Below, piece after piece: positions 1 through 64,000 of a stretch of 64,000 nt of DNA. Position numbers and translations under genes: made by a program. Origin of the DNA: Caldovatus aquaticus (GTDB lineage: Bacteria > Pseudomonadota > Alphaproteobacteria > Acetobacterales > Acetobacteraceae); the NCBI RefSeq assembly GCF_019458025.1, contig NZ_JAHZUY010000008.1, positions 1-64,000 of the forward strand. The letters run 5' to 3'. Each line of letters begins with the position of its first letter. Position 1 is the first letter of the stretch. Below the pieces are notes generated by a model that had not been told where the DNA came from, did no database searches, and saw only the letters and a list, made by a program, of their open reading frames with translations.

Positions 1-347
1 TGCGGCTCGCGCGCGCGCGCGCGCTCGGCCGCCAGCGCCGCGGTCAGCGCCTCGCGCGCCTGCGGGTCCGGCCGGTCGGGCCGGGGCGGCACCGTGCCGA
101 GGTCCGGGTAGGGCTCGTCGAGACGGGGCGGCGGCAGGCGGTCCGCCGCGCTTGCCCCCGTGGCGTGGCTCCAGATGACGACCGGGTTGATCTCGTCGGG
201 CAGCACGCCGCAGCCGCCGAGCGCGAGGGCGGCGAGCAGGACGGCGCCCCGCGCCCTCCCCCCCGCCGGCTGCGGCGCTTGATTGGCCGGGGGCCAGCCC
301 CTAGCTTCGCCAGGCGAACCGTCGCATCGAACCCTCGGGCGCAGCAT
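1..347 (-). CDS. Lipoprotein, cut by the left edge
   Basis: An open frame on the minus strand runs off the left edge. It carries a hydrophobic stretch ending in the lipobox LALGGC (Cys codon at 212..210), followed by a Pro/Asp-rich mature region and an Arg-Ala run encoded by the GCGCGC tract at the edge. The predicted product is a small lipidated envelope protein; I do not recognise the family. The start is unsure. The only in-frame ATG (347..345) has GGGGAGG just before it but would give an unusually long leader before the signal peptide. The gene is divergent from phaC. Confidence 0.55.
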   Translation of the reverse strand, partial: MLRPRVRCDGSPGEARGWPPANQAPQPAGGRARGAVLLAALALGGCGVLPDEINPVVIWSHATGASAADRLPPPRLDEPYPDLGTVPPRPDRPDPQAREALTAALAAERARAREP

Positions 348-455
348 CGCCTCCCCATCCGTCCGCTGTCCCCCTGGGGTAGCCCGAATCCGGTCGCCCG
401 CGAAAGCGGCCCTTCCCGCAGCGAACCCACCTGCCCGCACCGAACAGAGAGCGTG

Positions 456-2282
456 ATGGCCGAGACCAGTTCCCCGAGCGGAGGCTCCCCACCGCATTTC
501 CGCCTGCCGGACCCGAAGCTCGTCGCGCGCACCATGACGGAGGTGGCGGAGCGCGGACAGCGCATCGTCGCCGACTTCCTTAGGCGGCAGGCGTCGGACG
601 GCGCGGCCGCCGCCCCCGCCGCCGACCCGCTCGGCATCGGCAGCGCCTTCATGGAGATGACGGCGCGGCTGATGGCCAACCCCTCCCGCCTGATGCAGGC
701 GCAGATCGGATTCTGGCAGGACTACCTGACCCTCTGGCAGAACACGGCGCGGCGGATGCTCGGCGACACGGCGGCGGAGCCGGTGATCGAGGAGCATCCC
801 GGCGACCGGCGCTTCAAGGACGAGGCCTGGCGCGAGAACGAGGTGTTCGACTTCATCCGCCAGTCCTACCTGCTCTCCGCCCGCTTCTTCCAGACCGTGG
901 TCCGCCAGGCCGAGGGGCTCGACCCGAAGACGGCGCAGAAGGTGGACTTCTACACGCGGCAGTTCGTGGACGCGATGAGCCCCTCGAACTTCCTGCTCAC
1001 CAACCCCGAGGTGCTGCGCAAGACCGCCGAGACGGGCGGCGAGAATCTGCTGCGCGGCCTCTCCAACCTGCTCGCCGACCTCGAGCGGGGCAAGGGGATG
1101 CTCAAGATCCGGATGACGGACGACACCAAGTTCAAGGTGGGCGAGAACATCGCCGTCACGCCGGGCAAGGTGATCTACCAGAACGACCTGATGCAGCTGA
1201 TCCAGTACGCGCCGAGCACCGAACAGGTGCTGAAGCGCCCGCTGCTGATCATCCCGCCCTGGATCAACAAGTACTACATCCTCGACCTGCGCCCGAAGAA
1301 CAGCTTCGTCCGCTGGGCCGTGCAGCAGGGCCACACGGTGTTCATGATCTCCTGGGTCAACCCGGACGAGCGGCTCGCCGAGAAGGGCTTCGACGACTAC
1401 ATGCGCGAGGGGCCCTACGCCGCGCTGGAGGCGATCGAGCGGGCGACGGGCGAGCGCGCCTTCAACGTGATCGGCTACTGCCTCGGCGGCACGCTGCTCG
1501 CCTGCACTCTCGCCCACATGGCGGCGAAGCGCGACACGCGCGTCAAGAGCGCGACCTTCTTCACCACCATGGTGGACTTCGAGGAGGCAGGCGAGCTCGG
1601 CGTCTTCATAGACGAGGAGCAGCTCCAGTCGCTCGAGGAGAAGATGCAGAGGCGCGGCTACCTCGAGGGCCGCGAGATGGCGACCACCTTCAACATGCTG
1701 CGGGCGAACGACCTGATCTGGTCCTTCGTCGTCAACAACTACCTGCTCGGCCAGGAGCCCTTCCCCTTCGACCTGCTCTACTGGAACGACGACTCGACGC
1801 GCATGCCGGCGCGCATGCACAGCTTCTACCTGCGCCGCATGTACCAGCAGAACGACCTGGTGAAGCCGGGCGCGATCGAGCTCGACGGCGTGCCGCTCGA
1901 CCTCCGCAAGATCCGGGTGCCGACCTACATCCTGGCGACGCGCGAGGACCACATCGCGCCGTGGAAGAGCTGCTACAGGGCGACGCAGATCTACCAGGGG
2001 CCGAAGCGCTTCGTGCTCGCCGCCTCCGGCCACATCGCGGGGGTCGTGAACCCGCCGGACGCGGGCAAGTACAGCCACTGGGTGAACGAGGCGCTGCCGC
2101 CGGACCCGGAGGACTGGCTCGCCGGCGCCACCGAGCTCGCCGGCTCCTGGTGGCCGGACTGGCACCGCTGGGTGACCTCCCTCGCGAAGGAGACGGTTCC
2201 CGCGCGCATCCCCGGCGCCGGCGGCCTGCCGCCCATCGAGGACGCCCCGGGCAGCTACGTGAAGGTGATCGCCACGGACTGA
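456..2282 (+). CDS. phaC: Class I poly(3-hydroxyalkanoate) synthase
   Basis: PhaC polymerises (R)-3-hydroxyacyl-CoA into polyester on cytoplasmic granules. The 608-residue length fits class I enzymes. The lipase-like box GYCLGG puts the nucleophile at Cys342. The other triad members are Asp498 (in EDHIAPW) and His526 (in SGHIAGV), with spacing like the Ralstonia enzyme. The open frame extends upstream to about 165, but that part is low complexity and homology begins at the MAETSS start at 456. No phaA, phaB or phasin gene lies beside it, so the monomer supply genes are elsewhere. The gene converges on the lipoprotein cluster. Confidence 0.96.
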   Translation: MAETSSPSGGSPPHFRLPDPKLVARTMTEVAERGQRIVADFLRRQASDGAAAAPAADPLGIGSAFMEMTARLMANPSRLMQAQIGFWQDYLTLWQNTARRMLGDTAAEPVIEEHPGDRRFKDEAWRENEVFDFIRQSYLLSARFFQTVVRQAEGLDPKTAQKVDFYTRQFVDAMSPSNFLLTNPEVLRKTAETGGENLLRGLSNLLADLERGKGMLKIRMTDDTKFKVGENIAVTPGKVIYQNDLMQLIQYAPSTEQVLKRPLLIIPPWINKYYILDLRPKNSFVRWAVQQGHTVFMISWVNPDERLAEKGFDDYMREGPYAALEAIERATGERAFNVIGYCLGGTLLACTLAHMAAKRDTRVKSATFFTTMVDFEEAGELGVFIDEEQLQSLEEKMQRRGYLEGREMATTFNMLRANDLIWSFVVNNYLLGQEPFPFDLLYWNDDSTRMPARMHSFYLRRMYQQNDLVKPGAIELDGVPLDLRKIRVPTYILATREDHIAPWKSCYRATQIYQGPKRFVLAASGHIAGVVNPPDAGKYSHWVNEALPPDPEDWLAGATELAGSWWPDWHRWVTSLAKETVPARIPGAGGLPPIEDAPGSYVKVIATD

Positions 2283-2325
2283 GCCGCCGGCCCGCGGGCG
2301 CGCCTGCCGGACGCCGGCCGCCCGC

Positions 2326-3030
2326 TCAGTAGCTCGTCTCGCCGAAGCCGACGGTGGTCCGCCCCGCCCCCGCCTCCGCGTCGTCGGTCGCGGCGGGGCC
2401 GAACCAGCGCCGGTCGGCGTCGAGCCGCGCCATCTCCCGCGCCACCTGCTGCGTGGCGAGCATCGCCGCGGGCAGGGGGCCGAGTTCGCCGAGGCGGCGC
2501 AGCGTCTCCGCCCCGCCCGGCCGGAACAGCGACGGCGGAAGCGCGCGCGCCGCCGCCGCCGCGTCGCCGGCGCCGAGCGCGCGCGCCGCGGCGAGAAGGG
2601 CGGCGACCACCGCGCGCGGCTCGGCGTCCTCCCGCGTGCCGAGCGCGGCGCGCAGCTCGGCGCGGGCGTTGCGCAGCGCGAGGCCGGCCGCGGGCGGCAT
2701 CGGCGCGAAGCGCGGGTCGCCGGAGACGGCGGCCGCGAGGTATTCGAGCCGCGCCGCGGCCAGCGCCGCCTCGCGGGGCCGGCCCGCCAGGCCCCGGCCG
2801 GACTCGGCGAAGTCGGCGGCCGCGGCGCGGACCGTCCCGCGCAGCGGATCGCCCGGATCGGGCGAGAGCAGCGGCGGAAGCCCCTCGCCCGGCGGCGGAG
2901 CACGCAGCTCGGCGCATGCCGCGCCGAGCGCCAGCCAGGCGACCGCCGCGAGCGGCAGGCGCGCCGGCCGGAGGGCGGCGAAGGCGCGGGCGGCGGGCCG
3001 GGACGGCCGGCCGCCGGCCGCCGCCGTCAT
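2326..3030 (-). CDS. Third of three tandem paralogous lipoproteins
   Basis: This is a 234-residue predicted lipoprotein of unknown function. A long Arg-containing n-region and hydrophobic core end in LGAAC (Cys39). The mature part aligns along its length with the two genes upstream: DPxR near the start, an RPxEAA-type helix, ARAELRAALG, ALxAGD and a TLRRL box. The DRRWFGPA tail is shared with the middle copy. Its ATG overlaps the stop of the middle gene as ATGA (3030..3027), which implies translational coupling. It is the last gene of the unit and converges on phaC. The family has no assigned role that I recognise. Confidence 0.8.
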   Translation of the reverse strand: MTAAAGGRPSRPAARAFAALRPARLPLAAVAWLALGAACAELRAPPPGEGLPPLLSPDPGDPLRGTVRAAAADFAESGRGLAGRPREAALAAARLEYLAAAVSGDPRFAPMPPAAGLALRNARAELRAALGTREDAEPRAVVAALLAAARALGAGDAAAAARALPPSLFRPGGAETLRRLGELGPLPAAMLATQQVAREMARLDADRRWFGPAATDDAEAGAGRTTVGFGETSY

Positions 3031-3650
3031 CGCGGCGTCCTCTCGGGAACCGACCGCGCCGGGCCGAACCGGCGCTCGCTGTCGCTGCGCACCATCTCCT
3101 GGTAGGCGAAGGCAGTGGCAGAGGCGGTGCGCGGCAGCGGCGGCAGGGCCGCGAGCCGGGCCAGCGTCGCGCTGCCGCCGGCGGGAAAGACCGCCGGCGA
3201 GAGCGCCGCTGCGGCCCGCGCCGGGTCCCCGGCCCGCAGGGCCCGGCTGGCGGCGTAGAGCTGGTCGATCACCGCCTGGGGCGGCGCGTCGGGCGGAATG
3301 CCGAGGACGCCGCGCAGCTCCGCACGCGCCTCCTGCAGGCGCAGGCCGGCGAGCGGCGACAGCCCGACCCAGCGCGGACCGGTGGACAGCTCGACGGCAA
3401 GGTGTTCGACCTCGGCCACGGCGCGCGCCGCCTCCTCCGGCCGGCCGGCGAGCCGCGCCGGGCTGGAGAAGGCGTCCGCGGCGTGCAGGATGGCGGCGCG
3501 GGTCGGGTCGCCGGCGCCCTGCACCGCATCCGGCGGCAGGACGGCAGAAGGAGGCGGAGGCGGCAAGGCGCAGCCCGCCGCCGTGGCCAGCAGCAGCAGC
3601 GACGGCAGGACCGCCGCCGCCCGCCCCCGCGCCGCTGCGAGCCTCCTCAA
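3027..3650 (-). CDS. Second of three tandem paralogous lipoproteins (TTG start)
   Basis: This is a 207-residue predicted lipoprotein with Cys27 in the lipobox ATAAGC. No ATG or GTG fits, but a TTG at 3650..3648 overlaps the previous stop as TTGA and yields a textbook MRRL signal peptide. The nearest ribosome-binding sequence, GAGGAGG, lies inside the new gene's first codons, so initiation probably depends on ribosomes finishing the upstream gene. PQAVIDQLY and SRALRAGD are shared with the first copy almost unchanged, so this is a recent duplication. Function unknown. Confidence 0.8.
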   Translation of the reverse strand: MRRLAAARGRAAAVLPSLLLLATAAGCALPPPPPSAVLPPDAVQGAGDPTRAAILHAADAFSSPARLAGRPEEAARAVAEVEHLAVELSTGPRWVGLSPLAGLRLQEARAELRGVLGIPPDAPPQAVIDQLYAASRALRAGDPARAAAALSPAVFPAGGSATLARLAALPPLPRTASATAFAYQEMVRSDSERRFGPARSVPERTPR

Positions 3651-4243
3651 TGGTAGGCGCCGCCGCCACCGGGGCCACCGTGCCGGTCGCCCAGCATGTC
3701 GAGGCGCTGCACCTCGAACTGCGCGAGCACGGCCGCGGTGTTCGCGTGGGGCAGCGGCGGCAGCGAGGCGAGCCGGCGCAGCGTCTCGGCGCCTCCGCCC
3801 TGGAACACGGCGGGGCTGAGCAGGCGTTCCGCGGCGGCCTGGTCCCCGGCGCGCAGCGCCCGCGAGACGCCGTAGAGCTGGTCGATCACCGCCTGGGGCG
3901 GCGCGCCGGGGGCGATGCCGAGCGCCGCGCGCGCCTCGTTCCGCGCCAGCGCCAGCTCGCTCGCCACGTTCGGGCTGATCCCGGCCCAGCGCGGCCCGTA
4001 GGGCAGCTCCACCGCGAGGTACTCGAGATTGGCGATCGCGCGCGCCGCATCCGCCGGGCGGTTGGCGAGCGCGGCCGGGCTGGCGAAGGCGGCGGCGGTG
4101 CCGAAGATGGCCGAGCGCGTCGGGTCGCCCGCGCCGACGACGGCGTCCGGCGGCAGGCTGGCGCTCGGCGCCGGCGGCAGGCTGCACGCGGCGGTGGCCG
4201 CCAGCAGCGGAAGTATCACGGCGCAGGCGTGCAGGGATCGCAT
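3647..4243 (-). CDS. First of three tandem paralogous lipoproteins
   Basis: This is a 198-residue predicted lipoprotein that leads the cluster. A 19-residue signal ends in TAAC (Cys20). The mature body is alanine-rich and helical, with PQAVIDQLYGVSRALRAGD as its most conserved stretch. The C-terminus is Gly/His-rich (GDRHGGPGGGGAYH) instead of the DRRWFGP tail of its two paralogs. A GGAG lies upstream of the ATG, and an AT-rich patch about 30-60 nt further upstream looks like the promoter for all three genes. Likely attached to a membrane on its periplasmic side. Function not recognised. Confidence 0.82.
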   Translation of the reverse strand: MRSLHACAVILPLLAATAACSLPPAPSASLPPDAVVGAGDPTRSAIFGTAAAFASPAALANRPADAARAIANLEYLAVELPYGPRWAGISPNVASELALARNEARAALGIAPGAPPQAVIDQLYGVSRALRAGDQAAAERLLSPAVFQGGGAETLRRLASLPPLPHANTAAVLAQFEVQRLDMLGDRHGGPGGGGAYH

Positions 4244-4275
4244 CGGCGGAGTCTCCGGAGGGTCCCGTTCCTTAA

Positions 4276-4305
4276 TTTATTGGCCCGGTCGGCGCGCGGA
4301 CGCAA
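4276..4305 (-). promoter_or_regulatory. Candidate promoter of the triple-lipoprotein operon
   Basis: Reading the minus strand, TTGCGT (4305..4300) is followed after 17 or 18 nt by CAATAA or AATAAA in the only AT-rich patch nearby. It sits 30-60 nt before the first lipoprotein ATG. Assigned by eye. Confidence 0.35.
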
Positions 4306-4328
4306 TCATCGCGCCGCTCCGCGCCGCC

Positions 4329-5312
4329 TCAGCCCGGGTAACACCCCGCGGCGCGCGCCCGGGCCCGGACCAGGGCGAGGACGGTGCGGCAGGTCGGCGC
4401 CTCCACCCCCACCAGCTCGGCGAGTTCCACCACCGCGCCGAGCAGCGCGTCGATCTCCATCGGCCGGCCGCGCTCGAGGTCCTGCAGCATCGAGGTCTTG
4501 TGCGCGCCGACCTCGGCCGCGCCGGCGATGCGCTTGTCCACGTCGATGGCGAAGCGCACGCCGAGCCTCTCGGCGACCGCCTGCGCCTCGAGCATCATCG
4601 CGCGCGCCACGCCGCGCTGGCCGGGGTCGGCGATCAGCGCGTCGAGCGTCACGGTGGTGAGCGCCGAGATCGGGTTGAAGGCGAGGTTGCCCCAGAGCTT
4701 GACCCAGATCTCGTCGCGGATGCGCGGGCGGATGGGCGCCTTGAAGCCGGCGGCGATCAGCGCCTCGGAGAGCGCGCCTGCGCGCGCGCTGCGGCTGCCG
4801 TCCGGCTCGCCGAGGGTGAAGCGGTCGCCGTAGGTGTGCTCGATCACCCCGGGCGCGACCACCTCGGCCGCCGGGTAGACGATGCAGCCGATGGCGCGCG
4901 AGGGGTGCAGCAGGTCCCACAGCCGCCCGCCCGGGTCCACGCTCTCGACCCGCCGGTCCTCGAAGGGGCCGGGGAGCTTGTAGAAGTACCACCAGGGAAT
5001 GCCGTTGACGGCGGAGACGATCGCCGTCTCCGGACCGAGCAGGGGCTGCATCTGCGGCGCGGCGGCGGGCAGCGAGTGCGCCTTCAGCGTGACCACGACG
5101 TAGTCCTGCGGCCCCGCCTCCGCGGCGCTGGCGACGCAGCGCGGCCGCACCACGATCTCCTCGCCCGCGCTGATCAGCTTCAGGCCGTTCGCCTGCATGG
5201 CGGCGAGGTGCGGGCCGCGGGCGATGACGGTGACCTCCGCATCGGCCTTCTGCGCGAGCCGCGCCGCCAGCAGCCCGCCGATCGCCCCGGCGCCGAAGAT
5301 GCAGATCCTCAT
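4329..5312 (-). CDS. panE: 2-dehydropantoate 2-reductase family protein (ketopantoate reductase-like)
   Basis: The family reduces 2-dehydropantoate to pantoate with NADPH in coenzyme A synthesis. The 327-residue protein opens with the Rossmann motif GAGAIGG (residues 7-13). It has the linker segment with a conserved Lys in the WVKLWGN region, then the helical C-terminal domain. Length and domain order are normal. The next gene upstream, an acyl-CoA ligase, ends 58 nt before this start and may be co-transcribed. Many paralogs of this family act on other 2-oxo acids, so the panE role is likely but unproven. Confidence 0.8.
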   Translation of the reverse strand: MRICIFGAGAIGGLLAARLAQKADAEVTVIARGPHLAAMQANGLKLISAGEEIVVRPRCVASAAEAGPQDYVVVTLKAHSLPAAAPQMQPLLGPETAIVSAVNGIPWWYFYKLPGPFEDRRVESVDPGGRLWDLLHPSRAIGCIVYPAAEVVAPGVIEHTYGDRFTLGEPDGSRSARAGALSEALIAAGFKAPIRPRIRDEIWVKLWGNLAFNPISALTTVTLDALIADPGQRGVARAMMLEAQAVAERLGVRFAIDVDKRIAGAAEVGAHKTSMLQDLERGRPMEIDALLGAVVELAELVGVEAPTCRTVLALVRARARAAGCYPG

Positions 5313-5370
5313 GGGCCGCCGCTCCGCCTTCCGCGTCCCGCCGCCTTCCGCCGTCGCGCGCGCCGGCCGC

Positions 5371-6894
5371 TCACGCCGTGATCCCGAGCCTCTCGGCGAG
5401 CCCGATGCGCTGCAGCTTGCCGGTCGCGCCCTTCGGGATCTCGGGCAGGAAGACGATCTTCCGCGGCACCTTGAAGTCGGCGAGGTGCTTCGCCACGAAG
5501 TCGCGGATCTCGCGCTCCGTCGCCTCCATGCCCTCGCGCAGCACGATCGCGGCGCCGACCTCCTCGCCGAGCATCGGGTGCGGGATGGCGAAGGTGAGCG
5601 CCTGCGCCACCGCCGGGTGCTCGCACAGCACGCCGTCCACCTCGAGCGGGCTCACCTGCTCGCCGCCGCGCTTGATCAGCTCCTTCAGCCGGCCGGTGAG
5701 CTGGAGGTAGCCCTCGGCGTCGAAGCAGCCCTGGTCGCCGGTGCGGAACCAGCCGTTGGTGAAGGCCTTGGCGTTGGCCTCGGGGTTCGCCTCGTAGCCC
5801 CGCGTGACGTTCGGGCCGCGGATCACCACCTCGCCGACCGCGCCCTGCGGCAGGATGTTGCCGGCCTCGTCCATGATGGCGATCTCCGGCCCGGCGGGGA
5901 GGCCGACGAGGCCCGGCTTGCGCGGGCGCGGCGGCAGCGGGTTGGAGGCCATCTGGTGCGCCGCCTCGGTCATGCCGTAGGACTCGATGACCGGCGCCGA
6001 GAAGGCCGCCTCCAGGTCGCGCATCACCTGCGCCGGCAGCGAGGCGGAGGAGGAGCGCAGGAAGCGCAGCCTGGCGCGGGCGATGATCTCGGCGTTGCGC
6101 GGGGCGCGCGCGAGGATCGCCTGGTGCATGGTCGGCACCGCGGTGTACCAGCTCGGCCGCTCGGCATCGAGCCAGCGGAAGAAGTGCAGCGCGTTGAAGC
6201 CGGGCGTGCAGCACACCGCGCCGCCGGCGGCGAGCGAGGCGAGGGTCGCCGCCATCAGCCCGTGGATGTGGAACAGCGGCATGATGTTGAGGCAGGCGTC
6301 CGCCGGCGTCAGCGCCAGCGTGTCCCGGATGTGGCGCGCCGAGGCGACGACGTTGGCGTGGCTCAGCGGCACGATCTTCGGCCGCGCCGTGGTGCCGGAG
6401 GTGTGAAGCACCAGCGCGACGTCCTCGGCCTCCGCCATCCCCGGGCGCTCGGCGCGGCCGCGGCCGGTCGCGCCCTCCAGCGCGAAGCTGCCGGCCTCCG
6501 CGCCGGGGACGAGGTCGAGCACCGGCACGCCGAGCCGCTTCGCCACCGCGCGCGCCGGGCTCTCCATCCCCTGCGCGATCACCAGCGCCCGGGCGCCGAG
6601 GTCGGAGAGGTAGAACTCGAATTCCTCGTCGCGGTAGGCGGGGTTGAGGGGGGCGGTGGTGGCGCCGCAGGCGATGGCGACGAAGGCGGCCGCCATCTCC
6701 GGCCCGTTCGGCAGCACGATCGCGACGCGGTCGCCGCGCCCGACGCCGAGGCGGTTGAGCGCGGCGACGGTGCGCTCGGCGAGGTCGCGCAGCCCGGCAT
6801 AGGTGAGCGGCGGGCGCCCCTCCGGGGCGCGGATCGCGGGGCGGGAGGCCTCTCCCGCGGCCAGCAGCTCGGGGATGGTGCGGAACGACGTCAT
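5371..6894 (-). CDS. AMP-forming acyl-CoA ligase, oxalate-CoA ligase (AAE3/Pcs60)-like
   Basis: This 507-residue ANL-superfamily enzyme activates a carboxylate through an acyl-adenylate. Visible motifs are the P-loop-like HTSGTTARPK, ESYGMTEA, the hinge region around RTGDQG and GRLKELIKRGGE, and the catalytic Lys in GATGKLQR. The segment MASNPLPPRPRKPG and the IRGPNVTRGYEANPEAN stretch resemble plant AAE3 and yeast Pcs60, which use oxalate. That makes oxalate or another short dicarboxylate a reasonable substrate guess. No oxalyl-CoA decarboxylase or formyl-CoA transferase gene is adjacent. General acyl-CoA ligase activity is secure; the substrate is inference. Confidence 0.88.
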   Translation of the reverse strand: MTSFRTIPELLAAGEASRPAIRAPEGRPPLTYAGLRDLAERTVAALNRLGVGRGDRVAIVLPNGPEMAAAFVAIACGATTAPLNPAYRDEEFEFYLSDLGARALVIAQGMESPARAVAKRLGVPVLDLVPGAEAGSFALEGATGRGRAERPGMAEAEDVALVLHTSGTTARPKIVPLSHANVVASARHIRDTLALTPADACLNIMPLFHIHGLMAATLASLAAGGAVCCTPGFNALHFFRWLDAERPSWYTAVPTMHQAILARAPRNAEIIARARLRFLRSSSASLPAQVMRDLEAAFSAPVIESYGMTEAAHQMASNPLPPRPRKPGLVGLPAGPEIAIMDEAGNILPQGAVGEVVIRGPNVTRGYEANPEANAKAFTNGWFRTGDQGCFDAEGYLQLTGRLKELIKRGGEQVSPLEVDGVLCEHPAVAQALTFAIPHPMLGEEVGAAIVLREGMEATEREIRDFVAKHLADFKVPRKIVFLPEIPKGATGKLQRIGLAERLGITA

Positions 6895-6976
6895 ACCGGC
6901 GCGCAGTCCTTTCGGCGCATGATCCCGGCGGGGGTTAGCGCCTCCCCCGCCCCGCCGGCAAGACGCGCCGCCCGGA

Positions 6977-7552
6977 TCAGCCCTCGGCCAGCGAGGCGCG
7001 GTGCCGCCCGGCGAGTTCCCGGTAGTGCGGGGCGGTGCGGGCGAAGCCCGCGCGTTCCTCCTCGGAGAGCACCCGCACGAGCCTGGCCGGGGCGCCCATC
7101 CACAGCTCGCCCGGGCCGATGCGCTTGCCCGCCGGCAGCAGGCCGCCGGCGGCGAGCACGCCGCCCTCCTCGATCACCGCGCCGTCGAGCACGGTCGCGC
7201 CCATGGCGACGAAGGCGCGGTCCTGCAGGGTGCAGGCGTGCACGATCGCGGCGTGGCCGATGGTGACCTCGGCGCCGATGAGGGTGGGGAAGCGCCCGGC
7301 GGCGACGTGGACGATGGTGCCGTCCTGGATGTTGCTGCCGCGGCCGACGCGGATGAAGTTGGTGTCGCCGCGCAGCACGCAGTGGTACCAGACGCTGGCG
7401 CCCTCCGCGATCTCGACGTCGCCGATCAGCACCGCGGTCGGCGCGACGAAGGCGCCGGGATGGACCCGCGGCCTGCGCCCCTCGAACGGCAGCAGGGTGC
7501 CGAAGACGCCGGTCCGGCCCGGCGCGGCGGTCCGCTCCATCTCCCGCTCCAT
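6977..7552 (-). CDS. Gamma-class carbonic anhydrase family protein
   Basis: This is a left-handed beta-helix protein of 191 residues built from hexapeptide repeats. Family metal ligands are visible as His in TIVHV and the IGHAAIVHA segment. RGDTN, NIQDG and the GAPARLVR tail are typical of the gamma-CA/YrdA group, which binds Zn or Fe and may hydrate CO2. Two starts are possible (7552 or 7540); the first sits behind a long G run. It begins 14 nt after argC ends, so it probably shares that operon. Many members show no measurable activity. Confidence 0.9.
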   Translation of the reverse strand: MEREMERTAAPGRTGVFGTLLPFEGRRPRVHPGAFVAPTAVLIGDVEIAEGASVWYHCVLRGDTNFIRVGRGSNIQDGTIVHVAAGRFPTLIGAEVTIGHAAIVHACTLQDRAFVAMGATVLDGAVIEEGGVLAAGGLLPAGKRIGPGELWMGAPARLVRVLSEEERAGFARTAPHYRELAGRHRASLAEG

Positions 7553-7566
7553 CCCCCCCCCGCCCC

Positions 7567-8520
7567 CTATCCGGCCGCCGCCGGCAGCGTGGCGTTGACC
7601 GGCACGCCCAGCATCAGGCCGAGGTTCTGCACCGCCGCGCCGGAGGCCCCCTTGCCGAGGTTGTCGTAGCGCGCGGTCAGCACCGCCTGGCGGTGCGCCT
7701 CGTTGGCGTGCACGCGCAGCTCGAGCAGGTTGGTCCCGTTCAGCGCCTGCGGCTCCAGCCGGCCTTCGGCCTCCGCCGGCACCACCCGCACGTACGCGCA
7801 GCCGCGGTAGCGCTCGGCGAGCACCGCCTCGATGTCCCTCGCCGTCGGCCGGGCGGGCAGCGTGTCGAGGTGCAGCGGGATGCAGTCGATCATGCCCTGC
7901 CGGAAGTCGCCGACCGAGGGGACGAAGATCGGGCGGCGCGTCAGCCCGGCGTAGAGCTGCAGCTCGGGCACGTGCTTGTGCGCGAGGGTGAGGCCGTAGA
8001 ACTCGAAATCCGGCGCGGTGCGGGCCTCGTAGGCGGCGATCATGGCGTTGCCGCCGCCGGAGTAGCCGGAGACGGCGTTCACCGTCACCGGGTAGTCGCG
8101 CGGCAGGATCCCCGCATCCACCAGCGGGCGCAGCAGCAGGATCGCCCCGGTCGGATAGCAGCCCGGGTTGGAGACGCGGCGCGCGGCGGCGATCCGCGCC
8201 GGCTGCTCGGGCGAGAGTTCCGGCAGGCCGTACACCCACTCCGGGTCCACCCGGTGCGCGGTGGAGGCGTCGAGCAGCCGCGGCGCGCGCTCGCCGAGCG
8301 AGGCGGCAAGCGCCGCGCTCTCCTTCGCCGCCGCGTCGGGCAGGCAGAGGATGACGACGTCCACCTCGGCCATCAGGGCGCGGCGCGCCTCCGGGTCCTT
8401 GCGGCGCTCCGGGGCGATCGAGCGCAGCGCGAGGTGCGGGTTGGCGCGCAGCCGCTCGCGGATCTGCAGGCCGGTGGTGCCGGCCTCGCCGTCAATGAAC
8501 ACCGTCGGGGTCCTGGCCAT
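7567..8520 (-). CDS. argC: N-acetyl-gamma-glutamyl-phosphate reductase, short type
   Basis: ArgC reduces N-acetylglutamyl phosphate to the semialdehyde in arginine synthesis. The 317-residue length and the [10 protein letters not shown] nucleotide-binding start match the short (type 2) form. The catalytic Cys121 is in SNPGCYPTG, and HKHVPE carries the active-site His. The [10 protein letters not shown] start at 8520 is chosen over an upstream in-frame ATG at 8640 because AGGAGGG precedes it and the extra N-terminus has no domain. It lies downstream of rplM-rpsI, an order common in alphaproteobacteria. Confidence 0.95.
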
Positions 8521-8660
8521 CCTCTGGCCCTCCTTTCGTGCCCCCCACATGCCGCCCGGCGCGGGGCGGAGCGCAAGAGGGGGCGGACCGCGGCGGGCCC
8601 GCCCCCTCCGATGGCCGGCCTCCCGGCCGGCACACGACACGTCCGGCCGGCACGGCGCCG

Positions 8661-8676
8661 GGGCGGGGCCCCGCCC
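8661..8676 (-). terminator. Palindrome after rpsI, candidate terminator
   Basis: The 16-nt palindrome GGGCGGGGCCCCGCCC lies 22 nt after the rpsI stop. A second inverted repeat, GGCCGG-cctc-CCGGCC (8613-8628), follows. Neither has a T tract, so termination here, if real, is not the classical type. Confidence 0.4.
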
Positions 8677-8697
8677 GCCGGGGCGGACGGGAGCCCG

Positions 8698-9186
8698 TCA
8701 GCGCTTGCTGAACTGGAAGCTGCGCCGCGCCTTGCGCCGGCCGTACTTCTTGCGCTCCACCACGCGCGGGTCGCGGGTGAGGAAGCCCGCCTTCTTGAGG
8801 ATCGTGCGCAGCTCCGGCTCGTAGTTGGTCAGCGCGCGGCTGATGCCGTGGCGCACCGCGCCCGCCTGGCCGGAGAGGCCGCCGCCGCTGACCGTCGCCA
8901 TCACGTCGAACTGCTGGTAGCGGTCGGCGACCAGGAAGGGCTGGGTGATCAGCATCCGCAGCACGGGCCTCGCGAAGTACTTCGCCGCCGGCTTGCCGTT
9001 GATCACGATCTGGCCCTTGCCCGGCTTGATCCAGACGCGGGCGACCGCGTCCTTGCGCCGGCCCGTGGCGTAGGCGCGGCCGAGCGCGTCGCGCTTCGGC
9101 TCGCGCACCGGCGGCGCCTGCTCCGCCGGGGTCGCGACCTGGACCAGCTCCTTGAGGTCGGCGAGGGTGCGGGTCTGCTCGGACAT
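8698..9186 (-). CDS. rpsI: 30S ribosomal protein S9
   Basis: S9 reaches the P-site tRNA with its C-terminal tail. The 162-residue protein has the alphaproteobacterial N-terminal extension (about 33 residues), then [14 protein letters not shown] and [15 protein letters not shown]. It ends in the basic [11 protein letters not shown] tail with the universal SKR end. It starts 4 nt after the rplM stop and is co-transcribed with it. Confidence 0.98.
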
Positions 9187-9190
9187 GCGG

Positions 9191-9673
9191 TCAGGCCACC
9201 TTGTTCTTGCGGTTCAGGGCGGCGACGTCGAGCACCTTCGGCTGGTTGCCGGCGTGCGGATGCTCGGGGCCCGCATAGACGTGCAGGTTGCGCATCTGGC
9301 GGCGGCCGAGCGGGCCGCGCGTGATCATGCGCTCCACCGCCTTCTCGATGACGCGCTCCGGGTGCGCGCTCTCCAGCCGCTGGCGGAGGGTGCGGCCCTT
9401 GATGCCGCCGGGGTAGCCGGTGTGCCAGTAGAACACCGACTGCTCCGCCTTCCTGCCGGTGACGCGCACCTTGCGGGCGTTGATGACGATCACGTGGTCG
9501 CCGCAGTCCACATGCGGGGTGAATTGCGGCTTGTGCTTGCCGCGAAGGCGGTTGGCGACGAGCGAGGCGAGCCGGCCGAGCACGAGCCCGTCGGCGTCGA
9601 TCAGCACCCAGTCCTTCTTCGCCTCCGCCGGCTTGAGCGAGCGGGTCTGCGTGGAGAGCATGGTTTCGGACAC
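9191..9673 (-). CDS. rplM: 50S ribosomal protein L13
   Basis: L13 is an early-assembly protein of the large subunit. [16 protein letters not shown], the [11 protein letters not shown] segment, YWHTGYPGG and [13 protein letters not shown] are diagnostic. A GTG at 9673 gives 160 residues. An ATG four codons later (9661) is an equally good start, since neither has a strong ribosome-binding site. It is the first gene of the rplM-rpsI unit, with a promoter just upstream. Confidence 0.98.
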
Positions 9674-9690
9674 TGCTGGAACGGGCGCGT

Positions 9691-9719
9691 CTTATGGCGG
9701 CGACGCGCCGGAAGGTCAA
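9691..9719 (-). promoter_or_regulatory. rplM-rpsI promoter
   Basis: On the minus strand TTGACC (9719..9714), a 17-nt spacer and CATAAG (9696..9691) form a good housekeeping-sigma promoter about 20 nt before the rplM start. The predicted leader is very short. Confidence 0.6.
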
Positions 9720-9744
9720 GCGCGGACGCGGCCTTCCGGGCAGC

Positions 9745-9758
9745 GGTAAGATGTTACC
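9745..9758. promoter_or_regulatory. Inverted repeat, candidate operator before the sugar-acid dehydratase
   Basis: GGTAA-gatg-TTACC is a perfect 5-bp inverted repeat. It sits just upstream of the candidate dehydratase promoter (9762-9791) and behind the divergent rplM promoter. It resembles operators of GntR-type regulators of sugar-acid genes, but no regulator gene is adjacent. Confidence 0.35.
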
Positions 9759-9761
9759 ACA

Positions 9762-9791
9762 TTGCCCGCCCCGGCCGCGGCCGCCTAGGCT
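9762..9791 (+). promoter_or_regulatory. Candidate promoter of the dehydratase operon
   Basis: TTGCCC (9762-9767), an 18-nt spacer and TAGGCT (9786-9791) lie 25 nt before the ATG, followed by an AGGAGGG ribosome-binding site. Confidence 0.4.
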
Positions 9792-9815
9792 GGACGCGAC
9801 AGGAGGGACCGCGCC

Positions 9816-11540
9816 ATGGACGATCCGGCGAGCCGCAGCCACGACCAGCCGCCCCGCGGCCTCGGCCGCAACGCCGCGAATTACGGCGACCGCGACTTCG
9901 CGCTCTACCTCCGCCGCAGCTTCGCCAAGTCCATGGGCTATTCCCAGGCGATGCTGGAGCGGCCCGTGGTCGGCATCGCCGACACCGGCAGCGACTTCAA
10001 CAACTGCCACCGCACCGCGCCGGAGCTGATCGCGGCGGTCAAGCGCGGCGTGCTGGCCGCCGGCGGCCTGCCGCTCGCCTTCCCGACCGTCTCGCTCTGC
10101 GAGCCCTTCCTGCACCCCTGCTCCATGCACTACCGCAACCTGATGGCGCTGGAGACGGAGGCGCTGCTGAAGGCGCAGCCGATGGATGCCGCCGTCCTGG
10201 TCGGCGGCTGCGACAAGACCGTGCCGGCGCAGCTCATGGCCGCGGTCAGCGCCGACATCCCGGCGGTGCAGCTCGTCGTCGGCCCGATGCTGGCGACGCG
10301 GTTCGAGGGCGAGCGGCTCTCCGCCTGCACCGACTGCCGGCGCTACTGGGCGCGCTACCGCGCGGGCGAGGTGGACGCGGCGCGGATCGGCCGGATCGAG
10401 GGCAACCTCGCCACCACCGCCGGCACCTGCGGCGTGATGGGCACCGCCTCCACCATGGCCTGCCTCGCCGCGACGCTCGGCTTCATGCCGCTCGAGGCGG
10501 CGAGCGTGCCGGCGGTGCACGCCGACCGGCTGCGCCTCGCCGAGGAGGCCGGCGCGCTCGCGGTGCGGCTGATCGCGCAGCCGGTGCGGCCGCGCGAGCT
10601 CGTCACGCCGGAGAGCGTCGAGAACGCGCTGCGCGTGCTGCTCGCCCTCGGCGGCTCGACCAACGCCCTGATCCACCTGGCGGCGGTCGCCGGGCGCTGC
10701 GGCGTGACGGTGGACCTGCGCCGGCTCGACGCGCTGTCCGAGGAGACGCCGGTGCTGGTGGACCTCAAGCCCACCGGCGAGGGCTACATGGAGGACTTCC
10801 ACGCCGCCGGCGGCCTGCGCGCGCTGCTGCGCGAACTGCGCGACCTGCTGCATCTCGCCTGCAGGGACCTCTACGGCCGCACGCTCGCGGAGCGGATCGC
10901 CGAGGGCCCGGATTTCGTCGACCGCGCGATCATCCGCCCGCGGGCCGAGCCGGTCAGCCCGGTCGGCGGCCTCGTCGCGCTGTTCGGCTCGCTCGCCCCG
11001 GAGGGGGCGATCCTCAAGCGCAGCGCGGCGACGCCCGCGCTGTTCGAGACCGAGGCCCGCTGCGTCGTGTTCGACGGGCTCGAGGACCTCGCCGCGCGCA
11101 TCGACGACGAGGCGCTGGACGTGACGCCGCACGACATCCTCGTGCTCAAGAACGCCGGGCCGCGGACGCCGGCCGGGATGCCGGAGGCGGGCTACCTGCC
11201 GATCCCGCGCAAGCTCGCGCGCGCGGGCGTGAAGGACATGGTGCGGATCAGCGACTGCCGCATGAGCGGCACCGCCTTCGGCACCATCGTCCTGCACGTG
11301 GCGCCCGAAGCGGCGGCGGGCGGCCCGCTGGCGCTGGCAGAGACCGGCGACCGGATCCGCCTCAGCGTGCGCGAGCGCCGCCTCGACCTGCTCGTGGACG
11401 AGGCCGAGCTGGCGCGCCGCCGCGCCGCCTGGCGTCCGCCGCCGCCGCCGGCGCGCGGCTGGGACCGGCTGGTGTACGAGCAGGTGCTGCAGGCGCCGGC
11501 GGGGGCGGATCTCGCCTTCCTGCGGCCGGAGGGGCGCTGA
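9816..11540 (+). CDS. IlvD/Edd-family dehydratase (aldonate dehydratase type)
   Basis: Family enzymes dehydrate dihydroxy acids or sugar acids to 2-keto-3-deoxy acids using an Fe-S cluster and Mg. This 574-residue protein has the three expected cluster ligands at Cys64 (NNCHRT), Cys132 (GGCDK) and Cys205 (TAGTCGVMG). The 68/73 spacing is what I know for the [2Fe-2S] L-arabinonate dehydratase group rather than classical IlvD. The catalytic Ser is near 484 in MSGTAFGT. It precedes an NAD-binding protein and an amidohydrolase. The sugar acid cannot be named from sequence. Confidence 0.9.
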   Translation: MDDPASRSHDQPPRGLGRNAANYGDRDFALYLRRSFAKSMGYSQAMLERPVVGIADTGSDFNNCHRTAPELIAAVKRGVLAAGGLPLAFPTVSLCEPFLHPCSMHYRNLMALETEALLKAQPMDAAVLVGGCDKTVPAQLMAAVSADIPAVQLVVGPMLATRFEGERLSACTDCRRYWARYRAGEVDAARIGRIEGNLATTAGTCGVMGTASTMACLAATLGFMPLEAASVPAVHADRLRLAEEAGALAVRLIAQPVRPRELVTPESVENALRVLLALGGSTNALIHLAAVAGRCGVTVDLRRLDALSEETPVLVDLKPTGEGYMEDFHAAGGLRALLRELRDLLHLACRDLYGRTLAERIAEGPDFVDRAIIRPRAEPVSPVGGLVALFGSLAPEGAILKRSAATPALFETEARCVVFDGLEDLAARIDDEALDVTPHDILVLKNAGPRTPAGMPEAGYLPIPRKLARAGVKDMVRISDCRMSGTAFGTIVLHVAPEAAAGGPLALAETGDRIRLSVRERRLDLLVDEAELARRRAAWRPPPPPARGWDRLVYEQVLQAPAGADLAFLRPEGR

Positions 11541-11548
11541 CCGCCGCC

Positions 11549-12397
11549 GTGATCGCCGTCGTCGGCGCCTCCGGCCGCTCCGGCGCCGCGCTCTGCCGCG
11601 CCCTCGCCGCCGCCGGCGAGGCCTACGTCCCCGTCGTGCGCGACGCGGCGAAGTGGGCCGCCCTCGGCCTCGGCGCCACGCCGCGCGTCGCCGACCTGCG
11701 CGATGCCGGGCGGCTGCGCGCCGCGCTCGCCGGCGCGCGGCGCGTCGTCTCCTGCGCCCACGCCCGCTGGACCGCCGCGATCCTCGCCGCCGCGCCGGCC
11801 GAGGCGAGCCTCGTCCTGATGGGCTCGACGCGCCGCTTCTCGCGCTGGCCGGACGCGCACGGCGAGGGCGTGCGCGCGGGCGAGGCGGCCTTCCTCGCCG
11901 GCAACCGCCCCGGCGTGATGCTGCACCCGACGATGATCTACGGCGCCGAGGGCGAGGACAACGTGCAGCGCCTCGCCGCCCTGCTGCGCCGCCTGCCCGT
12001 GGCCCCCCTGCCCGGCGGCGGCCGCGCCCTGGTGCAGCCGATCCACCAGGACGACGTCACGCGCTGCCTGCTCGCCGCCCTGCGCCGTCCCTGGCGGCGC
12101 GCCGAGACGCTCGTGATCGCCGGGCCGGAACCCCTGCCCTACCGCGCCTTCCTCGCCGCCGTCGCCCGCGCCGCGGGGCTGCGCCCGCCCCCCGTCCTGC
12201 CGGTGCCGGCCGGGCTGCTCCGGGCGCTCGCGCCGCTCACGCGCCTGCTCCCCGGCGTCCCGCGCATCCGTCCCGACGAGATCCGCCGCCTGACCGAGGA
12301 CAAGGCCTTCGACATCGGCCCGATGCGCCGCACCCTCGGCATCGCCCCGATCCCGCTCGCGGAGGGGCTTGCGCGCACCTTCGCCCGGCCCCAATGA
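11549..12397 (+). CDS. NAD(P)-binding, NmrA/SDR-like protein
   Basis: This is a 282-residue atypical short-chain dehydrogenase. The N-terminal VVGASGRSGAALCRAL is a GxxGxxG dinucleotide-binding turn. A MGSTRRFSRW strand and a HPTMIYGAEGEDN segment (residues about 125-140) resemble epimerase/NmrA-type proteins, and the C-terminus is a small substrate-binding domain. The start is a GTG, 8 nt after the dehydratase stop, so the two genes are one unit. Such proteins act as redox sensors, epimerases or complex I assembly factors (NDUFA9-like). The exact role is unknown. Confidence 0.75.
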   Translation: MIAVVGASGRSGAALCRALAAAGEAYVPVVRDAAKWAALGLGATPRVADLRDAGRLRAALAGARRVVSCAHARWTAAILAAAPAEASLVLMGSTRRFSRWPDAHGEGVRAGEAAFLAGNRPGVMLHPTMIYGAEGEDNVQRLAALLRRLPVAPLPGGGRALVQPIHQDDVTRCLLAALRRPWRRAETLVIAGPEPLPYRAFLAAVARAAGLRPPPVLPVPAGLLRALAPLTRLLPGVPRIRPDEIRRLTEDKAFDIGPMRRTLGIAPIPLAEGLARTFARPQ

Positions 12398-12426
12398 GGA
12401 GGCGCCCGCAGCCGGGACAGCCGCCG

Positions 12427-13611
12427 ATGCCGATCATCAACCGGATCGCCGAATTCCACGCCGAGATGACCGAGTGGCGACGCGACCTGCACGCCCACCC
12501 GGAGCTCGGCTTCGAGGAGACGCGCACCTCCGCCCTCGTCGCCGAGCGCCTGCGCCGGTTCGGCTGCGACGAGGTGGTGACGGGCATCGCGCGGACGGGT
12601 GTCGTCGGCGTGATCCGCGGCAACGGCGGCGCCTCCGGCCGCGCCATCGGCCTGCGCGCCGACATGGACGCGCTGCCGATCGAGGAGGAGACCGGCCTCC
12701 CCTACGCCTCGCGCAACCCCGGCCGGATGCATGCCTGCGGCCATGACGGCCACACCGCGATGCTGCTCGGCGCCGCGAAGTACCTGGCCGAGACGCGCAA
12801 TTTCGACGGCACCGTCTACGTCATCTTCCAGCCGGCGGAGGAGAATTTCGGCGGCGGCGAGGCGATGGTGAAGGAAGGGCTGTTCGAGCGCTTCCCGATG
12901 GAGCGCGTCTTCGGCCTGCACAACTGGCCCGGCGCGCCGGAAGGCACCTTCCTCTGGCGCGACGGCCCGGTCATGGCCGCGGTCGCCAACCTCGAGGCCA
13001 CCGTCACCGGGCGCGGCGCGCACGGAGCGATGCCGCATCTCGGCACCGACCCGGTGGTGGTCGCCGCCGCCATCGTCCAGGCGCTGCAGAGCATCGTCGC
13101 CCGCAACCTCGAGCCGGTCGAGGCGGGGGTGATCACCATCGGCCACATCGCCGCCGGAGGCGCCTTCAACGTCATCCCCGAAACGGTGCGCATGCGCGGC
13201 ACGGCGCGCTGGTTCACGAAGGAGACGGGCGACCTGCTGGAGCGGCGCTTCACGGAGACCGTCACCGGCATCGCCGCCGCCTTCGGCGCGACCGCGACCG
13301 CGGAGTTCCGCCGCTGCTACCCCGCCACGGTGAACGAGACGGCCAGCACCGAGCTCGCCGTGCGCGCCGCCCGCGCCGTGCAGGGCGAGGCGCGCGTGCT
13401 GCCGATGCCGAAGCCGACCATGGGCGGGGAGGACTTCGCCTTCATGCTCGAGGCGAAGGCCGGCAGCTACATCATGCTCGGCAGCGGCCGCGGTCCGGAC
13501 GACCCGCAGGTCCACCACCCGCGCTACGACTTCAACGACGCCATCCTGCCGATCGGCGCGAGCTACTGGGCGACGCTCGCCGAGCAGGTGCTGGCGCGCG
13601 GCGGCGCCTGA
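12427..13611 (+). CDS. M20 family amidohydrolase (hippurate hydrolase-like)
   Basis: Peptidase M20D-type enzymes hydrolyse N-acyl amino acids using a two-metal site. The 394-residue protein shows HPELGFEE, the metal site MHACGHDGH, QPAEENFGGG with the catalytic Glu pair, GRGAHGAMPH in the dimerisation domain, and the C-terminal MGGEDFA and VHHPRYDFND. The start at 12427 is preferred. An in-frame ATG at 12394 overlaps the previous stop but adds only a basic, proline-rich tail. The gene ends at a strong hairpin. Confidence 0.92.
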   Translation: MPIINRIAEFHAEMTEWRRDLHAHPELGFEETRTSALVAERLRRFGCDEVVTGIARTGVVGVIRGNGGASGRAIGLRADMDALPIEEETGLPYASRNPGRMHACGHDGHTAMLLGAAKYLAETRNFDGTVYVIFQPAEENFGGGEAMVKEGLFERFPMERVFGLHNWPGAPEGTFLWRDGPVMAAVANLEATVTGRGAHGAMPHLGTDPVVVAAAIVQALQSIVARNLEPVEAGVITIGHIAAGGAFNVIPETVRMRGTARWFTKETGDLLERRFTETVTGIAAAFGATATAEFRRCYPATVNETASTELAVRAARAVQGEARVLPMPKPTMGGEDFAFMLEAKAGSYIMLGSGRGPDDPQVHHPRYDFNDAILPIGASYWATLAEQVLARGGA

Positions 13612-13633
13612 GGACGGCGCGGACGCGCCGTCC
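13612..13633 (+). terminator. Hairpin after the M20 amidohydrolase
   Basis: GGACGGCGCG and CGCGCCGTCC form a perfect 10-bp inverted repeat with only two bases between, starting at the base after the stop codon. No U tract follows. Candidate terminator of the 9.8-13.6 kb operon. Confidence 0.5.
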
Positions 13634-13707
13634 GGGCCGGGCCGCCGGCGCGCCGCGGCCCGTCTCCCCCGCCGCGCCCGACGGCGACGCTCGCCGCCGT
13701 CCGGCCG

Positions 13708-14072
13708 TCAGCGCACCCGCCGCAGCGCCCGCTCCAGCTCCGCCTTGGTCATGCGCGAGCGGCCGGGGAGGCCGCGCCGCGCGGCCTCCGCATACAGCTC
13801 CGCCCGCGTCGGCCCCGCGGCGGCGCGGCGGCGTCCCATGGCCGTGGCCCCGAGGCGCTCTCGCGCCTTGGCCGCGCCAGGCCGCGGCGGTTGCGCGCCG
13901 GGCTCGTCGCGCGCGACGCGCCCGCCTCGCACAGGGCGATGGCGATCGCCTGCTTCCGGTCGCGGACCTTGCGTCTGCCGCGCGCCGTCCGCAGCGCGCC
14001 GTGCTTGAACTCGTGCATGACGCGGCGGACGGTCCTGCGCTGGCCCCGGCTCCGTTTCGGACGCGACGGCAT
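13708..14072 (-). pseudogene. DUF6496-like basic protein with a probable frameshift into a Rho-N/SAP-like tail
   Basis: The gene opens at 14072 behind GAGGAGGG. Its first frame encodes the VMHEFKHG...KQAIAIALCEAG pattern of DUF6496-type small basic proteins and then degrades into Arg/Pro-rich noise, stopping at 13749. Another frame, open to 13708, encodes AAKARERLG and then TRAELYAEAARRGLPGRSRMTKAELERAL, a Rho-N/SAP-like helical motif, cited here as two adjoining parts. Joining the frames around 13870-13885 reads NRRGLAAAKARERLG smoothly, which suggests one lost or gained base. It may be a true mutation, a sequencing error, or two overlapping genes (13749..14072 and 13708..13839). Confidence 0.6.
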
Positions 14073-14151
14073 GGCGCCCTCCTCTCGCTCCCTGCCGTGC
14101 ACAGCGCACCGCGCGGCGCGGCGTTCCCGGCCGCGCCCGCCGCGGCATCCC

Positions 14152-14844
14152 TCAGCCCCGCCGCGCCGCCGCGGCCTCCTGCAGCAGCGCCAGCACCTCG
14201 GCGTCGTCGAGCTGGTGGAAGTCGCGGTAGTAGGCGCCGACCGCGCCGAGCTCGGCGGGCTCCGCCAGCGCCACGATCTCCGTCCCCTCGGCGCGGAGGC
14301 GCGCCGCGGTGTCGGCCGCGATCACCGGCACCGCCAGCACCGCGCGCGCCACCCCGGCCTGGCGCAGCGCGGCGAGCGCCGCCCTCGCGGTCGCGCCGGT
14401 GGCGACGCCGTCGTCCACCACGATCGCGACGCGGCCCGCGAGCGGAGGCGGCGCGCCTTCGCCGTGCGGGCCGAACAGCGCCTTGCGGCGGCGCTCGATC
14501 TCGGCGAGCTGGCGCTGCCGCTCGCGCTCGATCGTCGCCTCGTCCACGCCGAGCGCGGCGATGATGTCCTCGTTCAGCACGGTCTGCGGCGGCGATCCGT
14601 CCACCACGGCGCCGATCGCAAGCTCCGGGTTGCCCGGGGCGCCGAGCTTGCGCACCAGCAGCAGCGCGAGCGGCGCATCCAGGGCGCGGGCGATCGGCGC
14701 GGCCACCGCCACGCCGCCCCGCGGCAGAGCGAGCACCACCGGCCGCTCGGCGGCCAGGGGCACCAGGCGCTCGGCGAGCCAGGCGCCGGCCTCCTCGCGG
14801 TCCCGGAAGATTCTCGTGCCGTCGAACAGGGGCGATGCCGCCAT
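14152..14844 (-). CDS. Phosphoribosyltransferase-domain protein
   Basis: This is a 230-residue type I PRTase-fold protein. The PRPP-binding loop is VAIVVDDGVATGAT (residues about 130-143), preceded by ALPRGGVAVAAPIA and a KLGAPGNPELAIGAV segment. These mark the group often found near stress or erythromycin-esterase-like genes. MAASPLF at 14844 is chosen as the start because GGAGCGGAGGG precedes it; an in-frame ATG at 14934 would add a basic low-complexity tail. The family's substrate is not known, so no purine or pyrimidine role is claimed. Confidence 0.85.
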   Translation of the reverse strand: MAASPLFDGTRIFRDREEAGAWLAERLVPLAAERPVVLALPRGGVAVAAPIARALDAPLALLLVRKLGAPGNPELAIGAVVDGSPPQTVLNEDIIAALGVDEATIERERQRQLAEIERRRKALFGPHGEGAPPPLAGRVAIVVDDGVATGATARAALAALRQAGVARAVLAVPVIAADTAARLRAEGTEIVALAEPAELGAVGAYYRDFHQLDDAEVLALLQEAAAARRG

Positions 14845-15050
14845 GCCCTCCGCTCCCGCGCGCCGTGCGCCCCCGCACTTCCGCCTCTCCGCGCCGGCGC
14901 CGGTGGCGGCGCGCCGGGTCGCTTCCGGCGCCATGGAACACCCCTCCGCGGCGCGGCGCCAGGGTCTTCGCGCGCGGTCCGGCGGCAGGCCCCGCGCGCG
15001 CAGGGCGCGGAGCGCGGCGGGTCCTTCGCGCCGTGCGCGCCGCCGCCGCG

Positions 15051-15554
15051 CTAGGCGCGCGGCGGCGCAGCCTCCAGCGCCTCGATCAGCAGGTCGAGCG
15101 CGGCGGCTGCGAAACGGCGCATGTTCGCTTCCCGGTCCGCGCTGCCGGAGGCAAGGGTGATCGCGCGCGTCCCGTCCGGACCGGCGACGGCGATGCAGCA
15201 GTGCCCCGCGGCGTCGCCGTAGCGATTGCCCTCCGGCCCCGCCGCGCCGGTCTCGCCGAGGCCCCAGAGGCTGCCGGCGATCCGCTCGCGCACGCGCTCC
15301 GCGAGCAGCGCCGCGTAGCGCTCGGTCGCAGGGCGGAACCCGGCGAGGTCGGCGTCGCCGATGCCGAGCAGCCCGGCGCGCGCCTGGCGCGTGTAGATCA
15401 CGCCGCCGCCGCGGAAATAGGCCGAGGCGCCGGGCTGGGCGAGCAGCGCCGCGGCGATCAGCCCGCCGGTCGAGGATTCCGCCACGGCGAGCGTCTCGCC
15501 GCGCGCCCTGAGCAGCATGGCGGCCTTGGCGGCGCGGGGCAGCAGGGTCTCCAT
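15051..15554 (-). CDS. pncC: Nicotinamide-nucleotide amidase, stand-alone CinA C-terminal domain
   Basis: PncC deamidates NMN to NaMN in pyridine nucleotide salvage. The 167-residue protein is only the CinA C-terminal domain. The nucleophile motif AESSTGG is intact (Ser27), and VIYTRQAR supplies the conserved Tyr. GETGAAGPEGN and GHCCIAVAG complete the fold. It matters because the full-length CinA at 48660 has lost these residues. It is divergent from a Bug receptor, with facing promoters between them. Confidence 0.92.
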   Translation of the reverse strand: METLLPRAAKAAMLLRARGETLAVAESSTGGLIAAALLAQPGASAYFRGGGVIYTRQARAGLLGIGDADLAGFRPATERYAALLAERVRERIAGSLWGLGETGAAGPEGNRYGDAAGHCCIAVAGPDGTRAITLASGSADREANMRRFAAAALDLLIEALEAAPPRA

Positions 15555-15582
15555 GGTCGGCGCTCCTCCTCCGGTCGCGCCC

Positions 15583-15613
15583 AGGCTAGGCGCCACGGGA
15601 CCGGCCCGGTCAA
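15583..15613 (-). promoter_or_regulatory. Candidate pncC promoter
   Basis: On the minus strand TTGACC (15613..15608) is followed after 19 nt by TAGCCT (15588..15583), about 30 nt before the ATG. The spacer is longer than ideal. Confidence 0.35.
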
Positions 15614-15633
15614 GTCCGGCCGGGCGGGTCCGC

Positions 15634-15663
15634 TTGACTCGCATCGCGCCGGCTCCGCATCCT
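15634..15663 (+). promoter_or_regulatory. Candidate promoter of the first Bug receptor
   Basis: TTGACT (15634-15639), an 18-nt spacer ending GGCTCCG, and CATCCT (15658-15663). The arrangement nearly repeats that of the second Bug gene (21962-21991). Confidence 0.45.
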
Positions 15664-15728
15664 CGCCGCGAGCGTCCGCACGCACGGCGCGCACCACCGA
15701 CGGACGCCGCAGGGAGGAACGTCGAGCG

Positions 15729-16760
15729 ATGTCCGGCACGCCGTCGCCGCGCCGGGGCGCGGCAATCCCGCGCCGCCGCGCCGTCGCCATGCTGCTCGCG
15801 GGCGGCGCCGTGCCGCTCGCGGGGGCGCCGCCGCGCCGGGCGCGTGCCCAGGCGGCCGCGGACTATCCCAGCCGCCCGGTGCGCCTCGTCGTCCCCTTCG
15901 CGCCGGGCGGGCCGACCGACGTGATGGGCCGCGTCGTCGCCAACGGCCTGGGCGCCGCGCTCGGCCAGCCCGTGGTGGTGGAGAACCGCGCGGGCGGCGG
16001 CGGCAATGTCGGCGTCGCCCATGTCGCGCGCCAGCCGCCGGACGGCCACACGCTGCTCGTCGCCTCCACCGGCTTCGTCGTCAACGCCAGCCTGTTCCGC
16101 AATCCGGGCTACGATCCGGTGCGCGACTTCGCGCCGATCACCGAGCTCGGCGCCTCGCCCAACGTCATCCTCGCGCATCCCGCGTCCGGCATCCGCACGA
16201 TCGGGGAGCTGGTCGCCAGGGCGAAGGCGACGCCGGAGAAGCTCAACCTCGCCAATCCCGGCCTCGGCTCGACCCCGCATCTGACGGCGGAGCTGCTGCA
16301 GATCCGCGCCGGCGTCGCGTTCGTGCAGATCCCGCACCACAGCGCCGCGCTCGCGATCCAGTCGCTGCTCGGCGGCACCACGCCGGTCGGCGTCACGGCG
16401 CTGCCGCCGGCGCATCCGCACATCCGCTCCGGCGCGCTGCGCGCGCTCGCCGTCACCGGGGAGCAGCGCTGGCCCGACCTGCCGGAGGTGCCGACGATGC
16501 TGGAACTGGGCTACCCGGGCTTCGTCTCCGAGACCTTCCAGGGCCTGTTCGCCCCCGCCGGCACGCCGGCGCCGGTCATCGAGCGCCTGGCGCGCGCGGC
16601 CGTCGCCGCGCTGAACGAGCCGGCGACGCGCGCGCGGCTGCAGGCGGCGGGCTTCGGCATCCGCGCCGCCGGTCCGGCCGGCCTCGCGGCGCGCGTCGCG
16701 CGCGAGGTGCCGATGTGGCGCGAGCTGATCCGCCAGGCGGGGATCCCGACGGAGGGATAG
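15729..16760 (+). CDS. Bug-family tripartite tricarboxylate receptor
   Basis: These periplasmic binding proteins capture carboxylates for TctAB-type carriers or sensing. The 343-residue protein has an Arg-rich signal region (RRRAVAMLLAGG, cleavage near ARAQA). It continues with the diagnostic YPSRPVRLVVPFAPGGPTDVM, QPVVVENRAGGGGNVG, LANPGLGSTPHL and PTMLELG blocks. No membrane subunits are nearby, as is usual for this greatly expanded family. GGGAGG precedes the ATG. Ligand unknown. Confidence 0.93.
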   Translation: MSGTPSPRRGAAIPRRRAVAMLLAGGAVPLAGAPPRRARAQAAADYPSRPVRLVVPFAPGGPTDVMGRVVANGLGAALGQPVVVENRAGGGGNVGVAHVARQPPDGHTLLVASTGFVVNASLFRNPGYDPVRDFAPITELGASPNVILAHPASGIRTIGELVARAKATPEKLNLANPGLGSTPHLTAELLQIRAGVAFVQIPHHSAALAIQSLLGGTTPVGVTALPPAHPHIRSGALRALAVTGEQRWPDLPEVPTMLELGYPGFVSETFQGLFAPAGTPAPVIERLARAAVAALNEPATRARLQAAGFGIRAAGPAGLAARVAREVPMWRELIRQAGIPTEG

Positions 16761-16779
16761 CCGCCGCCGGGCGCCGCGC

Positions 16780-17184
16780 TCAGGCCGCCGTCGTCTCCTC
16801 CGGCGGGAAGTTCAGCTCGACCGCGATGCCGTCCGGGTCGCGGAGGAAGAGCTGGGTCTGCCGGTCGCGCGGGATCACGCGCTCCTCGTAGGGCACCGCG
16901 TGCCGGCGCAGGCGCTCGCGCACTTCCGCGAGCCCGGTGCAGGAGAAGGCGATGTGGTCGAGCAGCCCGGTCTCGCCCGGCCGGCGCGGCGGCCGGCCCT
17001 CGTCCTGCGCGCGCGGGCCGATCAGGTGCACCGTCGGCTGGCCGCCGCAGTAGAGCCAGTAGCCGGGAAAGGCGAGCGGCGGGCGGTAGCCGACCTCGAG
17101 GCCGAGGACCTGGACGTAGAAGTCCTTCGTCCGCTCCAGGTCCGCCGGCCGGATCGTGTAGTGGTTCAGCGCGTTGAGGCCCAT
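16780..17184 (-). CDS. VOC-superfamily protein (glyoxalase/dioxygenase fold)
   Basis: A 134-residue, single-module VOC protein with paired beta-alpha-beta3 units. HYTIRPADLERTKDFYVQVLGL opens it (quoted here as family pattern), LDHIAFSC marks the second unit, and FLRDPDGIAVELNF ends it with the Glu metal ligand. His8 and the DHI His are the other likely ligands. It follows a flavin monooxygenase gene by 22 nt, so a ring-cleaving or isomerising role in the same pathway is plausible. Single-module VOC proteins vary widely in chemistry. Confidence 0.82.
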   Translation of the reverse strand: MGLNALNHYTIRPADLERTKDFYVQVLGLEVGYRPPLAFPGYWLYCGGQPTVHLIGPRAQDEGRPPRRPGETGLLDHIAFSCTGLAEVRERLRRHAVPYEERVIPRDRQTQLFLRDPDGIAVELNFPPEETTAA

Positions 17185-17206
17185 TCCTCGACCCCCTCCC
17201 CTCGCG

Positions 17207-18415
17207 TCAGAGGAACCGCATGCGGGGCTTGAGCCCCACGAAGTACTGGCCGCACAGCTCGAGGTGCGCGGTGCGGCCCTGGAGCTGCTGCGCCGCCGCG
17301 TGCATGTCGCGCATGCGGCGCTCGAACGGGTTGCTCTCGAAGATCGCCGTCGCCCCCGCCTCGTGGTAGGCGACCTCCGCCACCTCCTTGGCGCGGTGGA
17401 TGGCGGAGGTGGAGGCGAGGCGGATCATCACCCGCTTCTCGAGCGACAGCTCCTCGCCGCTCTCGGCCTCCTCCCACGCTTCGCGCAGCGCCTCCTGCAG
17501 GAAGGCGCGGGCCGAGCGCAGCTTGGCCTCGCACTCGGCGATCTGGTGGCGCAGCACCTCGCTGTCGCGCAGCAGGCGGCGGGTGACGCGCGGCGTCTTC
17601 TCCCGCGCCAGCGCGATCAGCGCGTCGAGCATGCCGCGCGCGATGCCGAGCGCCACCCCGGCGAAGCCGGAGGAGTAGAGGTGCATCGCCGTGAACCTGT
17701 AGAGCGGGTTCGGCAGCCTGCGCTCCTCCGGCAGGTCGCGCCCGACCGAATACTCCTCCGGCACGAACAGGTCCTTGACGGAATAGGTGTCGCTGCCGGT
17801 GCCGCGCAGGCCGACCACGCGCCAGACGTCCCGGAGCGGCGCGATGGCGGCGGGGAACATCATGGTGCGCTCGATCGGCGCGCCGTCCTCGCCGAGGCGG
17901 AGCGAGCCGTCCGGCTCGCGGATGTGGCAGTGGCCGCCGAGCCAGGTGGCGTGATGGCCGCCGCTCGCGAAGTGCCAGGTGCCGGTGACGCGATAGCCGC
18001 CCGGCACCGGCACCGCGATCGCGTCGCCGTACTGCGCCCCCCAGGCGACGACGGCCTCCGGCGGCCCCCAGATCTCGCGCGCGATCTCCGGCCTCATGTA
18101 GGCCGCGGCCATGGAGCAGCCGGAGGCCTGGCCGATGCACCAGGCGGTCGAGGCGTCGGCGCTGGCGATCGCCTCGGTGATGCGCACGTACTCGTGCGGC
18201 GGCAGCTCGTCGCCGCCGAGGCTGCGCGGCAGCAGGGTGCGGAACAGGCCGTTCGCGTGCAGCGCGGCGAGCAGGTCGGCGGGCAGGCGGCGCTCCGCCT
18301 CGATGCGCGGCGCGGCGGCCTCGATCGCGGGCAGCAGCGCGCGGGTGCGGGCGAGCGCATCCGGCTGCGGCGCGGCGGCGGCGCCCCCGGCGAGGTTGCG
18401 TGCGACGGCGCTCAT
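17207..18415 (-). CDS. Group D flavin-dependent monooxygenase / acyl-CoA dehydrogenase-fold protein
   Basis: This 402-residue protein has the acyl-CoA dehydrogenase fold in the version used by two-component flavin monooxygenases (HsaA, HpaB, DszC type), which take reduced flavin from a separate reductase. Visible are ADASTAWCIGQASG, the flavin region VTGTWHFASGG, VVGLRGTGSDTYSVKDLFVP, and a C-terminal helical bundle ending in ELCGQYFVGLKPRMRF. The Glu base of true acyl-CoA dehydrogenases is not evident. It heads a two-gene operon with a VOC protein. No reductase gene is adjacent. Confidence 0.85.
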   Translation of the reverse strand: MSAVARNLAGGAAAAPQPDALARTRALLPAIEAAAPRIEAERRLPADLLAALHANGLFRTLLPRSLGGDELPPHEYVRITEAIASADASTAWCIGQASGCSMAAAYMRPEIAREIWGPPEAVVAWGAQYGDAIAVPVPGGYRVTGTWHFASGGHHATWLGGHCHIREPDGSLRLGEDGAPIERTMMFPAAIAPLRDVWRVVGLRGTGSDTYSVKDLFVPEEYSVGRDLPEERRLPNPLYRFTAMHLYSSGFAGVALGIARGMLDALIALAREKTPRVTRRLLRDSEVLRHQIAECEAKLRSARAFLQEALREAWEEAESGEELSLEKRVMIRLASTSAIHRAKEVAEVAYHEAGATAIFESNPFERRMRDMHAAAQQLQGRTAHLELCGQYFVGLKPRMRFL

Positions 18416-18466
18416 GCTCGGTCCTGTCCTCCCTGGGGCCCGTCCGGGCGTGCCGGCCCGGCCGCG

Positions 18467-18499
18467 TTCGACTCAATCGGGCGTCCGACCAAGGTTCGG
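18467..18499. promoter_or_regulatory. Palindromic sites at the monooxygenase promoter, candidate TetR operators
   Basis: CCGACC-aa-GGTTCGG (18485-18499) covers the -10 of the minus-strand promoter. A related TTCGACTCAATCGG (18467-18480) lies next to it. Both resemble the palindrome over the tetR -10 at 18614-18627, so one regulator could bind all three. Confidence 0.45.
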
Positions 18500-18521
18500 G
18501 CGGCTCCGTCCCGGCTGTCAA
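18492..18521 (-). promoter_or_regulatory. Promoter of the monooxygenase-VOC operon
   Basis: A consensus TTGACA (18521..18516) is followed after 18 nt by a weak GAACCT (18497..18492). The weak -10 would suit a regulated promoter. Confidence 0.45.
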
Positions 18522-18595
18522 GCTTCCCCGCGCAGGAAGCACCCCGGTCCGGCGCCCGGGCGGCGCCGCGGGAAGACGGACGGGCGCGGGCCGCA

Positions 18596-18624
18596 TTGTC
18601 GCCCCCGATCGTGCCGACTAACGT
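18596..18624 (+). promoter_or_regulatory. tetR promoter, possibly leaderless
   Basis: TTGTCG (18596-18601), a 17-nt spacer and TAACGT (18619-18624) end six bases before the ATG. Transcription would then start at or next to the start codon. No ribosome-binding sequence is visible. Confidence 0.5.
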
Positions 18625-18627
18625 CGG
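18614..18627. promoter_or_regulatory. Palindrome over the tetR -10, candidate autoregulatory operator
   Basis: CCGAC-taac-GTCGG is a perfect 5-bp inverted repeat. Its centre is the -10 element of tetR, a common layout for TetR self-repression. Confidence 0.5.
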
Positions 18628-18630
18628 ATC

Positions 18631-19320
18631 ATGGGGCCGAACGAGACACCGGGCCCGCAGGCCCTGCGGGACGAGCGGACAGGCGCGCGCACCGAGGCGG
18701 CGCCGAGCGTGCGCGAGCGCATCCTCGCCGTCGCCCAGACCCTGTTCGCCGAGCAGGGCTATGCCGCCACCTCGACGCGGGCGATCGCGCAGCGTGCGGG
18801 GGTGAACCTCGCCCAGCTCCACTACTACTTCGGCTCCAAGCGCGAGCTCTACATCGCCGCCTACCGCCGCGGCGCCGAGCCGGTGACCGAGGCGCGCCGC
18901 CGCGCGCTCGCGGAAGCCAAGGCGCGCTGGCCCGCGGGCGACATCCCGCTCGAGGTGCTGGTGCGCGCCTTCGTCACGCCCTTCATGCTGAACGGCCGCA
19001 CGCCCGAGGGCCGCGCCACCATGGGCATGCACGCCCGCCTTCACACCGAGCCCGACGACATCGCGCGCGAGGTGCTGAGCGAGGTCTACGACGACACCAC
19101 CCTCGCCTACACCGAGGCCTTCCGCCGCGCCCTGCCGCACCTGCCGCCGGAGACGCTCTACTGGCGCCTCTACTTCATGATGGGCGCCTACCGCTACACG
19201 CTGCTGCGCACCGGCCGGCTCGAGGTGATGTCCCGCGGCGCCTGCGACTCGGGCGACTTCGAGACGGCGGTGGAGCAGATCGTCCCCTTCCTCTGCGCCG
19301 GCCTCTCCGCCCCGGCGTGA
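18631..19320 (+). CDS. TetR/AcrR family regulator
   Basis: A 229-residue repressor-type protein. The DNA-binding domain covers residues about 27-73, with the helix-turn-helix in ATSTRAIAQRAGVNLAQLHYYFGSK. The remainder is the helical ligand domain, including a C-terminal region like TetR_C_36/CecR-type members. It is divergent from the monooxygenase operon and directly upstream of the DUF35/thiolase pair, so all five genes may be its targets. Palindromes over both promoters support self and divergent control. Ligand unknown; an acyl-CoA or aromatic is a guess. Confidence 0.9.
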   Translation: MGPNETPGPQALRDERTGARTEAAPSVRERILAVAQTLFAEQGYAATSTRAIAQRAGVNLAQLHYYFGSKRELYIAAYRRGAEPVTEARRRALAEAKARWPAGDIPLEVLVRAFVTPFMLNGRTPEGRATMGMHARLHTEPDDIAREVLSEVYDDTTLAYTEAFRRALPHLPPETLYWRLYFMMGAYRYTLLRTGRLEVMSRGACDSGDFETAVEQIVPFLCAGLSAPA

Positions 19321-19351
19321 GGCCCCTGCCACCGACGGGAGCCCCTGGCCC

Positions 19352-19774
19352 ATGACCCTGCCGCCCGGCCGCGCGCGGCCCGAGCCCACGCCCGAGACGA
19401 AGCACTTCTGGGACGGCACGCGCGCGGGCGAGCTGCGCCTGCAGCGCTGCACCGGCTGCGCCAGGCCCTACTTCCCGCCCCGCCCCTTCTGCCCGGCCTG
19501 CGGCTCGCGCAAGGTGGAGGTGTTTGCGGCGAGCGGCCGCGCGCGCCTCCATAGCTACGTCATCCACCACCGCCCCGTGCCCGGCTTCACGCCGCCCTAC
19601 GCCATCGCCGTGGTCGAGCTGGAGGAGGGGCCGCGGATGATGACCAACATCGTGGACTGCCCGCAGACGCCGGAGGCGCTGGTGCTCGACATGCCGCTCG
19701 AGGTGGTGTTCGTGCCGCTGGACGAGGCCATCACCCTGCCGCTGTTCCGTCCGGCGCGGGAGGCCGCGCGGTGA
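19352..19774 (+). CDS. Zn-ribbon/OB-fold (DUF35) acyl-CoA-associated protein
   Basis: This 140-residue protein pairs a rubredoxin-like zinc ribbon (Cys33, Cys36, Cys47, Cys50) with an OB fold. Such proteins form complexes with thiolase-like or HMG-CoA-synthase-like partners and channel acyl-CoA. The partner is the next gene, whose GTG overlaps this stop by four bases. It starts 31 nt after tetR and is probably on the same transcript. Confidence 0.9.
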   Translation: MTLPPGRARPEPTPETKHFWDGTRAGELRLQRCTGCARPYFPPRPFCPACGSRKVEVFAASGRARLHSYVIHHRPVPGFTPPYAIAVVELEEGPRMMTNIVDCPQTPEALVLDMPLEVVFVPLDEAITLPLFRPAREAAR

Positions 19775-20919
19775 TCCCGCCCGGCGCCATCGCCATCGTC
19801 GGCGCCGCCGAGACCACCGAGCTCGGCGTCATCCCCCACCTCTCCGAGATCGGCCTGCACGCCGACGCGGCGCTGAACGCGATGGCGGATGCGGGGCTGC
19901 AGCCGAAGGACATCGACGGCCTCGCCTGCGTCGGCCCGATGCGGCCGCAGATGATCGCGCACTATCTCGGCCTCGCGCCGCGATGGGTGGACGGCACCGG
20001 CGTCGGCGGCTGCTCCTTCCTGCTGCACGTCCGCCACGCGGCGGCGGCGATCCACGCCGGCTACTGCTCCACCGTGCTGATCACGCACGGCGAGAGCGGG
20101 CGCTCGCGCGTCGCGGCGATGCCGCGCCTGGTCGAACCCGGCAGCCTTGCCGGCCAGTTCGAGATGCCCTTCGGCCCGATGGGTCCGCCGACGCTGTTCC
20201 CCATCCCGGTGCTGCGCTACATGAAGACCTACGGCGTCACGCACGAGCAGCTCGCCATGGTCGCCGTGATCCAGCGCGAATGGGCGGCGAGGAACCCGCG
20301 CGCCATGCACCGCGACCCGATCACGGTCGAGGACGTGCTGAACTCGCGCATGATCGCCTACCCCTTCCGCCTGCTGCAGTGCTGCCTCGTCACCGACGGC
20401 GGCGGCGCGCTGATCCTGACGAGCGCGGACCGCGCCAGGGACTTCCCGACCCGCCCGGTGTACATCCTCGGCTCCGGCGAGAGCGTCGAGACGCCGATGG
20501 TGAGCCAGATGCAGGACTTCACCTCCTCCCGCGCCTTCCGCGTCGCCGGGGCGGAGGCCTTCCGCACGGCCGGCATCCGGCACGCGGACGTGGACCACCT
20601 GATGATCTACGACGCCTTCGCCCACCTCCCCCTCTACGGCCTCGAGGACCTCGGCTTCGTCCCGCGCGGCGAGGCCGCGCGCTTCGTCTGGGAGCGCAAC
20701 ACCGCGCCCGGCGGCAGGCTGCCGGTCAACACCAACGGCGGCGGCCTCAGCTACACCCACACCGGCATGTACGGGATGTTCGCCCTGCTCGAGAGCGTGC
20801 GCCAGGTGCGCGGCACCGCGCCGGCGCAGGTCCCGGACGTGCGCATCAGCGTCTGCCACGGCGTGGGCGGCATGTTCGGCGCCAGCGGCACCGTCGTGCT
20901 CGGCCGCGAGCGGCCCTGA
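19771..20919 (+). CDS. Thiolase-like (SCP-x type) acyltransferase
   Basis: This 382-residue member of the non-decarboxylating thiolase superfamily is usually annotated as acetyl-CoA acetyltransferase or lipid-transfer protein. The fold is indicated by GVGGCSFLLHVRHAAAAI, LVTDGGGALIL, MIYDAFAHLPLYGLEDLGF, NTNGGGLSYTHTGMYG and HGVGGMFG. The GGGLSxxH and CHGVGG segments hold the usual C-terminal His/Cys positions. GTG overlaps the DUF35 stop as GTGA. Together they likely form a DUF35-thiolase complex acting late in degradation of an aromatic, steroid-like or branched acid. Confidence 0.9.
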   Translation: MIPPGAIAIVGAAETTELGVIPHLSEIGLHADAALNAMADAGLQPKDIDGLACVGPMRPQMIAHYLGLAPRWVDGTGVGGCSFLLHVRHAAAAIHAGYCSTVLITHGESGRSRVAAMPRLVEPGSLAGQFEMPFGPMGPPTLFPIPVLRYMKTYGVTHEQLAMVAVIQREWAARNPRAMHRDPITVEDVLNSRMIAYPFRLLQCCLVTDGGGALILTSADRARDFPTRPVYILGSGESVETPMVSQMQDFTSSRAFRVAGAEAFRTAGIRHADVDHLMIYDAFAHLPLYGLEDLGFVPRGEAARFVWERNTAPGGRLPVNTNGGGLSYTHTGMYGMFALLESVRQVRGTAPAQVPDVRISVCHGVGGMFGASGTVVLGRERP

Positions 20920-20946
20920 GCAGGCAGGGGGCGCGGGCGCCGCGCG

Positions 20947-21927
20947 CTACCCGATGCGGATTCCGGCCTGCCGGATCACCTCGCGCCACATCGGCACCTC
21001 GCGCGCGACGCGGGCGCGCAGGCGCTCCGGGCCGCCGCCGGTGACCGGCGTGCCGGTCTGGCGGAAGCGCTCGCGGATCGCCGGGCGGCGCAGGATCGCC
21101 TCGACCTCCTCCGCCAGCCGGGCGACGACCGGCGCCGGCGTGCCGGCCACCGCGAACAGCGCGAGGAAGGTCTCCGACACCGCGTCGGGGATGCCGAGCT
21201 CGCCGAGGGTCGGAACCTCGGCGAGATCCTCCATGCGCTGCGCGCCGGTCTGCGCCAGGACGCGGAGCTGGCCCGCGCGCACCTGCTGGCCGATCGAGCC
21301 GAAGGCGGTGAAGTAGATCGGCACCGTGCCGGCGAGCACCGCCTGGGTCGCCGGGCCGGCGCCGGTGAAGGGCACGTGCTCCATCGCGATCCCGGTGCGC
21401 AGCTTGAACACCTCGCCGGCGAGATGCGGCGTCGTGCCGACGCCGGAGGTGGTGTAGTTCAGCCGGCCGGGGTTGGCGCGCGCATGGGCGATGATGTCGG
21501 CGACGCTCGCGAAGGGCGAATCCGGCCGCACCGCGATCACGTTCGGCGCCGCGCCGAGCTCGGCGATCGGCGCGAAGTCGCGGAACGGATCGTAGGGCGT
21601 GTTGGGGTAGAGGCTCGGGTTGACGACATAGGCGCTGGAGGTGGCAAGGAGGGTGTAGCCGTCCGGCGCCTGGCGCGCGGCGTGGCCCATGCCGATGTTG
21701 CCGCCCGCCCCGCCGCGGTTCTCCACCACCACGGGCCTGCCGAGCGCCTCGCCGAGCGGCTGGGCGACGATGCGCGCCAGGATGTCGGTCGCCCCGCCGG
21801 GCGGGAAGCAGACGACGATGGTGACGGCCCGCTCGGGCCAGCCGCCCTGCGCCGCGGCGGCGCGCGGAGCGGCGAACAGCGCGGCCCCCGCGGCCAGCGC
21901 GGCGCGGCGCGAAAGGCGCTGCGGCAT
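20947..21927 (-). CDS. Bug-family tripartite tricarboxylate receptor
   Basis: A second periplasmic receptor of 326 residues. Its signal peptide has a twin Arg (SRRAALAAGAALFAA) and a likely cleavage after AAAAQ. Mature blocks WPERAVTIVVCFPPGGATDIL, GRPVVVENRGGAGGNIGMG, LNYTTSGVGTTPHLAG and VPTLGELGIPD match the family closely. It is about as similar to the receptor at 15729 as family members usually are, so it is not a local duplicate. It has its own promoter and no linked permease. Confidence 0.93.
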   Translation of the reverse strand: MPQRLSRRAALAAGAALFAAPRAAAAQGGWPERAVTIVVCFPPGGATDILARIVAQPLGEALGRPVVVENRGGAGGNIGMGHAARQAPDGYTLLATSSAYVVNPSLYPNTPYDPFRDFAPIAELGAAPNVIAVRPDSPFASVADIIAHARANPGRLNYTTSGVGTTPHLAGEVFKLRTGIAMEHVPFTGAGPATQAVLAGTVPIYFTAFGSIGQQVRAGQLRVLAQTGAQRMEDLAEVPTLGELGIPDAVSETFLALFAVAGTPAPVVARLAEEVEAILRRPAIRERFRQTGTPVTGGGPERLRARVAREVPMWREVIRQAGIRIG

Positions 21928-21961
21928 GGACGCTCCTCCCCACGATTTCGCCTTTGCGCCG

Positions 21962-21991
21962 ACGATGCGGAGCCCGCGCCGGCGCTGTCAA
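21962..21991 (-). promoter_or_regulatory. Promoter of the second Bug receptor
   Basis: A consensus TTGACA (21991..21986), an 18-nt spacer ending CTCCG and CATCGT (21967..21962). It sits in the 78-bp gap after the deacetylase gene, so the receptor is transcribed separately. Confidence 0.55.
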
Positions 21992-22005
21992 GCGGGGGCG
22001 GGGCG

Positions 22006-22890
22006 TCAGGGCGAGGGCCGCAGCGCCTGCCGTTGCGCCAGCAGATGGCGCGCCGCCTCGAGCCGCGTGCCGGTCCACACCCCCGGCGCGGCGCGCACAC
22101 GGCGCATGATCTCGTCGAACACCCAGGCGCCGGCCGGGCGGCCGTACACATGGGCGTGGATCGTCACGTCGAGCATCGCCGGCCGCGTCTCGCGCCCGAG
22201 CAGCGCGGCGAAGGCGTCCTCGAACGCCTCCAGCATCGCGCGCGCGGTGTTGCCGTAGCGGACCGCGCTGGGGAGGTCGTTCACGTCCATCGTCAGCGGC
22301 ACGCCGACGATCTCCGCGCCCTCTCCGAGCAGCTCGAGATGCGGCAGGTCGTCGTCGTTGCAGTCGCCGTGGTGCAGGTAGCCGGCCTCGGCGAGCAGCC
22401 GCGCATGGACGGCGCTGCCGGTGCCGCGCGGGCTGATCCAGCCCCGCGGCGCCTCGCCGGTGAGGTCGCCGATCAGCCCGGTGGTGCGGCGGATGTTCTC
22501 GCGCTGCCGCGCCTCGTCGAGATAGGCCGGGATCACGTCCATACTGTAGGAGTGGGCGACGATCTCGTGCCCGGCGCGGTGGATCGCGCGCACCGTCTCG
22601 GGCCACCTCTCCGCCAGCACGCCGTTGGTCATCACGGAGAGGCGGAGGCCGTGGCGTGCCGCGATCTCGAGCCCGCGCCAGATCCCCTTCACCGGCCCGT
22701 AGAGCGCCCAGGAGGCGGCGTTGCTGTCGAACACGCCGGGCCGGAGCGGATTGCCCATCGGCCCGATGCCGGGCGCCTGGCCCTCCGACCACCCCTCGTA
22801 GGCGATGTTGAAGATGATCCCGACGCGCGCCCCGCCGGGCCAGCGGAAGGCGTCGGTGGGGCGCAGGACGCGCCCGCCCCCGTCGCTCAT
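22006..22890 (-). CDS. Polysaccharide deacetylase family protein (PuuE-like subgroup)
   Basis: A 294-residue NodB-fold hydrolase of the cytosolic group that includes allantoinase PuuE; it has no signal peptide. The NodB-type strand MTNGVLAERWPETVRAIH and the metal-site segment GHEIVAHSYSMD are visible, with RGWISPRGTGS and IHAHVYGRPA carrying further ligands. The family acts on C-N bonds of purine or other amide substrates rather than on polymers. ATG overlaps the stop of the CMD-family gene as ATGA. Substrate unknown. Confidence 0.85.
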   Translation of the reverse strand: MSDGGGRVLRPTDAFRWPGGARVGIIFNIAYEGWSEGQAPGIGPMGNPLRPGVFDSNAASWALYGPVKGIWRGLEIAARHGLRLSVMTNGVLAERWPETVRAIHRAGHEIVAHSYSMDVIPAYLDEARQRENIRRTTGLIGDLTGEAPRGWISPRGTGSAVHARLLAEAGYLHHGDCNDDDLPHLELLGEGAEIVGVPLTMDVNDLPSAVRYGNTARAMLEAFEDAFAALLGRETRPAMLDVTIHAHVYGRPAGAWVFDEIMRRVRAAPGVWTGTRLEAARHLLAQRQALRPSP

Positions 22891-23483
22891 CGCCCCGGCA
22901 GCGGCGCGAGCGGCGGCGCCACGCCCTCGGGCAGCGGCACCTGCGCCACGTTCAGCACCATCGCTACCGCGACGTAGTAGCCGCTGACCCCGATCAGGTC
23001 CACCACCCCCTGCTCGCCGAAGCGCGCCCTGGCGCGCTCGAAGGTGGCGTCGGAGACGGTGCGGGTGCGGTGCAGCTCGGTGCAGAAGTCGTAGACCAGG
23101 GCCTCGTCCTCGCTCATCCCCTCCGGCCGCCGGCCTTGGGCGATCGCCTCGGCGATCGCGGGCGACAGGCCGGCCTGCATCGCCAGGCGGTGGTGCGCGT
23201 ACCACTCGTACTGCGCCGTCCATTCCCGCGCCGCGATGAGGATGGCGAGCTCGTTGAGCGCCGGGGGGATCGCGCTGCGGAAGCGCAGGTACTCGCCGAG
23301 GCGCTGGAAGCGGTCGGCGAGCACCGGGCTGCGCAGCAGGGCGTTGAACGGGCCGCGCAGGCTGCCGCGCGGGCCGCTCGCGATCGCCTCCGCCACGGCG
23401 CGCTGCTCGGGGCTCATGCGCTCGGGCGGGATCGGGGGGAAGCGGCCCTGGGCGGTGGGCGGGGCGGCGCCGGCGCTGCTCAT
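22887..23483 (-). CDS. Carboxymuconolactone decarboxylase family protein
   Basis: A 198-residue AhpD-like all-helical protein. The core ALNELAILIAAREW...EWYAHHRLAMQAG matches the subgroup that has a Glu/His site and lacks the CxxC of AhpD. MSSAG at 23483 is preferred because GGAGGAG stands 9 nt before it; a TTG at 23501 would place that sequence inside the gene. It is coupled to a deacetylase-like hydrolase, so the two likely act on the same compound. Substrate unknown. Confidence 0.88.
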   Translation of the reverse strand: MSSAGAAPPTAQGRFPPIPPERMSPEQRAVAEAIASGPRGSLRGPFNALLRSPVLADRFQRLGEYLRFRSAIPPALNELAILIAAREWTAQYEWYAHHRLAMQAGLSPAIAEAIAQGRRPEGMSEDEALVYDFCTELHRTRTVSDATFERARARFGEQGVVDLIGVSGYYVAVAMVLNVAQVPLPEGVAPPLAPLPGR

Positions 23484-23530
23484 CCTCGGTGTCTCCTCCA
23501 ACCGCCGCGCCGCGGCGCGGCCGGGCGCGC

Positions 23531-23559
23531 AGGCTAGCCGCCGTCGCCCCGCCCGCCAA
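23531..23559 (-). promoter_or_regulatory. Promoter of the CMD/deacetylase operon
   Basis: TTGGCG (23559..23554), a 17-nt spacer and TAGCCT (23536..23531). This is one of the clearest copies of the recurring TAGCCT-type -10 in this window. Confidence 0.5.
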
Positions 23560-23585
23560 CCCGGCCCTCCCCCGCGCGAATCCCC

Positions 23586-23614
23586 TTCGCGGCCGGCGCG
23601 GCCTGGCTTAGCGT
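23586..23614 (+). promoter_or_regulatory. Candidate livHMGF promoter
   Basis: TTCGCG (23586-23591), 17 nt and TAGCGT (23609-23614), about 40 nt before livH. It lies back to back with the CMD promoter. Confidence 0.4.
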
Positions 23615-23656
23615 CGGCGCGGGACGCTTCACCGCCGGGAGAGGGAGAGCGCGCGC

Positions 23657-25897
<2,241 letters not shown>

Positions 25898-25905
<8 letters not shown>

Positions 25906-26766
25906 GGCCCGCGCGGACGCCGCCGCGCCGCCGGCCGGCCGCGACCTGATCCTCGAGGTGCGCGAGCTGACCATGCGCTTCGGCGGGCTGCTCGCCGTGG
26001 ACCAGGTGAGCTTCGCCGCCGACCGCGGCCGCATCACCGCGCTGATCGGGCCGAACGGCGCCGGCAAGACCACGGTGTTCAACTGCATCACCGGCTTCTA
26101 CCGGCCGACCGCCGGCGCGATCCTGCTGCGCGACGCGGCGGGCGGGGTCGCGGAACTCCAGGGCCGGCCCGGCCACCGCATCGCCCGCGCCGGGGTGGCG
26201 CGCACCTTCCAGAACACCCGCCTCTTCCCCGGCATGACCGCGCTCGAGAACCTGCTCGTCGCCCAGCACGTGCCGCTGATGGCGGCGACCGGCTTCGGCA
26301 TCGGCGCGGTCCTCGGCCTCTCCCGCTACCCGCGCGCCGAGCGGGCCGCGATCGAGAAGGCCCGCGCCTGGCTGGACGCGACCGGCCTGCTCGACCGCGC
26401 CGACGACCCCGCCGGCGCCCTCCCCTACGGCGCGCAGCGGCGGCTCGAGATCGCGCGCGCGATGTGCACCGAGCCGATCCTCCTCTGCCTCGACGAGCCG
26501 GCGGCCGGGCTCAACCCGCGCGAGTCGGAGGAGCTCTCCGCCCTGCTGCTCGCCATCCGCGACGGGCAGGCCGCCGGGCGCGGGCGCGGCTGCTCGATCC
26601 TGCTGATCGAGCACGACATGGGGGTGGTGATGCGCATCTCCGACCGCGTGGTGGTGCTCGACCACGGGCGCAAGATCGCCGACGGCACGCCGGAGCAGGT
26701 GCGCGCCGACCCGAAGGTGATCGCCGCCTATCTCGGCGAGGGCGACGAGGGCGAGGAGGACGCGGC

Positions 26767-26770
<4 letters not shown>
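25898..26770 (+). CDS. livG: Branched-chain amino acid-type ABC ATPase, LivG
   Basis: The larger ATPase, 290 residues. Walker A is GPNGAGKTT (about residues 51-59), the Q-loop region follows TFQNTRLF, the signature position reads [14 protein letters not shown] instead of LSGGQ (normal for LivG), and Walker B is LLCLDEP with HDMGVV as the H-loop. It begins inside livM and is coupled to livF by GTGA. Confidence 0.96.
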
Positions 26771-27495
<725 letters not shown>

Positions 27496-27541
27496 CCGCC
27501 CGCCGCTTGGCGCCGCCGCGTCCGCGCCCCACATCGCGCCC

Positions 27542-27949
27542 ATGAGACGCCGCCGCGCCCCCGCCGCCCTCGCGCTCCTCGCCCTCGCCGCCTGCGCCAC
27601 CCAGGCCGGGTTCGACGCCCGGATGAACGCGCTGGTCGGGCTCGAGGAGTCCGAGCTGGTGCGCGCGATCGGCATCCCGGACGGCGAGTACCGCACCCCG
27701 GACGGGCGGCGCTTCCTGCAGTACGAGCGGCTGGGCGCGCGCGGTCCGGCGCAGGTCGAGCCGGCCTTCGGCTTCGGCCTCGGCTACGGCGGCTGGGGCC
27801 GCGGCACCTTCTTCGGCACCGGGCTCGCCCTCGGCGGGCCGGCCTACGTCTATCCCCCGCCCGCCTGCAGCGTCACCTTCGAGATCGTGGGCGGCCGCGT
27901 CGCCGGCTACACGCGCCGCGGCGGCGGCTGCGTCGCGGTGCCGCCCTGA
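27542..27949 (+). CDS. Small lipoprotein
   Basis: A 135-residue protein with the lipobox LAAC (Cys18). A conserved-looking [20 protein letters not shown] segment resembles the SmpA/OmlA-like outer-membrane lipoprotein pattern. Then comes a Gly/Tyr/Phe-rich stretch and a Cys-containing C-terminus (TRRGGGC). It lies 46 nt after livF but has a different character. Function unknown. Confidence 0.8.
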
Positions 27950-27958
27950 ACGCCGCCC

Positions 27959-30900
27959 TCACCGCGCCACCAGCGCCAGCGGGAAGCTGCGGAGGTCGCG
28001 CTGCGCGGTGCGGAACACGGCGTTCTGCCGGTGCCGCTTCTCCGCCGCGAGCTGCGGCACCCGCCGCGTCACCCACTCGCCGAGCGCGAGCGCGCTGACG
28101 CGCCCCTCCGCGTCCACCGCCGCCCGGCCGCGCAGCCCCTCGCGCACCGCGTAGGCGAACACGCCGTTGCGGTCGTCGTAGCTGTCCAGCGCCTCCTGCA
28201 CGCTGGTGCTGGCCGCGAGCAGGAAGCGCCCGGTCTCGTTGCCGACCGCGGCGAGCGCGTCCACCGCCACCTGGCCGGCATAGCAGGTGTCTATGAACAG
28301 GAAGCCGTCGCGCGCGCGGACGCGCGCGAGCGCGGCGATCAGCGTGTCCTCGTCGAGCGCGGCGCGGCGCAGCGCCTCCCAGTCCGAGGCGTCGCCGACA
28401 TCGGCGGGCAGGAACAGGAAGCGCCGGTCGGTGTCGGTCAGCACGCCGTGGCCGGCGAGGTAGAGCACGAAGGTGTCCTCCGCCCGCACCGTCTCCGCCG
28501 CCCGCGCCAGCGCCGCGAGCACGCCCTCGCGCGTCGCCTCCGCGTCCGCGAGCAGGGTCAGCGACACGTCGCGGAACAGGCCGCGCGCCGATGCCTGCAG
28601 CGTCTCGGCGACGCTGCGTGCGTCCGCCACCGCGAAGCGCAGGTTGAGCCGCGGATCGGCATAGCGGTCCACGCCGACCGCGACCACGACCAGCCGCCCG
28701 GCGCCGGGCGGCGGCTCGGGATCGCTGGGGCGGCGCAGCGCGAGCGCCGGCCCCTCGGCGAACAGCGTGCGGTCCTCGGCGTAGAGCCGGGTGACGATGC
28801 GGTTCGGTCCGGGGTCGAGCGGCACCTCCACCTCGGTCGGCCCGGCGCCGGGCGTCGCGCGCACCGCGATGCGGTCGTTCACCATCACGTCGAGCGGCCC
28901 GAGGCCGAGCCCGCGGTCCTCGGCGACGAAGGAAAGCCGGAGCGCGGTTGCCTCCGCCGGCAGCACGGTCGCGTCCCAGGCGAGCGGCAGGCAGGCGCCC
29001 TCCGCCGTCACCGCGCAGGCGGCGGCGCCCCGCAGCACCGGCGCGCGGCCGATCCGCGCCCGCACCTCGCCGAGCGCCGCGAGCCGCGCGCGCGCCGGCG
29101 CGGCGTCGCCGGCGAGCCGCGCGCGCACCGCGGCGGGCGCGTAGAGCGCGCGGTAGGCCTGGGCGAAGCTCGCCCACTCCGGCGTCTGCGCCCGGCCGTT
29201 GTTGAGGTGCACGCCGACCAGCTCCTGCCCGCCCTCCGGCGCGTGGTCGAACAGGCCCTCCGGCGTCCACAGCACCCAGCGGCGGCCATCGGCATGCACG
29301 AACAGCGCCGCGCGCTCGGCGATCTGCCCGCCGGCCAGGTCGTACCAGCGCAGCGTCCCGTCGCCCTGCGCCGCCACCGCGACGGTGCCGACGATGGTCA
29401 GCCCCCACACGGCGCCCGAGGTCGGCGCGGCGTCGAGCAGACGGCCGGCGGCGTCGAACAGCCGCAGGTGGTTGTCGGTGCCGAGCAGGATCACCTCGTC
29501 GCCGGCCGAGATCGCCGCGCTGCGCACGAACTCCCCGGCGCCGAGCGGCAGCGCCGTCGCGCCGAGCCGCGGCCGGTTGGCGTTGCGCCAGTCGGCGAGC
29601 GGCAGCCGCGCACTCTCGGTGCGCGCCGCGACGAAGCCGGCCGCGTCGGCCGGCGCGGACTCGAGCCGGCCCCAGCCGGCGTCGAACACGAGCGCCGGAG
29701 CGTCGGCGCGCAGCCGGAAGCGCACGCGCAGCGCATCCGGCGAGGCGGCGAGCGCGGCGCCGGTGCTGCGGAAATCCCCGACCGGCGGCCGCGGCGCGAG
29801 CGCCAGCGCGCCGTCCGGGGCGATCCGCCCCCAGCCCGGATCGGCCGCGGCGAAGGCGAGCCCGCCCTGCGGCAGCGCCAGCAGATGCGCGATCGCATCG
29901 CGCGCGGCGGGGATGTCGCGCGCCGGGCCGAGGCCGAAATCGGCCCAGCGCCGCACGACGAACTGCTGCCGGCCCGCCTCGGCCGGCGGCGCCTGCCCGT
30001 CGCGCGGGGCGGCGACGCCCCGGGTCCCGGCCACGCCGTCCCCGCCGCGCCGCGCATAGCCCGCGGCGTGGAGCTGCACCCCGCCGCGCCCGTCGGTGGC
30101 CCAGGCGACCGCCGGCAGCCCCTCGCCCTGCAGCCCGGCGACATCCGGGGCCAGCACGGCGCGCAGGTCGGCCGCCGCCAGGATCTCCACCCGCAGCCGG
30201 TCCTCGAAGCCGACGGCGAGCAGCGTCCCGTCCGGCGACCAGGCGATGCCGAACGGCCGCGCGCCGGGCAGCGGGGCGCGTTCGGCCAGCTTGCGCCCCT
30301 CGGCGTCGTAGATCCGCACCCGCCCGTCGGCGGCGCTGGCGGCGAGCCGTCCGCCCGGGGCGAAGGCCACCATGCGCGCCGGGGCGCCATAGGCGGTGTC
30401 CTCGAAGAGGAGGCGCCCGCTGCGCGCGTCCCACACCTTCACGCCGGCGCGCCCGCCGAGCGCCGCGGCGAAGCGGCTGCCGTCCGGTGCGACGGCGAGA
30501 TGCGCCACCGGTGCCGGCAGCCCGCCGAGCCGCGCCGCCAGCCGTCCGCTCCCGGTGTCGAAGACGTAGATCGCGAAGGCGCCGTCCCAGGCCCGTGCGG
30601 TGAAGCCCCCGGCGAAGGCGCGGGCGCCGTCCGGCGAGAGCGCGACGGCGTAGAGTTCGCCCTCCGCCTCCGGCCCGATCGGCGGGCGCAGCACGGCGCG
30701 CGGCGTCCCCTCGGGCAGCGACCACAGGCGCAGCGTCTTGTCGTCCGACACGCTGGCGAGCAGCCGCCCCGCCGCATCGGTGGCGAGGCGCGCCACCGGC
30801 GCCGTGTGCGCCCCGGCCTCGACCCGCAGGAAGGGCTGCGGCGGGGGGGACGGCGACGCGGCAGGGCCGGGGAGCGGCTGCGCCCGCGGCGCGGACGCGC

Positions 30901-31078
30901 TCCCCCCGGCGAGCAGCAGGCCGGGCAGCGCCAGGCAGCCGCGGCGGGTCAGGGCGGCAGATCCGGACCGGGACGGGCGCGCCTGCGCCGCACCGGCGCG
31001 CCGCGGCGCCTCGCCCGGCCGCGTGCCCGGCATGGCGGGCGCCTCCGATGGGCCGGTCGTGCCCCGGCTCCCGCTCAT
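27959..31078 (-). CDS. Exported WD40-repeat/caspase-like (peptidase C14) protein
   Basis: A 1039-residue protein. A twin-Arg signal (LTRRGCLALPGLLLAGG) suggests Tat export, with the mature part starting near residue 65. Residues about 85-650 hold WD40-type repeats (LASVSDDKTLRLWSLPEG, AVALSPDGARAFAGG, GVKVWDARSGRLLFED). The C-terminal 230 residues are a caspase fold with catalytic His877 in LAGHG and Cys932 in DTCYAGQ, so it looks active. Related bacterial proteins are called orthocaspases. An alternative ATG lies at 31033. The gene converges on the small lipoprotein, with only 9 nt between the stops. Confidence 0.88.
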   Translation of the reverse strand: MSGSRGTTGPSEAPAMPGTRPGEAPRRAGAAQARPSRSGSAALTRRGCLALPGLLLAGGSASAPRAQPLPGPAASPSPPPQPFLRVEAGAHTAPVARLATDAAGRLLASVSDDKTLRLWSLPEGTPRAVLRPPIGPEAEGELYAVALSPDGARAFAGGFTARAWDGAFAIYVFDTGSGRLAARLGGLPAPVAHLAVAPDGSRFAAALGGRAGVKVWDARSGRLLFEDTAYGAPARMVAFAPGGRLAASAADGRVRIYDAEGRKLAERAPLPGARPFGIAWSPDGTLLAVGFEDRLRVEILAAADLRAVLAPDVAGLQGEGLPAVAWATDGRGGVQLHAAGYARRGGDGVAGTRGVAAPRDGQAPPAEAGRQQFVVRRWADFGLGPARDIPAARDAIAHLLALPQGGLAFAAADPGWGRIAPDGALALAPRPPVGDFRSTGAALAASPDALRVRFRLRADAPALVFDAGWGRLESAPADAAGFVAARTESARLPLADWRNANRPRLGATALPLGAGEFVRSAAISAGDEVILLGTDNHLRLFDAAGRLLDAAPTSGAVWGLTIVGTVAVAAQGDGTLRWYDLAGGQIAERAALFVHADGRRWVLWTPEGLFDHAPEGGQELVGVHLNNGRAQTPEWASFAQAYRALYAPAAVRARLAGDAAPARARLAALGEVRARIGRAPVLRGAAACAVTAEGACLPLAWDATVLPAEATALRLSFVAEDRGLGLGPLDVMVNDRIAVRATPGAGPTEVEVPLDPGPNRIVTRLYAEDRTLFAEGPALALRRPSDPEPPPGAGRLVVVAVGVDRYADPRLNLRFAVADARSVAETLQASARGLFRDVSLTLLADAEATREGVLAALARAAETVRAEDTFVLYLAGHGVLTDTDRRFLFLPADVGDASDWEALRRAALDEDTLIAALARVRARDGFLFIDTCYAGQVAVDALAAVGNETGRFLLAASTSVQEALDSYDDRNGVFAYAVREGLRGRAAVDAEGRVSALALGEWVTRRVPQLAAEKRHRQNAVFRTAQRDLRSFPLALVAR

Positions 31079-31269
31079 GCCGCGACCGCGCGCGCTCCCG
31101 GGCGGCGGACGCGGCCGCCCCGCCCGGTGGCCGCCCGCGCGGGCGAGGAAGGATCCCGGCTCGGCTCGGCAGTGCGCATCGCACGCGTCTCGTCAGCTTC
31201 CGGCCGCAGGCTAGCAGCGCCCTCGCAACGCCGCCAGCACGCCGCCACGCGGCACCGGCTGCGGCGCGC

Positions 31270-32307
31270 TCAGCTCGCCAGCTCGAAGCCGCTGCGCACC
31301 GCGGTCTCGGCGGTGCTCACGCTCTCCGCGAAGTTGTCGCGCCGCGCGATGTTGCTCGCGGCGAGGGAGCGCGCGTCGGTGGCGGCCGCGGCGGCCGGCG
31401 CCGCCGGGGGCGCCTCGAGGCGCAGCGGCGCGCCGCCGGCGCGCGTGCCGAAGGCGCTCGCGGGCGCGTAGCCCACCACCTGGCCGGACTCGGTCTCGAC
31501 CTTGGCGAAGCCCGCGGCCGCGGGGCGCAGGCGCACCGGCTCGCTCGGCGCGATGCGGGCGATCTCCGGGGCGTTCGGGTCGGGGCGCAGGCGCACCGCC
31601 ACCGGCTGGCGCGCCCGGGCGCTCACCACGCTGCGCTGGGCGACGGCCTTGCGCGTCTCGTAGTCGGCCTTCACGTCGGGCGCGATGGTCGCGATCGCGG
31701 TGTCGAACTCGGCCCCGCGCGTCGCGATGCGCTGGTTCACCATCCGCGCCAGCGCGACGTCGGCCTGCGCCTGCTCGCGCAGCCGCGCGAGCTGGGCCTG
31801 GGCCGCCGCCGTCGGCAGCGCGCCGCGGCGGTGCGCCTCGCGGATCGCCTGGGCCTGCTGGAAACGGCAGTCCATCAGCAGGTCGAAGGCGAGCTGCGCG
31901 CGCTCGAGCTCGGCGTTCTCGCGCGCGAGGTCGTTGCCGATCAGCGCGGTCAGCTCGGCCTGGTCGCGCGCCTGGCGCTGCCGGGCCACGAGATAGCCGC
32001 CCATGGCGCCCGCCGCGCCGCCGGCCAGCGCGCCGATCCCGGCGCCCGCCGCGACGTTGCCGCCCCGGGCGCCGCTCGCCGCGGCGATCAGCCCGCCGAG
32101 GATCGCCCCGCCGACCGCGCCGACCGCCGCGCCGCGGACGATGTCCTCGGTGAAGAAATTGCCCGTGCTGTCGAGCTGGACCCGGCGCTGGTAGCAGGCA
32201 TCGGAGCCGTCGTCGGCGCCGATCCGCATCTCCCGCGTCGTGCAGGCGGCGAGCAGCAGCGTGGCGGCGGTGAAGGCGGCGACGGGGCGGCGCAGGCGCG
32301 ACGGCAT
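31270..32307 (-). CDS. SH3-domain, glycine-zipper lipoprotein
   Basis: A 345-residue predicted lipoprotein with Cys22 in LAAC. Residues about 60-105 form a glycine-zipper membrane segment (AAVGAVGGAILGG, GAGIGALAGGAAGAMGG). A coiled-coil rich in Ala/Glu/Gln follows at about 110-215. A bacterial SH3-like module follows (ARQPVAVRLRPDPNAPEIARI ... VVGYAPASAF). This layout suggests an envelope protein touching peptidoglycan. It is 107 nt downstream of the DUF421 gene and may share its transcript. Function unknown. Confidence 0.82.
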   Translation of the reverse strand: MPSRLRRPVAAFTAATLLLAACTTREMRIGADDGSDACYQRRVQLDSTGNFFTEDIVRGAAVGAVGGAILGGLIAAASGARGGNVAAGAGIGALAGGAAGAMGGYLVARQRQARDQAELTALIGNDLARENAELERAQLAFDLLMDCRFQQAQAIREAHRRGALPTAAAQAQLARLREQAQADVALARMVNQRIATRGAEFDTAIATIAPDVKADYETRKAVAQRSVVSARARQPVAVRLRPDPNAPEIARIAPSEPVRLRPAAAGFAKVETESGQVVGYAPASAFGTRAGGAPLRLEAPPAAPAAAAATDARSLAASNIARRDNFAESVSTAETAVRSGFELAS

Positions 32308-32414
32308 GGGACGGCGCTCCGCAAGGGAGAGAACTTCGGTGCGGCACCGACACTCTACCAGCGGTTGCGCGGCGCCGCCAAGCAGGACTGCGGGCCGCCC
32401 CCGGCGGCCGCGGC

Positions 32415-32885
32415 TCAGCCGCCCGCCTCGCCGCGCCCGGCCCCGCGTCGCGGGATGATCGTGATGTCGCCGCCGGGCTCCAGCACGGCGAAGCGGATCT
32501 GGTCCATCCGCTCCAGACCGTGCAGGGCGCGGGCGCGCTCCATCACGTCCTGCTCGTCCAGCCGGGCCCTCCGCATCCGCTCGCGCAGCGGCGTGCCGTC
32601 CGCCACCAGGACGGTCGGCACGCCATCGATCATCCGCTCGAGGAAGCCGGCGCGCTGCTCGAGCAGGGACATCGCGATGTCGAGCGCGATCAGCGTCGTC
32701 ACCGCCACCGCCGCGGTCGTCACCGAGAGGTCGTCCCCGAGCAGCGCCTGCTGCGTCGCCTCGCCGATGATGAGGAGGAGGATGAAGTCGAACGCCGTCA
32801 TCTCGCGCAGCGTGCGCCGGCCGGCGAGGCGGAACAGCGCCGGCAGCACCAGGTAGATCGCGGCGGCGCGCGGGACCGTCTCCAT
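32415..32885 (-). CDS. DUF421/YetF-family membrane protein
   Basis: A 156-residue protein with two or three N-terminal transmembrane segments. RTLREMTAFDFILLLIIGEATQQAL is the family hallmark. A cytoplasmic domain follows with the ERMIDGVPTVLVADG pattern. It is shorter than the roughly 200-residue family norm because the C-terminal end is reduced. The family occurs in stress and sporulation settings without a known reaction. It starts 12 nt after the upstream gene, so the two are one unit. Confidence 0.85.
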   Translation of the reverse strand: METVPRAAAIYLVLPALFRLAGRRTLREMTAFDFILLLIIGEATQQALLGDDLSVTTAAVAVTTLIALDIAMSLLEQRAGFLERMIDGVPTVLVADGTPLRERMRRARLDEQDVMERARALHGLERMDQIRFAVLEPGGDITIIPRRGAGRGEAGG

Positions 32886-32897
32886 CGCCCTGCCTCC

Positions 32898-33428
32898 TCA
32901 CGGCCAGACCAGGATCAGCGGCCGCGCCGGCGGCCCGTCGCCGAGCGCGATCGCGGGCCGCGCGACCAGGAAGGCGCGCTCCGGCATCAGCTCCAGCATG
33001 ACGGCGACCCGTGCGGCGCCCGGCGCGGCGCGGAAGCGCAGGCGCAGCCCGTCCGGCCCCGCGGCGGCGGCCTCGGGCACCGGCACGCCCGGCCGGAGCC
33101 GCCAGTCCCGCAGGAAGGCGGGGTCGAGGCGCAGTTCGATCGCGCCGTCCCGGTTCGCGGCGCCGGCCCGGGCCTCGAGGCGCAGCAGGGTCGGCGCGCC
33201 GAGGCGCTGCATGCGCTCGTAGCGGATGCGGAGCGCGCCGTCCGGCGTGACCGTCTCGGCCTCGGCCAGCGGGCCGCCGCGCCCCGTCGCGCCGGACAGC
33301 GCGGCGAGGACGACCAGCGCCATCGCCGCCCAGCCGATGCGCTGGATGCGCCAGGTCCGGCGCTGGAAGGGCAGGCGGTCCTCGATCCGGCGGATGTCCG
33401 CCGGCGCGTCCGCCGGCAAGGGCGTCAT
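32898..33428 (-). CDS. Single-pass membrane protein linked to DUF421
   Basis: A 176-residue protein: about 30 charged cytoplasmic residues, one transmembrane helix (IGWAAMALVVLAALSG), then a beta-rich periplasmic domain with paired DGALRIRYERM and DGLRLRFRAAPG strands. I recognise no named domain. Being directly upstream of a DUF421 gene, as I recall for similar hypothetical pairs, suggests the two products work together. Function unknown. Confidence 0.75.
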   Translation of the reverse strand: MTPLPADAPADIRRIEDRLPFQRRTWRIQRIGWAAMALVVLAALSGATGRGGPLAEAETVTPDGALRIRYERMQRLGAPTLLRLEARAGAANRDGAIELRLDPAFLRDWRLRPGVPVPEAAAAGPDGLRLRFRAAPGAARVAVMLELMPERAFLVARPAIALGDGPPARPLILVWP

Positions 33429-33686
33429 GGCGGCACCTCCGGAAGCTCGGTGCGTCGGCGCAACGCCGCCGTCGCGGCGCGGGTTCCCGCGCGCGCGGCG
33501 GCCCGGCCGGGGAGACGGCCGGCCGCGATCGCCGGGGCGTGACCGGACGCGGCGCGCGCGGACGCGGCGGGCGCGACGAGGCTGGCGCGGGTGCCGCCGG
33601 CTCGCCTACCGTTGCGGCCGTGACGGCGCGGCGGCGGCCTGCCGCCGCCTGCCCGCCGGACGACGGGAAGAGAGGGAGACGCAGGG

Positions 33687-34817
<1,131 letters not shown>

Positions 34818-35125
34818 GGCTGGGCGACGATCCGGCCCGCGAGGCGGCCGCGGCGGGCGGGGCCCGCCGGGGCCGTTCCTGCACCCCGGTCCTCGCGAGG
34901 AAGGGGGCGCTCGGCCAGGCCGGGAGGCCCACCGGCGCGGCGCGTCGGGCGCAGCGGCCGCCCACCGCCTCGGCCTTCCGGGCCGCGCATCCGGTTCCGG
35001 GCTCCGGCGCGGACCGCTCGCGCCGCGCCGAGCGGGGCGGAGGCGGAGCCGCGCCCGGATGTCCCGGACGGACGGGCGTGCCCTCCGGGACGTCGGTCCG
35101 CCGCCGGCCTCGTCCCGCCCGCCGC
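34818..35125. other. Intergenic gap, 308 bp, no gene seen
   Basis: This convergent gap between the LivK and RHH genes is uniformly GC-rich with no credible reading frame. It holds the hairpin listed at 35061-35091 and a tight GGCGGG-g-CCCGCC repeat near 34855. Confidence 0.6.
35061..35091. terminator. Hairpin between convergent genes, candidate bidirectional terminator
   Basis: GTCCCGGA and TCCGGGAC form a perfect 8-bp inverted repeat around a 15-nt loop, between two genes that end toward each other. No T tract on either side. Confidence 0.4.
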
Positions 35126-35299
35126 TCAGCGGCAGATGAAGTCGTCGGGCCCGGGGTCCCGCTCATCCTCCGGCAGGTCGGCGACGACGTCCTGCACCAC
35201 CTCGCGCACCCAGACCGACGGCGTGGTGCCGAGGGCGGCCGCACGCCGCGCGATCTCCTCCGCGACCTCCTCGGGCAACTCGATGGTCACTTCGGGCAT
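35126..35299 (-). CDS. Ribbon-helix-helix (CopG/antitoxin-like) protein, orphan
   Basis: A 57-residue protein with the RHH pattern: strand MPEVTIELPEE, helix EIARRAAALG, turn TTPSVWVREVV, then an acidic tail ending DDFICR. Such proteins are antitoxins or DNA-binding regulators. The usual RelE/PIN toxin gene is absent on both sides, so it is either a lone regulator or the remnant of a toxin-antitoxin pair. GGGGAA precedes the chosen ATG. Confidence 0.8.
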   Translation of the reverse strand: MPEVTIELPEEVAEEIARRAAALGTTPSVWVREVVQDVVADLPEDERDPGPDDFICR

Positions 35300-35506
35300 C
35301 GCCTGTTCCCCGTATCCTGTCGCGACGCAGCATAACGCGATGGGTGCCCCGGCGGCGCCGGCACCGCCCGCATGGCCCGCATGCATCCCTCGCGCGGCTC
35401 ATCCCGCGCCGCGAAAGGCTGTGGCAAGGTTTTGCCGGGATTGAGGAAATCCGCAGGACCGCAGGCCCCGCGGCCGGCCGGCGGGAGGGTGTCCGCACGC
35501 CGCGCC

Positions 35507-36988
35507 TCAGGGCACCGGATGCGTCCCCGGCACCGCGGAGAGCGGCGCCGCCACGCTCTCCAGCGACCGGCACTCGGCCGCGAAGCCGAGCCGCCACTCC
35601 GCCGCCGCCGCCAGCATCAGCGCCGCGGCGATCAGGTAGCCCCACAGGATGTGCGTCCGCTCGCCCGCCGCGATCAGGGCGCCGAACAGCACCGGACCGA
35701 CCACGCCGCCGGCCGCCGTGCCGAAGGCGTAGAACACCGCGATCCCCATCGCCCGCATCTCGAGCGGGAAGCTCTCGCCCACCGTCAGGTAGGCCGCGGA
35801 CGCCGCCGCCGAGGCGACGAAGAAGATCGCCGTCCAGCACGCCGTCTGCGCCCAGGCCGAGAGCAGGCCGGAGGCGAACGGCAGCCCCGTCGCCGCCATC
35901 AGCACCCCCGCGACCGCGTAGGTCGCGGTGATCATCGGCTTGCGCCCGACGGAATCGAAGAGCGGCCCGAGGAGCAGAGGCCCCGCCAGGTTGCCGAGCG
36001 CGGAGGGCAGCATGAACCAGCCGACGTCGCCGGAGGGGATGCCGTAGAACTTCGTCAGCACCAGCGCGTAGGTGAAGAAGACGCCGTTGTAGCAGAAGGC
36101 CTGGCAGGCCATCAGCGTCAGGCCGAGCGCGGCGCGGTCGCGGTGCGGCCCGAACATCGCGCGCACCACCTCGCCGATCGTCATATGGCCGCGCGGACGC
36201 AGGCGGATCGGGCCGCCGGCGGGCGGCGGCAGGGACCCGCCGCGCCGCGCCGCGACGCCGGCCTCGATGCCGGCGACGATGCGCTCGGCCTCCTCCGGCC
36301 TCCCGTGCGTCATCAGCCAGCGCGGGCTCTCCGGGATCCAGCGGCGCAGCACCAGCACGACAGCCGACAGCGCGCCGCCGACGACGAAGGCCGCGCGCCA
36401 GCCGATCTCCGGATCCATCACCCGCGCATCGAGCACCACGATCGCCGCCACCGCGCCGGCCGCCGCCCCGGCCCAGAAGGTGCCGTTGATCGCGAGGTCC
36501 GTCGTGCCCCGCCGGCGCGCCGGGATCAGCTCCTGGATCGCCGAGTTCACCGCCGCGTACTCGCCGCCGATCCCGGCGCCGGTCAGCAGCCGGAACAGCG
36601 CGAAGGACCAGAAGTCCCAGGAGAGGCCAGTGGCGATCGTCGCCAGCAGATAGACCGCGACCGTCACGGTGAAGAGCCGTTTCCGCCCCAGCCGGTCGGT
36701 CAGCCAGCCGAACAGCAGCGCCTCGCCGACCGCGCCGACCAGGTAGGCGGAGCCGGCCAGGCCGACCTCGGTCTCGCTGAGGCGCAGGCTCGGACTCTCG
36801 TGGATCGCCCCGGCGAGCGAGCCGACCAGCGTCACCTCCAGCCCGTCCAGGATCCAGGTGACGCCGAGCGCGACGCAGACGAGCCATTGGAACCGGTCCC
36901 AGGGCAGCCGGTCGAGCCGGGCGGGGATGTCGGTGGCGAAGCTCGCCGCGGGCTCGGCGGCGGCCGGGCGTCCCGGGGTGTGGCGCAT
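35507..36988 (-). CDS. MFS transporter (sugar/metabolite porter type)
   Basis: A 493-residue, 12-helix major facilitator. The signature loops LTDRLGRKRLF (between helices 2 and 3) and LFDSVGRKPMI (helices 8-9) are present, along with GGEYAAVNSAIQELIPARRRG typical of the metabolite:H+ symporter group. WILDGLEVTLVG in helix 1 is shared with aromatic-acid and sialate transporters. The central loop has an extended Pro/Gly-rich segment. Substrate unknown. The gene stands alone. Confidence 0.92.
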   Translation of the reverse strand: MRHTPGRPAAAEPAASFATDIPARLDRLPWDRFQWLVCVALGVTWILDGLEVTLVGSLAGAIHESPSLRLSETEVGLAGSAYLVGAVGEALLFGWLTDRLGRKRLFTVTVAVYLLATIATGLSWDFWSFALFRLLTGAGIGGEYAAVNSAIQELIPARRRGTTDLAINGTFWAGAAAGAVAAIVVLDARVMDPEIGWRAAFVVGGALSAVVLVLRRWIPESPRWLMTHGRPEEAERIVAGIEAGVAARRGGSLPPPAGGPIRLRPRGHMTIGEVVRAMFGPHRDRAALGLTLMACQAFCYNGVFFTYALVLTKFYGIPSGDVGWFMLPSALGNLAGPLLLGPLFDSVGRKPMITATYAVAGVLMAATGLPFASGLLSAWAQTACWTAIFFVASAAASAAYLTVGESFPLEMRAMGIAVFYAFGTAAGGVVGPVLFGALIAAGERTHILWGYLIAAALMLAAAAEWRLGFAAECRSLESVAAPLSAVPGTHPVP

Positions 36989-37120
36989 GCGTCGTGCTCA
37001 ACGCGCCGCCGCGGCGGCGTTTCGTCCTCCTCCCGCCGCGTCTCCGGCCGCGCGGCGCGCCGCCAGGCGGCATCACCCGGCGACGATCCCGCGTGCCGGG
37101 CGGCCGGGGCCGCCGGCCGC

Positions 37121-37873
37121 TCACCGGCACGGGCCGAGGCGAAGGTCCTCGACCGCCGCGCGCACCCGGCTCCGCGTGTCGTCAGCATCGGTGCCGATCG
37201 TGATCTTCACCAGCGGCGGCGGGTCCTGCCCGCCGAAGGCGCGGCGCCAGTCGGCGGCAAGGTCCACCCGCTCCTCCACCCAGACGCCGCGCGGCGCCCC
37301 CGCAGGCCGCAGCACCCGCACCCGGCCGACGCCGCCGAGCCAGGGATTGGCGAAGAACGGCCCCGGCTCGCGCCCGCTGCCGCCCCAGACGTAGGTCAGC
37401 ACGCTGCGCGGCAGGGGCACGCCGTCGCCGGCCAGGGCCTGCGCCGCCGCGTGCTGGGTGCGGACCCAGACGCCGGCGCCGGGCGGCCAGCCGTCGAAGC
37501 CGACGCTGATCGAGATCGCGCGGTCGTCCCCGCCGCGCCGCGCGAGGTCGGTCGGCGGCGGCCCCTCCTCCACGCGCCAGCGCCAGCTCAGGCAGGCCGG
37601 CCGGCCCGCCAAGGGCCGCCAGACGAAGCCCCCCTCGCCCGGTTCGGCGTGCAGCCACACGCCGGGCAGCACCGTCGCTCCGCCGGCCTGCAGGCGCAGG
37701 GGAAGCGGTCCGAAGCGCGCCGAGGGCATGCCGCGCCAGGCGCCCGCCTGCCAGCCCGCGGCCGCGAGGTCCGGCGGCGTCGGCAGCCGTTCCGCCGCCG
37801 CGGCGAGCAGCGGCGCGAGCGCGGCGAGGCAGAGGGCCGGGGCGGCGGTCGGACGGCGCATCGCGCGAGACAT
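37121..37873 (-). CDS. DUF3047 family secreted protein
   Basis: A 250-residue protein with an Ala/Leu-rich signal peptide (residues 1-27). Blocks LSWRWRVEEGPP, DDRAISISVGFDG, LTYVWGGSGREPG and VKITIGTDADDT match the DUF3047 pattern, a beta-sandwich-like family of unknown function. An inner ATG (MRRPTAAP, 37861) is an equally likely start. Cleaved or anchored export is likely. Confidence 0.82.
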   Translation of the reverse strand: MSRAMRRPTAAPALCLAALAPLLAAAAERLPTPPDLAAAGWQAGAWRGMPSARFGPLPLRLQAGGATVLPGVWLHAEPGEGGFVWRPLAGRPACLSWRWRVEEGPPPTDLARRGGDDRAISISVGFDGWPPGAGVWVRTQHAAAQALAGDGVPLPRSVLTYVWGGSGREPGPFFANPWLGGVGRVRVLRPAGAPRGVWVEERVDLAADWRRAFGGQDPPPLVKITIGTDADDTRSRVRAAVEDLRLGPCR

Positions 37874-38070
37874 ATGGGAAGCGCGCGCGGGGGCGCCGCC
37901 CGGAAGGCCGGCCGGGCGCCGGCTTCACATTTCGGCGCGCCGTCGCGCCGGCGCCGCGCTCCCCGCCGCGGGGCCGGCCCTGCGGCAGCGCGCCGCGCGG
38001 GTCGGGGCCGGCTCGGCGCGGCGCGAAGCCTCGGGCCCGGCGCCGGCCGCGCCGGCCCCCGGTCCCGGCC

Positions 38071-38095
38071 GGTTCCCGCTGTCCGCGATCGGCTC
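38071..38095 (+). repeat. Intergenic repeat unit, copy 1
   Basis: GGTTCCCG followed by GTCCGCGATCGGCTC. It shares its core TTCCCG...CGCGATC with copies at 42633, 50031 and 55549. Located between divergent genes, upstream of the dienelactone hydrolase. Confidence 0.5.
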
Positions 38096-38160
38096 TATGT
38101 CCCTCCCCACCGTCGCGCGGCAGGCGCGGCGGCCGGGGAGGAGAGCGAGAGGAGAGCGAG

Positions 38161-38862
38161 ATGCCCGAGATCCGCATCAGCGCCGCCGACGGCAGCGGCG
38201 AGTTCGCGGCCTACCTGGCCGAGCCGAAGACGAAGCCGGCGGGCGCGGTGGTGATGATCCAGGAGATCTTCGGCGTGAACCGCACCATGCGCGCCCTCTC
38301 CGACTGGGTCGCCGAGATGGGCTTCTTCGCCGTCGCCCCCGACCTGTTCTGGCGCCAGCAGCCGGGCGTGCAGCTCGACCCCGACGCCGGGCAGGAGCAG
38401 TGGGAGCGCGCCTTCGCGCTGATGAAGGGCCTGGACCAGGACAAGGCGATCGAGGACCTGAAGGCGACGCTCGCCGTCGCGCGCCGGCTGCCGGGCGCCA
38501 ACGGCAAGGCGGCGACCATGGGCTTCTGCCTCGGCGGCCGGCTCGCCTACCGCATGGCGGTGGAGTCCGACGCCGACTGCAACATCAGCTACTACGGCGT
38601 CGGCATCGAGGGTATGCTCGACAAGGCGCCGGCGATCCGCGCCCCGCTGCTGATGCACATCGCCGAGAAGGACCGGTTCGTCCCGCCCGAGGCGCAGAAG
38701 GCGATCCTCGAGGCCCTGAAGGGCCATCCGCTGGTGACGGTGCACGTCTATCCGGGCGTGGACCACGCCTTCGCGCGCGTCGGCGGGCATTCCTACGACG
38801 CGCGCGCCGCGACCATCGCCAACGGGCGGACCGCGGAGCTGCTGGCGCGGGTCCTGGGCTGA
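38161..38862 (+). CDS. Dienelactone hydrolase family protein
   Basis: A 233-residue alpha/beta hydrolase. The triad Cys123 (GFCLGG), Asp171 (EKDRF) and His202 (VDHAF) falls at the same numbers as I know for the Pseudomonas chlorocatechol enzyme, and QEIFGVN carries the conserved Glu. True dienelactone hydrolases open the lactone ring in chlorocatechol or protoanemonin breakdown. Without linked catechol genes a general carboxymethylenebutenolidase-like annotation is safer. GAGAGGAGA precedes the ATG. Confidence 0.93.
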   Translation: MPEIRISAADGSGEFAAYLAEPKTKPAGAVVMIQEIFGVNRTMRALSDWVAEMGFFAVAPDLFWRQQPGVQLDPDAGQEQWERAFALMKGLDQDKAIEDLKATLAVARRLPGANGKAATMGFCLGGRLAYRMAVESDADCNISYYGVGIEGMLDKAPAIRAPLLMHIAEKDRFVPPEAQKAILEALKGHPLVTVHVYPGVDHAFARVGGHSYDARAATIANGRTAELLARVLG

Positions 38863-39029
38863 CTGCCGCCCGGCCTCGCCCGGCGGCAGGGTCCTGGCCG
38901 GGGGGCGACGGGCGGGCGGGGCCGTGCGGCCGCCCGTCCGCCAAGCCGGCCCGTCAGCCGCCGCCGCGCCTCGGTCGCGGCCGGCGCCCCCGCTCGCCCT
39001 CGCGCTCCTCGCCCTCGCCGCCGGCGCCG

Positions 39030-39470
39030 TCAGCGCCGGGCCCGCCTTCCGTCGCCGTCGCGCTGGCTCTGCTGCTGCAGCGAGAGCCAGCGCTGCTCCT
39101 CGGCGGCACGGGCGGCCTCCGCGGCACGGGCCCGGTAGAAGGCGCCCACCCGCTCGACCAGCGGGCCGCTGTCGGCATTGCGGTCGTGGGTGTAGGCGAA
39201 GACGACCGCGAGCTCGTGCGTGGCGATGCAGCGCACGGTCAGCGTCTCGTCGTTGCGCCAGCCGAACACCGCCTGCCGGTCGCCCGAGACGCTGCCGCGG
39301 AAGCCCAGCGCCTGCACCGCCGCGAGGCCGATCGCCAGGCATTCCTCCTGGTTGTTGCTGGTCAGCGACACCCAGGACGTGGAGACCGTGGCCGCGGACG
39401 CCGGCAGGGCCAGGGCGAGAACGCCGGCGACGAGGCCCGAACGGTACCGGGACAGGATGGGCGCTACCAT
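39030..39470 (-). CDS. Small exported protein of unknown function
   Basis: A 146-residue protein with a signal peptide (GLVAGVLALALPASA, cleavage near residue 26). The mature part has two cysteines (EECLAIG, VRCIATH) that could form a disulfide and a C-terminal helix rich in Ala/Arg/Gln. A GTG 17 codons upstream (39521) is a possible alternative start but adds a Gly/Pro tail. I do not recognise a family. Confidence 0.65.
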   Translation of the reverse strand: MVAPILSRYRSGLVAGVLALALPASAATVSTSWVSLTSNNQEECLAIGLAAVQALGFRGSVSGDRQAVFGWRNDETLTVRCIATHELAVVFAYTHDRNADSGPLVERVGAFYRARAAEAARAAEEQRWLSLQQQSQRDGDGRRARR

Positions 39471-39713
39471 GCAGGGTCCCCCAGGGCCGGGCAGGCTCCG
39501 AACGAAGCCGTTCATACACAATTCGATCGTGTTCCGGAACCGGCCCGAGGCGACCCTGGGCTAGCGGGCCGCCCGGCCGTCCCCGGCGGGAGGGCCGGCT
39601 TGCGGCGCGCGCAGGCGAGGCCCGCGGCGGCCACGCGGCCCCGGCCCCTTCGCGCCCCGGCCGGCCCGGCGTAGAAACCGCCGACCCGGAACGAGGCGAC
39701 GAGCGACCCCCGC

Positions 39714-40550
39714 ATGACCCCGATCAGCCTGGAGGCCCTGGCCGCCGAGGTGCCGGACGGCGCGCTGGTGGCGATGCCGCCGGACTACTCCCTGCCCGCC
39801 TCCGCCCTCGCCCGCGCCCTGGTACGCCGCGGCGCGCGCGGCCTGCGCCTGCTCGGCGTGCCGATCCTCGGCTACGCGGCGGACCTCCTGATCGGCGCCG
39901 GCTGCGTGGCCGAGGTCGAGACCAGCGCCGTCACCCTCGGCGAGGCCGGCTTCGCCCCCCGCTTCACCGCCGCCGTCCGCGCCGGCACGCTGCGCCTGCG
40001 CGACGCCACCTGCCCCGCCATCCACACCATGCTGCAGGCGGCCGAGAAGGGCGTTCCCTTCATGCCGCTGCGCGGCCTGATCGGCAGCGACATCCTCGCC
40101 CACCGCCCGGACTGGAAGGTCGCGCCCAACCCCTTCGCCCCGCCCGGCGCGGAGGACCCGATCGTCCTGCTGCCCGCCCTGCGGCCCGACATCGCGATCT
40201 TCCACGCCGCCATGGCCGACGCCGAGGGCAACGTCTGGGTCGGCCGCCGGCGCGAGATCGCCACCGCCGCCCACGCCGCGCGGCGCTCCCTCGTCACCGT
40301 CGAGCGCGTCGTCGCGGGCAACCTGCTCGAGGACGAGCGCCTCGCCCCCGGGGTGATCAGCGCGCTCTACGTCGCGGCGGTCGCGGTCGCGGAGCGCGGC
40401 GCCTGGCCCTGCGGCCTGCTCGACGCCTACGCCCCGGACGGGGCGCACCTCGCCGAATACGCCCGCCTCGCGCGCACCGAGGAGGGCTTCCGCGAGTACT
40501 GCGCCCGCTACGTCCTCGCCGGCGCCTCCGCCGCGGCCGCCGCCGCATGA
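39714..40550 (+). CDS. CoA-transferase family I, alpha subunit
   Basis: A 278-residue subunit resembling glutaconate CoA-transferase A. The start SLEALAAEVPDGALVAMPPDYSLPA, the MPLRGLIGSDILAHRPDW segment (GxxGxD-like) and IAIFHAAMADAEGNVWVG are typical. It moves CoA between carboxylic acids as a heterodimer with the next gene product, whose ATG overlaps this stop. Substrate unknown. Confidence 0.88.
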   Translation: MTPISLEALAAEVPDGALVAMPPDYSLPASALARALVRRGARGLRLLGVPILGYAADLLIGAGCVAEVETSAVTLGEAGFAPRFTAAVRAGTLRLRDATCPAIHTMLQAAEKGVPFMPLRGLIGSDILAHRPDWKVAPNPFAPPGAEDPIVLLPALRPDIAIFHAAMADAEGNVWVGRRREIATAAHAARRSLVTVERVVAGNLLEDERLAPGVISALYVAAVAVAERGAWPCGLLDAYAPDGAHLAEYARLARTEEGFREYCARYVLAGASAAAAAA

Positions 40551-41305
40551 GCGCCGCCGCGATCCGCCCCGAGGAGCGGCTGGCCGTCGCCATCGCCCGC
40601 CTGGTCCTCGATCCCGAGGCGCCGCCCGCGCGGCACGTGGCGATCGGCGCCGCCTCGCCGATCCCGGCCGCCGCCTGCTTCCTGGTGCGCGCGCTCGGCC
40701 ACCCCCTGCGCGTCTCGCTGCAGCAGCGCCGCACCGCCAACCCGTTCTCGGAGGGCTCGCGCGAGCTGTTCGACCTCGCCGGGCAGGGGCGCATAGACCT
40801 GTTCTTCCTCGGCGGCGGGCAGATCGACGGGCAGGCGAACATCAACCTGATCGGCACCGGCGAATGGCCGGGCCGCGAGGCGCGCTTCCCGGGCAGCTTC
40901 GGCAGCGCCCTCATGTACTTCCTCACCCCGCGCACCATCCTGTTCCGCGAGGAGCACTCCCCGCGCGTGCTGGTGCCGCGGGTGGACATCGTCTCCGCCC
41001 CCGGCGTCTCGCCGCCCGGCGTGTACCGCCGCGGCACGGCGCAGGCGCTGGTGACGGGGCGCTGCGTCTTCCGCTTCCACCCCGAGCGCGCGCGCTTCTC
41101 CCTGCTGAGCCTGCACCCGGGCGAGACGGTGGAGAGCGTCCGCGCCGCGACCGGCTTCGACTTCGACATCCCCGCGCACGTGCCCCCCACGCCCGAGCCG
41201 ACCGAACAGGAACTCGCCCTGCTGCGCGGCCCGGTGCGCGAGACGATGCTCGAGCCCTATCCCGAGTTCTGCGCCCGCGTGTTCGACAGGAAATCCGCCG
41301 CATGA
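40547..41305 (+). CDS. CoA-transferase family I, beta subunit
   Basis: A 252-residue partner of the preceding subunit, coupled by ATGA. RVSLQQRRTANPFSEGSRELFDLAGQGRIDLFFLGGGQIDGQANINLIGTG matches glutaconate/3-oxoadipate CoA-transferase B proteins. In this family the catalytic Glu is in the beta subunit near such a segment, but I cannot assign it firmly here. It is followed without a gap by a family III CoA transferase. Confidence 0.88.
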   Translation: MSAAAIRPEERLAVAIARLVLDPEAPPARHVAIGAASPIPAAACFLVRALGHPLRVSLQQRRTANPFSEGSRELFDLAGQGRIDLFFLGGGQIDGQANINLIGTGEWPGREARFPGSFGSALMYFLTPRTILFREEHSPRVLVPRVDIVSAPGVSPPGVYRRGTAQALVTGRCVFRFHPERARFSLLSLHPGETVESVRAATGFDFDIPAHVPPTPEPTEQELALLRGPVRETMLEPYPEFCARVFDRKSAA

Positions 41306-42543
41306 CCGACGCGCCTCCCGCCGCCGCCCCACAGGGCAAGGGCCTCGCGAAGTCCCCGGGCGCGCTCGCCGGGCTCAAGGTGATCGACCTCACCCGCGTG
41401 CTCGGCGGCCCCTACTGCACCATGATCCTCGCCGACCACGGCGCCGAGGTGATCAAGCTCGAGCCGCCGCAGGGCGACGAGACGCGCGACTGGGGCCCGC
41501 CCTTCCACGAGGGCGACGCCAGCTACTTCCTCGGCGTCAACCGCAACAAGCGCAGCGTCGGCCTCGACCTCTCGAAGCCCGCCGGGCGCGAGGTGCTGCT
41601 GCGCCTGCTCGAGGGCGCCGACGTGCTGGTCGAGAACTTCAAGCCCGGCAGCATGGAGAAGTGGGGCCTCGGCTACGAGGAGGTGCTCTCGCGGCGCTTC
41701 CCGCGCCTTATCCACTGCCGCGTCTCCGGCTTCGGCGCCGACGGCCCCCTGGGCGGGTTTCCCGGCTACGACGCCATCCTGCAGGCGATGACCGGCCTGA
41801 TGTCCATCAACGGCACCGAGACCTCCGGCCCGACCCGGCTCGGCAACCCGGTGGTGGACCTCGCCACCGGCCTCTACAGCGCGATCGCCATCCTGATGGC
41901 GCTGCACGAGCGCGAGCGCTCCGGCCGCGGCCAGTTCTGCGACATGACGCTGCACGACTGCGGCATGGCGCTGCTGCACCCGCACGCCGCCAACTACTTC
42001 CTCTCCGGCAAGCGGCCGGTGCCGACCGGCAACCCGCACCCGAACCTCGTCCCCTACTCCAAGTTCCGCACGAAGACCTGCGAGATCTTCATCGCCGCCG
42101 GCAACGATCCGGCCTTCCGCAGGCTGTGCGAGTTCCTCGGCATGCCGGAGGTGGCGCGCGACCCGCGCTTCGCCACCAACGGCGCGCGCGTCGCCAACCG
42201 CGCCGCGCTGACCGAGATCCTGGAGCGCCGCTTCGCCGGGGAGGACGGGCACGAGCTGACGCGGCGGATGCTCGAGGCCGGCCTCCCCGCCGGCCCGGTG
42301 CTGCACGTGGACGAGGCGATGGCCGCGCCGCACACGGCGCACCGCGAGATGGTGGCGGAGATCGGCTGGTACCGGGCGCTCGGCACGCCGATCAAGCTCT
42401 CGCGCACCCCGGGCGGGGCGCGCTCGCTGCCGCCCCGCTTCGGCGAGCACGCGCGCGAGGTGCTGGCGCGGCACGGCTTCACGGAGGCGGAGATCGAGGC
42501 GCTGCGGCGCGAGGGCGTGGTGGTGGAGACGCGGCGCCGGTAG
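41302..42543 (+). CDS. CaiB/BaiF (family III) CoA-transferase
   Basis: A 413-residue formyl-CoA transferase-like enzyme that works as interlocked dimers. LKVIDLTRVLGGPYCTMILADHGAEVIKLEPP is the family start. RNKRSVGLDLSKPAGREVL and the Asp nucleophile in PVVDLATGLYSAI follow, and HPNLVPY lies after it. Its ATG overlaps the stop of the family I beta subunit. Two unrelated CoA-transferase types in one coupled operon suggests successive CoA swaps on one acid. Confidence 0.93.
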   Translation: MTDAPPAAAPQGKGLAKSPGALAGLKVIDLTRVLGGPYCTMILADHGAEVIKLEPPQGDETRDWGPPFHEGDASYFLGVNRNKRSVGLDLSKPAGREVLLRLLEGADVLVENFKPGSMEKWGLGYEEVLSRRFPRLIHCRVSGFGADGPLGGFPGYDAILQAMTGLMSINGTETSGPTRLGNPVVDLATGLYSAIAILMALHERERSGRGQFCDMTLHDCGMALLHPHAANYFLSGKRPVPTGNPHPNLVPYSKFRTKTCEIFIAAGNDPAFRRLCEFLGMPEVARDPRFATNGARVANRAALTEILERRFAGEDGHELTRRMLEAGLPAGPVLHVDEAMAAPHTAHREMVAEIGWYRALGTPIKLSRTPGGARSLPPRFGEHAREVLARHGFTEAEIEALRREGVVVETRRR

Positions 42544-42878
42544 GGCCGATCGCGGACGGCGCGAACCGCCTGGCGGCGGGGACGGGCCGCCGGCGCGCGG
42601 ATCGCCGCCCCCGTGCCACGGCAGCTGCGGCCGGTTCCCGCTCCCCGGGGCTGCCGCCGTCCGCGATCCGCTCGCGGTCGCGGCGCCCCCCGGCGCGGAC
42701 ATCACCCGCGAGGCTTTCGCGATCGGGCGCGGCGGCGAGGAACGGCGGCGGTTGCGCGAGGCGACCCGAGGAGGCGCGCGAGGCCGCGCCTGCGGCCGCC
42801 GGCGTCGACGCCAGCCGTCCGCCCGCCGCCTCCCGAAGCCGCCCCGAAGCAGCGGGGCCGCGCGCCCCGGCGCCGCCC
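42544..42878. other. Intergenic gap, 335 bp, no gene seen
   Basis: A convergent gap between the CoA transferase and pssA. It contains repeat copy 2 (42633-42673) and a GC-rich stem overlapping the pssA stop (about 42869-42894). No credible reading frame. Confidence 0.6.
42633..42673 (+). repeat. Intergenic repeat unit, copy 2
   Basis: GGTTCCCG, then an 18-nt insertion, then GTCCGCGATCCGCTC. The two halves match copies 1, 3 and 4. Confidence 0.5.
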
Positions 42879-43877
42879 TCAGGGCGCGGCGCCGCGCTCC
42901 ACGACCACGACCGGCTCCAGCATCGCCTCCGCCTCGCGCTTCAGCCGCCGGTAGCTGCGCACCGAGAAGGGCAGCATGCCGCCGTAGATCAGGCCACCCA
43001 GCGCCATCGCCGCCCAGGGATCGGCGATCAGGAAGGCGGCGTAGAGGCCGATGCCGAGCAGCAGCGGCAGCACCAGCTCGCGCGGCACCTTGAAGTTCTT
43101 GAAGCTCCAGGTCGGCAGGGTGCTCACCATGAGCGCCGCCACCACCACCAGCACCAGGCCGACGAAGACCGGATGCCGCACCGCCTCGGCGAGCGCCGGC
43201 ATCCCCCACCCGCCGAGCGCGAGCGCCGCGAACAGCGGGAACAGCGCGAGCCCGGCCCCGGCCGGCGCCGGGACGCCGGTGAAGAAGCTCTGCGCATAGG
43301 CCGGCTTCGGCGGCGGCCCGGTCAGCGGCACCGGTCCCGGGGCGTCGAGCGCGGCGTTGAAGCGGGCGAGCCGGAGCGCGCTGCACACCGCGAACAGCAG
43401 GCAGGGGACGAAGCCGAGGCCGCGCCCCTCCTGCATGGTCCAGAGATACATCAGCAGCGCCGGCGCCACGCCGAAGGAGAGGAAGTCCGCCAGGCTGTCG
43501 AACTCCGCCCCGAAGCGCGTGGTCCCCTTGAGCAGGCGCGCCAGCCGGCCGTCGAGCCCGTCGAGCGCCGCGGCGAAGACGATCAGCCCCGCCGCCGGCT
43601 CCCAGCGCGCCTCCAGCGCGAAGCGGATCGCCGTCAGCCCGGCGCAGAGCGCGACCAGGGTGAGGATGTTCGGGATCAGGCGGTTGAAGCTCTGCCCCTC
43701 GAAGCGCGGGCGGGTGCGCGGTCGCAGGCGGCGGCGCAGGCGGCGGATGCCGATGCCACGGCGCACGCCCTCGGCCGCGGTGCCATCGAGGCGCAGGGGC
43801 ACGCCGCCGCGTCCTTCCGTCCCGGCGCCGCGCCCCTCGCCGCCGCGGTCGCCGGCGCCGCCGCCGTTGCCGCTCAT
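42879..43877 (-). CDS. pssA: CDP-diacylglycerol-serine O-phosphatidyltransferase
   Basis: PssA makes phosphatidylserine at the inner membrane. The CDP-alcohol phosphotransferase signature DG(x)2AR(x)8G(x)3D(x)3D is seen in DGLDGRLARLLKGTTRFGAEFDSLAD. About eight hydrophobic helices follow IPNILTLVALCAGLTAIRF. The 332-residue length includes an Arg/Gly-rich N-terminal tail of about 65 residues, longer than usual. ATG overlaps the psd stop as ATGA, the common psd-pssA order. Confidence 0.95.
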   Translation of the reverse strand: MSGNGGGAGDRGGEGRGAGTEGRGGVPLRLDGTAAEGVRRGIGIRRLRRRLRPRTRPRFEGQSFNRLIPNILTLVALCAGLTAIRFALEARWEPAAGLIVFAAALDGLDGRLARLLKGTTRFGAEFDSLADFLSFGVAPALLMYLWTMQEGRGLGFVPCLLFAVCSALRLARFNAALDAPGPVPLTGPPPKPAYAQSFFTGVPAPAGAGLALFPLFAALALGGWGMPALAEAVRHPVFVGLVLVVVAALMVSTLPTWSFKNFKVPRELVLPLLLGIGLYAAFLIADPWAAMALGGLIYGGMLPFSVRSYRRLKREAEAMLEPVVVVERGAAP

Positions 43878-44569
43878 GCGCCCTCCCCGCCCCGCCCGGG
43901 CGCGAGTTCGGCGATCACCGTCTCGCCGCCGATCATGGTCTGGCCCTCCGCGACCAGCGGCCGCACGCCCTCGGGCAGGTAGAGGTCGGTGCGGCTGCCG
44001 AAGCGGATGAGGCCGAGGCGCTGCCCGGCCCGCACCGCCTCGCCCTCGTGCAGGTCGCAGACGATGCGCCGCGCGATCAGCCCCGCGATCTGCACCACCG
44101 CGAGGTCGCGCCCGTCGGGCAGCGCGATCGCGATGGCGTTGCGCTCGTTCTCCTCCGAGGCCTTGTCCAGGCTCGCGTTGAGGAAGGCGCCGTGGCGGTA
44201 GGCGATGCGCGTCACCGTGCCGTCGGCAGGCACACGGTTCACGTGCACGTCGAAGACGGAGAGGAAGATCGCCACGCGCCAGCGCGGCGCCGCGCCGAGG
44301 CCGAGCTCGGGCGGCGGCGCGGCGGGCGCGATCGAGACCACCTTGCCGTCCGCCGGCGCCACGATCACGCCCGGCCGCGGCGGCGGCACCCGCTCCGGAT
44401 CGCGGAAGAAGTAGAGGCAGAACAGGGTGAAGAGGAGGCCGAGCCAGGCCAGCCAGTCCCCGAGCAGCAGCCAGCCGAGCAGCATCGCCGCCGCGCCGAT
44501 CGCGAGGAAGGGATGGCCGGCCGGATGCGGCGGGGCCAGCACCAGCCGCAGGGAATCGCCGAGCGCCAT
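43874..44569 (-). CDS. psd: Phosphatidylserine decarboxylase proenzyme
   Basis: Psd converts phosphatidylserine to phosphatidylethanolamine. The 231-residue protein is the short alphaproteobacterial type. It has an N-terminal membrane anchor, then FFRDPERVPP, PADGKV, FLSVFDVHVNRVP, and the self-cleavage site Gly191-Ser192 in RFGSRTD, which would yield the pyruvoyl prosthetic group. It starts 48 nt from a divergent gene and is coupled to pssA. Confidence 0.96.
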   Translation of the reverse strand: MALGDSLRLVLAPPHPAGHPFLAIGAAAMLLGWLLLGDWLAWLGLLFTLFCLYFFRDPERVPPPRPGVIVAPADGKVVSIAPAAPPPELGLGAAPRWRVAIFLSVFDVHVNRVPADGTVTRIAYRHGAFLNASLDKASEENERNAIAIALPDGRDLAVVQIAGLIARRIVCDLHEGEAVRAGQRLGLIRFGSRTDLYLPEGVRPLVAEGQTMIGGETVIAELAPGRGGEGA

Positions 44570-44617
44570 GGGCGGCGGTTATGGTGCGTTCACCAGGACC
44601 GGACAACCCTGGGCGCC

Positions 44618-45166
44618 ATGCTGATCCCGGCAGATGCGCCGCCGGCCGCGCCGGCCCGGCCGGCGGAACCGCGCTCCCCCGCTCCCCCGCCCGCCGCGGC
44701 CCCGCTGACCCTGGGCCCGTTCGTCGTCGGCGAGGACGGCGTGCTGGCGCCGCGGGCGCCGCATCGCCACCCGCCGCGCCTGCGCTTCGCCTGGCGCGGC
44801 CGGCGCTGCGAGGCCTCGCTCGAGGGGCCCGGGGAGCTGCGGCTGGCCGCGACCGCGGGGCGCATCCCCTCGACGGCAGAGGCGGGCGCGGGCGGGCGCG
44901 GCGCGGCCTTCGCCGCGCTCGGCGCGCTCGGGCCGACGCTGCCGCCGGGCTGGCGGGTCGCCCTCACCCCCGACCATCGCGTGCGCTTCGAGGCCAGGGC
45001 ACGCCTTGCCGTGCCGGCCACCGCGACCGGCCTGATCGCCGCCCTGGTGGGATTCGCCCTGGCCCTCGACCCCTACCTGGACCGGCTCGACTCCGCCGGC
45101 GCCGGCTGGCCGGCGGCGGAGACGGCCGCCTCCGGCGCGGGCAGGGCGAAGATCTGGCCCGGGTAG
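44618..45166 (+). CDS. Conserved hypothetical protein overlapping the LysM gene
   Basis: A 182-residue protein: a Pro/Ala-rich N-terminus, a beta-rich middle (LTLGPFVVGEDGVLAPR, RLRFAWRGRRCEASL, WRVALTPDHRVRFEARA), and a hydrophobic helix ATGLIAALVGFALALDPYL near the end that could anchor it. It looks real by codon use. Its last 94 nt overlap, tail to tail, the end of the LysM gene on the other strand. Function unknown. Confidence 0.7.
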   Translation: MLIPADAPPAAPARPAEPRSPAPPPAAAPLTLGPFVVGEDGVLAPRAPHRHPPRLRFAWRGRRCEASLEGPGELRLAATAGRIPSTAEAGAGGRGAAFAALGALGPTLPPGWRVALTPDHRVRFEARARLAVPATATGLIAALVGFALALDPYLDRLDSAGAGWPAAETAASGAGRAKIWPG

Positions 45167-46644
45167 ATCAGGTCGGGATCGCGGATCTGCTCGCGGTTGG
45201 CCTGGTAGATGATCGTGTAGCGCACGCCCCGGCCGTAGGTCTCGCGCGCGATGCGCCAGAGGTTGTGGCCCGGCTGCACGATGATCCGGCCGGCCTGGGC
45301 GACGGGAGGCGAGGCTCCCGCGGCGGCGCCGGCACCCGCGGCCTCGCCGCCGGCCGCGGCCGCCGCCTCGCGGCCGCGCCGCGCGAGGTCGGGGGGCGGA
45401 ACGCGATCCCGCTGGAAGGGCAGCTCGATGCGCGCCGCCACCGTGCCGTCGGCGACGACCTGGTCGACCCGCAAGGTGTGGACGCCGAAGCTCGGCGCCT
45501 CGGTCATCAGGAACGCCCAGCGTCCGGCGGCGTCGGCGCGCGCGTCGCCGGCATGGCGCTGGTCCACGTAGAGGCGCACCGCCGCGCCCGGCGCCGCGGT
45601 GCCGCTGAAGCGCATCGCGCCCGACTCGTCGTATTCCACCGCTTCCAGCGCCAGGCGAGGCGCCGCGCCGGTGCCGGCCCGCGCCGGCGCCCCGGCAGGC
45701 CCGGCGGGCGCCGGCCCGCCCGAGGACGCCTGCAGCACGCGCGGCGCGGCCGCATCCGCGCCGCCGGCGCCCGGCGCGCCCGCCAGCGGCGCAGGCGGAG
45801 GCAGCAGCACGGCGAAGGGCGTCGCCGCCGTGACGGAGGGCCCGGAGGCGCCCGGCCCCGTCGCAGTCCCGGAAGGGCCGGCGGGCGCCGGCGCCGCATC
45901 GCCCGATCGGACCGGGGCAGCCGCGCCGTCGCGTGCCGCGAAGTTGGGCGGCGGATTCGGCAGGGAAGGAGCGATCGCCGGCGCCTCCGGAGCGCCCGCC
46001 GGCGGCGGCGCCAGCGGCGGCCCCCGCTCGGGCGCCGGCGCGCCCTGCGGCGCCGGCGCCGCCGCGACGAGGGGAGGCGGCTCCGGCACCAGGACGACGA
46101 GAGTATCCGGACCCGCCATCTCCTCGCCGGCGAGCCGCGCCCGCAGGCGCAACGCGTGGCTTCCCGGACGCAAGGGGTCGGCCGGCAGGATCACCCACTC
46201 GCCGCGGGCGTCCGCGCGCGTGCGCCCGATCTCGCGCTCGTCGTCGAACAGCACGACCTCGGCGCCCGGCTGCGCGCGCCCGGCGATCACCGCGATGCCG
46301 CGCGCGCCCACGCGCACCACGTCGAACCGCGGCGGGTCGCCGAGCCGCGGCCCGGACGGCGCAAGCGCGGCGGCGGGACCGGCCGCCGGACGCGCAGCCT
46401 CGGCCGGCGCGCCGCTCGCCGTCGCCGGCCCGGCCGCGGGAGAGGAGAGCGCCGCCATCTGCGGCGGCACGGCAGGCGCTTCCGCGTCCGGTGCCGACGG
46501 CGCCGCTGGCGGCGGCGCAAGCGCGGCGTCGGGCGCCACCGTCACGGCGCGCCGCAGATCCGGCGCCAGCAGGGACGCCCCCGCGAGGACGGCGCTGCCG
46601 CCCAGGCCGAGCAGCATCCAGCGCACCAGGGAGGGCGTCGGCAT
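45073..46644 (-). CDS. LysM-domain envelope protein
   Basis: A 523-residue protein with an N-terminal membrane anchor (VRWMLLGLGGSAVLAGASLL). Two Ig-like/bacterial adhesion-type modules follow (about 105-185, around IAVIAGRAQPGAEVVLFDDE, and about 335-405, around FSGTAAPGAAVRLYVDQ). They are separated by long Ala/Pro/Gly linkers. One LysM domain lies near the C-terminus (IIVQPGHNLWRIARETYG ... LIYPGQIFALP). It probably spans the periplasm and binds peptidoglycan. The ATG at 46644 is chosen for its basic, hydrophobic start. Confidence 0.88.
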   Translation of the reverse strand: MPTPSLVRWMLLGLGGSAVLAGASLLAPDLRRAVTVAPDAALAPPPAAPSAPDAEAPAVPPQMAALSSPAAGPATASGAPAEAARPAAGPAAALAPSGPRLGDPPRFDVVRVGARGIAVIAGRAQPGAEVVLFDDEREIGRTRADARGEWVILPADPLRPGSHALRLRARLAGEEMAGPDTLVVLVPEPPPLVAAAPAPQGAPAPERGPPLAPPPAGAPEAPAIAPSLPNPPPNFAARDGAAAPVRSGDAAPAPAGPSGTATGPGASGPSVTAATPFAVLLPPPAPLAGAPGAGGADAAAPRVLQASSGGPAPAGPAGAPARAGTGAAPRLALEAVEYDESGAMRFSGTAAPGAAVRLYVDQRHAGDARADAAGRWAFLMTEAPSFGVHTLRVDQVVADGTVAARIELPFQRDRVPPPDLARRGREAAAAAGGEAAGAGAAAGASPPVAQAGRIIVQPGHNLWRIARETYGRGVRYTIIYQANREQIRDPDLIYPGQIFALPAPEAAVSAAGQPAPAESSRSR

Positions 46645-46687
46645 GCGCGTAACTAGGTCCGCCCGACCTGTCGCCGCAAGGCCATTG

Positions 46688-47536
46688 TCAAGGAATTCGG
46701 GACGCGGCGAAGGCGGCGGCGACGACCGCCGGCGCGGCCGCCGCCACCCAGCCGATCGCCGGCCCGAGGCGCCGCCCCGGCAGCCGCCCGCCGATGGCCG
46801 GGCCGAGCAGCATCGCCAGCGCCGGGGCCGCCGCTGCCGCCCAGTCCGCCGCCCGCCCGCGCGCCAGCACCGGCAGCGCGGCGAGCGCGGCGAGGCCGAG
46901 CGCCAGCGTGCCGCGCGCGGCGACGCCGAGATCCGCCGCGCGCACCGCCAGCGCCGCCCCCGCCGACGCCAGCAGGGCCGCCACCGCCAGCAGCACGCCC
47001 GGCCCGGCCGCCGCGCGGCCGGCCCACAGCCCCGCCGCAAGCGCCGCCGCCACCGCCGCCGCCCGCCACGCATCGCGCAGCCGCCACAGCGCGAGCCCGG
47101 CGCCGGCCGCGACGCCGGCCGCGACCGGCGCGGCGCGCCAGAGATCGGCCTGCGCCACCGGCGCGCCGGCCATCCACCAGCCGCAGCCGAGCATCGCGAG
47201 GACGCCGCACGCCGGAAGCACCGCGGCGGCGAGCCGCGGCCACAGCGACCGCAGCGCCTCCACCGCCAGGCCGCCAGCGAAGGCCGCGAGCACCAGCAGC
47301 GGCAGGCGCTCGACGAGCTGACGCGGACTGGCCGCGACCGGCGGCAGCACCGACAGCCAGCCCGCGCAGAGGCCGACCGCGGCGGCGGCGGCGGACCATC
47401 CGCGCCGGCCGCCGCCGGCCAGGCGGAAGACCAGCCCCCAGGCCAGCGCCGCCAGGCCGGCGACGAACGCCGCCCGCCACGGCCAGAGCGCGCCGAGCCC
47501 GAGCGACTCGAGGAGGGAGGTCACCATGCCCGGCAT
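46688..47536 (-). CDS. Polytopic membrane protein of unknown function
   Basis: A 282-residue protein that is almost entirely hydrophobic, with about eight or nine predicted helices rich in Ala, Leu, Gly and Trp. A methionine three codons inside (47527) is an alternative start. I see no motif that names a family. The stop lies 43 nt before the LysM gene's ATG, so the two may be co-transcribed. Confidence 0.7.
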   Translation of the reverse strand: MPGMVTSLLESLGLGALWPWRAAFVAGLAALAWGLVFRLAGGGRRGWSAAAAAVGLCAGWLSVLPPVAASPRQLVERLPLLVLAAFAGGLAVEALRSLWPRLAAAVLPACGVLAMLGCGWWMAGAPVAQADLWRAAPVAAGVAAGAGLALWRLRDAWRAAAVAAALAAGLWAGRAAAGPGVLLAVAALLASAGAALAVRAADLGVAARGTLALGLAALAALPVLARGRAADWAAAAAPALAMLLGPAIGGRLPGRRLGPAIGWVAAAAPAVVAAAFAASRIP

Positions 47537-47709
47537 GCTGCCTCATCGCGGCGCCGCCGCCAGGGGTGGCGCGCGGGTTCCCGACGGGCGACGGCGTGCC
47601 GCGGCGAGGCGCGCGGCGGCGCGCCGCGGGGGCCGCCCTGGCGCCGGAGCGCGCGGCGGCATAAGCATCCGGCGCCCGCGCGACGGGCCGTCCCGACCGG
47701 AGGCACTGC

Positions 47710-48648
47710 ATGGCGATTCGCATCGGATACCTCGTGCCGACGCGCGAGAGCGTCATGGAGGGCCGGCACGAGGCCGCGCCCCTGCTCGCGCTGGCCGAGC
47801 GCGCCGAGGTGCTCGGCTACGACTCGGTCTGGGTCGGCGATTCGCTGCTGGCCCGCCCGCGGCACGAGCCGCTGACCCTGCTCGCGGCGGCGGCGGCGCG
47901 CACGCGCCGCGTCGCGCTCGGCACCGCCGTGCTGCTGCCGGCGCTGCGCAATCCGGTGGTGCTGGCGCACCAGGTCGCGACCCTCGACCGCATCGCCGAG
48001 GGCCGTCTCATCCTCGGCGTCGGCATCGGCTCCGACGTGCCGAACATCCGCGCCGAATTCGCGGCCGCCGGCGTGCCGTTCGAGAAGCGCGCCGCGCGGA
48101 TGCTCGAGGGCCTGCGCCTCTGCCGCGCGCTCTGGCGCGGCGAGCCGGTGGACTGGGAGGGCCGCTGGACGGTGCGCGAGGCGGTGCTCGGCCCGACCCC
48201 GCACCGCCCGGGCGGCCCGCCGATCTGGCTCGCCGGCGCGGTGCCGGCGACGATCGGGCGCGTCGGCCGCCACTTCGACGGCTGGTTCCCGAACGGGCCG
48301 AGCCCCGCCGACTACGCCGCCACCTGGGCGCAGATGCAGGCCGTCGCGCGCGAGGCCGGGCGCGCCCCGGAGGCGCTCACCGGCGCCGCCTACCTGACGC
48401 TCGCCGTGGACCGGGACGCGGCGCGGGCCGAGGCGCGGCTCGACGCCTTCCTCGCCCGCTACTACGGCCAGCGCTCCGACGCGATGCGCAAGAAGCAGGC
48501 CTGCTACGCCGGCCCGCCCGCGGGCGCGCGCGACTGGCTGCAGGGCTTCGTCGCCGCCGGCGCCAGCCACCTCGTGCTGCGCTTCGCCGGCGAGCAGGAG
48601 CGGCAGATGGAGCTGCTCGCCGGCATCGGCGCCGCGCTCGGCCGCTGA
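47710..48648 (+). CDS. LLM-class flavin-dependent oxidoreductase (F420/FMN type)
   Basis: A 312-residue TIM-barrel luciferase-like protein. AERAEVLGYDSVWVGDSLLARPR, RVALGTAVLLPALRNPVVLAHQVATLDRIAEGRLILGVGIG and WLAGAVPATIGRVGRHFDGWFPNG are typical. It uses FMN or F420; the substrate cannot be told. It ends 11 nt before cinA, so the pair is likely one transcript. Confidence 0.9.
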   Translation: MAIRIGYLVPTRESVMEGRHEAAPLLALAERAEVLGYDSVWVGDSLLARPRHEPLTLLAAAAARTRRVALGTAVLLPALRNPVVLAHQVATLDRIAEGRLILGVGIGSDVPNIRAEFAAAGVPFEKRAARMLEGLRLCRALWRGEPVDWEGRWTVREAVLGPTPHRPGGPPIWLAGAVPATIGRVGRHFDGWFPNGPSPADYAATWAQMQAVAREAGRAPEALTGAAYLTLAVDRDAARAEARLDAFLARYYGQRSDAMRKKQACYAGPPAGARDWLQGFVAAGASHLVLRFAGEQERQMELLAGIGAALGR

Positions 48649-48659
48649 GGACCGCCCCG

Positions 48660-49934
48660 ATGCGCATCGAGATCCTCTGCACCGGCGACGAGATCCTCAC
48701 CGGCAAGACCGTCAACACGAACTACAGCCACATCGCCCGGCGGCTGGAGGAGGTCGGCCTCTCCGCCTCCTGGGGCACCACGGTCGGCGACGACCGCGCG
48801 GCGCTGCTCGCCGCCTTCCGCCAGGCCGCGGCGCGGGCCGAGGCGGTGATCGTCAACGGCGGCCTCGGCCCGACGGTGGACGACCTGTCGCAGGAGGTCG
48901 CCGCCCAGGCCGCCGGGGTGGAGCTCGTGCTGCACGAGCCCTGGCTCGCGCGCATGGAGGAGTTCTACCGCCGCCGCAACCGCCCCATGCCGCCCAACAA
49001 CCGCAAGCAGGCGATGCTGCCGGCGGGGGCGGAGGTCCTCGACAACCCGATCGGCACCGCCTGCGGCTTCGCCCTCGCGATCGGCGGCGCGCGCTTCTTC
49101 TTCACCCCCGGCGTGCCGCGCGAGATGCGGCGGATGCTGGACGAGCAGGTGATCCCGCGCCTGCTCGCGATGAGCGGCATGCCGGGGACGACGCGGCTCA
49201 AGCGCTTCCACTCCTTCGGCATCGGCGAATCGCGCGCCGACCAGATGCTCGCCGGGGTGGAGGCGCTGGCGGGGCCGGGCGGCGGCGTGAAGCTCGGCTT
49301 CCAGGCGCACTACCCCGAACTCGAGACCAAGCTGATGGCGCGCGGGGCCGACGCGGCGGAGGCCGAGGCGCGGCTCGCGCCGGTGATCGCCGAGGTGCGC
49401 CGCCGCCTCGGCAACTACCTGATCGCCGAGGACGACGCCACGCTCGAAGGCGTGGTGCTCGGCGCCCTCGCCGCCCGCTCCGGCACGCTCGCCGTGGCCG
49501 AGACGCTGACCGCGGGCCGCATCGCCGAGCGCCTCGCCGCCCTGCCCGCGGCCGAGGGCGTGTTCCGGCGCGGCGTGATCGCGCCCGACCTCGCCGCGCT
49601 GCGCGCCGCGCTCGGCCTTGCCGCCGCGGCCGCCCCGGGGGTGACGCCCGCCGCCGCCCACACCGCCGCCGTCGCGCTCGCCGCCGCGAGCGGGGCGAGC
49701 CATGCGCTCGCCGTGCTGATCGCCCTCGATCCCGGCGAGGACCGCCGCGAGCTCGGCGGCGCCGTCTGCGTCGGCATCGCCGGGCCCGCGGGCGCGGCGG
49801 TGGCGCGCGAGGCGCGGCTGTTCGGCGGGCGCGAGTGGATCCGTCTCGGCGCCGCCGAGCTCGGCCTCGACTGCCTGCGCCGGCTGCTGCTCGGCCTGCC
49901 GACCGACGAGGCGGTGGACTTCGAACGGCGCTGA
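48660..49934 (+). CDS. cinA: CinA family protein with a degenerate amidase domain
   Basis: A 424-residue full-length CinA. The N-terminal MoCF/COG1058 domain is intact: CTGDEILTGKTVNTN, VIVNGGLGPTVDDLSQE, GFALAIGGARFFFTPGVPREM. It acts on ADP-ribose or NMN-type compounds. The C-terminal PncC-like domain has lost its motif: AETLTAG (Glu281-Gly286) replaces AESxTGG, so the nucleophilic Ser is Thr282, and the usual YxN segment reads VIAPDL. The amidase is therefore probably dead. The stand-alone PncC at 15051 could replace it. Confidence 0.9.
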   Translation: MRIEILCTGDEILTGKTVNTNYSHIARRLEEVGLSASWGTTVGDDRAALLAAFRQAAARAEAVIVNGGLGPTVDDLSQEVAAQAAGVELVLHEPWLARMEEFYRRRNRPMPPNNRKQAMLPAGAEVLDNPIGTACGFALAIGGARFFFTPGVPREMRRMLDEQVIPRLLAMSGMPGTTRLKRFHSFGIGESRADQMLAGVEALAGPGGGVKLGFQAHYPELETKLMARGADAAEAEARLAPVIAEVRRRLGNYLIAEDDATLEGVVLGALAARSGTLAVAETLTAGRIAERLAALPAAEGVFRRGVIAPDLAALRAALGLAAAAAPGVTPAAAHTAAVALAAASGASHALAVLIALDPGEDRRELGGAVCVGIAGPAGAAVAREARLFGGREWIRLGAAELGLDCLRRLLLGLPTDEAVDFERR

Positions 49935-50030
49935 CGCCGCGGCGCCGCCCGCGGGAACCGTTTCCGCCCGGCCGTGCGCGCAGCCGCGGCCCCGCCTCGT
50001 CGTCCGCCGGGCGGATTCGCGCTTCCGGCC

Positions 50031-50054
50031 GTTCCCGGCCGTCCGCGATCCGCC
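50031..50054 (+). repeat. Intergenic repeat unit, copy 3
   Basis: GTTCCCGGCC directly followed by GTCCGCGATCCGCC, between the convergent ends of cinA and putA and touching the putA stop. Confidence 0.5.
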
Positions 50055-53000
50055 CTATCCGCCCTCCCCGTCCATCGCCAGGAGCGCGGCGTTGCCGCCG
50101 GCGGCGGCGGTGTTGACGCTGACCGCGAGCTCGGTGGCGAAGCGGATCAGCGTCACCGGCCCGCCCGCCTTCGGCCCGGTGCCGGAAAGGCCGTGCCCGC
50201 CGAAGGGCTGCACCCCGACCACGGCGCCGATCTGGTTGCGGTTGACGTAGGTGTTGCCGACCCTGAGGCGCTCGGCGACGTGGCGCTGCACGGAGGCGAT
50301 CCGGCTGTGCACGCCGAGCGTCAGCGCGTAGCCGTTCGCCGCGATGTCGTCGAGCAGCCGGTCGAGCGCGCCGCTGCGCCAGCGCACCACGTGCAGCACC
50401 GGCCCGAACACCTCGCGCGTCAGCGCCCGCGCGGACTCCAGCGCATAGGCGCGCGGGGCGAAGAAGGTGCCGCGCCCGAGCCCCGCGGGCAGCGGCACCT
50501 CGAACAGCGGCGGCGCCCCGAGGCCGCGGCACCACCCCTCCAGCTCCTCCCGCGCCGCCTCGCCGATCACCGGGCCGATGTCGGTCGCGGGGTCGAGCGG
50601 ATCGCCCAGCCGCAGCTCCGCCGCCGCCCCGGCCAGCATCGCCAGCACGCGGTCGGCGATGTCCTCCTGCAGGCACAGGAGGCGCAGCGCCGAGCAGCGC
50701 TGCCCCGCCGAGTTGAAGGCGGAGGCGAGCGCGTCGGCGACCACCTGCTCGGGCAGCGCGCTGCTGTCCACCACCATGGCGTTGATCCCGCCGGTCTCGG
50801 CGATGAAGGGCACGATCGGCCCGCCGCGCGCGGCGAGGGCGCGCGCGATGTGCTGTGCCGTCTCCGTCCCGCCGGTGAAGGCGACGCCGGCGATGCGCGG
50901 ATCGCCGACCAGCGCCGCGCCGACCGTGGCCCCCTCGCCCGGCAGCAGGTGCAGCACCGCGGGCGGCACGCCGGCCTCGTGCAGCAGGCGCACGGCGAGC
51001 GCGGCGACCAGCGGCGTCTGCTCCGCCGGCTTCGCCGCCACGGCGTTGCCGGCGGCGAGCGCCGCCGCGACCTGGCCGGTGAAGATCGCGAGCGGGAAGT
51101 TCCAGGGCGAGATGCAGGCGAAGACGCCGCGGCCGCCGAGCGCCCAGGTGTTGCGCTCCCCGGTCGGGCCGGGCAGCTCGCGCGGCGGGCCGAACCACTC
51201 GCGCGCGCGGGCCGCGTACCAGCGGCAGAAATCGGCCGCCTCGCGCACCTCGGCGTTGCCGTCGGCGAGCGTCCTGCCGGCCTCGCGCGCGAGCAGGGCG
51301 AGGAAGTCGAAGCGGTGCGCCTCGATCAGATCGGCCGCGCGCTCGAGCACCGCCGCGCGCGCCGCCCCGCCCAGCGCATCCCAGCCGCGCCAGGCGGCGG
51401 AGGCGGCGGCGAGCGCGGCGTCGAGGTCGGCGGGGCCGGCCTCCCACACCGTGCCGACCAGGGCCGCGCGGTCGGCCGGGCTGCGGATCTCGCGCAGCGT
51501 CCCCGTGCGCAGCGCGGGATCGCTCCACGGCCGCCCCGCCGCCGCGCGCACGGCGGCGAGCGCCGGCTCGCGCACCGCCGGATCGGCGAGGTCGAGCCCC
51601 CGGGAGTTGCGCCGGTCCGGATAGAGCGCGGCCGGCAGCGGGATGCGCGGATGGCGCGGCGGCCCGGCGCGCGCGGCCGCCACCGGATCGGCGACGATCG
51701 CCTCCTCCGGCACCTCGGGGTCCACCAGGCGGTGGACGAAGGAGGTGTTGGCGCCGTTCTCGAGCAGCCGCCGCACCAGGTAGGCGAGCAGGTCCTCGTG
51801 CGAGCCGACCGGCGCATAGACGCGCACCGGCGCCTCGCCGCGCGCCACGACCGGGGCATAGAGCGCCTCGCCCATGCCGTAGAGGCGCTGCATCTCGATC
51901 TCCTGCCCCTCGGCGAGCTCGAGCACGTAGGCGACGCTCAGCGCGTTGTGCGTGGCGAAGGCGGGCCGCAGGAGGCCGCGCAGCTCGAGCAGCCGGCGCG
52001 CGCAGGCGAGCCAGGAGACGTCGGTCGCCGCCTTGCGCGTGAACACGGGATAGTCGGGCAGCCCCTGCACCTGGGTCTGCTTGATCTCCGCGTCCCAGTA
52101 GGCGCCCTTCACCAGCCGCACCGGGATCGCGTGGCCGCTCCGCCGCGCCAGCGCCGCGGTCCACTCCAGCACCGCCGGCGCCCGCTTCTGGTAGGCCTGC
52201 ACGGCGAGGCCGAGCCCCTCCCAGCCGGCGAGCGCCGTCTCGCCGCGCACCGCCTCGAGGATGTCGAGCGAGATCTCCAGCCGCTCCGCCTCCTCCGCAT
52301 CCACCGTGAGGCCGATCCCCTGCGCCTTCGCCTCGCGCGCCAGCGCGCCGAGGGCGCCGATCAGCGCCGGCACGCAGCGGTCGGCCTGCAGCGGCTCGTA
52401 GCGCGGGTGCAGGGCCGAGAGCTTGACCGAGACGCCGTGCCCCGCGACCGGGCCGAGCCCGGCGGAGGCCCGCCCGGCCGCGCCGATCGCGGTGCGGTAG
52501 GCGGCGAAGTAGCGCTCGGCGTCGGCGGCGGTGCGCGCCGCCTCGCCGAGCATGTCGAAGGAGTAGCGCCAGCGCCGGCCCTCGGCGCCGGCGGCGCGCT
52601 CCAGCGCCTCCTCGATCGTGCGCCCCATCACGAACTGGCGCGCCAGGACCCGCATTCCCTGGCGCAGCGCGGCGCGGATCACCGGCTCGCCGAGCCGCTG
52701 CACCGCGCGCGCGATCGCCGCCGGCACGGCGCGGCTCTCGTCGAGCTGCAGCACGCGCCCGCTGAGCAGGAAGGCGAAGGCCGAGGCGTTCACCGCCAGG
52801 CTGTCGGCATGGCCGAGATGCGCCTGCCAGTCGCCTTCGCCGAGCGTGGCCTCGATCAGCGCGTCCTGGGTCGCGGCGTCGGGAATGCGCAGCAGCGCCT
52901 CGGCGAGGCAGAGCAGCGCCACGCCCTCGCGCGTGTCGAGGCCGAACTCGGCGAGGAAGGCCGAGACGTCGGCGCCCTGCCGGTGCGCCGCGCGCGCCTG

Positions 53001-53162
53001 CCGCACCAGCGCGAGCGCCCGCTCGCGCACGCGGCGGCCGATCTCCGGCGGCAGGGCGGCGGCGGCGAGCAGCGGCGCCAGCGCCTCCCCCTCGTCCAGC
53101 CGGTGCAGGCGCCGCATTCCGGCGCGGTCCTCGGCGGGCCGGGGTGCGGGAGAGTCGGGCAT
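50055..53162 (-). CDS. putA: Bifunctional proline dehydrogenase / P5C dehydrogenase, short form
   Basis: PutA oxidises proline to glutamate in two steps at the inner-membrane face. The 1035-residue protein lacks the N-terminal RHH DNA-binding domain, so it is not its own repressor. The FAD domain (about 20-470) shows VSVKLSALHPRYEP and VRLVKGAYWDAEIK. The aldehyde dehydrogenase domain shows ISPWNFPLAIFTGQ, Glu789 in AETGG and the catalytic Cys823 in GQRCSALR. MPDSPA at 53162 is preferred to upstream starts that add a basic tail. No lrp-type regulator gene is adjacent. Confidence 0.97.
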   Translation of the reverse strand: MPDSPAPRPAEDRAGMRRLHRLDEGEALAPLLAAAALPPEIGRRVRERALALVRQARAAHRQGADVSAFLAEFGLDTREGVALLCLAEALLRIPDAATQDALIEATLGEGDWQAHLGHADSLAVNASAFAFLLSGRVLQLDESRAVPAAIARAVQRLGEPVIRAALRQGMRVLARQFVMGRTIEEALERAAGAEGRRWRYSFDMLGEAARTAADAERYFAAYRTAIGAAGRASAGLGPVAGHGVSVKLSALHPRYEPLQADRCVPALIGALGALAREAKAQGIGLTVDAEEAERLEISLDILEAVRGETALAGWEGLGLAVQAYQKRAPAVLEWTAALARRSGHAIPVRLVKGAYWDAEIKQTQVQGLPDYPVFTRKAATDVSWLACARRLLELRGLLRPAFATHNALSVAYVLELAEGQEIEMQRLYGMGEALYAPVVARGEAPVRVYAPVGSHEDLLAYLVRRLLENGANTSFVHRLVDPEVPEEAIVADPVAAARAGPPRHPRIPLPAALYPDRRNSRGLDLADPAVREPALAAVRAAAGRPWSDPALRTGTLREIRSPADRAALVGTVWEAGPADLDAALAAASAAWRGWDALGGAARAAVLERAADLIEAHRFDFLALLAREAGRTLADGNAEVREAADFCRWYAARAREWFGPPRELPGPTGERNTWALGGRGVFACISPWNFPLAIFTGQVAAALAAGNAVAAKPAEQTPLVAALAVRLLHEAGVPPAVLHLLPGEGATVGAALVGDPRIAGVAFTGGTETAQHIARALAARGGPIVPFIAETGGINAMVVDSSALPEQVVADALASAFNSAGQRCSALRLLCLQEDIADRVLAMLAGAAAELRLGDPLDPATDIGPVIGEAAREELEGWCRGLGAPPLFEVPLPAGLGRGTFFAPRAYALESARALTREVFGPVLHVVRWRSGALDRLLDDIAANGYALTLGVHSRIASVQRHVAERLRVGNTYVNRNQIGAVVGVQPFGGHGLSGTGPKAGGPVTLIRFATELAVSVNTAAAGGNAALLAMDGEGG

Positions 53163-53456
53163 GGCGGGCCTCCGCGCAGGCTGCGTGGGTCCGCGGCGCG
53201 GGCCTGCGGCGCCGGCCGCGGCCGGGCCGCTCGGCGGGAGAGCGCGGCGGCCCCGGCGCACTCAGAGTAGAGGCACACGCGCGGACCGCTCCAGCCATCC
53301 GCGGCCCGCCGTTGTGGAGCAGCGCAGCCAAGCACCGCGCGCGCCACTGCGCGCGGCGCGCCGACACGCAAGGCATCCCGCGGCCGCACGCGCCGCAGCA
53401 CGACCGCGCCGCCCCGCCTCGACGCCGTGCCGCCGGCGTGGCACCCCTGCCGCCCG

Positions 53457-54488
53457 ATGCGGCCCACCCTGCACCCGCGGCTCGTGAACGGACGCGGCGG
53501 CGACCCGGCCCTCTACGTCGAGGCCCTGCACCTGCCCGAGGCGGTGCTGTTCGACTGCGGCGACCTCTCCGCCCTCGCCCCGCGCCATCTGCTGCGGGTC
53601 GGCCTGCTCGCGATCTCGCATGCCCACATGGACCACTGGGCGGATTTCGACCGGCTGCTGCGGCTGCTGGTCGGGCGCGCCAAGCGCCTGCCCGTCGTCG
53701 GGCCGGAGGGCTTCGCGCAGCGCCTCCACCACCGCCTGCAGTCCTACACCTGGAACCTCGCCGACCGCATCGGCAACGACCTCGTCTTCGAAGCGATCGA
53801 GGTGACGGGTTCCGCCCCCGGCGCCTGGCCCCGCACCCTCCTCCGGCTGCACGGGGCCTTCCGGCCGGAACCGCTGCCGCCCCTGCCGGCCGCGGCGGAC
53901 GGCACCGTGCTGCGCCTCGGCCGGCTGCGGCTGCGCGCCGCCGTGCTCGATCACGGCACCCCCTGCCTCGGCTTCGCCCTCGAGGAGGCCGAGCACCTGA
54001 ACGTCTGGCGCAGCCGGCTGGAGGCGCGCGGCCTGCCCACCGGGCCCTGGCTCGCCGGCCTGAAGGCGGCGGTGGCCGAGGGGCGCCCGGACGACCATCC
54101 GGTCCCGGTCTTCGCCCGCGCCGCCGAGGCCGCCGCGGCGCCGCGCCTGCCGCTGGGCGCGCTCCGCGACCTGGTCAGCGTCACGCCCGGGCAGCGCGTG
54201 GCCTACCTGACGGACTTCGCCGACACCCCGGCGAACCGCGCCGCCGCCGTCGCGCTCGCGCGCGAAGCCGACACGCTGTTCATCGAGGCGCCCTTCGCCG
54301 CCGCGGACGCCGCGCTCGCCGCGGAACGGCGGCACCTGACGACGCGCGCCGCGGGCGAGATCGCGCGGGCGGCGGGTGCGCGGCGCGTCGAGCCGTTCCA
54401 TTTCTCGCCGCGCTACCTCGGCCAGCACGACCGGCTGCTGGCCGAGATCGCCGCCGCGGCCGGGCGGCCGGTCGGAGCCGCCCCCTAG
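53457..54488 (+). CDS. Metallo-beta-lactamase fold hydrolase, RNase Z-like
   Basis: A 343-residue MBL protein. The zinc motif HxHxDH appears as SHAHMDHWADF, near the N-terminus after LFDCGDLSAL. VAYLTDFADT supplies the Asp ligand, and FHFSPRYLG the late His. The arrangement resembles tRNase Z relatives (ribonuclease Z-like MBLs), but the exosite arm is not evident. MRPTLH at 53457 is chosen; a GTG at 53427 is possible. Substrate unproven. Confidence 0.85.
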   Translation: MRPTLHPRLVNGRGGDPALYVEALHLPEAVLFDCGDLSALAPRHLLRVGLLAISHAHMDHWADFDRLLRLLVGRAKRLPVVGPEGFAQRLHHRLQSYTWNLADRIGNDLVFEAIEVTGSAPGAWPRTLLRLHGAFRPEPLPPLPAAADGTVLRLGRLRLRAAVLDHGTPCLGFALEEAEHLNVWRSRLEARGLPTGPWLAGLKAAVAEGRPDDHPVPVFARAAEAAAAPRLPLGALRDLVSVTPGQRVAYLTDFADTPANRAAAVALAREADTLFIEAPFAAADAALAAERRHLTTRAAGEIARAAGARRVEPFHFSPRYLGQHDRLLAEIAAAAGRPVGAAP

Positions 54489-54999
54489 CGGGGCGCGAGG
54501 GCCGCACAGCCGGCCGGGAAAGGCGCGGGCCGGGCCCTGCCCCGCTCTCCCTCCTTCGCCTTCCGTTCCCCCCGCGCGGCCGCTTCCGCGGCGGCCAGCG
54601 GCCGGTGGCTGTCGCGGGGATCCGCGCTCCCGCCCGTTCACGCCGGCCCGCGAGGTGCGATCCGCGCGGCCGGGCGGCGGCCGGGCGGCGACGCTAGCAT
54701 GACCGAACAAGACACGGCACGGGCCGCGGGCTGGGGAATGGCAAGCGGGGGCGCAACCGGAGGCCGCGCCGCGGGTTCCTCTGGGGCCAGCCCGTGCGGA
54801 CTGGCTCCGGGCGGACGGGGGCCAAACGCGGCGACGGCCAGGGAAGGACGCGCCCCCCGGAGACGTGGAACGGCACTGCCCCGCGCGCGAACCGCCCCCC
54901 CGCCCCGAGTCGGACGGATGCCGGACCATCGCCGCCGCGTCGGCGCGATCCCGGGGCGCCGGAACGACACCCGGGAACCTGGATATGGGAGTTGTCCTG
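54489..54999. other. Intergenic gap, 511 bp, no convincing gene
   Basis: Codon pattern is poor in all frames. It holds a GGCCGC-ttccgcg-GCGGCC hairpin (54578-54596) about 90 nt after the MBL stop. A degenerate look-alike of the intergenic repeat (about 54636-54665) follows. A less GC-rich patch around 54690-54715 could include a promoter in either direction. Confidence 0.5.
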
Positions 55000-55320
55000 A
55001 TGCCTCTGTTCACCCTGGCCGTCGAGGGACGGCCCGTTCCGGTCCTCGCGCAGCAGAACCTCGGCCGGGCGGAGAAGCTGGTGACTTCCGCCATCGCCCC
55101 GGATCTCGCGGAGCTCGAGGAGGCAGGTCGCCCCGTCTGGAACGGCGAGAGCGAACTCACGGTGCGGAACGCCTCCCCCGACGAGACCTCCCGCTGGGAG
55201 CGGGCCTTCGCGCAGGCCATCGCCGAGGGCGAGGCGGCCGAGGGCGATCGCGACGGCTTCGCCGTCTTCCTGATCGCGGTCGAGGAGGCCGGCGGGGAAG
55301 AGGACGAGAGCGAGGGGTAG
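55000..55320 (+). CDS. Small acidic protein of unknown function
   Basis: A 106-residue protein. The start MPLFTLAVEGRPVPVLAQ is beta-like. It continues with ELTVRNASPDETSRWERAF, helical AIAEGEAAEGDRDG, FAVFLIAVEEA, and an acidic end (EEDESEG). GGGAG stands 8 nt before the ATG; an in-frame ATG at 54985 is an alternative. I recall similar short hypothetical proteins in related alphaproteobacteria, but no function. A perfect hairpin follows the stop. Confidence 0.75.
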   Translation: MPLFTLAVEGRPVPVLAQQNLGRAEKLVTSAIAPDLAELEEAGRPVWNGESELTVRNASPDETSRWERAFAQAIAEGEAAEGDRDGFAVFLIAVEEAGGEEDESEG

Positions 55321-55345
55321 TCCCCCTCGCCTCCTCGGCGCCCCT

Positions 55346-55378
55346 GGGCCGGCCGCGGGCGGAGCAGGCGGCCGGCCC
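55346..55378 (+). terminator. Strong hairpin after the small acidic protein
   Basis: GGGCCGGCCGC and GCGGCCGGCCC form a perfect 11-bp stem with an 11-nt loop, 25 nt after the stop. No T tract follows. Confidence 0.55.
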
Positions 55379-55548
55379 GTGACCGGGACACGCGGAGCCG
55401 CCGCGGTGTGCCGCGGCCGGCGGACGGGTCGAGGCGGCCTGTCCGCAAGCGGCGCGCGCCGCGCCGCCAGCCGTCGGCGCGCGACGCCGCTCGAGGCACC
55501 GGATCCAAAACCAAATTCGTGTCTGGCGCGGGGAGGCGCCCCCCGGCC

Positions 55549-55573
55549 GTTTCCCGCCATGCGCGATCCGCTC
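55549..55573 (+). repeat. Intergenic repeat unit, copy 4
   Basis: GTTTCCCGCCATGCGCGATCCGCTC, cited as GTTTCCCG plus GCGCGATCCGCTC with CCAT between. One base longer in the first arm than copies 1-3. Confidence 0.45.
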
Positions 55574-55749
55574 GCGCCCTCGGCCCGCCCGCCACGGCGC
55601 GGCGGCGCGAGGGCAACGGCGCGTCGAGAAGGCCGGCACGCGCCGCTCCCCCGGCGTCGCCGAAGCGCCGCGGCCTGAAGCCGCTTGCGCCGGGAGGGGC
55701 GCCGGGGAGGAGGGGAGCCGCCGAACACGGCCCCCGCCCCGCCCTTTCC

Positions 55750-56553
55750 TCAACCTGCTGCCGGACCCTGGCGCGCCGGTGTCCCGCCGGGCGCGCCGGC
55801 GCCGAGCGCGCGCGCCAGGGCAGGCGAGAGCCCCGTCGTCGCGACCGGGGCGGGGCGGGGCGGCGTCCCATCCGCGGGCCGCCGCGCCGCCGTCACGCCC
55901 TCCGCCAGCAGGCAGTCGAGGCTGTCGAGGAGCGGCACCCCGGGCAGGCGGGGCGCGATCCGCTCCGCCAGCCCCGCCAGGCCGGCGCCGCCCAGCACCA
56001 CCGCGCCCGCCCCCTCCGCCGCCTCCCGCGCCGCCTCGGCGAGCATCGCCAGGGCGCGTTCGGGAGCGCGCGCGATCGCGTCCCCGGCCGGCGGCACGCT
56101 CCGCACGCGCACCCGCTCCGGCCCGAGGCCGCGCAGCCGGGCGAATTCCTCGAGCATCGGCACCCACGCGGCGCCGCCGGTCAGCACCGCGACCGGACGG
56201 TTCCCGGCCACGCGCAGGGCGGCGGCCAGGCTCGCTTCCGCCATGCCGACGACCGGCACGGGGCAGAGCTCCCGCGCCGCCTCGAGCCCGGGATCGCCGA
56301 AGCAGGCGAGCAGGACGCCGGCGAAGCGGTCCGGATTGGCCGGGCCGATGCGCTCGGCGATGCGCTCCAGCACCGCATGGGCCGCGATCGCGGCGGCGGC
56401 CCGGCTCGCGACGTACCGCGCGCCGAAGCGCGCCGTCTCCGGCACCAGCGTCGCCCCGCCGAGGCCGAGGCGCGGCAGCGCCGCCGCCGCGCGCGCCATG
56501 AGCAGGCCGGTGATGGCGGGATCGGTGTTGCCGTTCAGCAGGAGGAGCTTCAT
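55750..56553 (-). CDS. Asp/Glu/hydantoin racemase family protein
   Basis: A 267-residue cofactor-independent racemase fold. The start MKLLLLNGNTDPAITGLLM and the paired cysteines Cys84 (LLACFGDPG) and Cys214 (SLDCLLAEG), which act as the two proton donors/acceptors, mark the hydantoin-racemase-like group. A Pro/Gly/Ala-rich tail of about 40 residues is extra. GGAGG lies close to the ATG in the leader. It is divergent from a peptide-type ABC transporter. Substrate unknown. Confidence 0.88.
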   Translation of the reverse strand: MKLLLLNGNTDPAITGLLMARAAAALPRLGLGGATLVPETARFGARYVASRAAAAIAAHAVLERIAERIGPANPDRFAGVLLACFGDPGLEAARELCPVPVVGMAEASLAAALRVAGNRPVAVLTGGAAWVPMLEEFARLRGLGPERVRVRSVPPAGDAIARAPERALAMLAEAAREAAEGAGAVVLGGAGLAGLAERIAPRLPGVPLLDSLDCLLAEGVTAARRPADGTPPRPAPVATTGLSPALARALGAGAPGGTPARQGPAAG

Positions 56554-56742
56554 GACCGGCCATTGGCGCCCGCCCGGGCCGCCGCCGCAAGGGCGACGGC
56601 GCCGCGCGCCGCATCGGTGGGCAGCCCTGCCCACGGGGTGGGCAAAGCCCCGCTGCGGTGGTGTAGCATCCGCCCTCCCCCGGCGCGGCATGGGCCTTGC
56701 TGCGTCGCGGCAAGACACCGGCCCTCGGGAGGATCCTCGCAG

Positions 56743-58380
56743 ATGAGCCCACGCCGCCGCCTCCTGCTCTCCGCCTGCCTCGGCGTCCTGCCGCTGCTCG
56801 CGGCCGCCACCGCGCCCGGCCCCGTCCGGGCCCAGGGCACGATCCGCATCGGCATGACCGCGGCCGACATCCCCCTCACCCACGGCCAGCCGGACCAGGG
56901 CTTCGAGGGCAACCGCTTCACCGGCATCCCGCTCTACGACAGCCTCACCATGTGGGACCTGTCGCAGGGCGAGCGGCCCTCGACCGTGATCCCCGGCCTC
57001 GCCACCGAGTGGAGCGTGGACCCGAACGACCGCACGCGCTGGATCTTCCGCCTGCGCCGCGGGGTGAGGTTCCACGACGGCTCCGCGTTCGACGCCGACG
57101 CCGTGGTGTGGAACGTGCGCAAGGTGCTCGACCGCGAGGCGCCGCACTACGACCCGCGCCAGGTCGGCCTGACCGCGACGCGCATGCCGACGCTGCGGCG
57201 GGCGGAGAAGGTGGACGACCACACGGTGGCGCTCTACACCTCCGAGCCCGACAGCCTGCTGCCGATCAACCTGACCAACCTGTTCATGGCCTCGCCGGCG
57301 CACTGGGAGCGGCTGCGCCAGCAGCACCCGACCGCCGAGGCCACCTGGAACGCCTTCGCCGCCAATCCCTCCGGCACCGGCCCCTTCCGCATGGCCCGCT
57401 TCGTGCCGCGCGAGCGGGTCGAGTACGTGCGCAACCCGGACTACTGGGGCGAGCCCAAGGCGCGCGCCGAGCGCATCGTCCTGCTGCCGATCCCCGAGCC
57501 GAACGCCCGCACCGCCGCGCTGCTCTCCGGCCAGGTGGACTGGATCGAGGCGCCGGCGCCGGACGCGGTGCCGCAGCTCCGCGCGCGGGGGATGCAGATC
57601 TTCCAGAACGTCCAGCCGCACGTCTGGCCCTGGCAGCCCTGCTTCGTCGGCGATTCGCCGCTGCGCGACGTGCGCGTGCGGCGGGCGCTGAACCTCGCGA
57701 TCGACCGCGAGGGGCTGAAGCAGCTCCTCAACGGCATGATGGTGCCGGCGGTGGGCACGGTGCCGCCCGGCCATCCCTGGTGGGGCAACCCCTCCTTCCG
57801 GATCCGCACCGACAAGGCGGAGGCGCGGCGGCTGCTCGCCGAGGCGGGCTACGGCCCGCAGCGGCCGCTGAACCTGCGGGTGCAGATCTCCGCGAGCGGC
57901 TCGGGGCAGATGCAGCCGCTGGCGATGAACGAGTTCATCCAGCAGGACCTCCGCTCGCTCCACGTCAACGTCGAGTTCGACGTGGTGGACTGGAACACGC
58001 TGTTCACCAACTGGCGCCAGGGCTGCCAGCACGCAACGGCGCGCGGGGCGCACGCGATCAACGTCTCCTACTCGGCGATGGACCCGTTCTTCGGGCTGGT
58101 CCGGTTCTACGACAGCAGGATGGCGCCCCCCGTCTCCAACAACTGGGGCCACTTCAACGACCCGCGCTTCGACCGTCTGGTCGCCGAGGCGCGCAACGCC
58201 TTCGAGCCGGAGGCGCGCGACGCCGCGCTGGCGCGGCTGCAGGCCGCGGGCGTGGACGAGGCGCTGTTCATCTGGATCGCCCACGACGTCGGCCCGCGTG
58301 CGATGAGCCCGCGCGTCAGGGGCCACGTCCAGCCGCAGAACTGGTTCGTGGACCTGCGCTACCCCTACATCCAGCAGTGA
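56743..58380 (+). CDS. Peptide/nickel-type ABC transporter substrate-binding protein
   Basis: A 545-residue SBP family 5 protein. A signal peptide (LLLSACLGVLPLLAAATAPG, cut near VRAQ) leads into a DppA-like body. RWIFRLRRGVRFHDGSAFDADAVVWN is the family hallmark, and PFRMARFVPRERVEYVRNPDYWG follows. Ligands of this family include peptides, opines, sugars and nickel; none can be chosen here. GGGAGG precedes the ATG. It leads an operon with two permeases and a cytochrome P450. Confidence 0.94.
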   Translation: MSPRRRLLLSACLGVLPLLAAATAPGPVRAQGTIRIGMTAADIPLTHGQPDQGFEGNRFTGIPLYDSLTMWDLSQGERPSTVIPGLATEWSVDPNDRTRWIFRLRRGVRFHDGSAFDADAVVWNVRKVLDREAPHYDPRQVGLTATRMPTLRRAEKVDDHTVALYTSEPDSLLPINLTNLFMASPAHWERLRQQHPTAEATWNAFAANPSGTGPFRMARFVPRERVEYVRNPDYWGEPKARAERIVLLPIPEPNARTAALLSGQVDWIEAPAPDAVPQLRARGMQIFQNVQPHVWPWQPCFVGDSPLRDVRVRRALNLAIDREGLKQLLNGMMVPAVGTVPPGHPWWGNPSFRIRTDKAEARRLLAEAGYGPQRPLNLRVQISASGSGQMQPLAMNEFIQQDLRSLHVNVEFDVVDWNTLFTNWRQGCQHATARGAHAINVSYSAMDPFFGLVRFYDSRMAPPVSNNWGHFNDPRFDRLVAEARNAFEPEARDAALARLQAAGVDEALFIWIAHDVGPRAMSPRVRGHVQPQNWFVDLRYPYIQQ

Positions 58381-58435
58381 CCAGCGGCCGCCGGCGCGGC
58401 GCGCCGAGCGCCGCGCCGGGGCCATCGAGGGACCG

Positions 58436-59389
58436 ATGATCCGCTACCTGATCCGCCGCATCCTCTACGCCGTGCCCATCGCCCTCGCGGTGGGCTTCGT
58501 CTGCTTCATGCTGGTGCAGATCGCCCCGGGCGACCCGATCAACGCCATCGTCCCGGCGGACGCGCCGGGCGAGGTGGTGGAGCAGGTGCGGCGCGACTAC
58601 GGCCTCGACCGGCCGCTGCCGGTGCAGTTCGGCATCTGGCTGGCGAAGGTGGCGCAGGGCGACCTCGGCCGCTCGCTGGCGACGGGGCGGACGGTGTGGT
58701 CGGATCTGTCGACCGCGATCGGCAACACGCTGACGCTGGCGGTGGCGGCGGCGCTGCTCGGCTTCACGCTGGGCTGCGTCCTCGGCGGCCTGGCGGGCAC
58801 CTTCCGCGGCTCGCTGCTCGACCGCGTGGCGGTGGGCGCGGCGGTGGCGGGCGTGTCGGTGCCGCACTACTGGCTCGGCATGGTGCTGGTGGTGATCTTC
58901 TCGGTGCAGCTCAACTGGCTGCCCGCGATGGGCGCGGGACCGGGCGGCTCGTCGGACTGGGCGTGGGACTGGGAGCACGTGCAGCACCTGGTGCTGCCGG
59001 CGGTGACGCTCTCGGTGATCCCGATGGGGATCGTGACGCGCACGGTGCGCGGGATCGTGGCCGAGATCATGAACCAGGAATTCGTCGTCGCGCTGCGCGG
59101 CAAGGGGCTCACGCGCCGGGGCGTGTTCCTGCACGTGGTCAAGAACGCGGCGCCCAACACCCTCGCCGTGATGGGGCTGCAGCTCGGCTACCTGATGGGC
59201 GGCTCGATCCTGGTGGAGACGGTGTTCTCCTGGCCGGGGACGGGGCTGCTGCTCAACAGCGCGATCTTCCAGCGCGACCTGCCGGTGCTGCAGGGCACGA
59301 TCCTGGTGCTCGCCATGTTCTTCGTGGCGCTGAACCTGGCGGTGGACCTGATGCAGACGGCGCTCGACCCGCGCATCCGGCGGGCCTGA
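58436..59389 (+). CDS. Peptide-type ABC transporter permease (DppB-like)
   Basis: A 317-residue permease with six helices. MIRYLIRRILYAVPIALAVGFVCFMLVQIAPGDP is the usual first helix and loop. GLDRPLPVQFGIWLAKVAQGDLGRSL and the EAA-type RGKGLTRRGVFLHVVKNAAPNT coupling loop follow. It is 55 nt after the binding-protein gene. Confidence 0.95.
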   Translation: MIRYLIRRILYAVPIALAVGFVCFMLVQIAPGDPINAIVPADAPGEVVEQVRRDYGLDRPLPVQFGIWLAKVAQGDLGRSLATGRTVWSDLSTAIGNTLTLAVAAALLGFTLGCVLGGLAGTFRGSLLDRVAVGAAVAGVSVPHYWLGMVLVVIFSVQLNWLPAMGAGPGGSSDWAWDWEHVQHLVLPAVTLSVIPMGIVTRTVRGIVAEIMNQEFVVALRGKGLTRRGVFLHVVKNAAPNTLAVMGLQLGYLMGGSILVETVFSWPGTGLLLNSAIFQRDLPVLQGTILVLAMFFVALNLAVDLMQTALDPRIRRA

Positions 59390-59402
59390 GGGGGAGGCGC
59401 CG

Positions 59403-60323
59403 ATGGGCACGACGACGACCACCCGCCCCGCCACCGCCGCCGAGGCCGAGCTCGCGGTCCAGGCGCGGCAGGCGCCGGTCCGCTCCCAGGGCTACTGGGC
59501 GGGCGTGTGGAAGCGCCTGCGGCGCGATCCGGTGACGATCGCCTGCGCGCTGATCCTGCTCGCGATGCTGCTCGCCATCCTCTTCGCGCCGCTGCTCGCG
59601 CCGCACGATCCCTACCAGGGCAGCATGCTGCGCCGCCTGCGCGCGATCGGCACGCCCGGCTACCCGCTCGGCACCGACGAGCTCGGGCGCGACATGCTGA
59701 CGCGGCTGCTCTATGGCGGGCGGCTCTCCTGGTTCATGGGCATCCTGCCGGTGGCGATCGCCTTCGTCGTCGGCACCACGCTCGGCGTGCTGGCGGGCTA
59801 CGCCGGCGGCAAGGTGAACATGGCGATCATGCGCGTGACCGACGTGTTCTACGCCTTCCCCTCGGTGCTGCTCGCGGTGGCGATCTCGGGCGCGCTCGGG
59901 GCCGGCATCCTGAACGCGATCCTGGCGCTGACCCTGGTCTTCATCCCGCCGATCATCCGCGTCGCCGAGAGCGTGACGACCGGGGTGCGCAGCCTCGACT
60001 TCGTGGACGCGGCGCGCGCCTCCGGCGCCGGAGCCTTCACCGTGGTGCGGGTGCACGTGCTCGGCAACGTGCTCGGCCCGATCTTCGTCTACGCGACCAG
60101 CCTGATCAGCGTGAGCATGATCCTGGCGAGCGGCCTCTCCTTCCTCGGCCTCGGCACCAGGCCGCCGGAGCCCGAGTGGGGCCTGATGCTGAACACGCTG
60201 CGCACGGCGATCTACGTGCAGCCCTGGGTCGCGGTGCTGCCGGGCGCCTGCATCTTCGTCACCTCGATCTGCTTCAACCTGCTCTCCGACGGGTTGCGGC
60301 AGGCGATGGACGTGAAGGCGTGA
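59403..60323 (+). CDS. Peptide-type ABC transporter permease (DppC-like)
   Basis: A 306-residue second permease: LFAPLLAPHDPYQGSMLRRLRAIGTPGYPLGTDELGRDMLTRLLYGGR is the DppC hallmark, with ARASGAGAFTVVRVHVLGNVL as the coupling loop. The DppD/DppF ATPase genes that normally follow are missing. The next gene is a cytochrome P450 whose GTG overlaps this stop by four bases. Confidence 0.95.
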   Translation: MGTTTTTRPATAAEAELAVQARQAPVRSQGYWAGVWKRLRRDPVTIACALILLAMLLAILFAPLLAPHDPYQGSMLRRLRAIGTPGYPLGTDELGRDMLTRLLYGGRLSWFMGILPVAIAFVVGTTLGVLAGYAGGKVNMAIMRVTDVFYAFPSVLLAVAISGALGAGILNAILALTLVFIPPIIRVAESVTTGVRSLDFVDAARASGAGAFTVVRVHVLGNVLGPIFVYATSLISVSMILASGLSFLGLGTRPPEPEWGLMLNTLRTAIYVQPWVAVLPGACIFVTSICFNLLSDGLRQAMDVKA

Positions 60324-61567
60324 GCGCCGCCGCCCCCGGCGCGCCGGACGAGGCGGAGCTGGTCCGCCGCTTCGACCTGCGCGCCCTGCCGCCGGAGTTC
60401 TACGAGGACCCCTTCCCGACCTACCGCGCGCTGCGGCGCCTCTCGCCGGTGCACCGGCTGCCCGACGGGACCTGGTTCCTCACCCGCCATGCCGACCTCT
60501 CCGCCGTGTATCGCGACACCGCCACCTTCAGCTCCGACAAGAAGGTGGAGTTCGGGGCGAAGTTCGGCGGCGGGCCGCTCTACGAGCACCACACCACCAG
60601 CCTCGTCTTCAACGACCCGCCGCTGCACACCCGCGTCCGCCGCCTGATCGGCGGCGCCCTCTCCCCGCCCGCGGTCGCGGCGATGGAGCCGGGGCTGCGC
60701 GCCCTGGTCGCGCGGCTGCTCGACGCGATGGCGGCGAAGCCCGGCGGCCGGGTGGACCTGATCGAGGACTTCGCCGCCGTCATCCCGGTCGAGGTGATCG
60801 GCAACCTCCTCGACGCGCCGCGGGAGGAACGGGGGCCGCTGCGCGGCCGGTCGCTCGCCATCCTCGGCGCGCTCGAGCCGGTGCTGACGCCGGAGCGGCG
60901 CGAACGCGGCGAGCGGGCGGTGCGCGAGTTCCTCGCCTGGCTCGAGACCCTCGTCGCCGCGCGCCGCCGCCCCGGCGACCCGGCGCGCGACGTGCTGACG
61001 CGGCTGATCATGGGCGAGGCCGAGACCGGCGAGCGCCTGACCGCGCACGAGCTGCTGCACAACTGCATCTTCCTCCTCAACGCCGGGCACGAGACGACCA
61101 CCAACCTGATCGGCAACGCGCTGCACCTGCTCTGCGAATGGCCGGGCGAGCGCGCCCGCCTGCTCGCCGACCCCGCGCTGATGCGGAGCACGGTGGAGGA
61201 GTTCCTGCGCTTCCAGTCCTCCAACCAGTTCGGCAACCGGCGCGCGGTGCGGCCGGCGCGGATCGGCGGGGTGGACCTGCCGGAGGGCGCGCTGATCACG
61301 CTCTGCATCGGCGCGGCGAACCGCGACCCGGAGGTGTTCGCCGACCCGGACCGGCTGGACGTCGCGCGCAGGCCCAACCCGCATCTCGGCTTCGGCGGCG
61401 GCGCGCACATCTGCGCCGGCCTCCTGGTGGCGCGGCTGGAGGCGCGCGTCGCGCTCTCGATGTTCCTCGAGCGCTTCCCGCGCTACGCGCTGGACGGCGC
61501 CCCGGTGCGCGGCGGGCGGGCGCGGTTCCGCGGCTTCCTGTCGCTGCCGGCGCGGCTCGAGGGGTGA
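60320..61567 (+). CDS. Cytochrome P450
   Basis: A 415-residue soluble bacterial P450. The I-helix oxygen-binding segment is NAGHETTTN, the ExxR motif is EEFLR, and the haem-ligand Cys365 lies in FGGGAHICAG. It needs ferredoxin and a reductase, which are not encoded nearby. The GTG start overlaps the permease stop as GTGA, so it is translated with an importer. The simplest reading is that the P450 oxidises the imported compound. Substrate unknown. Confidence 0.95.
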   Translation: MSAAAPGAPDEAELVRRFDLRALPPEFYEDPFPTYRALRRLSPVHRLPDGTWFLTRHADLSAVYRDTATFSSDKKVEFGAKFGGGPLYEHHTTSLVFNDPPLHTRVRRLIGGALSPPAVAAMEPGLRALVARLLDAMAAKPGGRVDLIEDFAAVIPVEVIGNLLDAPREERGPLRGRSLAILGALEPVLTPERRERGERAVREFLAWLETLVAARRRPGDPARDVLTRLIMGEAETGERLTAHELLHNCIFLLNAGHETTTNLIGNALHLLCEWPGERARLLADPALMRSTVEEFLRFQSSNQFGNRRAVRPARIGGVDLPEGALITLCIGAANRDPEVFADPDRLDVARRPNPHLGFGGGAHICAGLLVARLEARVALSMFLERFPRYALDGAPVRGGRARFRGFLSLPARLEG

Positions 61568-61601
61568 GGCCCGCCCGCCGCGCCCCCGGCCGCCGTTCCG
61601 C

Positions 61602-62246
61602 CTACGTCAGCCGCGGCCCCAGCCAGAGGCGGAAGCCCTCGTGCTCGCCCAGCCGCTCGTACCAGGCGCGCAGCGCCGGGAACTCCGGCATGCCCTCGAT
61701 GCGCACCTCCTCGCCGAACCAGCGCCGCGCATAGGCGCCGAGCGCGATGTCGGCGAGCGTGAACGCCGCCCCCTCCACGTACGGCCCGCCGTGCCGCGCG
61801 AGCTGCGCCTCGAGGATCGCCCAGCATTCCGCCGCCGCCTGCATCGCCGCCCGCACCTGCGCCATATCGCGCTTCTCCGGCGGCGTGCGCACCATGCCCC
61901 AGAACAGCCCCCGCTCCGCCGGGCTCAGCGTCGAGAGCTGCCAGTCGAGCCAGCGGTCCACGCTCGCCCGCGCCCCCGGGTCGGCGGGATAGAGCGCGAG
62001 CCCCTTCGCCCCGCCGTGCCGCATGCAGAGGTAGCGCAGGATCGCGTTCGACTCCCACAGCACATAGTCGCCGTCCACCAGCGTCGGCACGCGGCCGTTC
62101 GGGTTCAGCGCGCGGTAGTCCGGGTCGTTGACGCGGCCGAAGGCCATGCCGGCGTCAATGCGCTCGCAGGGCAGGCCGAGCTCGGTCAGCCCCCACAGCA
62201 CCTTGATGACGTTGATCGAATTCCTGCGGCCCCAGACCGTCAGCAT
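61602..62246 (-). CDS. Glutathione S-transferase family protein
   Basis: A 214-residue GST. The thioredoxin-like domain has LTVWGRRNSINVIKVLWGLTELG, NPNGRVPTLVDGD (cis-Pro) and WESNAILRYLC (the Glu-Ser that holds the gamma-glutamyl group). An all-helical C-terminal domain follows with FTLADIALGAYARRWF. The RRNSxNV start is like the bacterial theta/beta-type GSTs with a Ser or Asn at the thiol site. Substrate unknown. Confidence 0.92.
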   Translation of the reverse strand: MLTVWGRRNSINVIKVLWGLTELGLPCERIDAGMAFGRVNDPDYRALNPNGRVPTLVDGDYVLWESNAILRYLCMRHGGAKGLALYPADPGARASVDRWLDWQLSTLSPAERGLFWGMVRTPPEKRDMAQVRAAMQAAAECWAILEAQLARHGGPYVEGAAFTLADIALGAYARRWFGEEVRIEGMPEFPALRAWYERLGEHEGFRLWLGPRLT

Positions 62247-62276
62247 CGGCGCCTTCCTCCCCTCCGCACGGCGCCC

Positions 62277-62305
62277 AGGCTAGGGCAGGCCGCGCACCGC
62301 GTCAG
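62277..62305 (-). promoter_or_regulatory. GST promoter
   Basis: CTGACG (62305..62300), a 17-nt spacer and TAGCCT (62282..62277), about 30 nt before the ATG. It is back to back with the copper-type promoter. Confidence 0.45.
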
Positions 62306-62317
62306 CCGCAGCGGGCC

Positions 62318-62348
62318 TTGACCTTCCCACCGTGGGAACCGCCATGTC
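62318..62348 (+). promoter_or_regulatory. CueR-type (MerR family) copper-responsive promoter
   Basis: TTGACC (62318-62323) and CATGTC (62343-62348) are 19 nt apart, the over-long spacing that MerR-family activators correct. Within the spacer is the palindrome TTCCCA-ccg-TGGGAA (62324-62338). The whole reads ACCTTCCC...GGGAACC, close to the CueR box of copA promoters. The target is the DUF305 gene 65 nt downstream. Confidence 0.7.
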
Positions 62349-62413
62349 CTGGCGCCCGCGGCTCCCGGCGTTTCCGGGGAGCCGCCGAAGTCCGGAGACG
62401 GAGAACCGCCGCC

Positions 62414-63361
62414 ATGACCGCCGCCCGTTCCCCCGCCGCGCCGGGCCGCCGGCGCGCCGGCCTCGCCGCGGCCGCCGCCATGCTCGCCGCCCTCGCCGGC
62501 CCGCCCGCCCGCGCCGACCAGGCCACCGACCCGCTGCGGGAATACGCGCCGGGCGACGCGCCCGTCCCCTCCATCTGGTTCGACGTGCTGATCCTGCCGC
62601 CCGGCGCCGACCCGGCCGAGGCGGCGCGCGCCGCCGCCGAGGCCGACCGCCGCTACGTCGCCGCGATGCGCGCGCACCATGCCGGGGCGCTGACCATGGC
62701 GCGGGCGTATCTCGCCGACCCGAACGCCTCCTCGCCCGTGCTCCGCCGCCTCGCCCAGGCGATCATCGAGAACCAGGCCTACGAGATCGCCCTGCTCGAC
62801 GACATCGCGCGGCGGATCGAGGAGCGGCCGCGCCTCGCCGACCTCGGCTTCGTGCGGCTCGCGCTGCGGCCGCTGGCGACTGAGAATCTCGGCCAGATCT
62901 GGGGCTTCCGACGCGCGCCGCTGCCCGGCATCGCCGAGGCGCTGGCGGACGGGCCGGTGACCGAGCGCGACGTGCAGTTCGCCAAGGCGATGACGATCCA
63001 CCACCAGGCCGCGCTCGACATGGCGCGCGCCTACAACGCGGACCCGAACGCGCGCAACGGCGTGCTGAAGTGGCTGAACGTCGGCATCATCGCCGACCAG
63101 AGCCAGGAGATCGCGCTGATGCGGCGCGTGATCGCCGCCTATCCGGGCGATCCCGAGGCGGTGCGCGTGGATCCCTCCATGATCCACGGCATGGAGGGGC
63201 ACGCCGCCGCGCCCGGCCACGCCGGCGGCCACGCGGCGGAGGCGCCGGCCGCGGCGCCCGCGCCGACTGCCGCCCCCGCGCGCCGGTCGGCCGCCACGGC
63301 CGCAGCGCGGCGGCCGGCGCCGCGCCCTGCCGCGGCGGCGCCCGCCGGCCACGCCCACTGA
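62414..63361 (+). CDS. DUF305 family periplasmic protein with His-rich tail
   Basis: A 315-residue protein with a signal peptide (AGLAAAAAMLAALAGPPARA). It has two DUF305-type helical units, each with the paired-His motif: MRAHHAGALTMARAYL (about 75-90) and MTIHHQAALDMARAY (about 194-208). The C-terminus carries GMEGH, PGHAGGH and GHAH. DUF305 includes the copper-binding cyanobacterial CopM, and the CueR-like promoter supports a copper-handling role. The start at 62414 follows GGAGACGGAGA; longer starts would overlap the promoter. Confidence 0.9.
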   Translation: MTAARSPAAPGRRRAGLAAAAAMLAALAGPPARADQATDPLREYAPGDAPVPSIWFDVLILPPGADPAEAARAAAEADRRYVAAMRAHHAGALTMARAYLADPNASSPVLRRLAQAIIENQAYEIALLDDIARRIEERPRLADLGFVRLALRPLATENLGQIWGFRRAPLPGIAEALADGPVTERDVQFAKAMTIHHQAALDMARAYNADPNARNGVLKWLNVGIIADQSQEIALMRRVIAAYPGDPEAVRVDPSMIHGMEGHAAAPGHAGGHAAEAPAAAPAPTAAPARRSAATAAARRPAPRPAAAAPAGHAH

Positions 63362-63378
63362 CCCGCCGCGTCCGCCGC

Positions 63379-64000
63379 TCAGCGCCGCTTCGCCTCGAAC
63401 CGCCAGGGCGCCGCCCCCTCCTCCGCCGGGTCGAGGGCGAGGCGATGCGCCAGCGGCGGGAAGGCCCGGCTGCGGCAGTCCGGCCGGTCGCACAGGCGGC
63501 AGGACAGGCCGATGCCGACCGCGGCGCGCGCCAGGTCGAGCCCGTCCGCGTACACCACCTCCCCCGCCCGGGCGACGTCGCAGCCCATCGCCACCACGTG
63601 CACCGGCGGCGGCTCGCCCCAGCGCGGCGCCGGGCCGTGGACGGTGCGCGCGAAGCAGAGGAAGGCCGCCCCGTCCGGCAGCGCCGCCACCTGCACGCGC
63701 AGCGTGCCCGGCGTGGCGAAGGCGTGGTGCACGATCCACTTCGGGCAGGAGCCGCCGAAGCGCGCGAAGGGGAAGCCCGCCGCCGAGAAGCGCTTGTCCA
63801 CGTTGCCCGCCGGATCGACGCGCAGGAAGAAGAAGGGCACGCCGCGCGCCCCCTCGCGCTGCAGGGTCGAGAGCCGGTGGCAGGCCTGCTCGAAGCTGAC
63901 GCCGAAGCGCGCCGCCAGCGCCTCGACGTCGTGGCGCAGCGCCCGCGCGGCGGCGAGGTAGGCGCCGTAGGGCATCAGCAGCGCCGCGGCGGCGTAGTTG
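63379..64000 (-). CDS. Short-chain acyl-CoA-type regulator (DUF2083), N-terminus beyond the right edge
   Basis: The C-terminal 207 residues of an XRE-family regulator. NYAAAALLMPYGAYLAAA and EALAARFGVSFEQACHRLSTLQR belong to the IrrE/ImmA-like metalloprotease-derived domain. The region from FFFLRVDPAGNVDKRFSAAGFPFARFGGSCPKW to the end is the DUF2083 ligand domain with its cysteine pattern (SCRLCDRPDCRSRAFPP). Relatives sense short-chain acyl-CoA and control glyoxylate or methylcitrate cycle genes. An internal Met at 63975 is not the start, because the frame continues with family sequence to the edge. Confidence 0.9.
   Translation of the reverse strand, partial: NYAAAALLMPYGAYLAAARALRHDVEALAARFGVSFEQACHRLSTLQREGARGVPFFFLRVDPAGNVDKRFSAAGFPFARFGGSCPKWIVHHAFATPGTLRVQVAALPDGAAFLCFARTVHGPAPRWGEPPPVHVVAMGCDVARAGEVVYADGLDLARAAVGIGLSCRLCDRPDCRSRAFPPLAHRLALDPAEEGAAPWRFEAKRR

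Follow-up and report, generated by a model that had tools for sequence, protein, structure and literature searches.

A DUF305 gene of Caldovatus aquaticus with a CueR-type promoter matching that of copA encodes a probable CopM-like copper protein

The window analysed here, a stretch of 64,000 nt of Caldovatus aquaticus DNA, carries a gene for a DUF305 protein that is very probably made under copper excess, because its promoter is nearly identical to that of the copA gene of the same genome. The identity of the operator with the copA site, the presence of a CueR-type regulator, the conservation of the site, the copper-gene neighbours of the orthologues and the similarity of fold were all observed; from these we infer, with a probability of about 0.85, that CueR would induce the protein together with copA, and that it would be exported to the periplasm and would bind and buffer copper there in the manner of CopM of Synechocystis. 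The features of the gene and its promoter are listed in Table 1.

Table 1. Promoter, operator and protein features of the DUF305 gene, in positions of the window.
Feature	Position	Strand	Remarks
-35 element TTGACC	62318..62323	+	From the sequence; identical in this genome's copA promoter
CueR-type operator ACCTTCC-N7-GGAACCG	62321..62341	+	From the sequence; site kept upstream of 16/16 orthologues
Inner palindrome TTCCCA-CCG-TGGGAA	62324..62338	+	Exact
Putative -10 element CATGTC	62343..62348	+	19 nt past the -35 element
DUF305/CopM-like gene, 315 aa, product probably exported	62414..63361	+	ATG start, TGA stop; PF03713
Signal-peptide-like N-terminus, residues ~1-36, MTAARSPAAPGRRRAGLAAAAAMLAALAGPPARADQ	62414..62521	+	Judged by eye; predicted helix 11-28
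First helical hairpin, residues ~67-135	62612..62818	+	MxxHH = M85..H88 H89, plus M95
Second helical hairpin, residues ~184-241	62963..63136	+	MxxHH = M193..H196 H197, plus M203
C-terminal tail, residues 254-315	63173..63358	+	SMIHGMEG, disordered His-containing stretch, terminal HxH

An earlier reading of the window from its sequence only had pointed to a palindrome within a 19-nt promoter spacer. Both parts are exact: the plus strand at 62318-62348 reads TTGACC, TTCCCACCGTGGGAACCGC and CATGTC, with the palindrome in the spacer. CueR and HmrR control promoters with a 19-nt spacer that contains a palindrome (PMC1526738; articles are cited here and below from excerpts). The left arm of the operator is that of the classical site, ACCTTCC-N7-GGAAGGT, whereas the right outer arm is degenerate; the GGT of the classical site is missing from it, and all three mismatches fall there. 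A scan of positions 62200-63500 for sigma-70 promoters (16-18-nt spacers) and for terminators returned neither, and the lack of such a promoter at the DUF305 gene is expected for a promoter of the MerR type. Since 0.71 chance occurrences of the 15-mer palindrome, at up to three mismatches, are expected in the window, the window alone leaves the palindrome undecided against chance, and it is the whole genome that decides.

The gene had initially been taken to start at 62318. That frame is a mechanical TTG-to-stop ORF that opens within the -35 box; the start, read by eye, is most likely the ATG at 62414, after GGAGACGGAGAA. A glutathione S-transferase (GST) gene (61602-62246, minus strand) lies divergent from the DUF305 gene, and the operator sits in their common gap. 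Tentative CueR sites upstream of GST genes are mentioned in the excerpts of PMC1526738. Here, the GST gene was rejected as a regulon partner because the DUF305 gene is the only one that TTGACC faces, and relatives of the GST are present in 0 of 17 orthologue loci. On the other side, a gene for an ScfRs-type (short-chain fatty acyl-CoA) regulator (63379-64000, minus strand) continues past the window edge; a stretch 80% identical to it is also found downstream of the DUF305 gene in L026, the metagenome-assembled genome AVDCRST_MAG04.

Searching the 3,988,527-base genome with the 23-nt sequence TTGACCTTCCCANNNTGGGAACC, allowing up to three mismatches, located it twice, in each case without mismatch, whereas its reverse did not occur. 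One place is at the DUF305 gene and the other at copA; a further copy of the palindrome, for which the sequence-only reading had proposed to look, does exist. The second operator (contig C53:40249-40271, minus strand) lies ∼30 nt ahead of a gene whose product scores 559.7 bits with the copper P-type ATPase model TIGR01511 (cut-off 397). After this gene come, in turn, a MerR gene and a heavy-metal-associated (HMA) domain (C53:37243-37416), an order that reads as a copA-cueR-copZ-like arrangement. The two promoters match from -35 to -10. That of copA is TTGACC-TTCCCATTGTGGGAACCCC-CATCTG, with CATCTG at the -10 position in identical spacing, and its site carries the same right-arm variant as the DUF305 site; the bases after the palindrome are CCCCCA at copA and CCGCCA at the DUF305 gene.

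Four MerR_1 proteins are encoded in the genome, and one of these, directly after copA, is of the CueR type. It scores 149.3 bits with the CueR equivalog TIGR02044, a margin of 1.9 bits over the cut-off of 147.4, is below a second CueR model, NF007590 (95.6 against 244), and is far under the cut-offs of the models for Zn, Hg and Cd/Pb regulators. Alignment with E. coli CueR shows that it retains both C-terminal cysteines and the serine of SA[DE]VKR; we take the cysteines to be C112 and C120, which bind Cu(I), and the serine to be S77, the mark of +1 metal sensors. As the other three MerR_1 proteins lack a CueR-like motif (two have a cysteine near that serine position and the third has no such metal motif), the C53 protein is the sole CueR-type regulator of the genome. 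The sequence-only reading, which took the absence of any copper regulator of the MerR type as grounds against itself, therefore survives. It had also stated that neither copA nor cueR is in the window, and this is borne out: both are on C53, and the contig of the window, C129, has none of the MerR_1 matches of the genome and none of the HMA matches listed.

A second MerR gene (L021; G000:C69:16996-17196, minus strand) has a Cys-type metal site. HMA matches at G000:C69:18588-18698 and 18813-18965 (plus strand) lie in an 819-aa frame on the opposite strand, and this MerR gene and the nearby HMA frame are probably another metal resistance pair. Genes for a multicopper oxidase and for CopC are also present elsewhere in the genome; they were rejected as further targets, the 3.3-kb stretches around them being without the operator even at up to six mismatches.

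A protein search of genome contigs gave 17 orthologue loci, of which L042, a fragment at a contig start with no upstream sequence, was left out. The remaining 16 orthologues share 52-60% identity with the window protein, and their hosts include Belnapia, Roseomonas, Roseicella and Dankookia, among others, which points to the Acetobacteraceae as the family of the window's genome too. All 16 loci have the operator, at up to two mismatches, in the 1500 nt upstream of the match, against 0 of 16 for the reversed pattern, although these counts are not independent because three of the 16 loci belong to one strain, Belnapia rosea. There are two mismatches in L027, L031, L035 and L039, one in L026, L033, L038, L040 and L041, and none in the other seven. 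The site is 67-264 nt from the match in nine loci, 764 nt in L035 and 1276-1309 nt in six. TTGA of the -35 element is kept in all 16 sites and C at its fifth base in 14; after the palindrome, CCC at the third to fifth bases is found in 14 of 16 and A at the sixth in every one. Among three genomes of the same genus (including that of the window), one shows, where a contig ends, a match to part of the protein (58% identity over residues 13-123), with a site ∼1.2 kb upstream, and the other has no clear orthologue.

The only Pfam assignment for the protein is DUF305 (PF03713; E 4.6e-22, 79.2 bits against a cut-off of 27), which matches in two stretches, and this is the one DUF305 gene of the genome at E 0.001. 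The 315-aa product contains 10 His, 9 Met and no Cys. Two DUF305 units with an HH pair had been described from the sequence, and the pairs are indeed at residues 88-89 and 196-197; what does not stand is the view of the duplication as a special feature, as such a two-unit HH build is usual, being that of both CopM and the Deinococcus DUF305 structure. Similarly, the tail had been called His-rich. Histidines are there, but the richness was overstated, as six of 62 residues is a moderate content and the second-lowest count among the 17 aligned proteins. Residues M85, H88, H89, M95, M193, H196, H197 and M203 are invariant in all 17, as are M256, H258, M260 and the terminal H313 and H315 of the tail.

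The AlphaFold2 model (mean pLDDT 76.5) has two confident hairpins, at residues 67-135 and 184-241, and a disordered tail, with pLDDT below 50 at residues 268-300 and 305-315. When the model was compared using VIA-align, the five best rows were all CopM entries (apo, Cu(I), Cu(II) and two with Ag; Z 13.6-13.9), aligned over 121-122 residues at 30-31% identity and covering model residues 76-245; the Deinococcus DUF305 structure came next (Z 11.9), and ferritin-like bundles followed at 11.5 and lower. With Foldseek alone, nothing in the PDB matched at E ≤0.001, and the best rows were unspecific. Z by itself is indecisive for a relationship to CopM, since the tool warns that a best Z of 14 is typical of mostly helical models for which Foldseek has no clear match. 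The relationship is nonetheless safe because the sequence itself matches the Deinococcus protein (E 2.9e-6) as well as the CopM chains (E 1e-5), both having two HH units. With CopM entries in the top structural rows and the sequence match behind them, the two HH units are, in the predicted structure, the two hairpins of one CopM-like four-helix bundle. We call the protein CopM-like and not CopM because it scores 74.2 bits with NCBIfam NF049983 (CopM family metallochaperone), under the cut-off of 90.

CopM of Synechocystis (PDB 5fej, 5ffa-5ffe) has the same two MxxHH hairpins in a four-helix bundle, together with a signal peptide and regulation linked to copper. Each of its two DUF305 domains bears an HH motif; the protein binds copper, is located in the periplasm and in part outside the cell, and makes cells resistant to copper (PMC4335983), and a CopM peptide containing MxxHH binds Cu(II) strongly (PMC11836926, both from excerpts). 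The two differ in that CopM is regulated by the two-component system CopRS (PMC4335983), whereas the window gene has a CueR-type promoter, and in that the conserved Met/His motif is a C-terminal SMIHGMEG in the window protein and a linker MHxxH in CopM (PMC11836926).

The neighbours of the orthologues bear on what the protein might do with copper. In the six loci with the 1276-1309-nt distance (L028, L030, L032, L033, L034 and L037), the site is followed by cueR as the first recognised gene, then by a small protein and then by the DUF305 gene. In five of these six (five of 16 overall), copC and copD follow the DUF305 gene, and a divergent CopZ-like gene is also found in five (L028, L030, L032, L034 and L037), faced by a second site with one or two mismatches. 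Pfam assignments in the orthologue clusters include CopC, CopD, HMA, MerR, DUF411 and a cation-efflux protein. It is possible, albeit rather unlikely, that the protein is instead a CueR-controlled metallochaperone that passes copper to a partner in CopC/CopD import or in cuproenzyme assembly, or to an exporter, and not a sequestering buffer; this would depart from our explanation at the last step alone and is compatible with it. The copC and copD genes of those five loci are consistent with such a role, as are the CopC gene elsewhere in the window's genome and the NCBIfam family name. However, the neighbours of the window gene are the GST gene and the ScfRs-type regulator gene, and the nine orthologues with a site 67-264 nt upstream have no cueR or copC match in the stretch examined. 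The periplasmic copper buffer remains our preferred reading.

Three further loci were considered. The relative on a Geminicoccaceae plasmid (L107) adjoins cueR, multicopper oxidase, copper resistance protein B, DUF411 and P-type ATPase genes; an operator of the form described here was not recognised upstream of it, and a classical CueR site was rejected, the two matches having three mismatches each and neither lying within the gap before the DUF305 gene. The Azospirillum locus L109 has one classical-type site with one mismatch, 490 nt upstream of the match, which was also set aside, as matches at up to three mismatches occurred in 55 of 200 shuffles. The relative on a Roseomonas haemaphysalidis plasmid (L108) has no annotated copper neighbours and no good site.

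Across 200 genomes of the family, the exact 21-nt pattern is present in 39, and the reversed control is absent from the table of matches. We classified 30 of the 60 sites listed, one per genome, representing 30 of the 39 matching genomes, according to the first downstream gene recognised by tblastn; because only six reference proteins were used, other kinds of gene would not be recognised. That gene was a CopA-type ATPase at 21 sites (the window's genome included), cueR at three, DUF305 at two and CopZ-like at one, and none was recognised at three, two of which lie 131 and 324 nt from a contig end. Hence, 27 of 30 classified sites precede copA-, cueR-, copZ- or DUF305-type genes. Together with the same operator at copA beside cueR and the sites of all 16 orthologues, this supports the CueR-like signature that had been recognised from the palindrome. 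It also makes it very improbable that the gene answers instead to a MerR-type regulator of Zn, Cd, Pb, Hg or Au: the genome does encode four MerR_1 proteins, and MerR-type sites look alike, but the same site precedes copA beside cueR, the family sites lie before copper genes in those 27 cases, and the remaining three MerR_1 proteins are not CueR-like.

The site is unevenly distributed among DUF305 genes. We examined 30 DUF305 loci, a subset of the matches listed by score in the 200 genomes, three of which (L073, L086 and L093) have less than 430 nt of upstream sequence. The site was present within 1500 nt upstream in eight of eight close relatives of the window protein (tblastn 221-259 bits), which probably share some species and so are not independent counts, and in one of 22 other loci (≤52 bits or no tblastn match). 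Outside these 30, comparison by eye identified at least five DUF305 genes with a same-strand site within ∼700 nt upstream (G104:C5, G067:C23, G055:C7, G160:C6 and G074:C181), and the one in G104 (L066) is weakly similar to the window protein. L098, too, has a DUF305 gene with weak similarity to the window protein and a CueR-type site close upstream. The site is thus strongly enriched in the DUF305 subgroup of the window protein, and other DUF305 genes carry it too; the CueR regulon may have recruited DUF305 proteins repeatedly.

These numbers also bear on whether copper is the main business of the protein at all, as it could instead serve in envelope or sulfur stress and carry the site by chance. 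There is a precedent of sorts in Starkeya novella, where an ECF sigma factor drives a duf305 promoter and expression of a neighbouring gene is high on tetrathionate (PMC6527743, from excerpts). We give this explanation only a slim chance, given the distribution of the site (eight of eight close relatives against one of 22 others) and the recurrence of copper-gene neighbours both in the orthologue clusters and on the Geminicoccaceae plasmid.

CueR-type regulators activate transcription by distorting DNA. At the DUF305 gene, CueR would occupy the 19-nt-spacer promoter at 62318-62348, and binding of Cu(I) (or Ag or Au) to CueR would distort the DNA such that RNA polymerase could use the over-long promoter, switching on copA and the DUF305 gene together. 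The product would be exported to the periplasm, and perhaps partly beyond, where its two HH-bearing hairpins are predicted to fold as a CopM-like four-helix bundle. Copper would presumably be bound through the MxxHH motifs and the Met/His C-terminus, and the protein could in this way buffer periplasmic copper that is pumped by CopA or arrives from outside.

There are parallels to the enterobacterial CueR regulon (copA and cueO, with cueP in Salmonella), which likewise has CueR, a 19-nt spacer and a palindromic operator (PMC1526738), and which also places a copper pump and a periplasmic protein under one regulator (cueP according to the excerpts of PMC4335983). In C. aquaticus, in contrast, the periplasmic arm would be a DUF305 protein, and the operator has a degenerate right outer arm. 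The curA cluster of Myxococcus xanthus resembles this system in that genes for a DUF305 lipoprotein and a copper ATPase stand side by side, but it is under the two-component system CorSR (PMC3707914, from excerpts), whereas the window gene has a CueR-type promoter.

The chances are about even that this represents a lineage-specific design of the CueR regulon in the Acetobacteraceae, in which the operator is asymmetric and the periplasmic arm driven by CueR is a DUF305 protein that resembles CopM and has a mobile Met/His tail. In such a design the operator would read TTGACCTTCCCA-NNN-TGGGAA, with a C-rich stretch after it whose last bases are CCCA (here GCCA), the right outer arm having been lost beside the -10 element. 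If this is true, the DUF305 protein fills the place of CueO or CueP of the enterobacteria. No description of a CueR-controlled DUF305 protein was found in the open-access PMC literature, as far as excerpts of it extend, nor was a link of COG3544 with copper found there. Two candidate sources were discarded: the matches in the excerpts of PMC4520260 concern DUF3050, and the 'CopM family' of PMC7830388, likewise from excerpts, is a different kind of protein. What is new is very probably the addition of a CopM-like copper protein to the CueR regulon, the type of copper defence being already known. This adds a probable periplasmic member to the alphaproteobacterial CueR regulon and provides a concrete, testable function for proteins annotated as 'DUF305', those with a CueR-type site being probably copper-response proteins.

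The small protein encoded between cueR and the DUF305 gene, ∼138 aa and secreted-looking (L030:4341-4754, plus strand), has tblastn matches in L028, L032, L033, L034, L035 and L037. Neither Pfam (at 0.01) nor NCBIfam (at 0.001) gave a match for it, and we would liken it, as an assumption of our own, to DUF2946. Besides a Cys pair it contains additional Cys (CCAAAQCP in L030, CCVPGACP in L035); GIEV..PSLPPPR is found at its C-terminus, and it is possibly an undescribed copper-operon protein.
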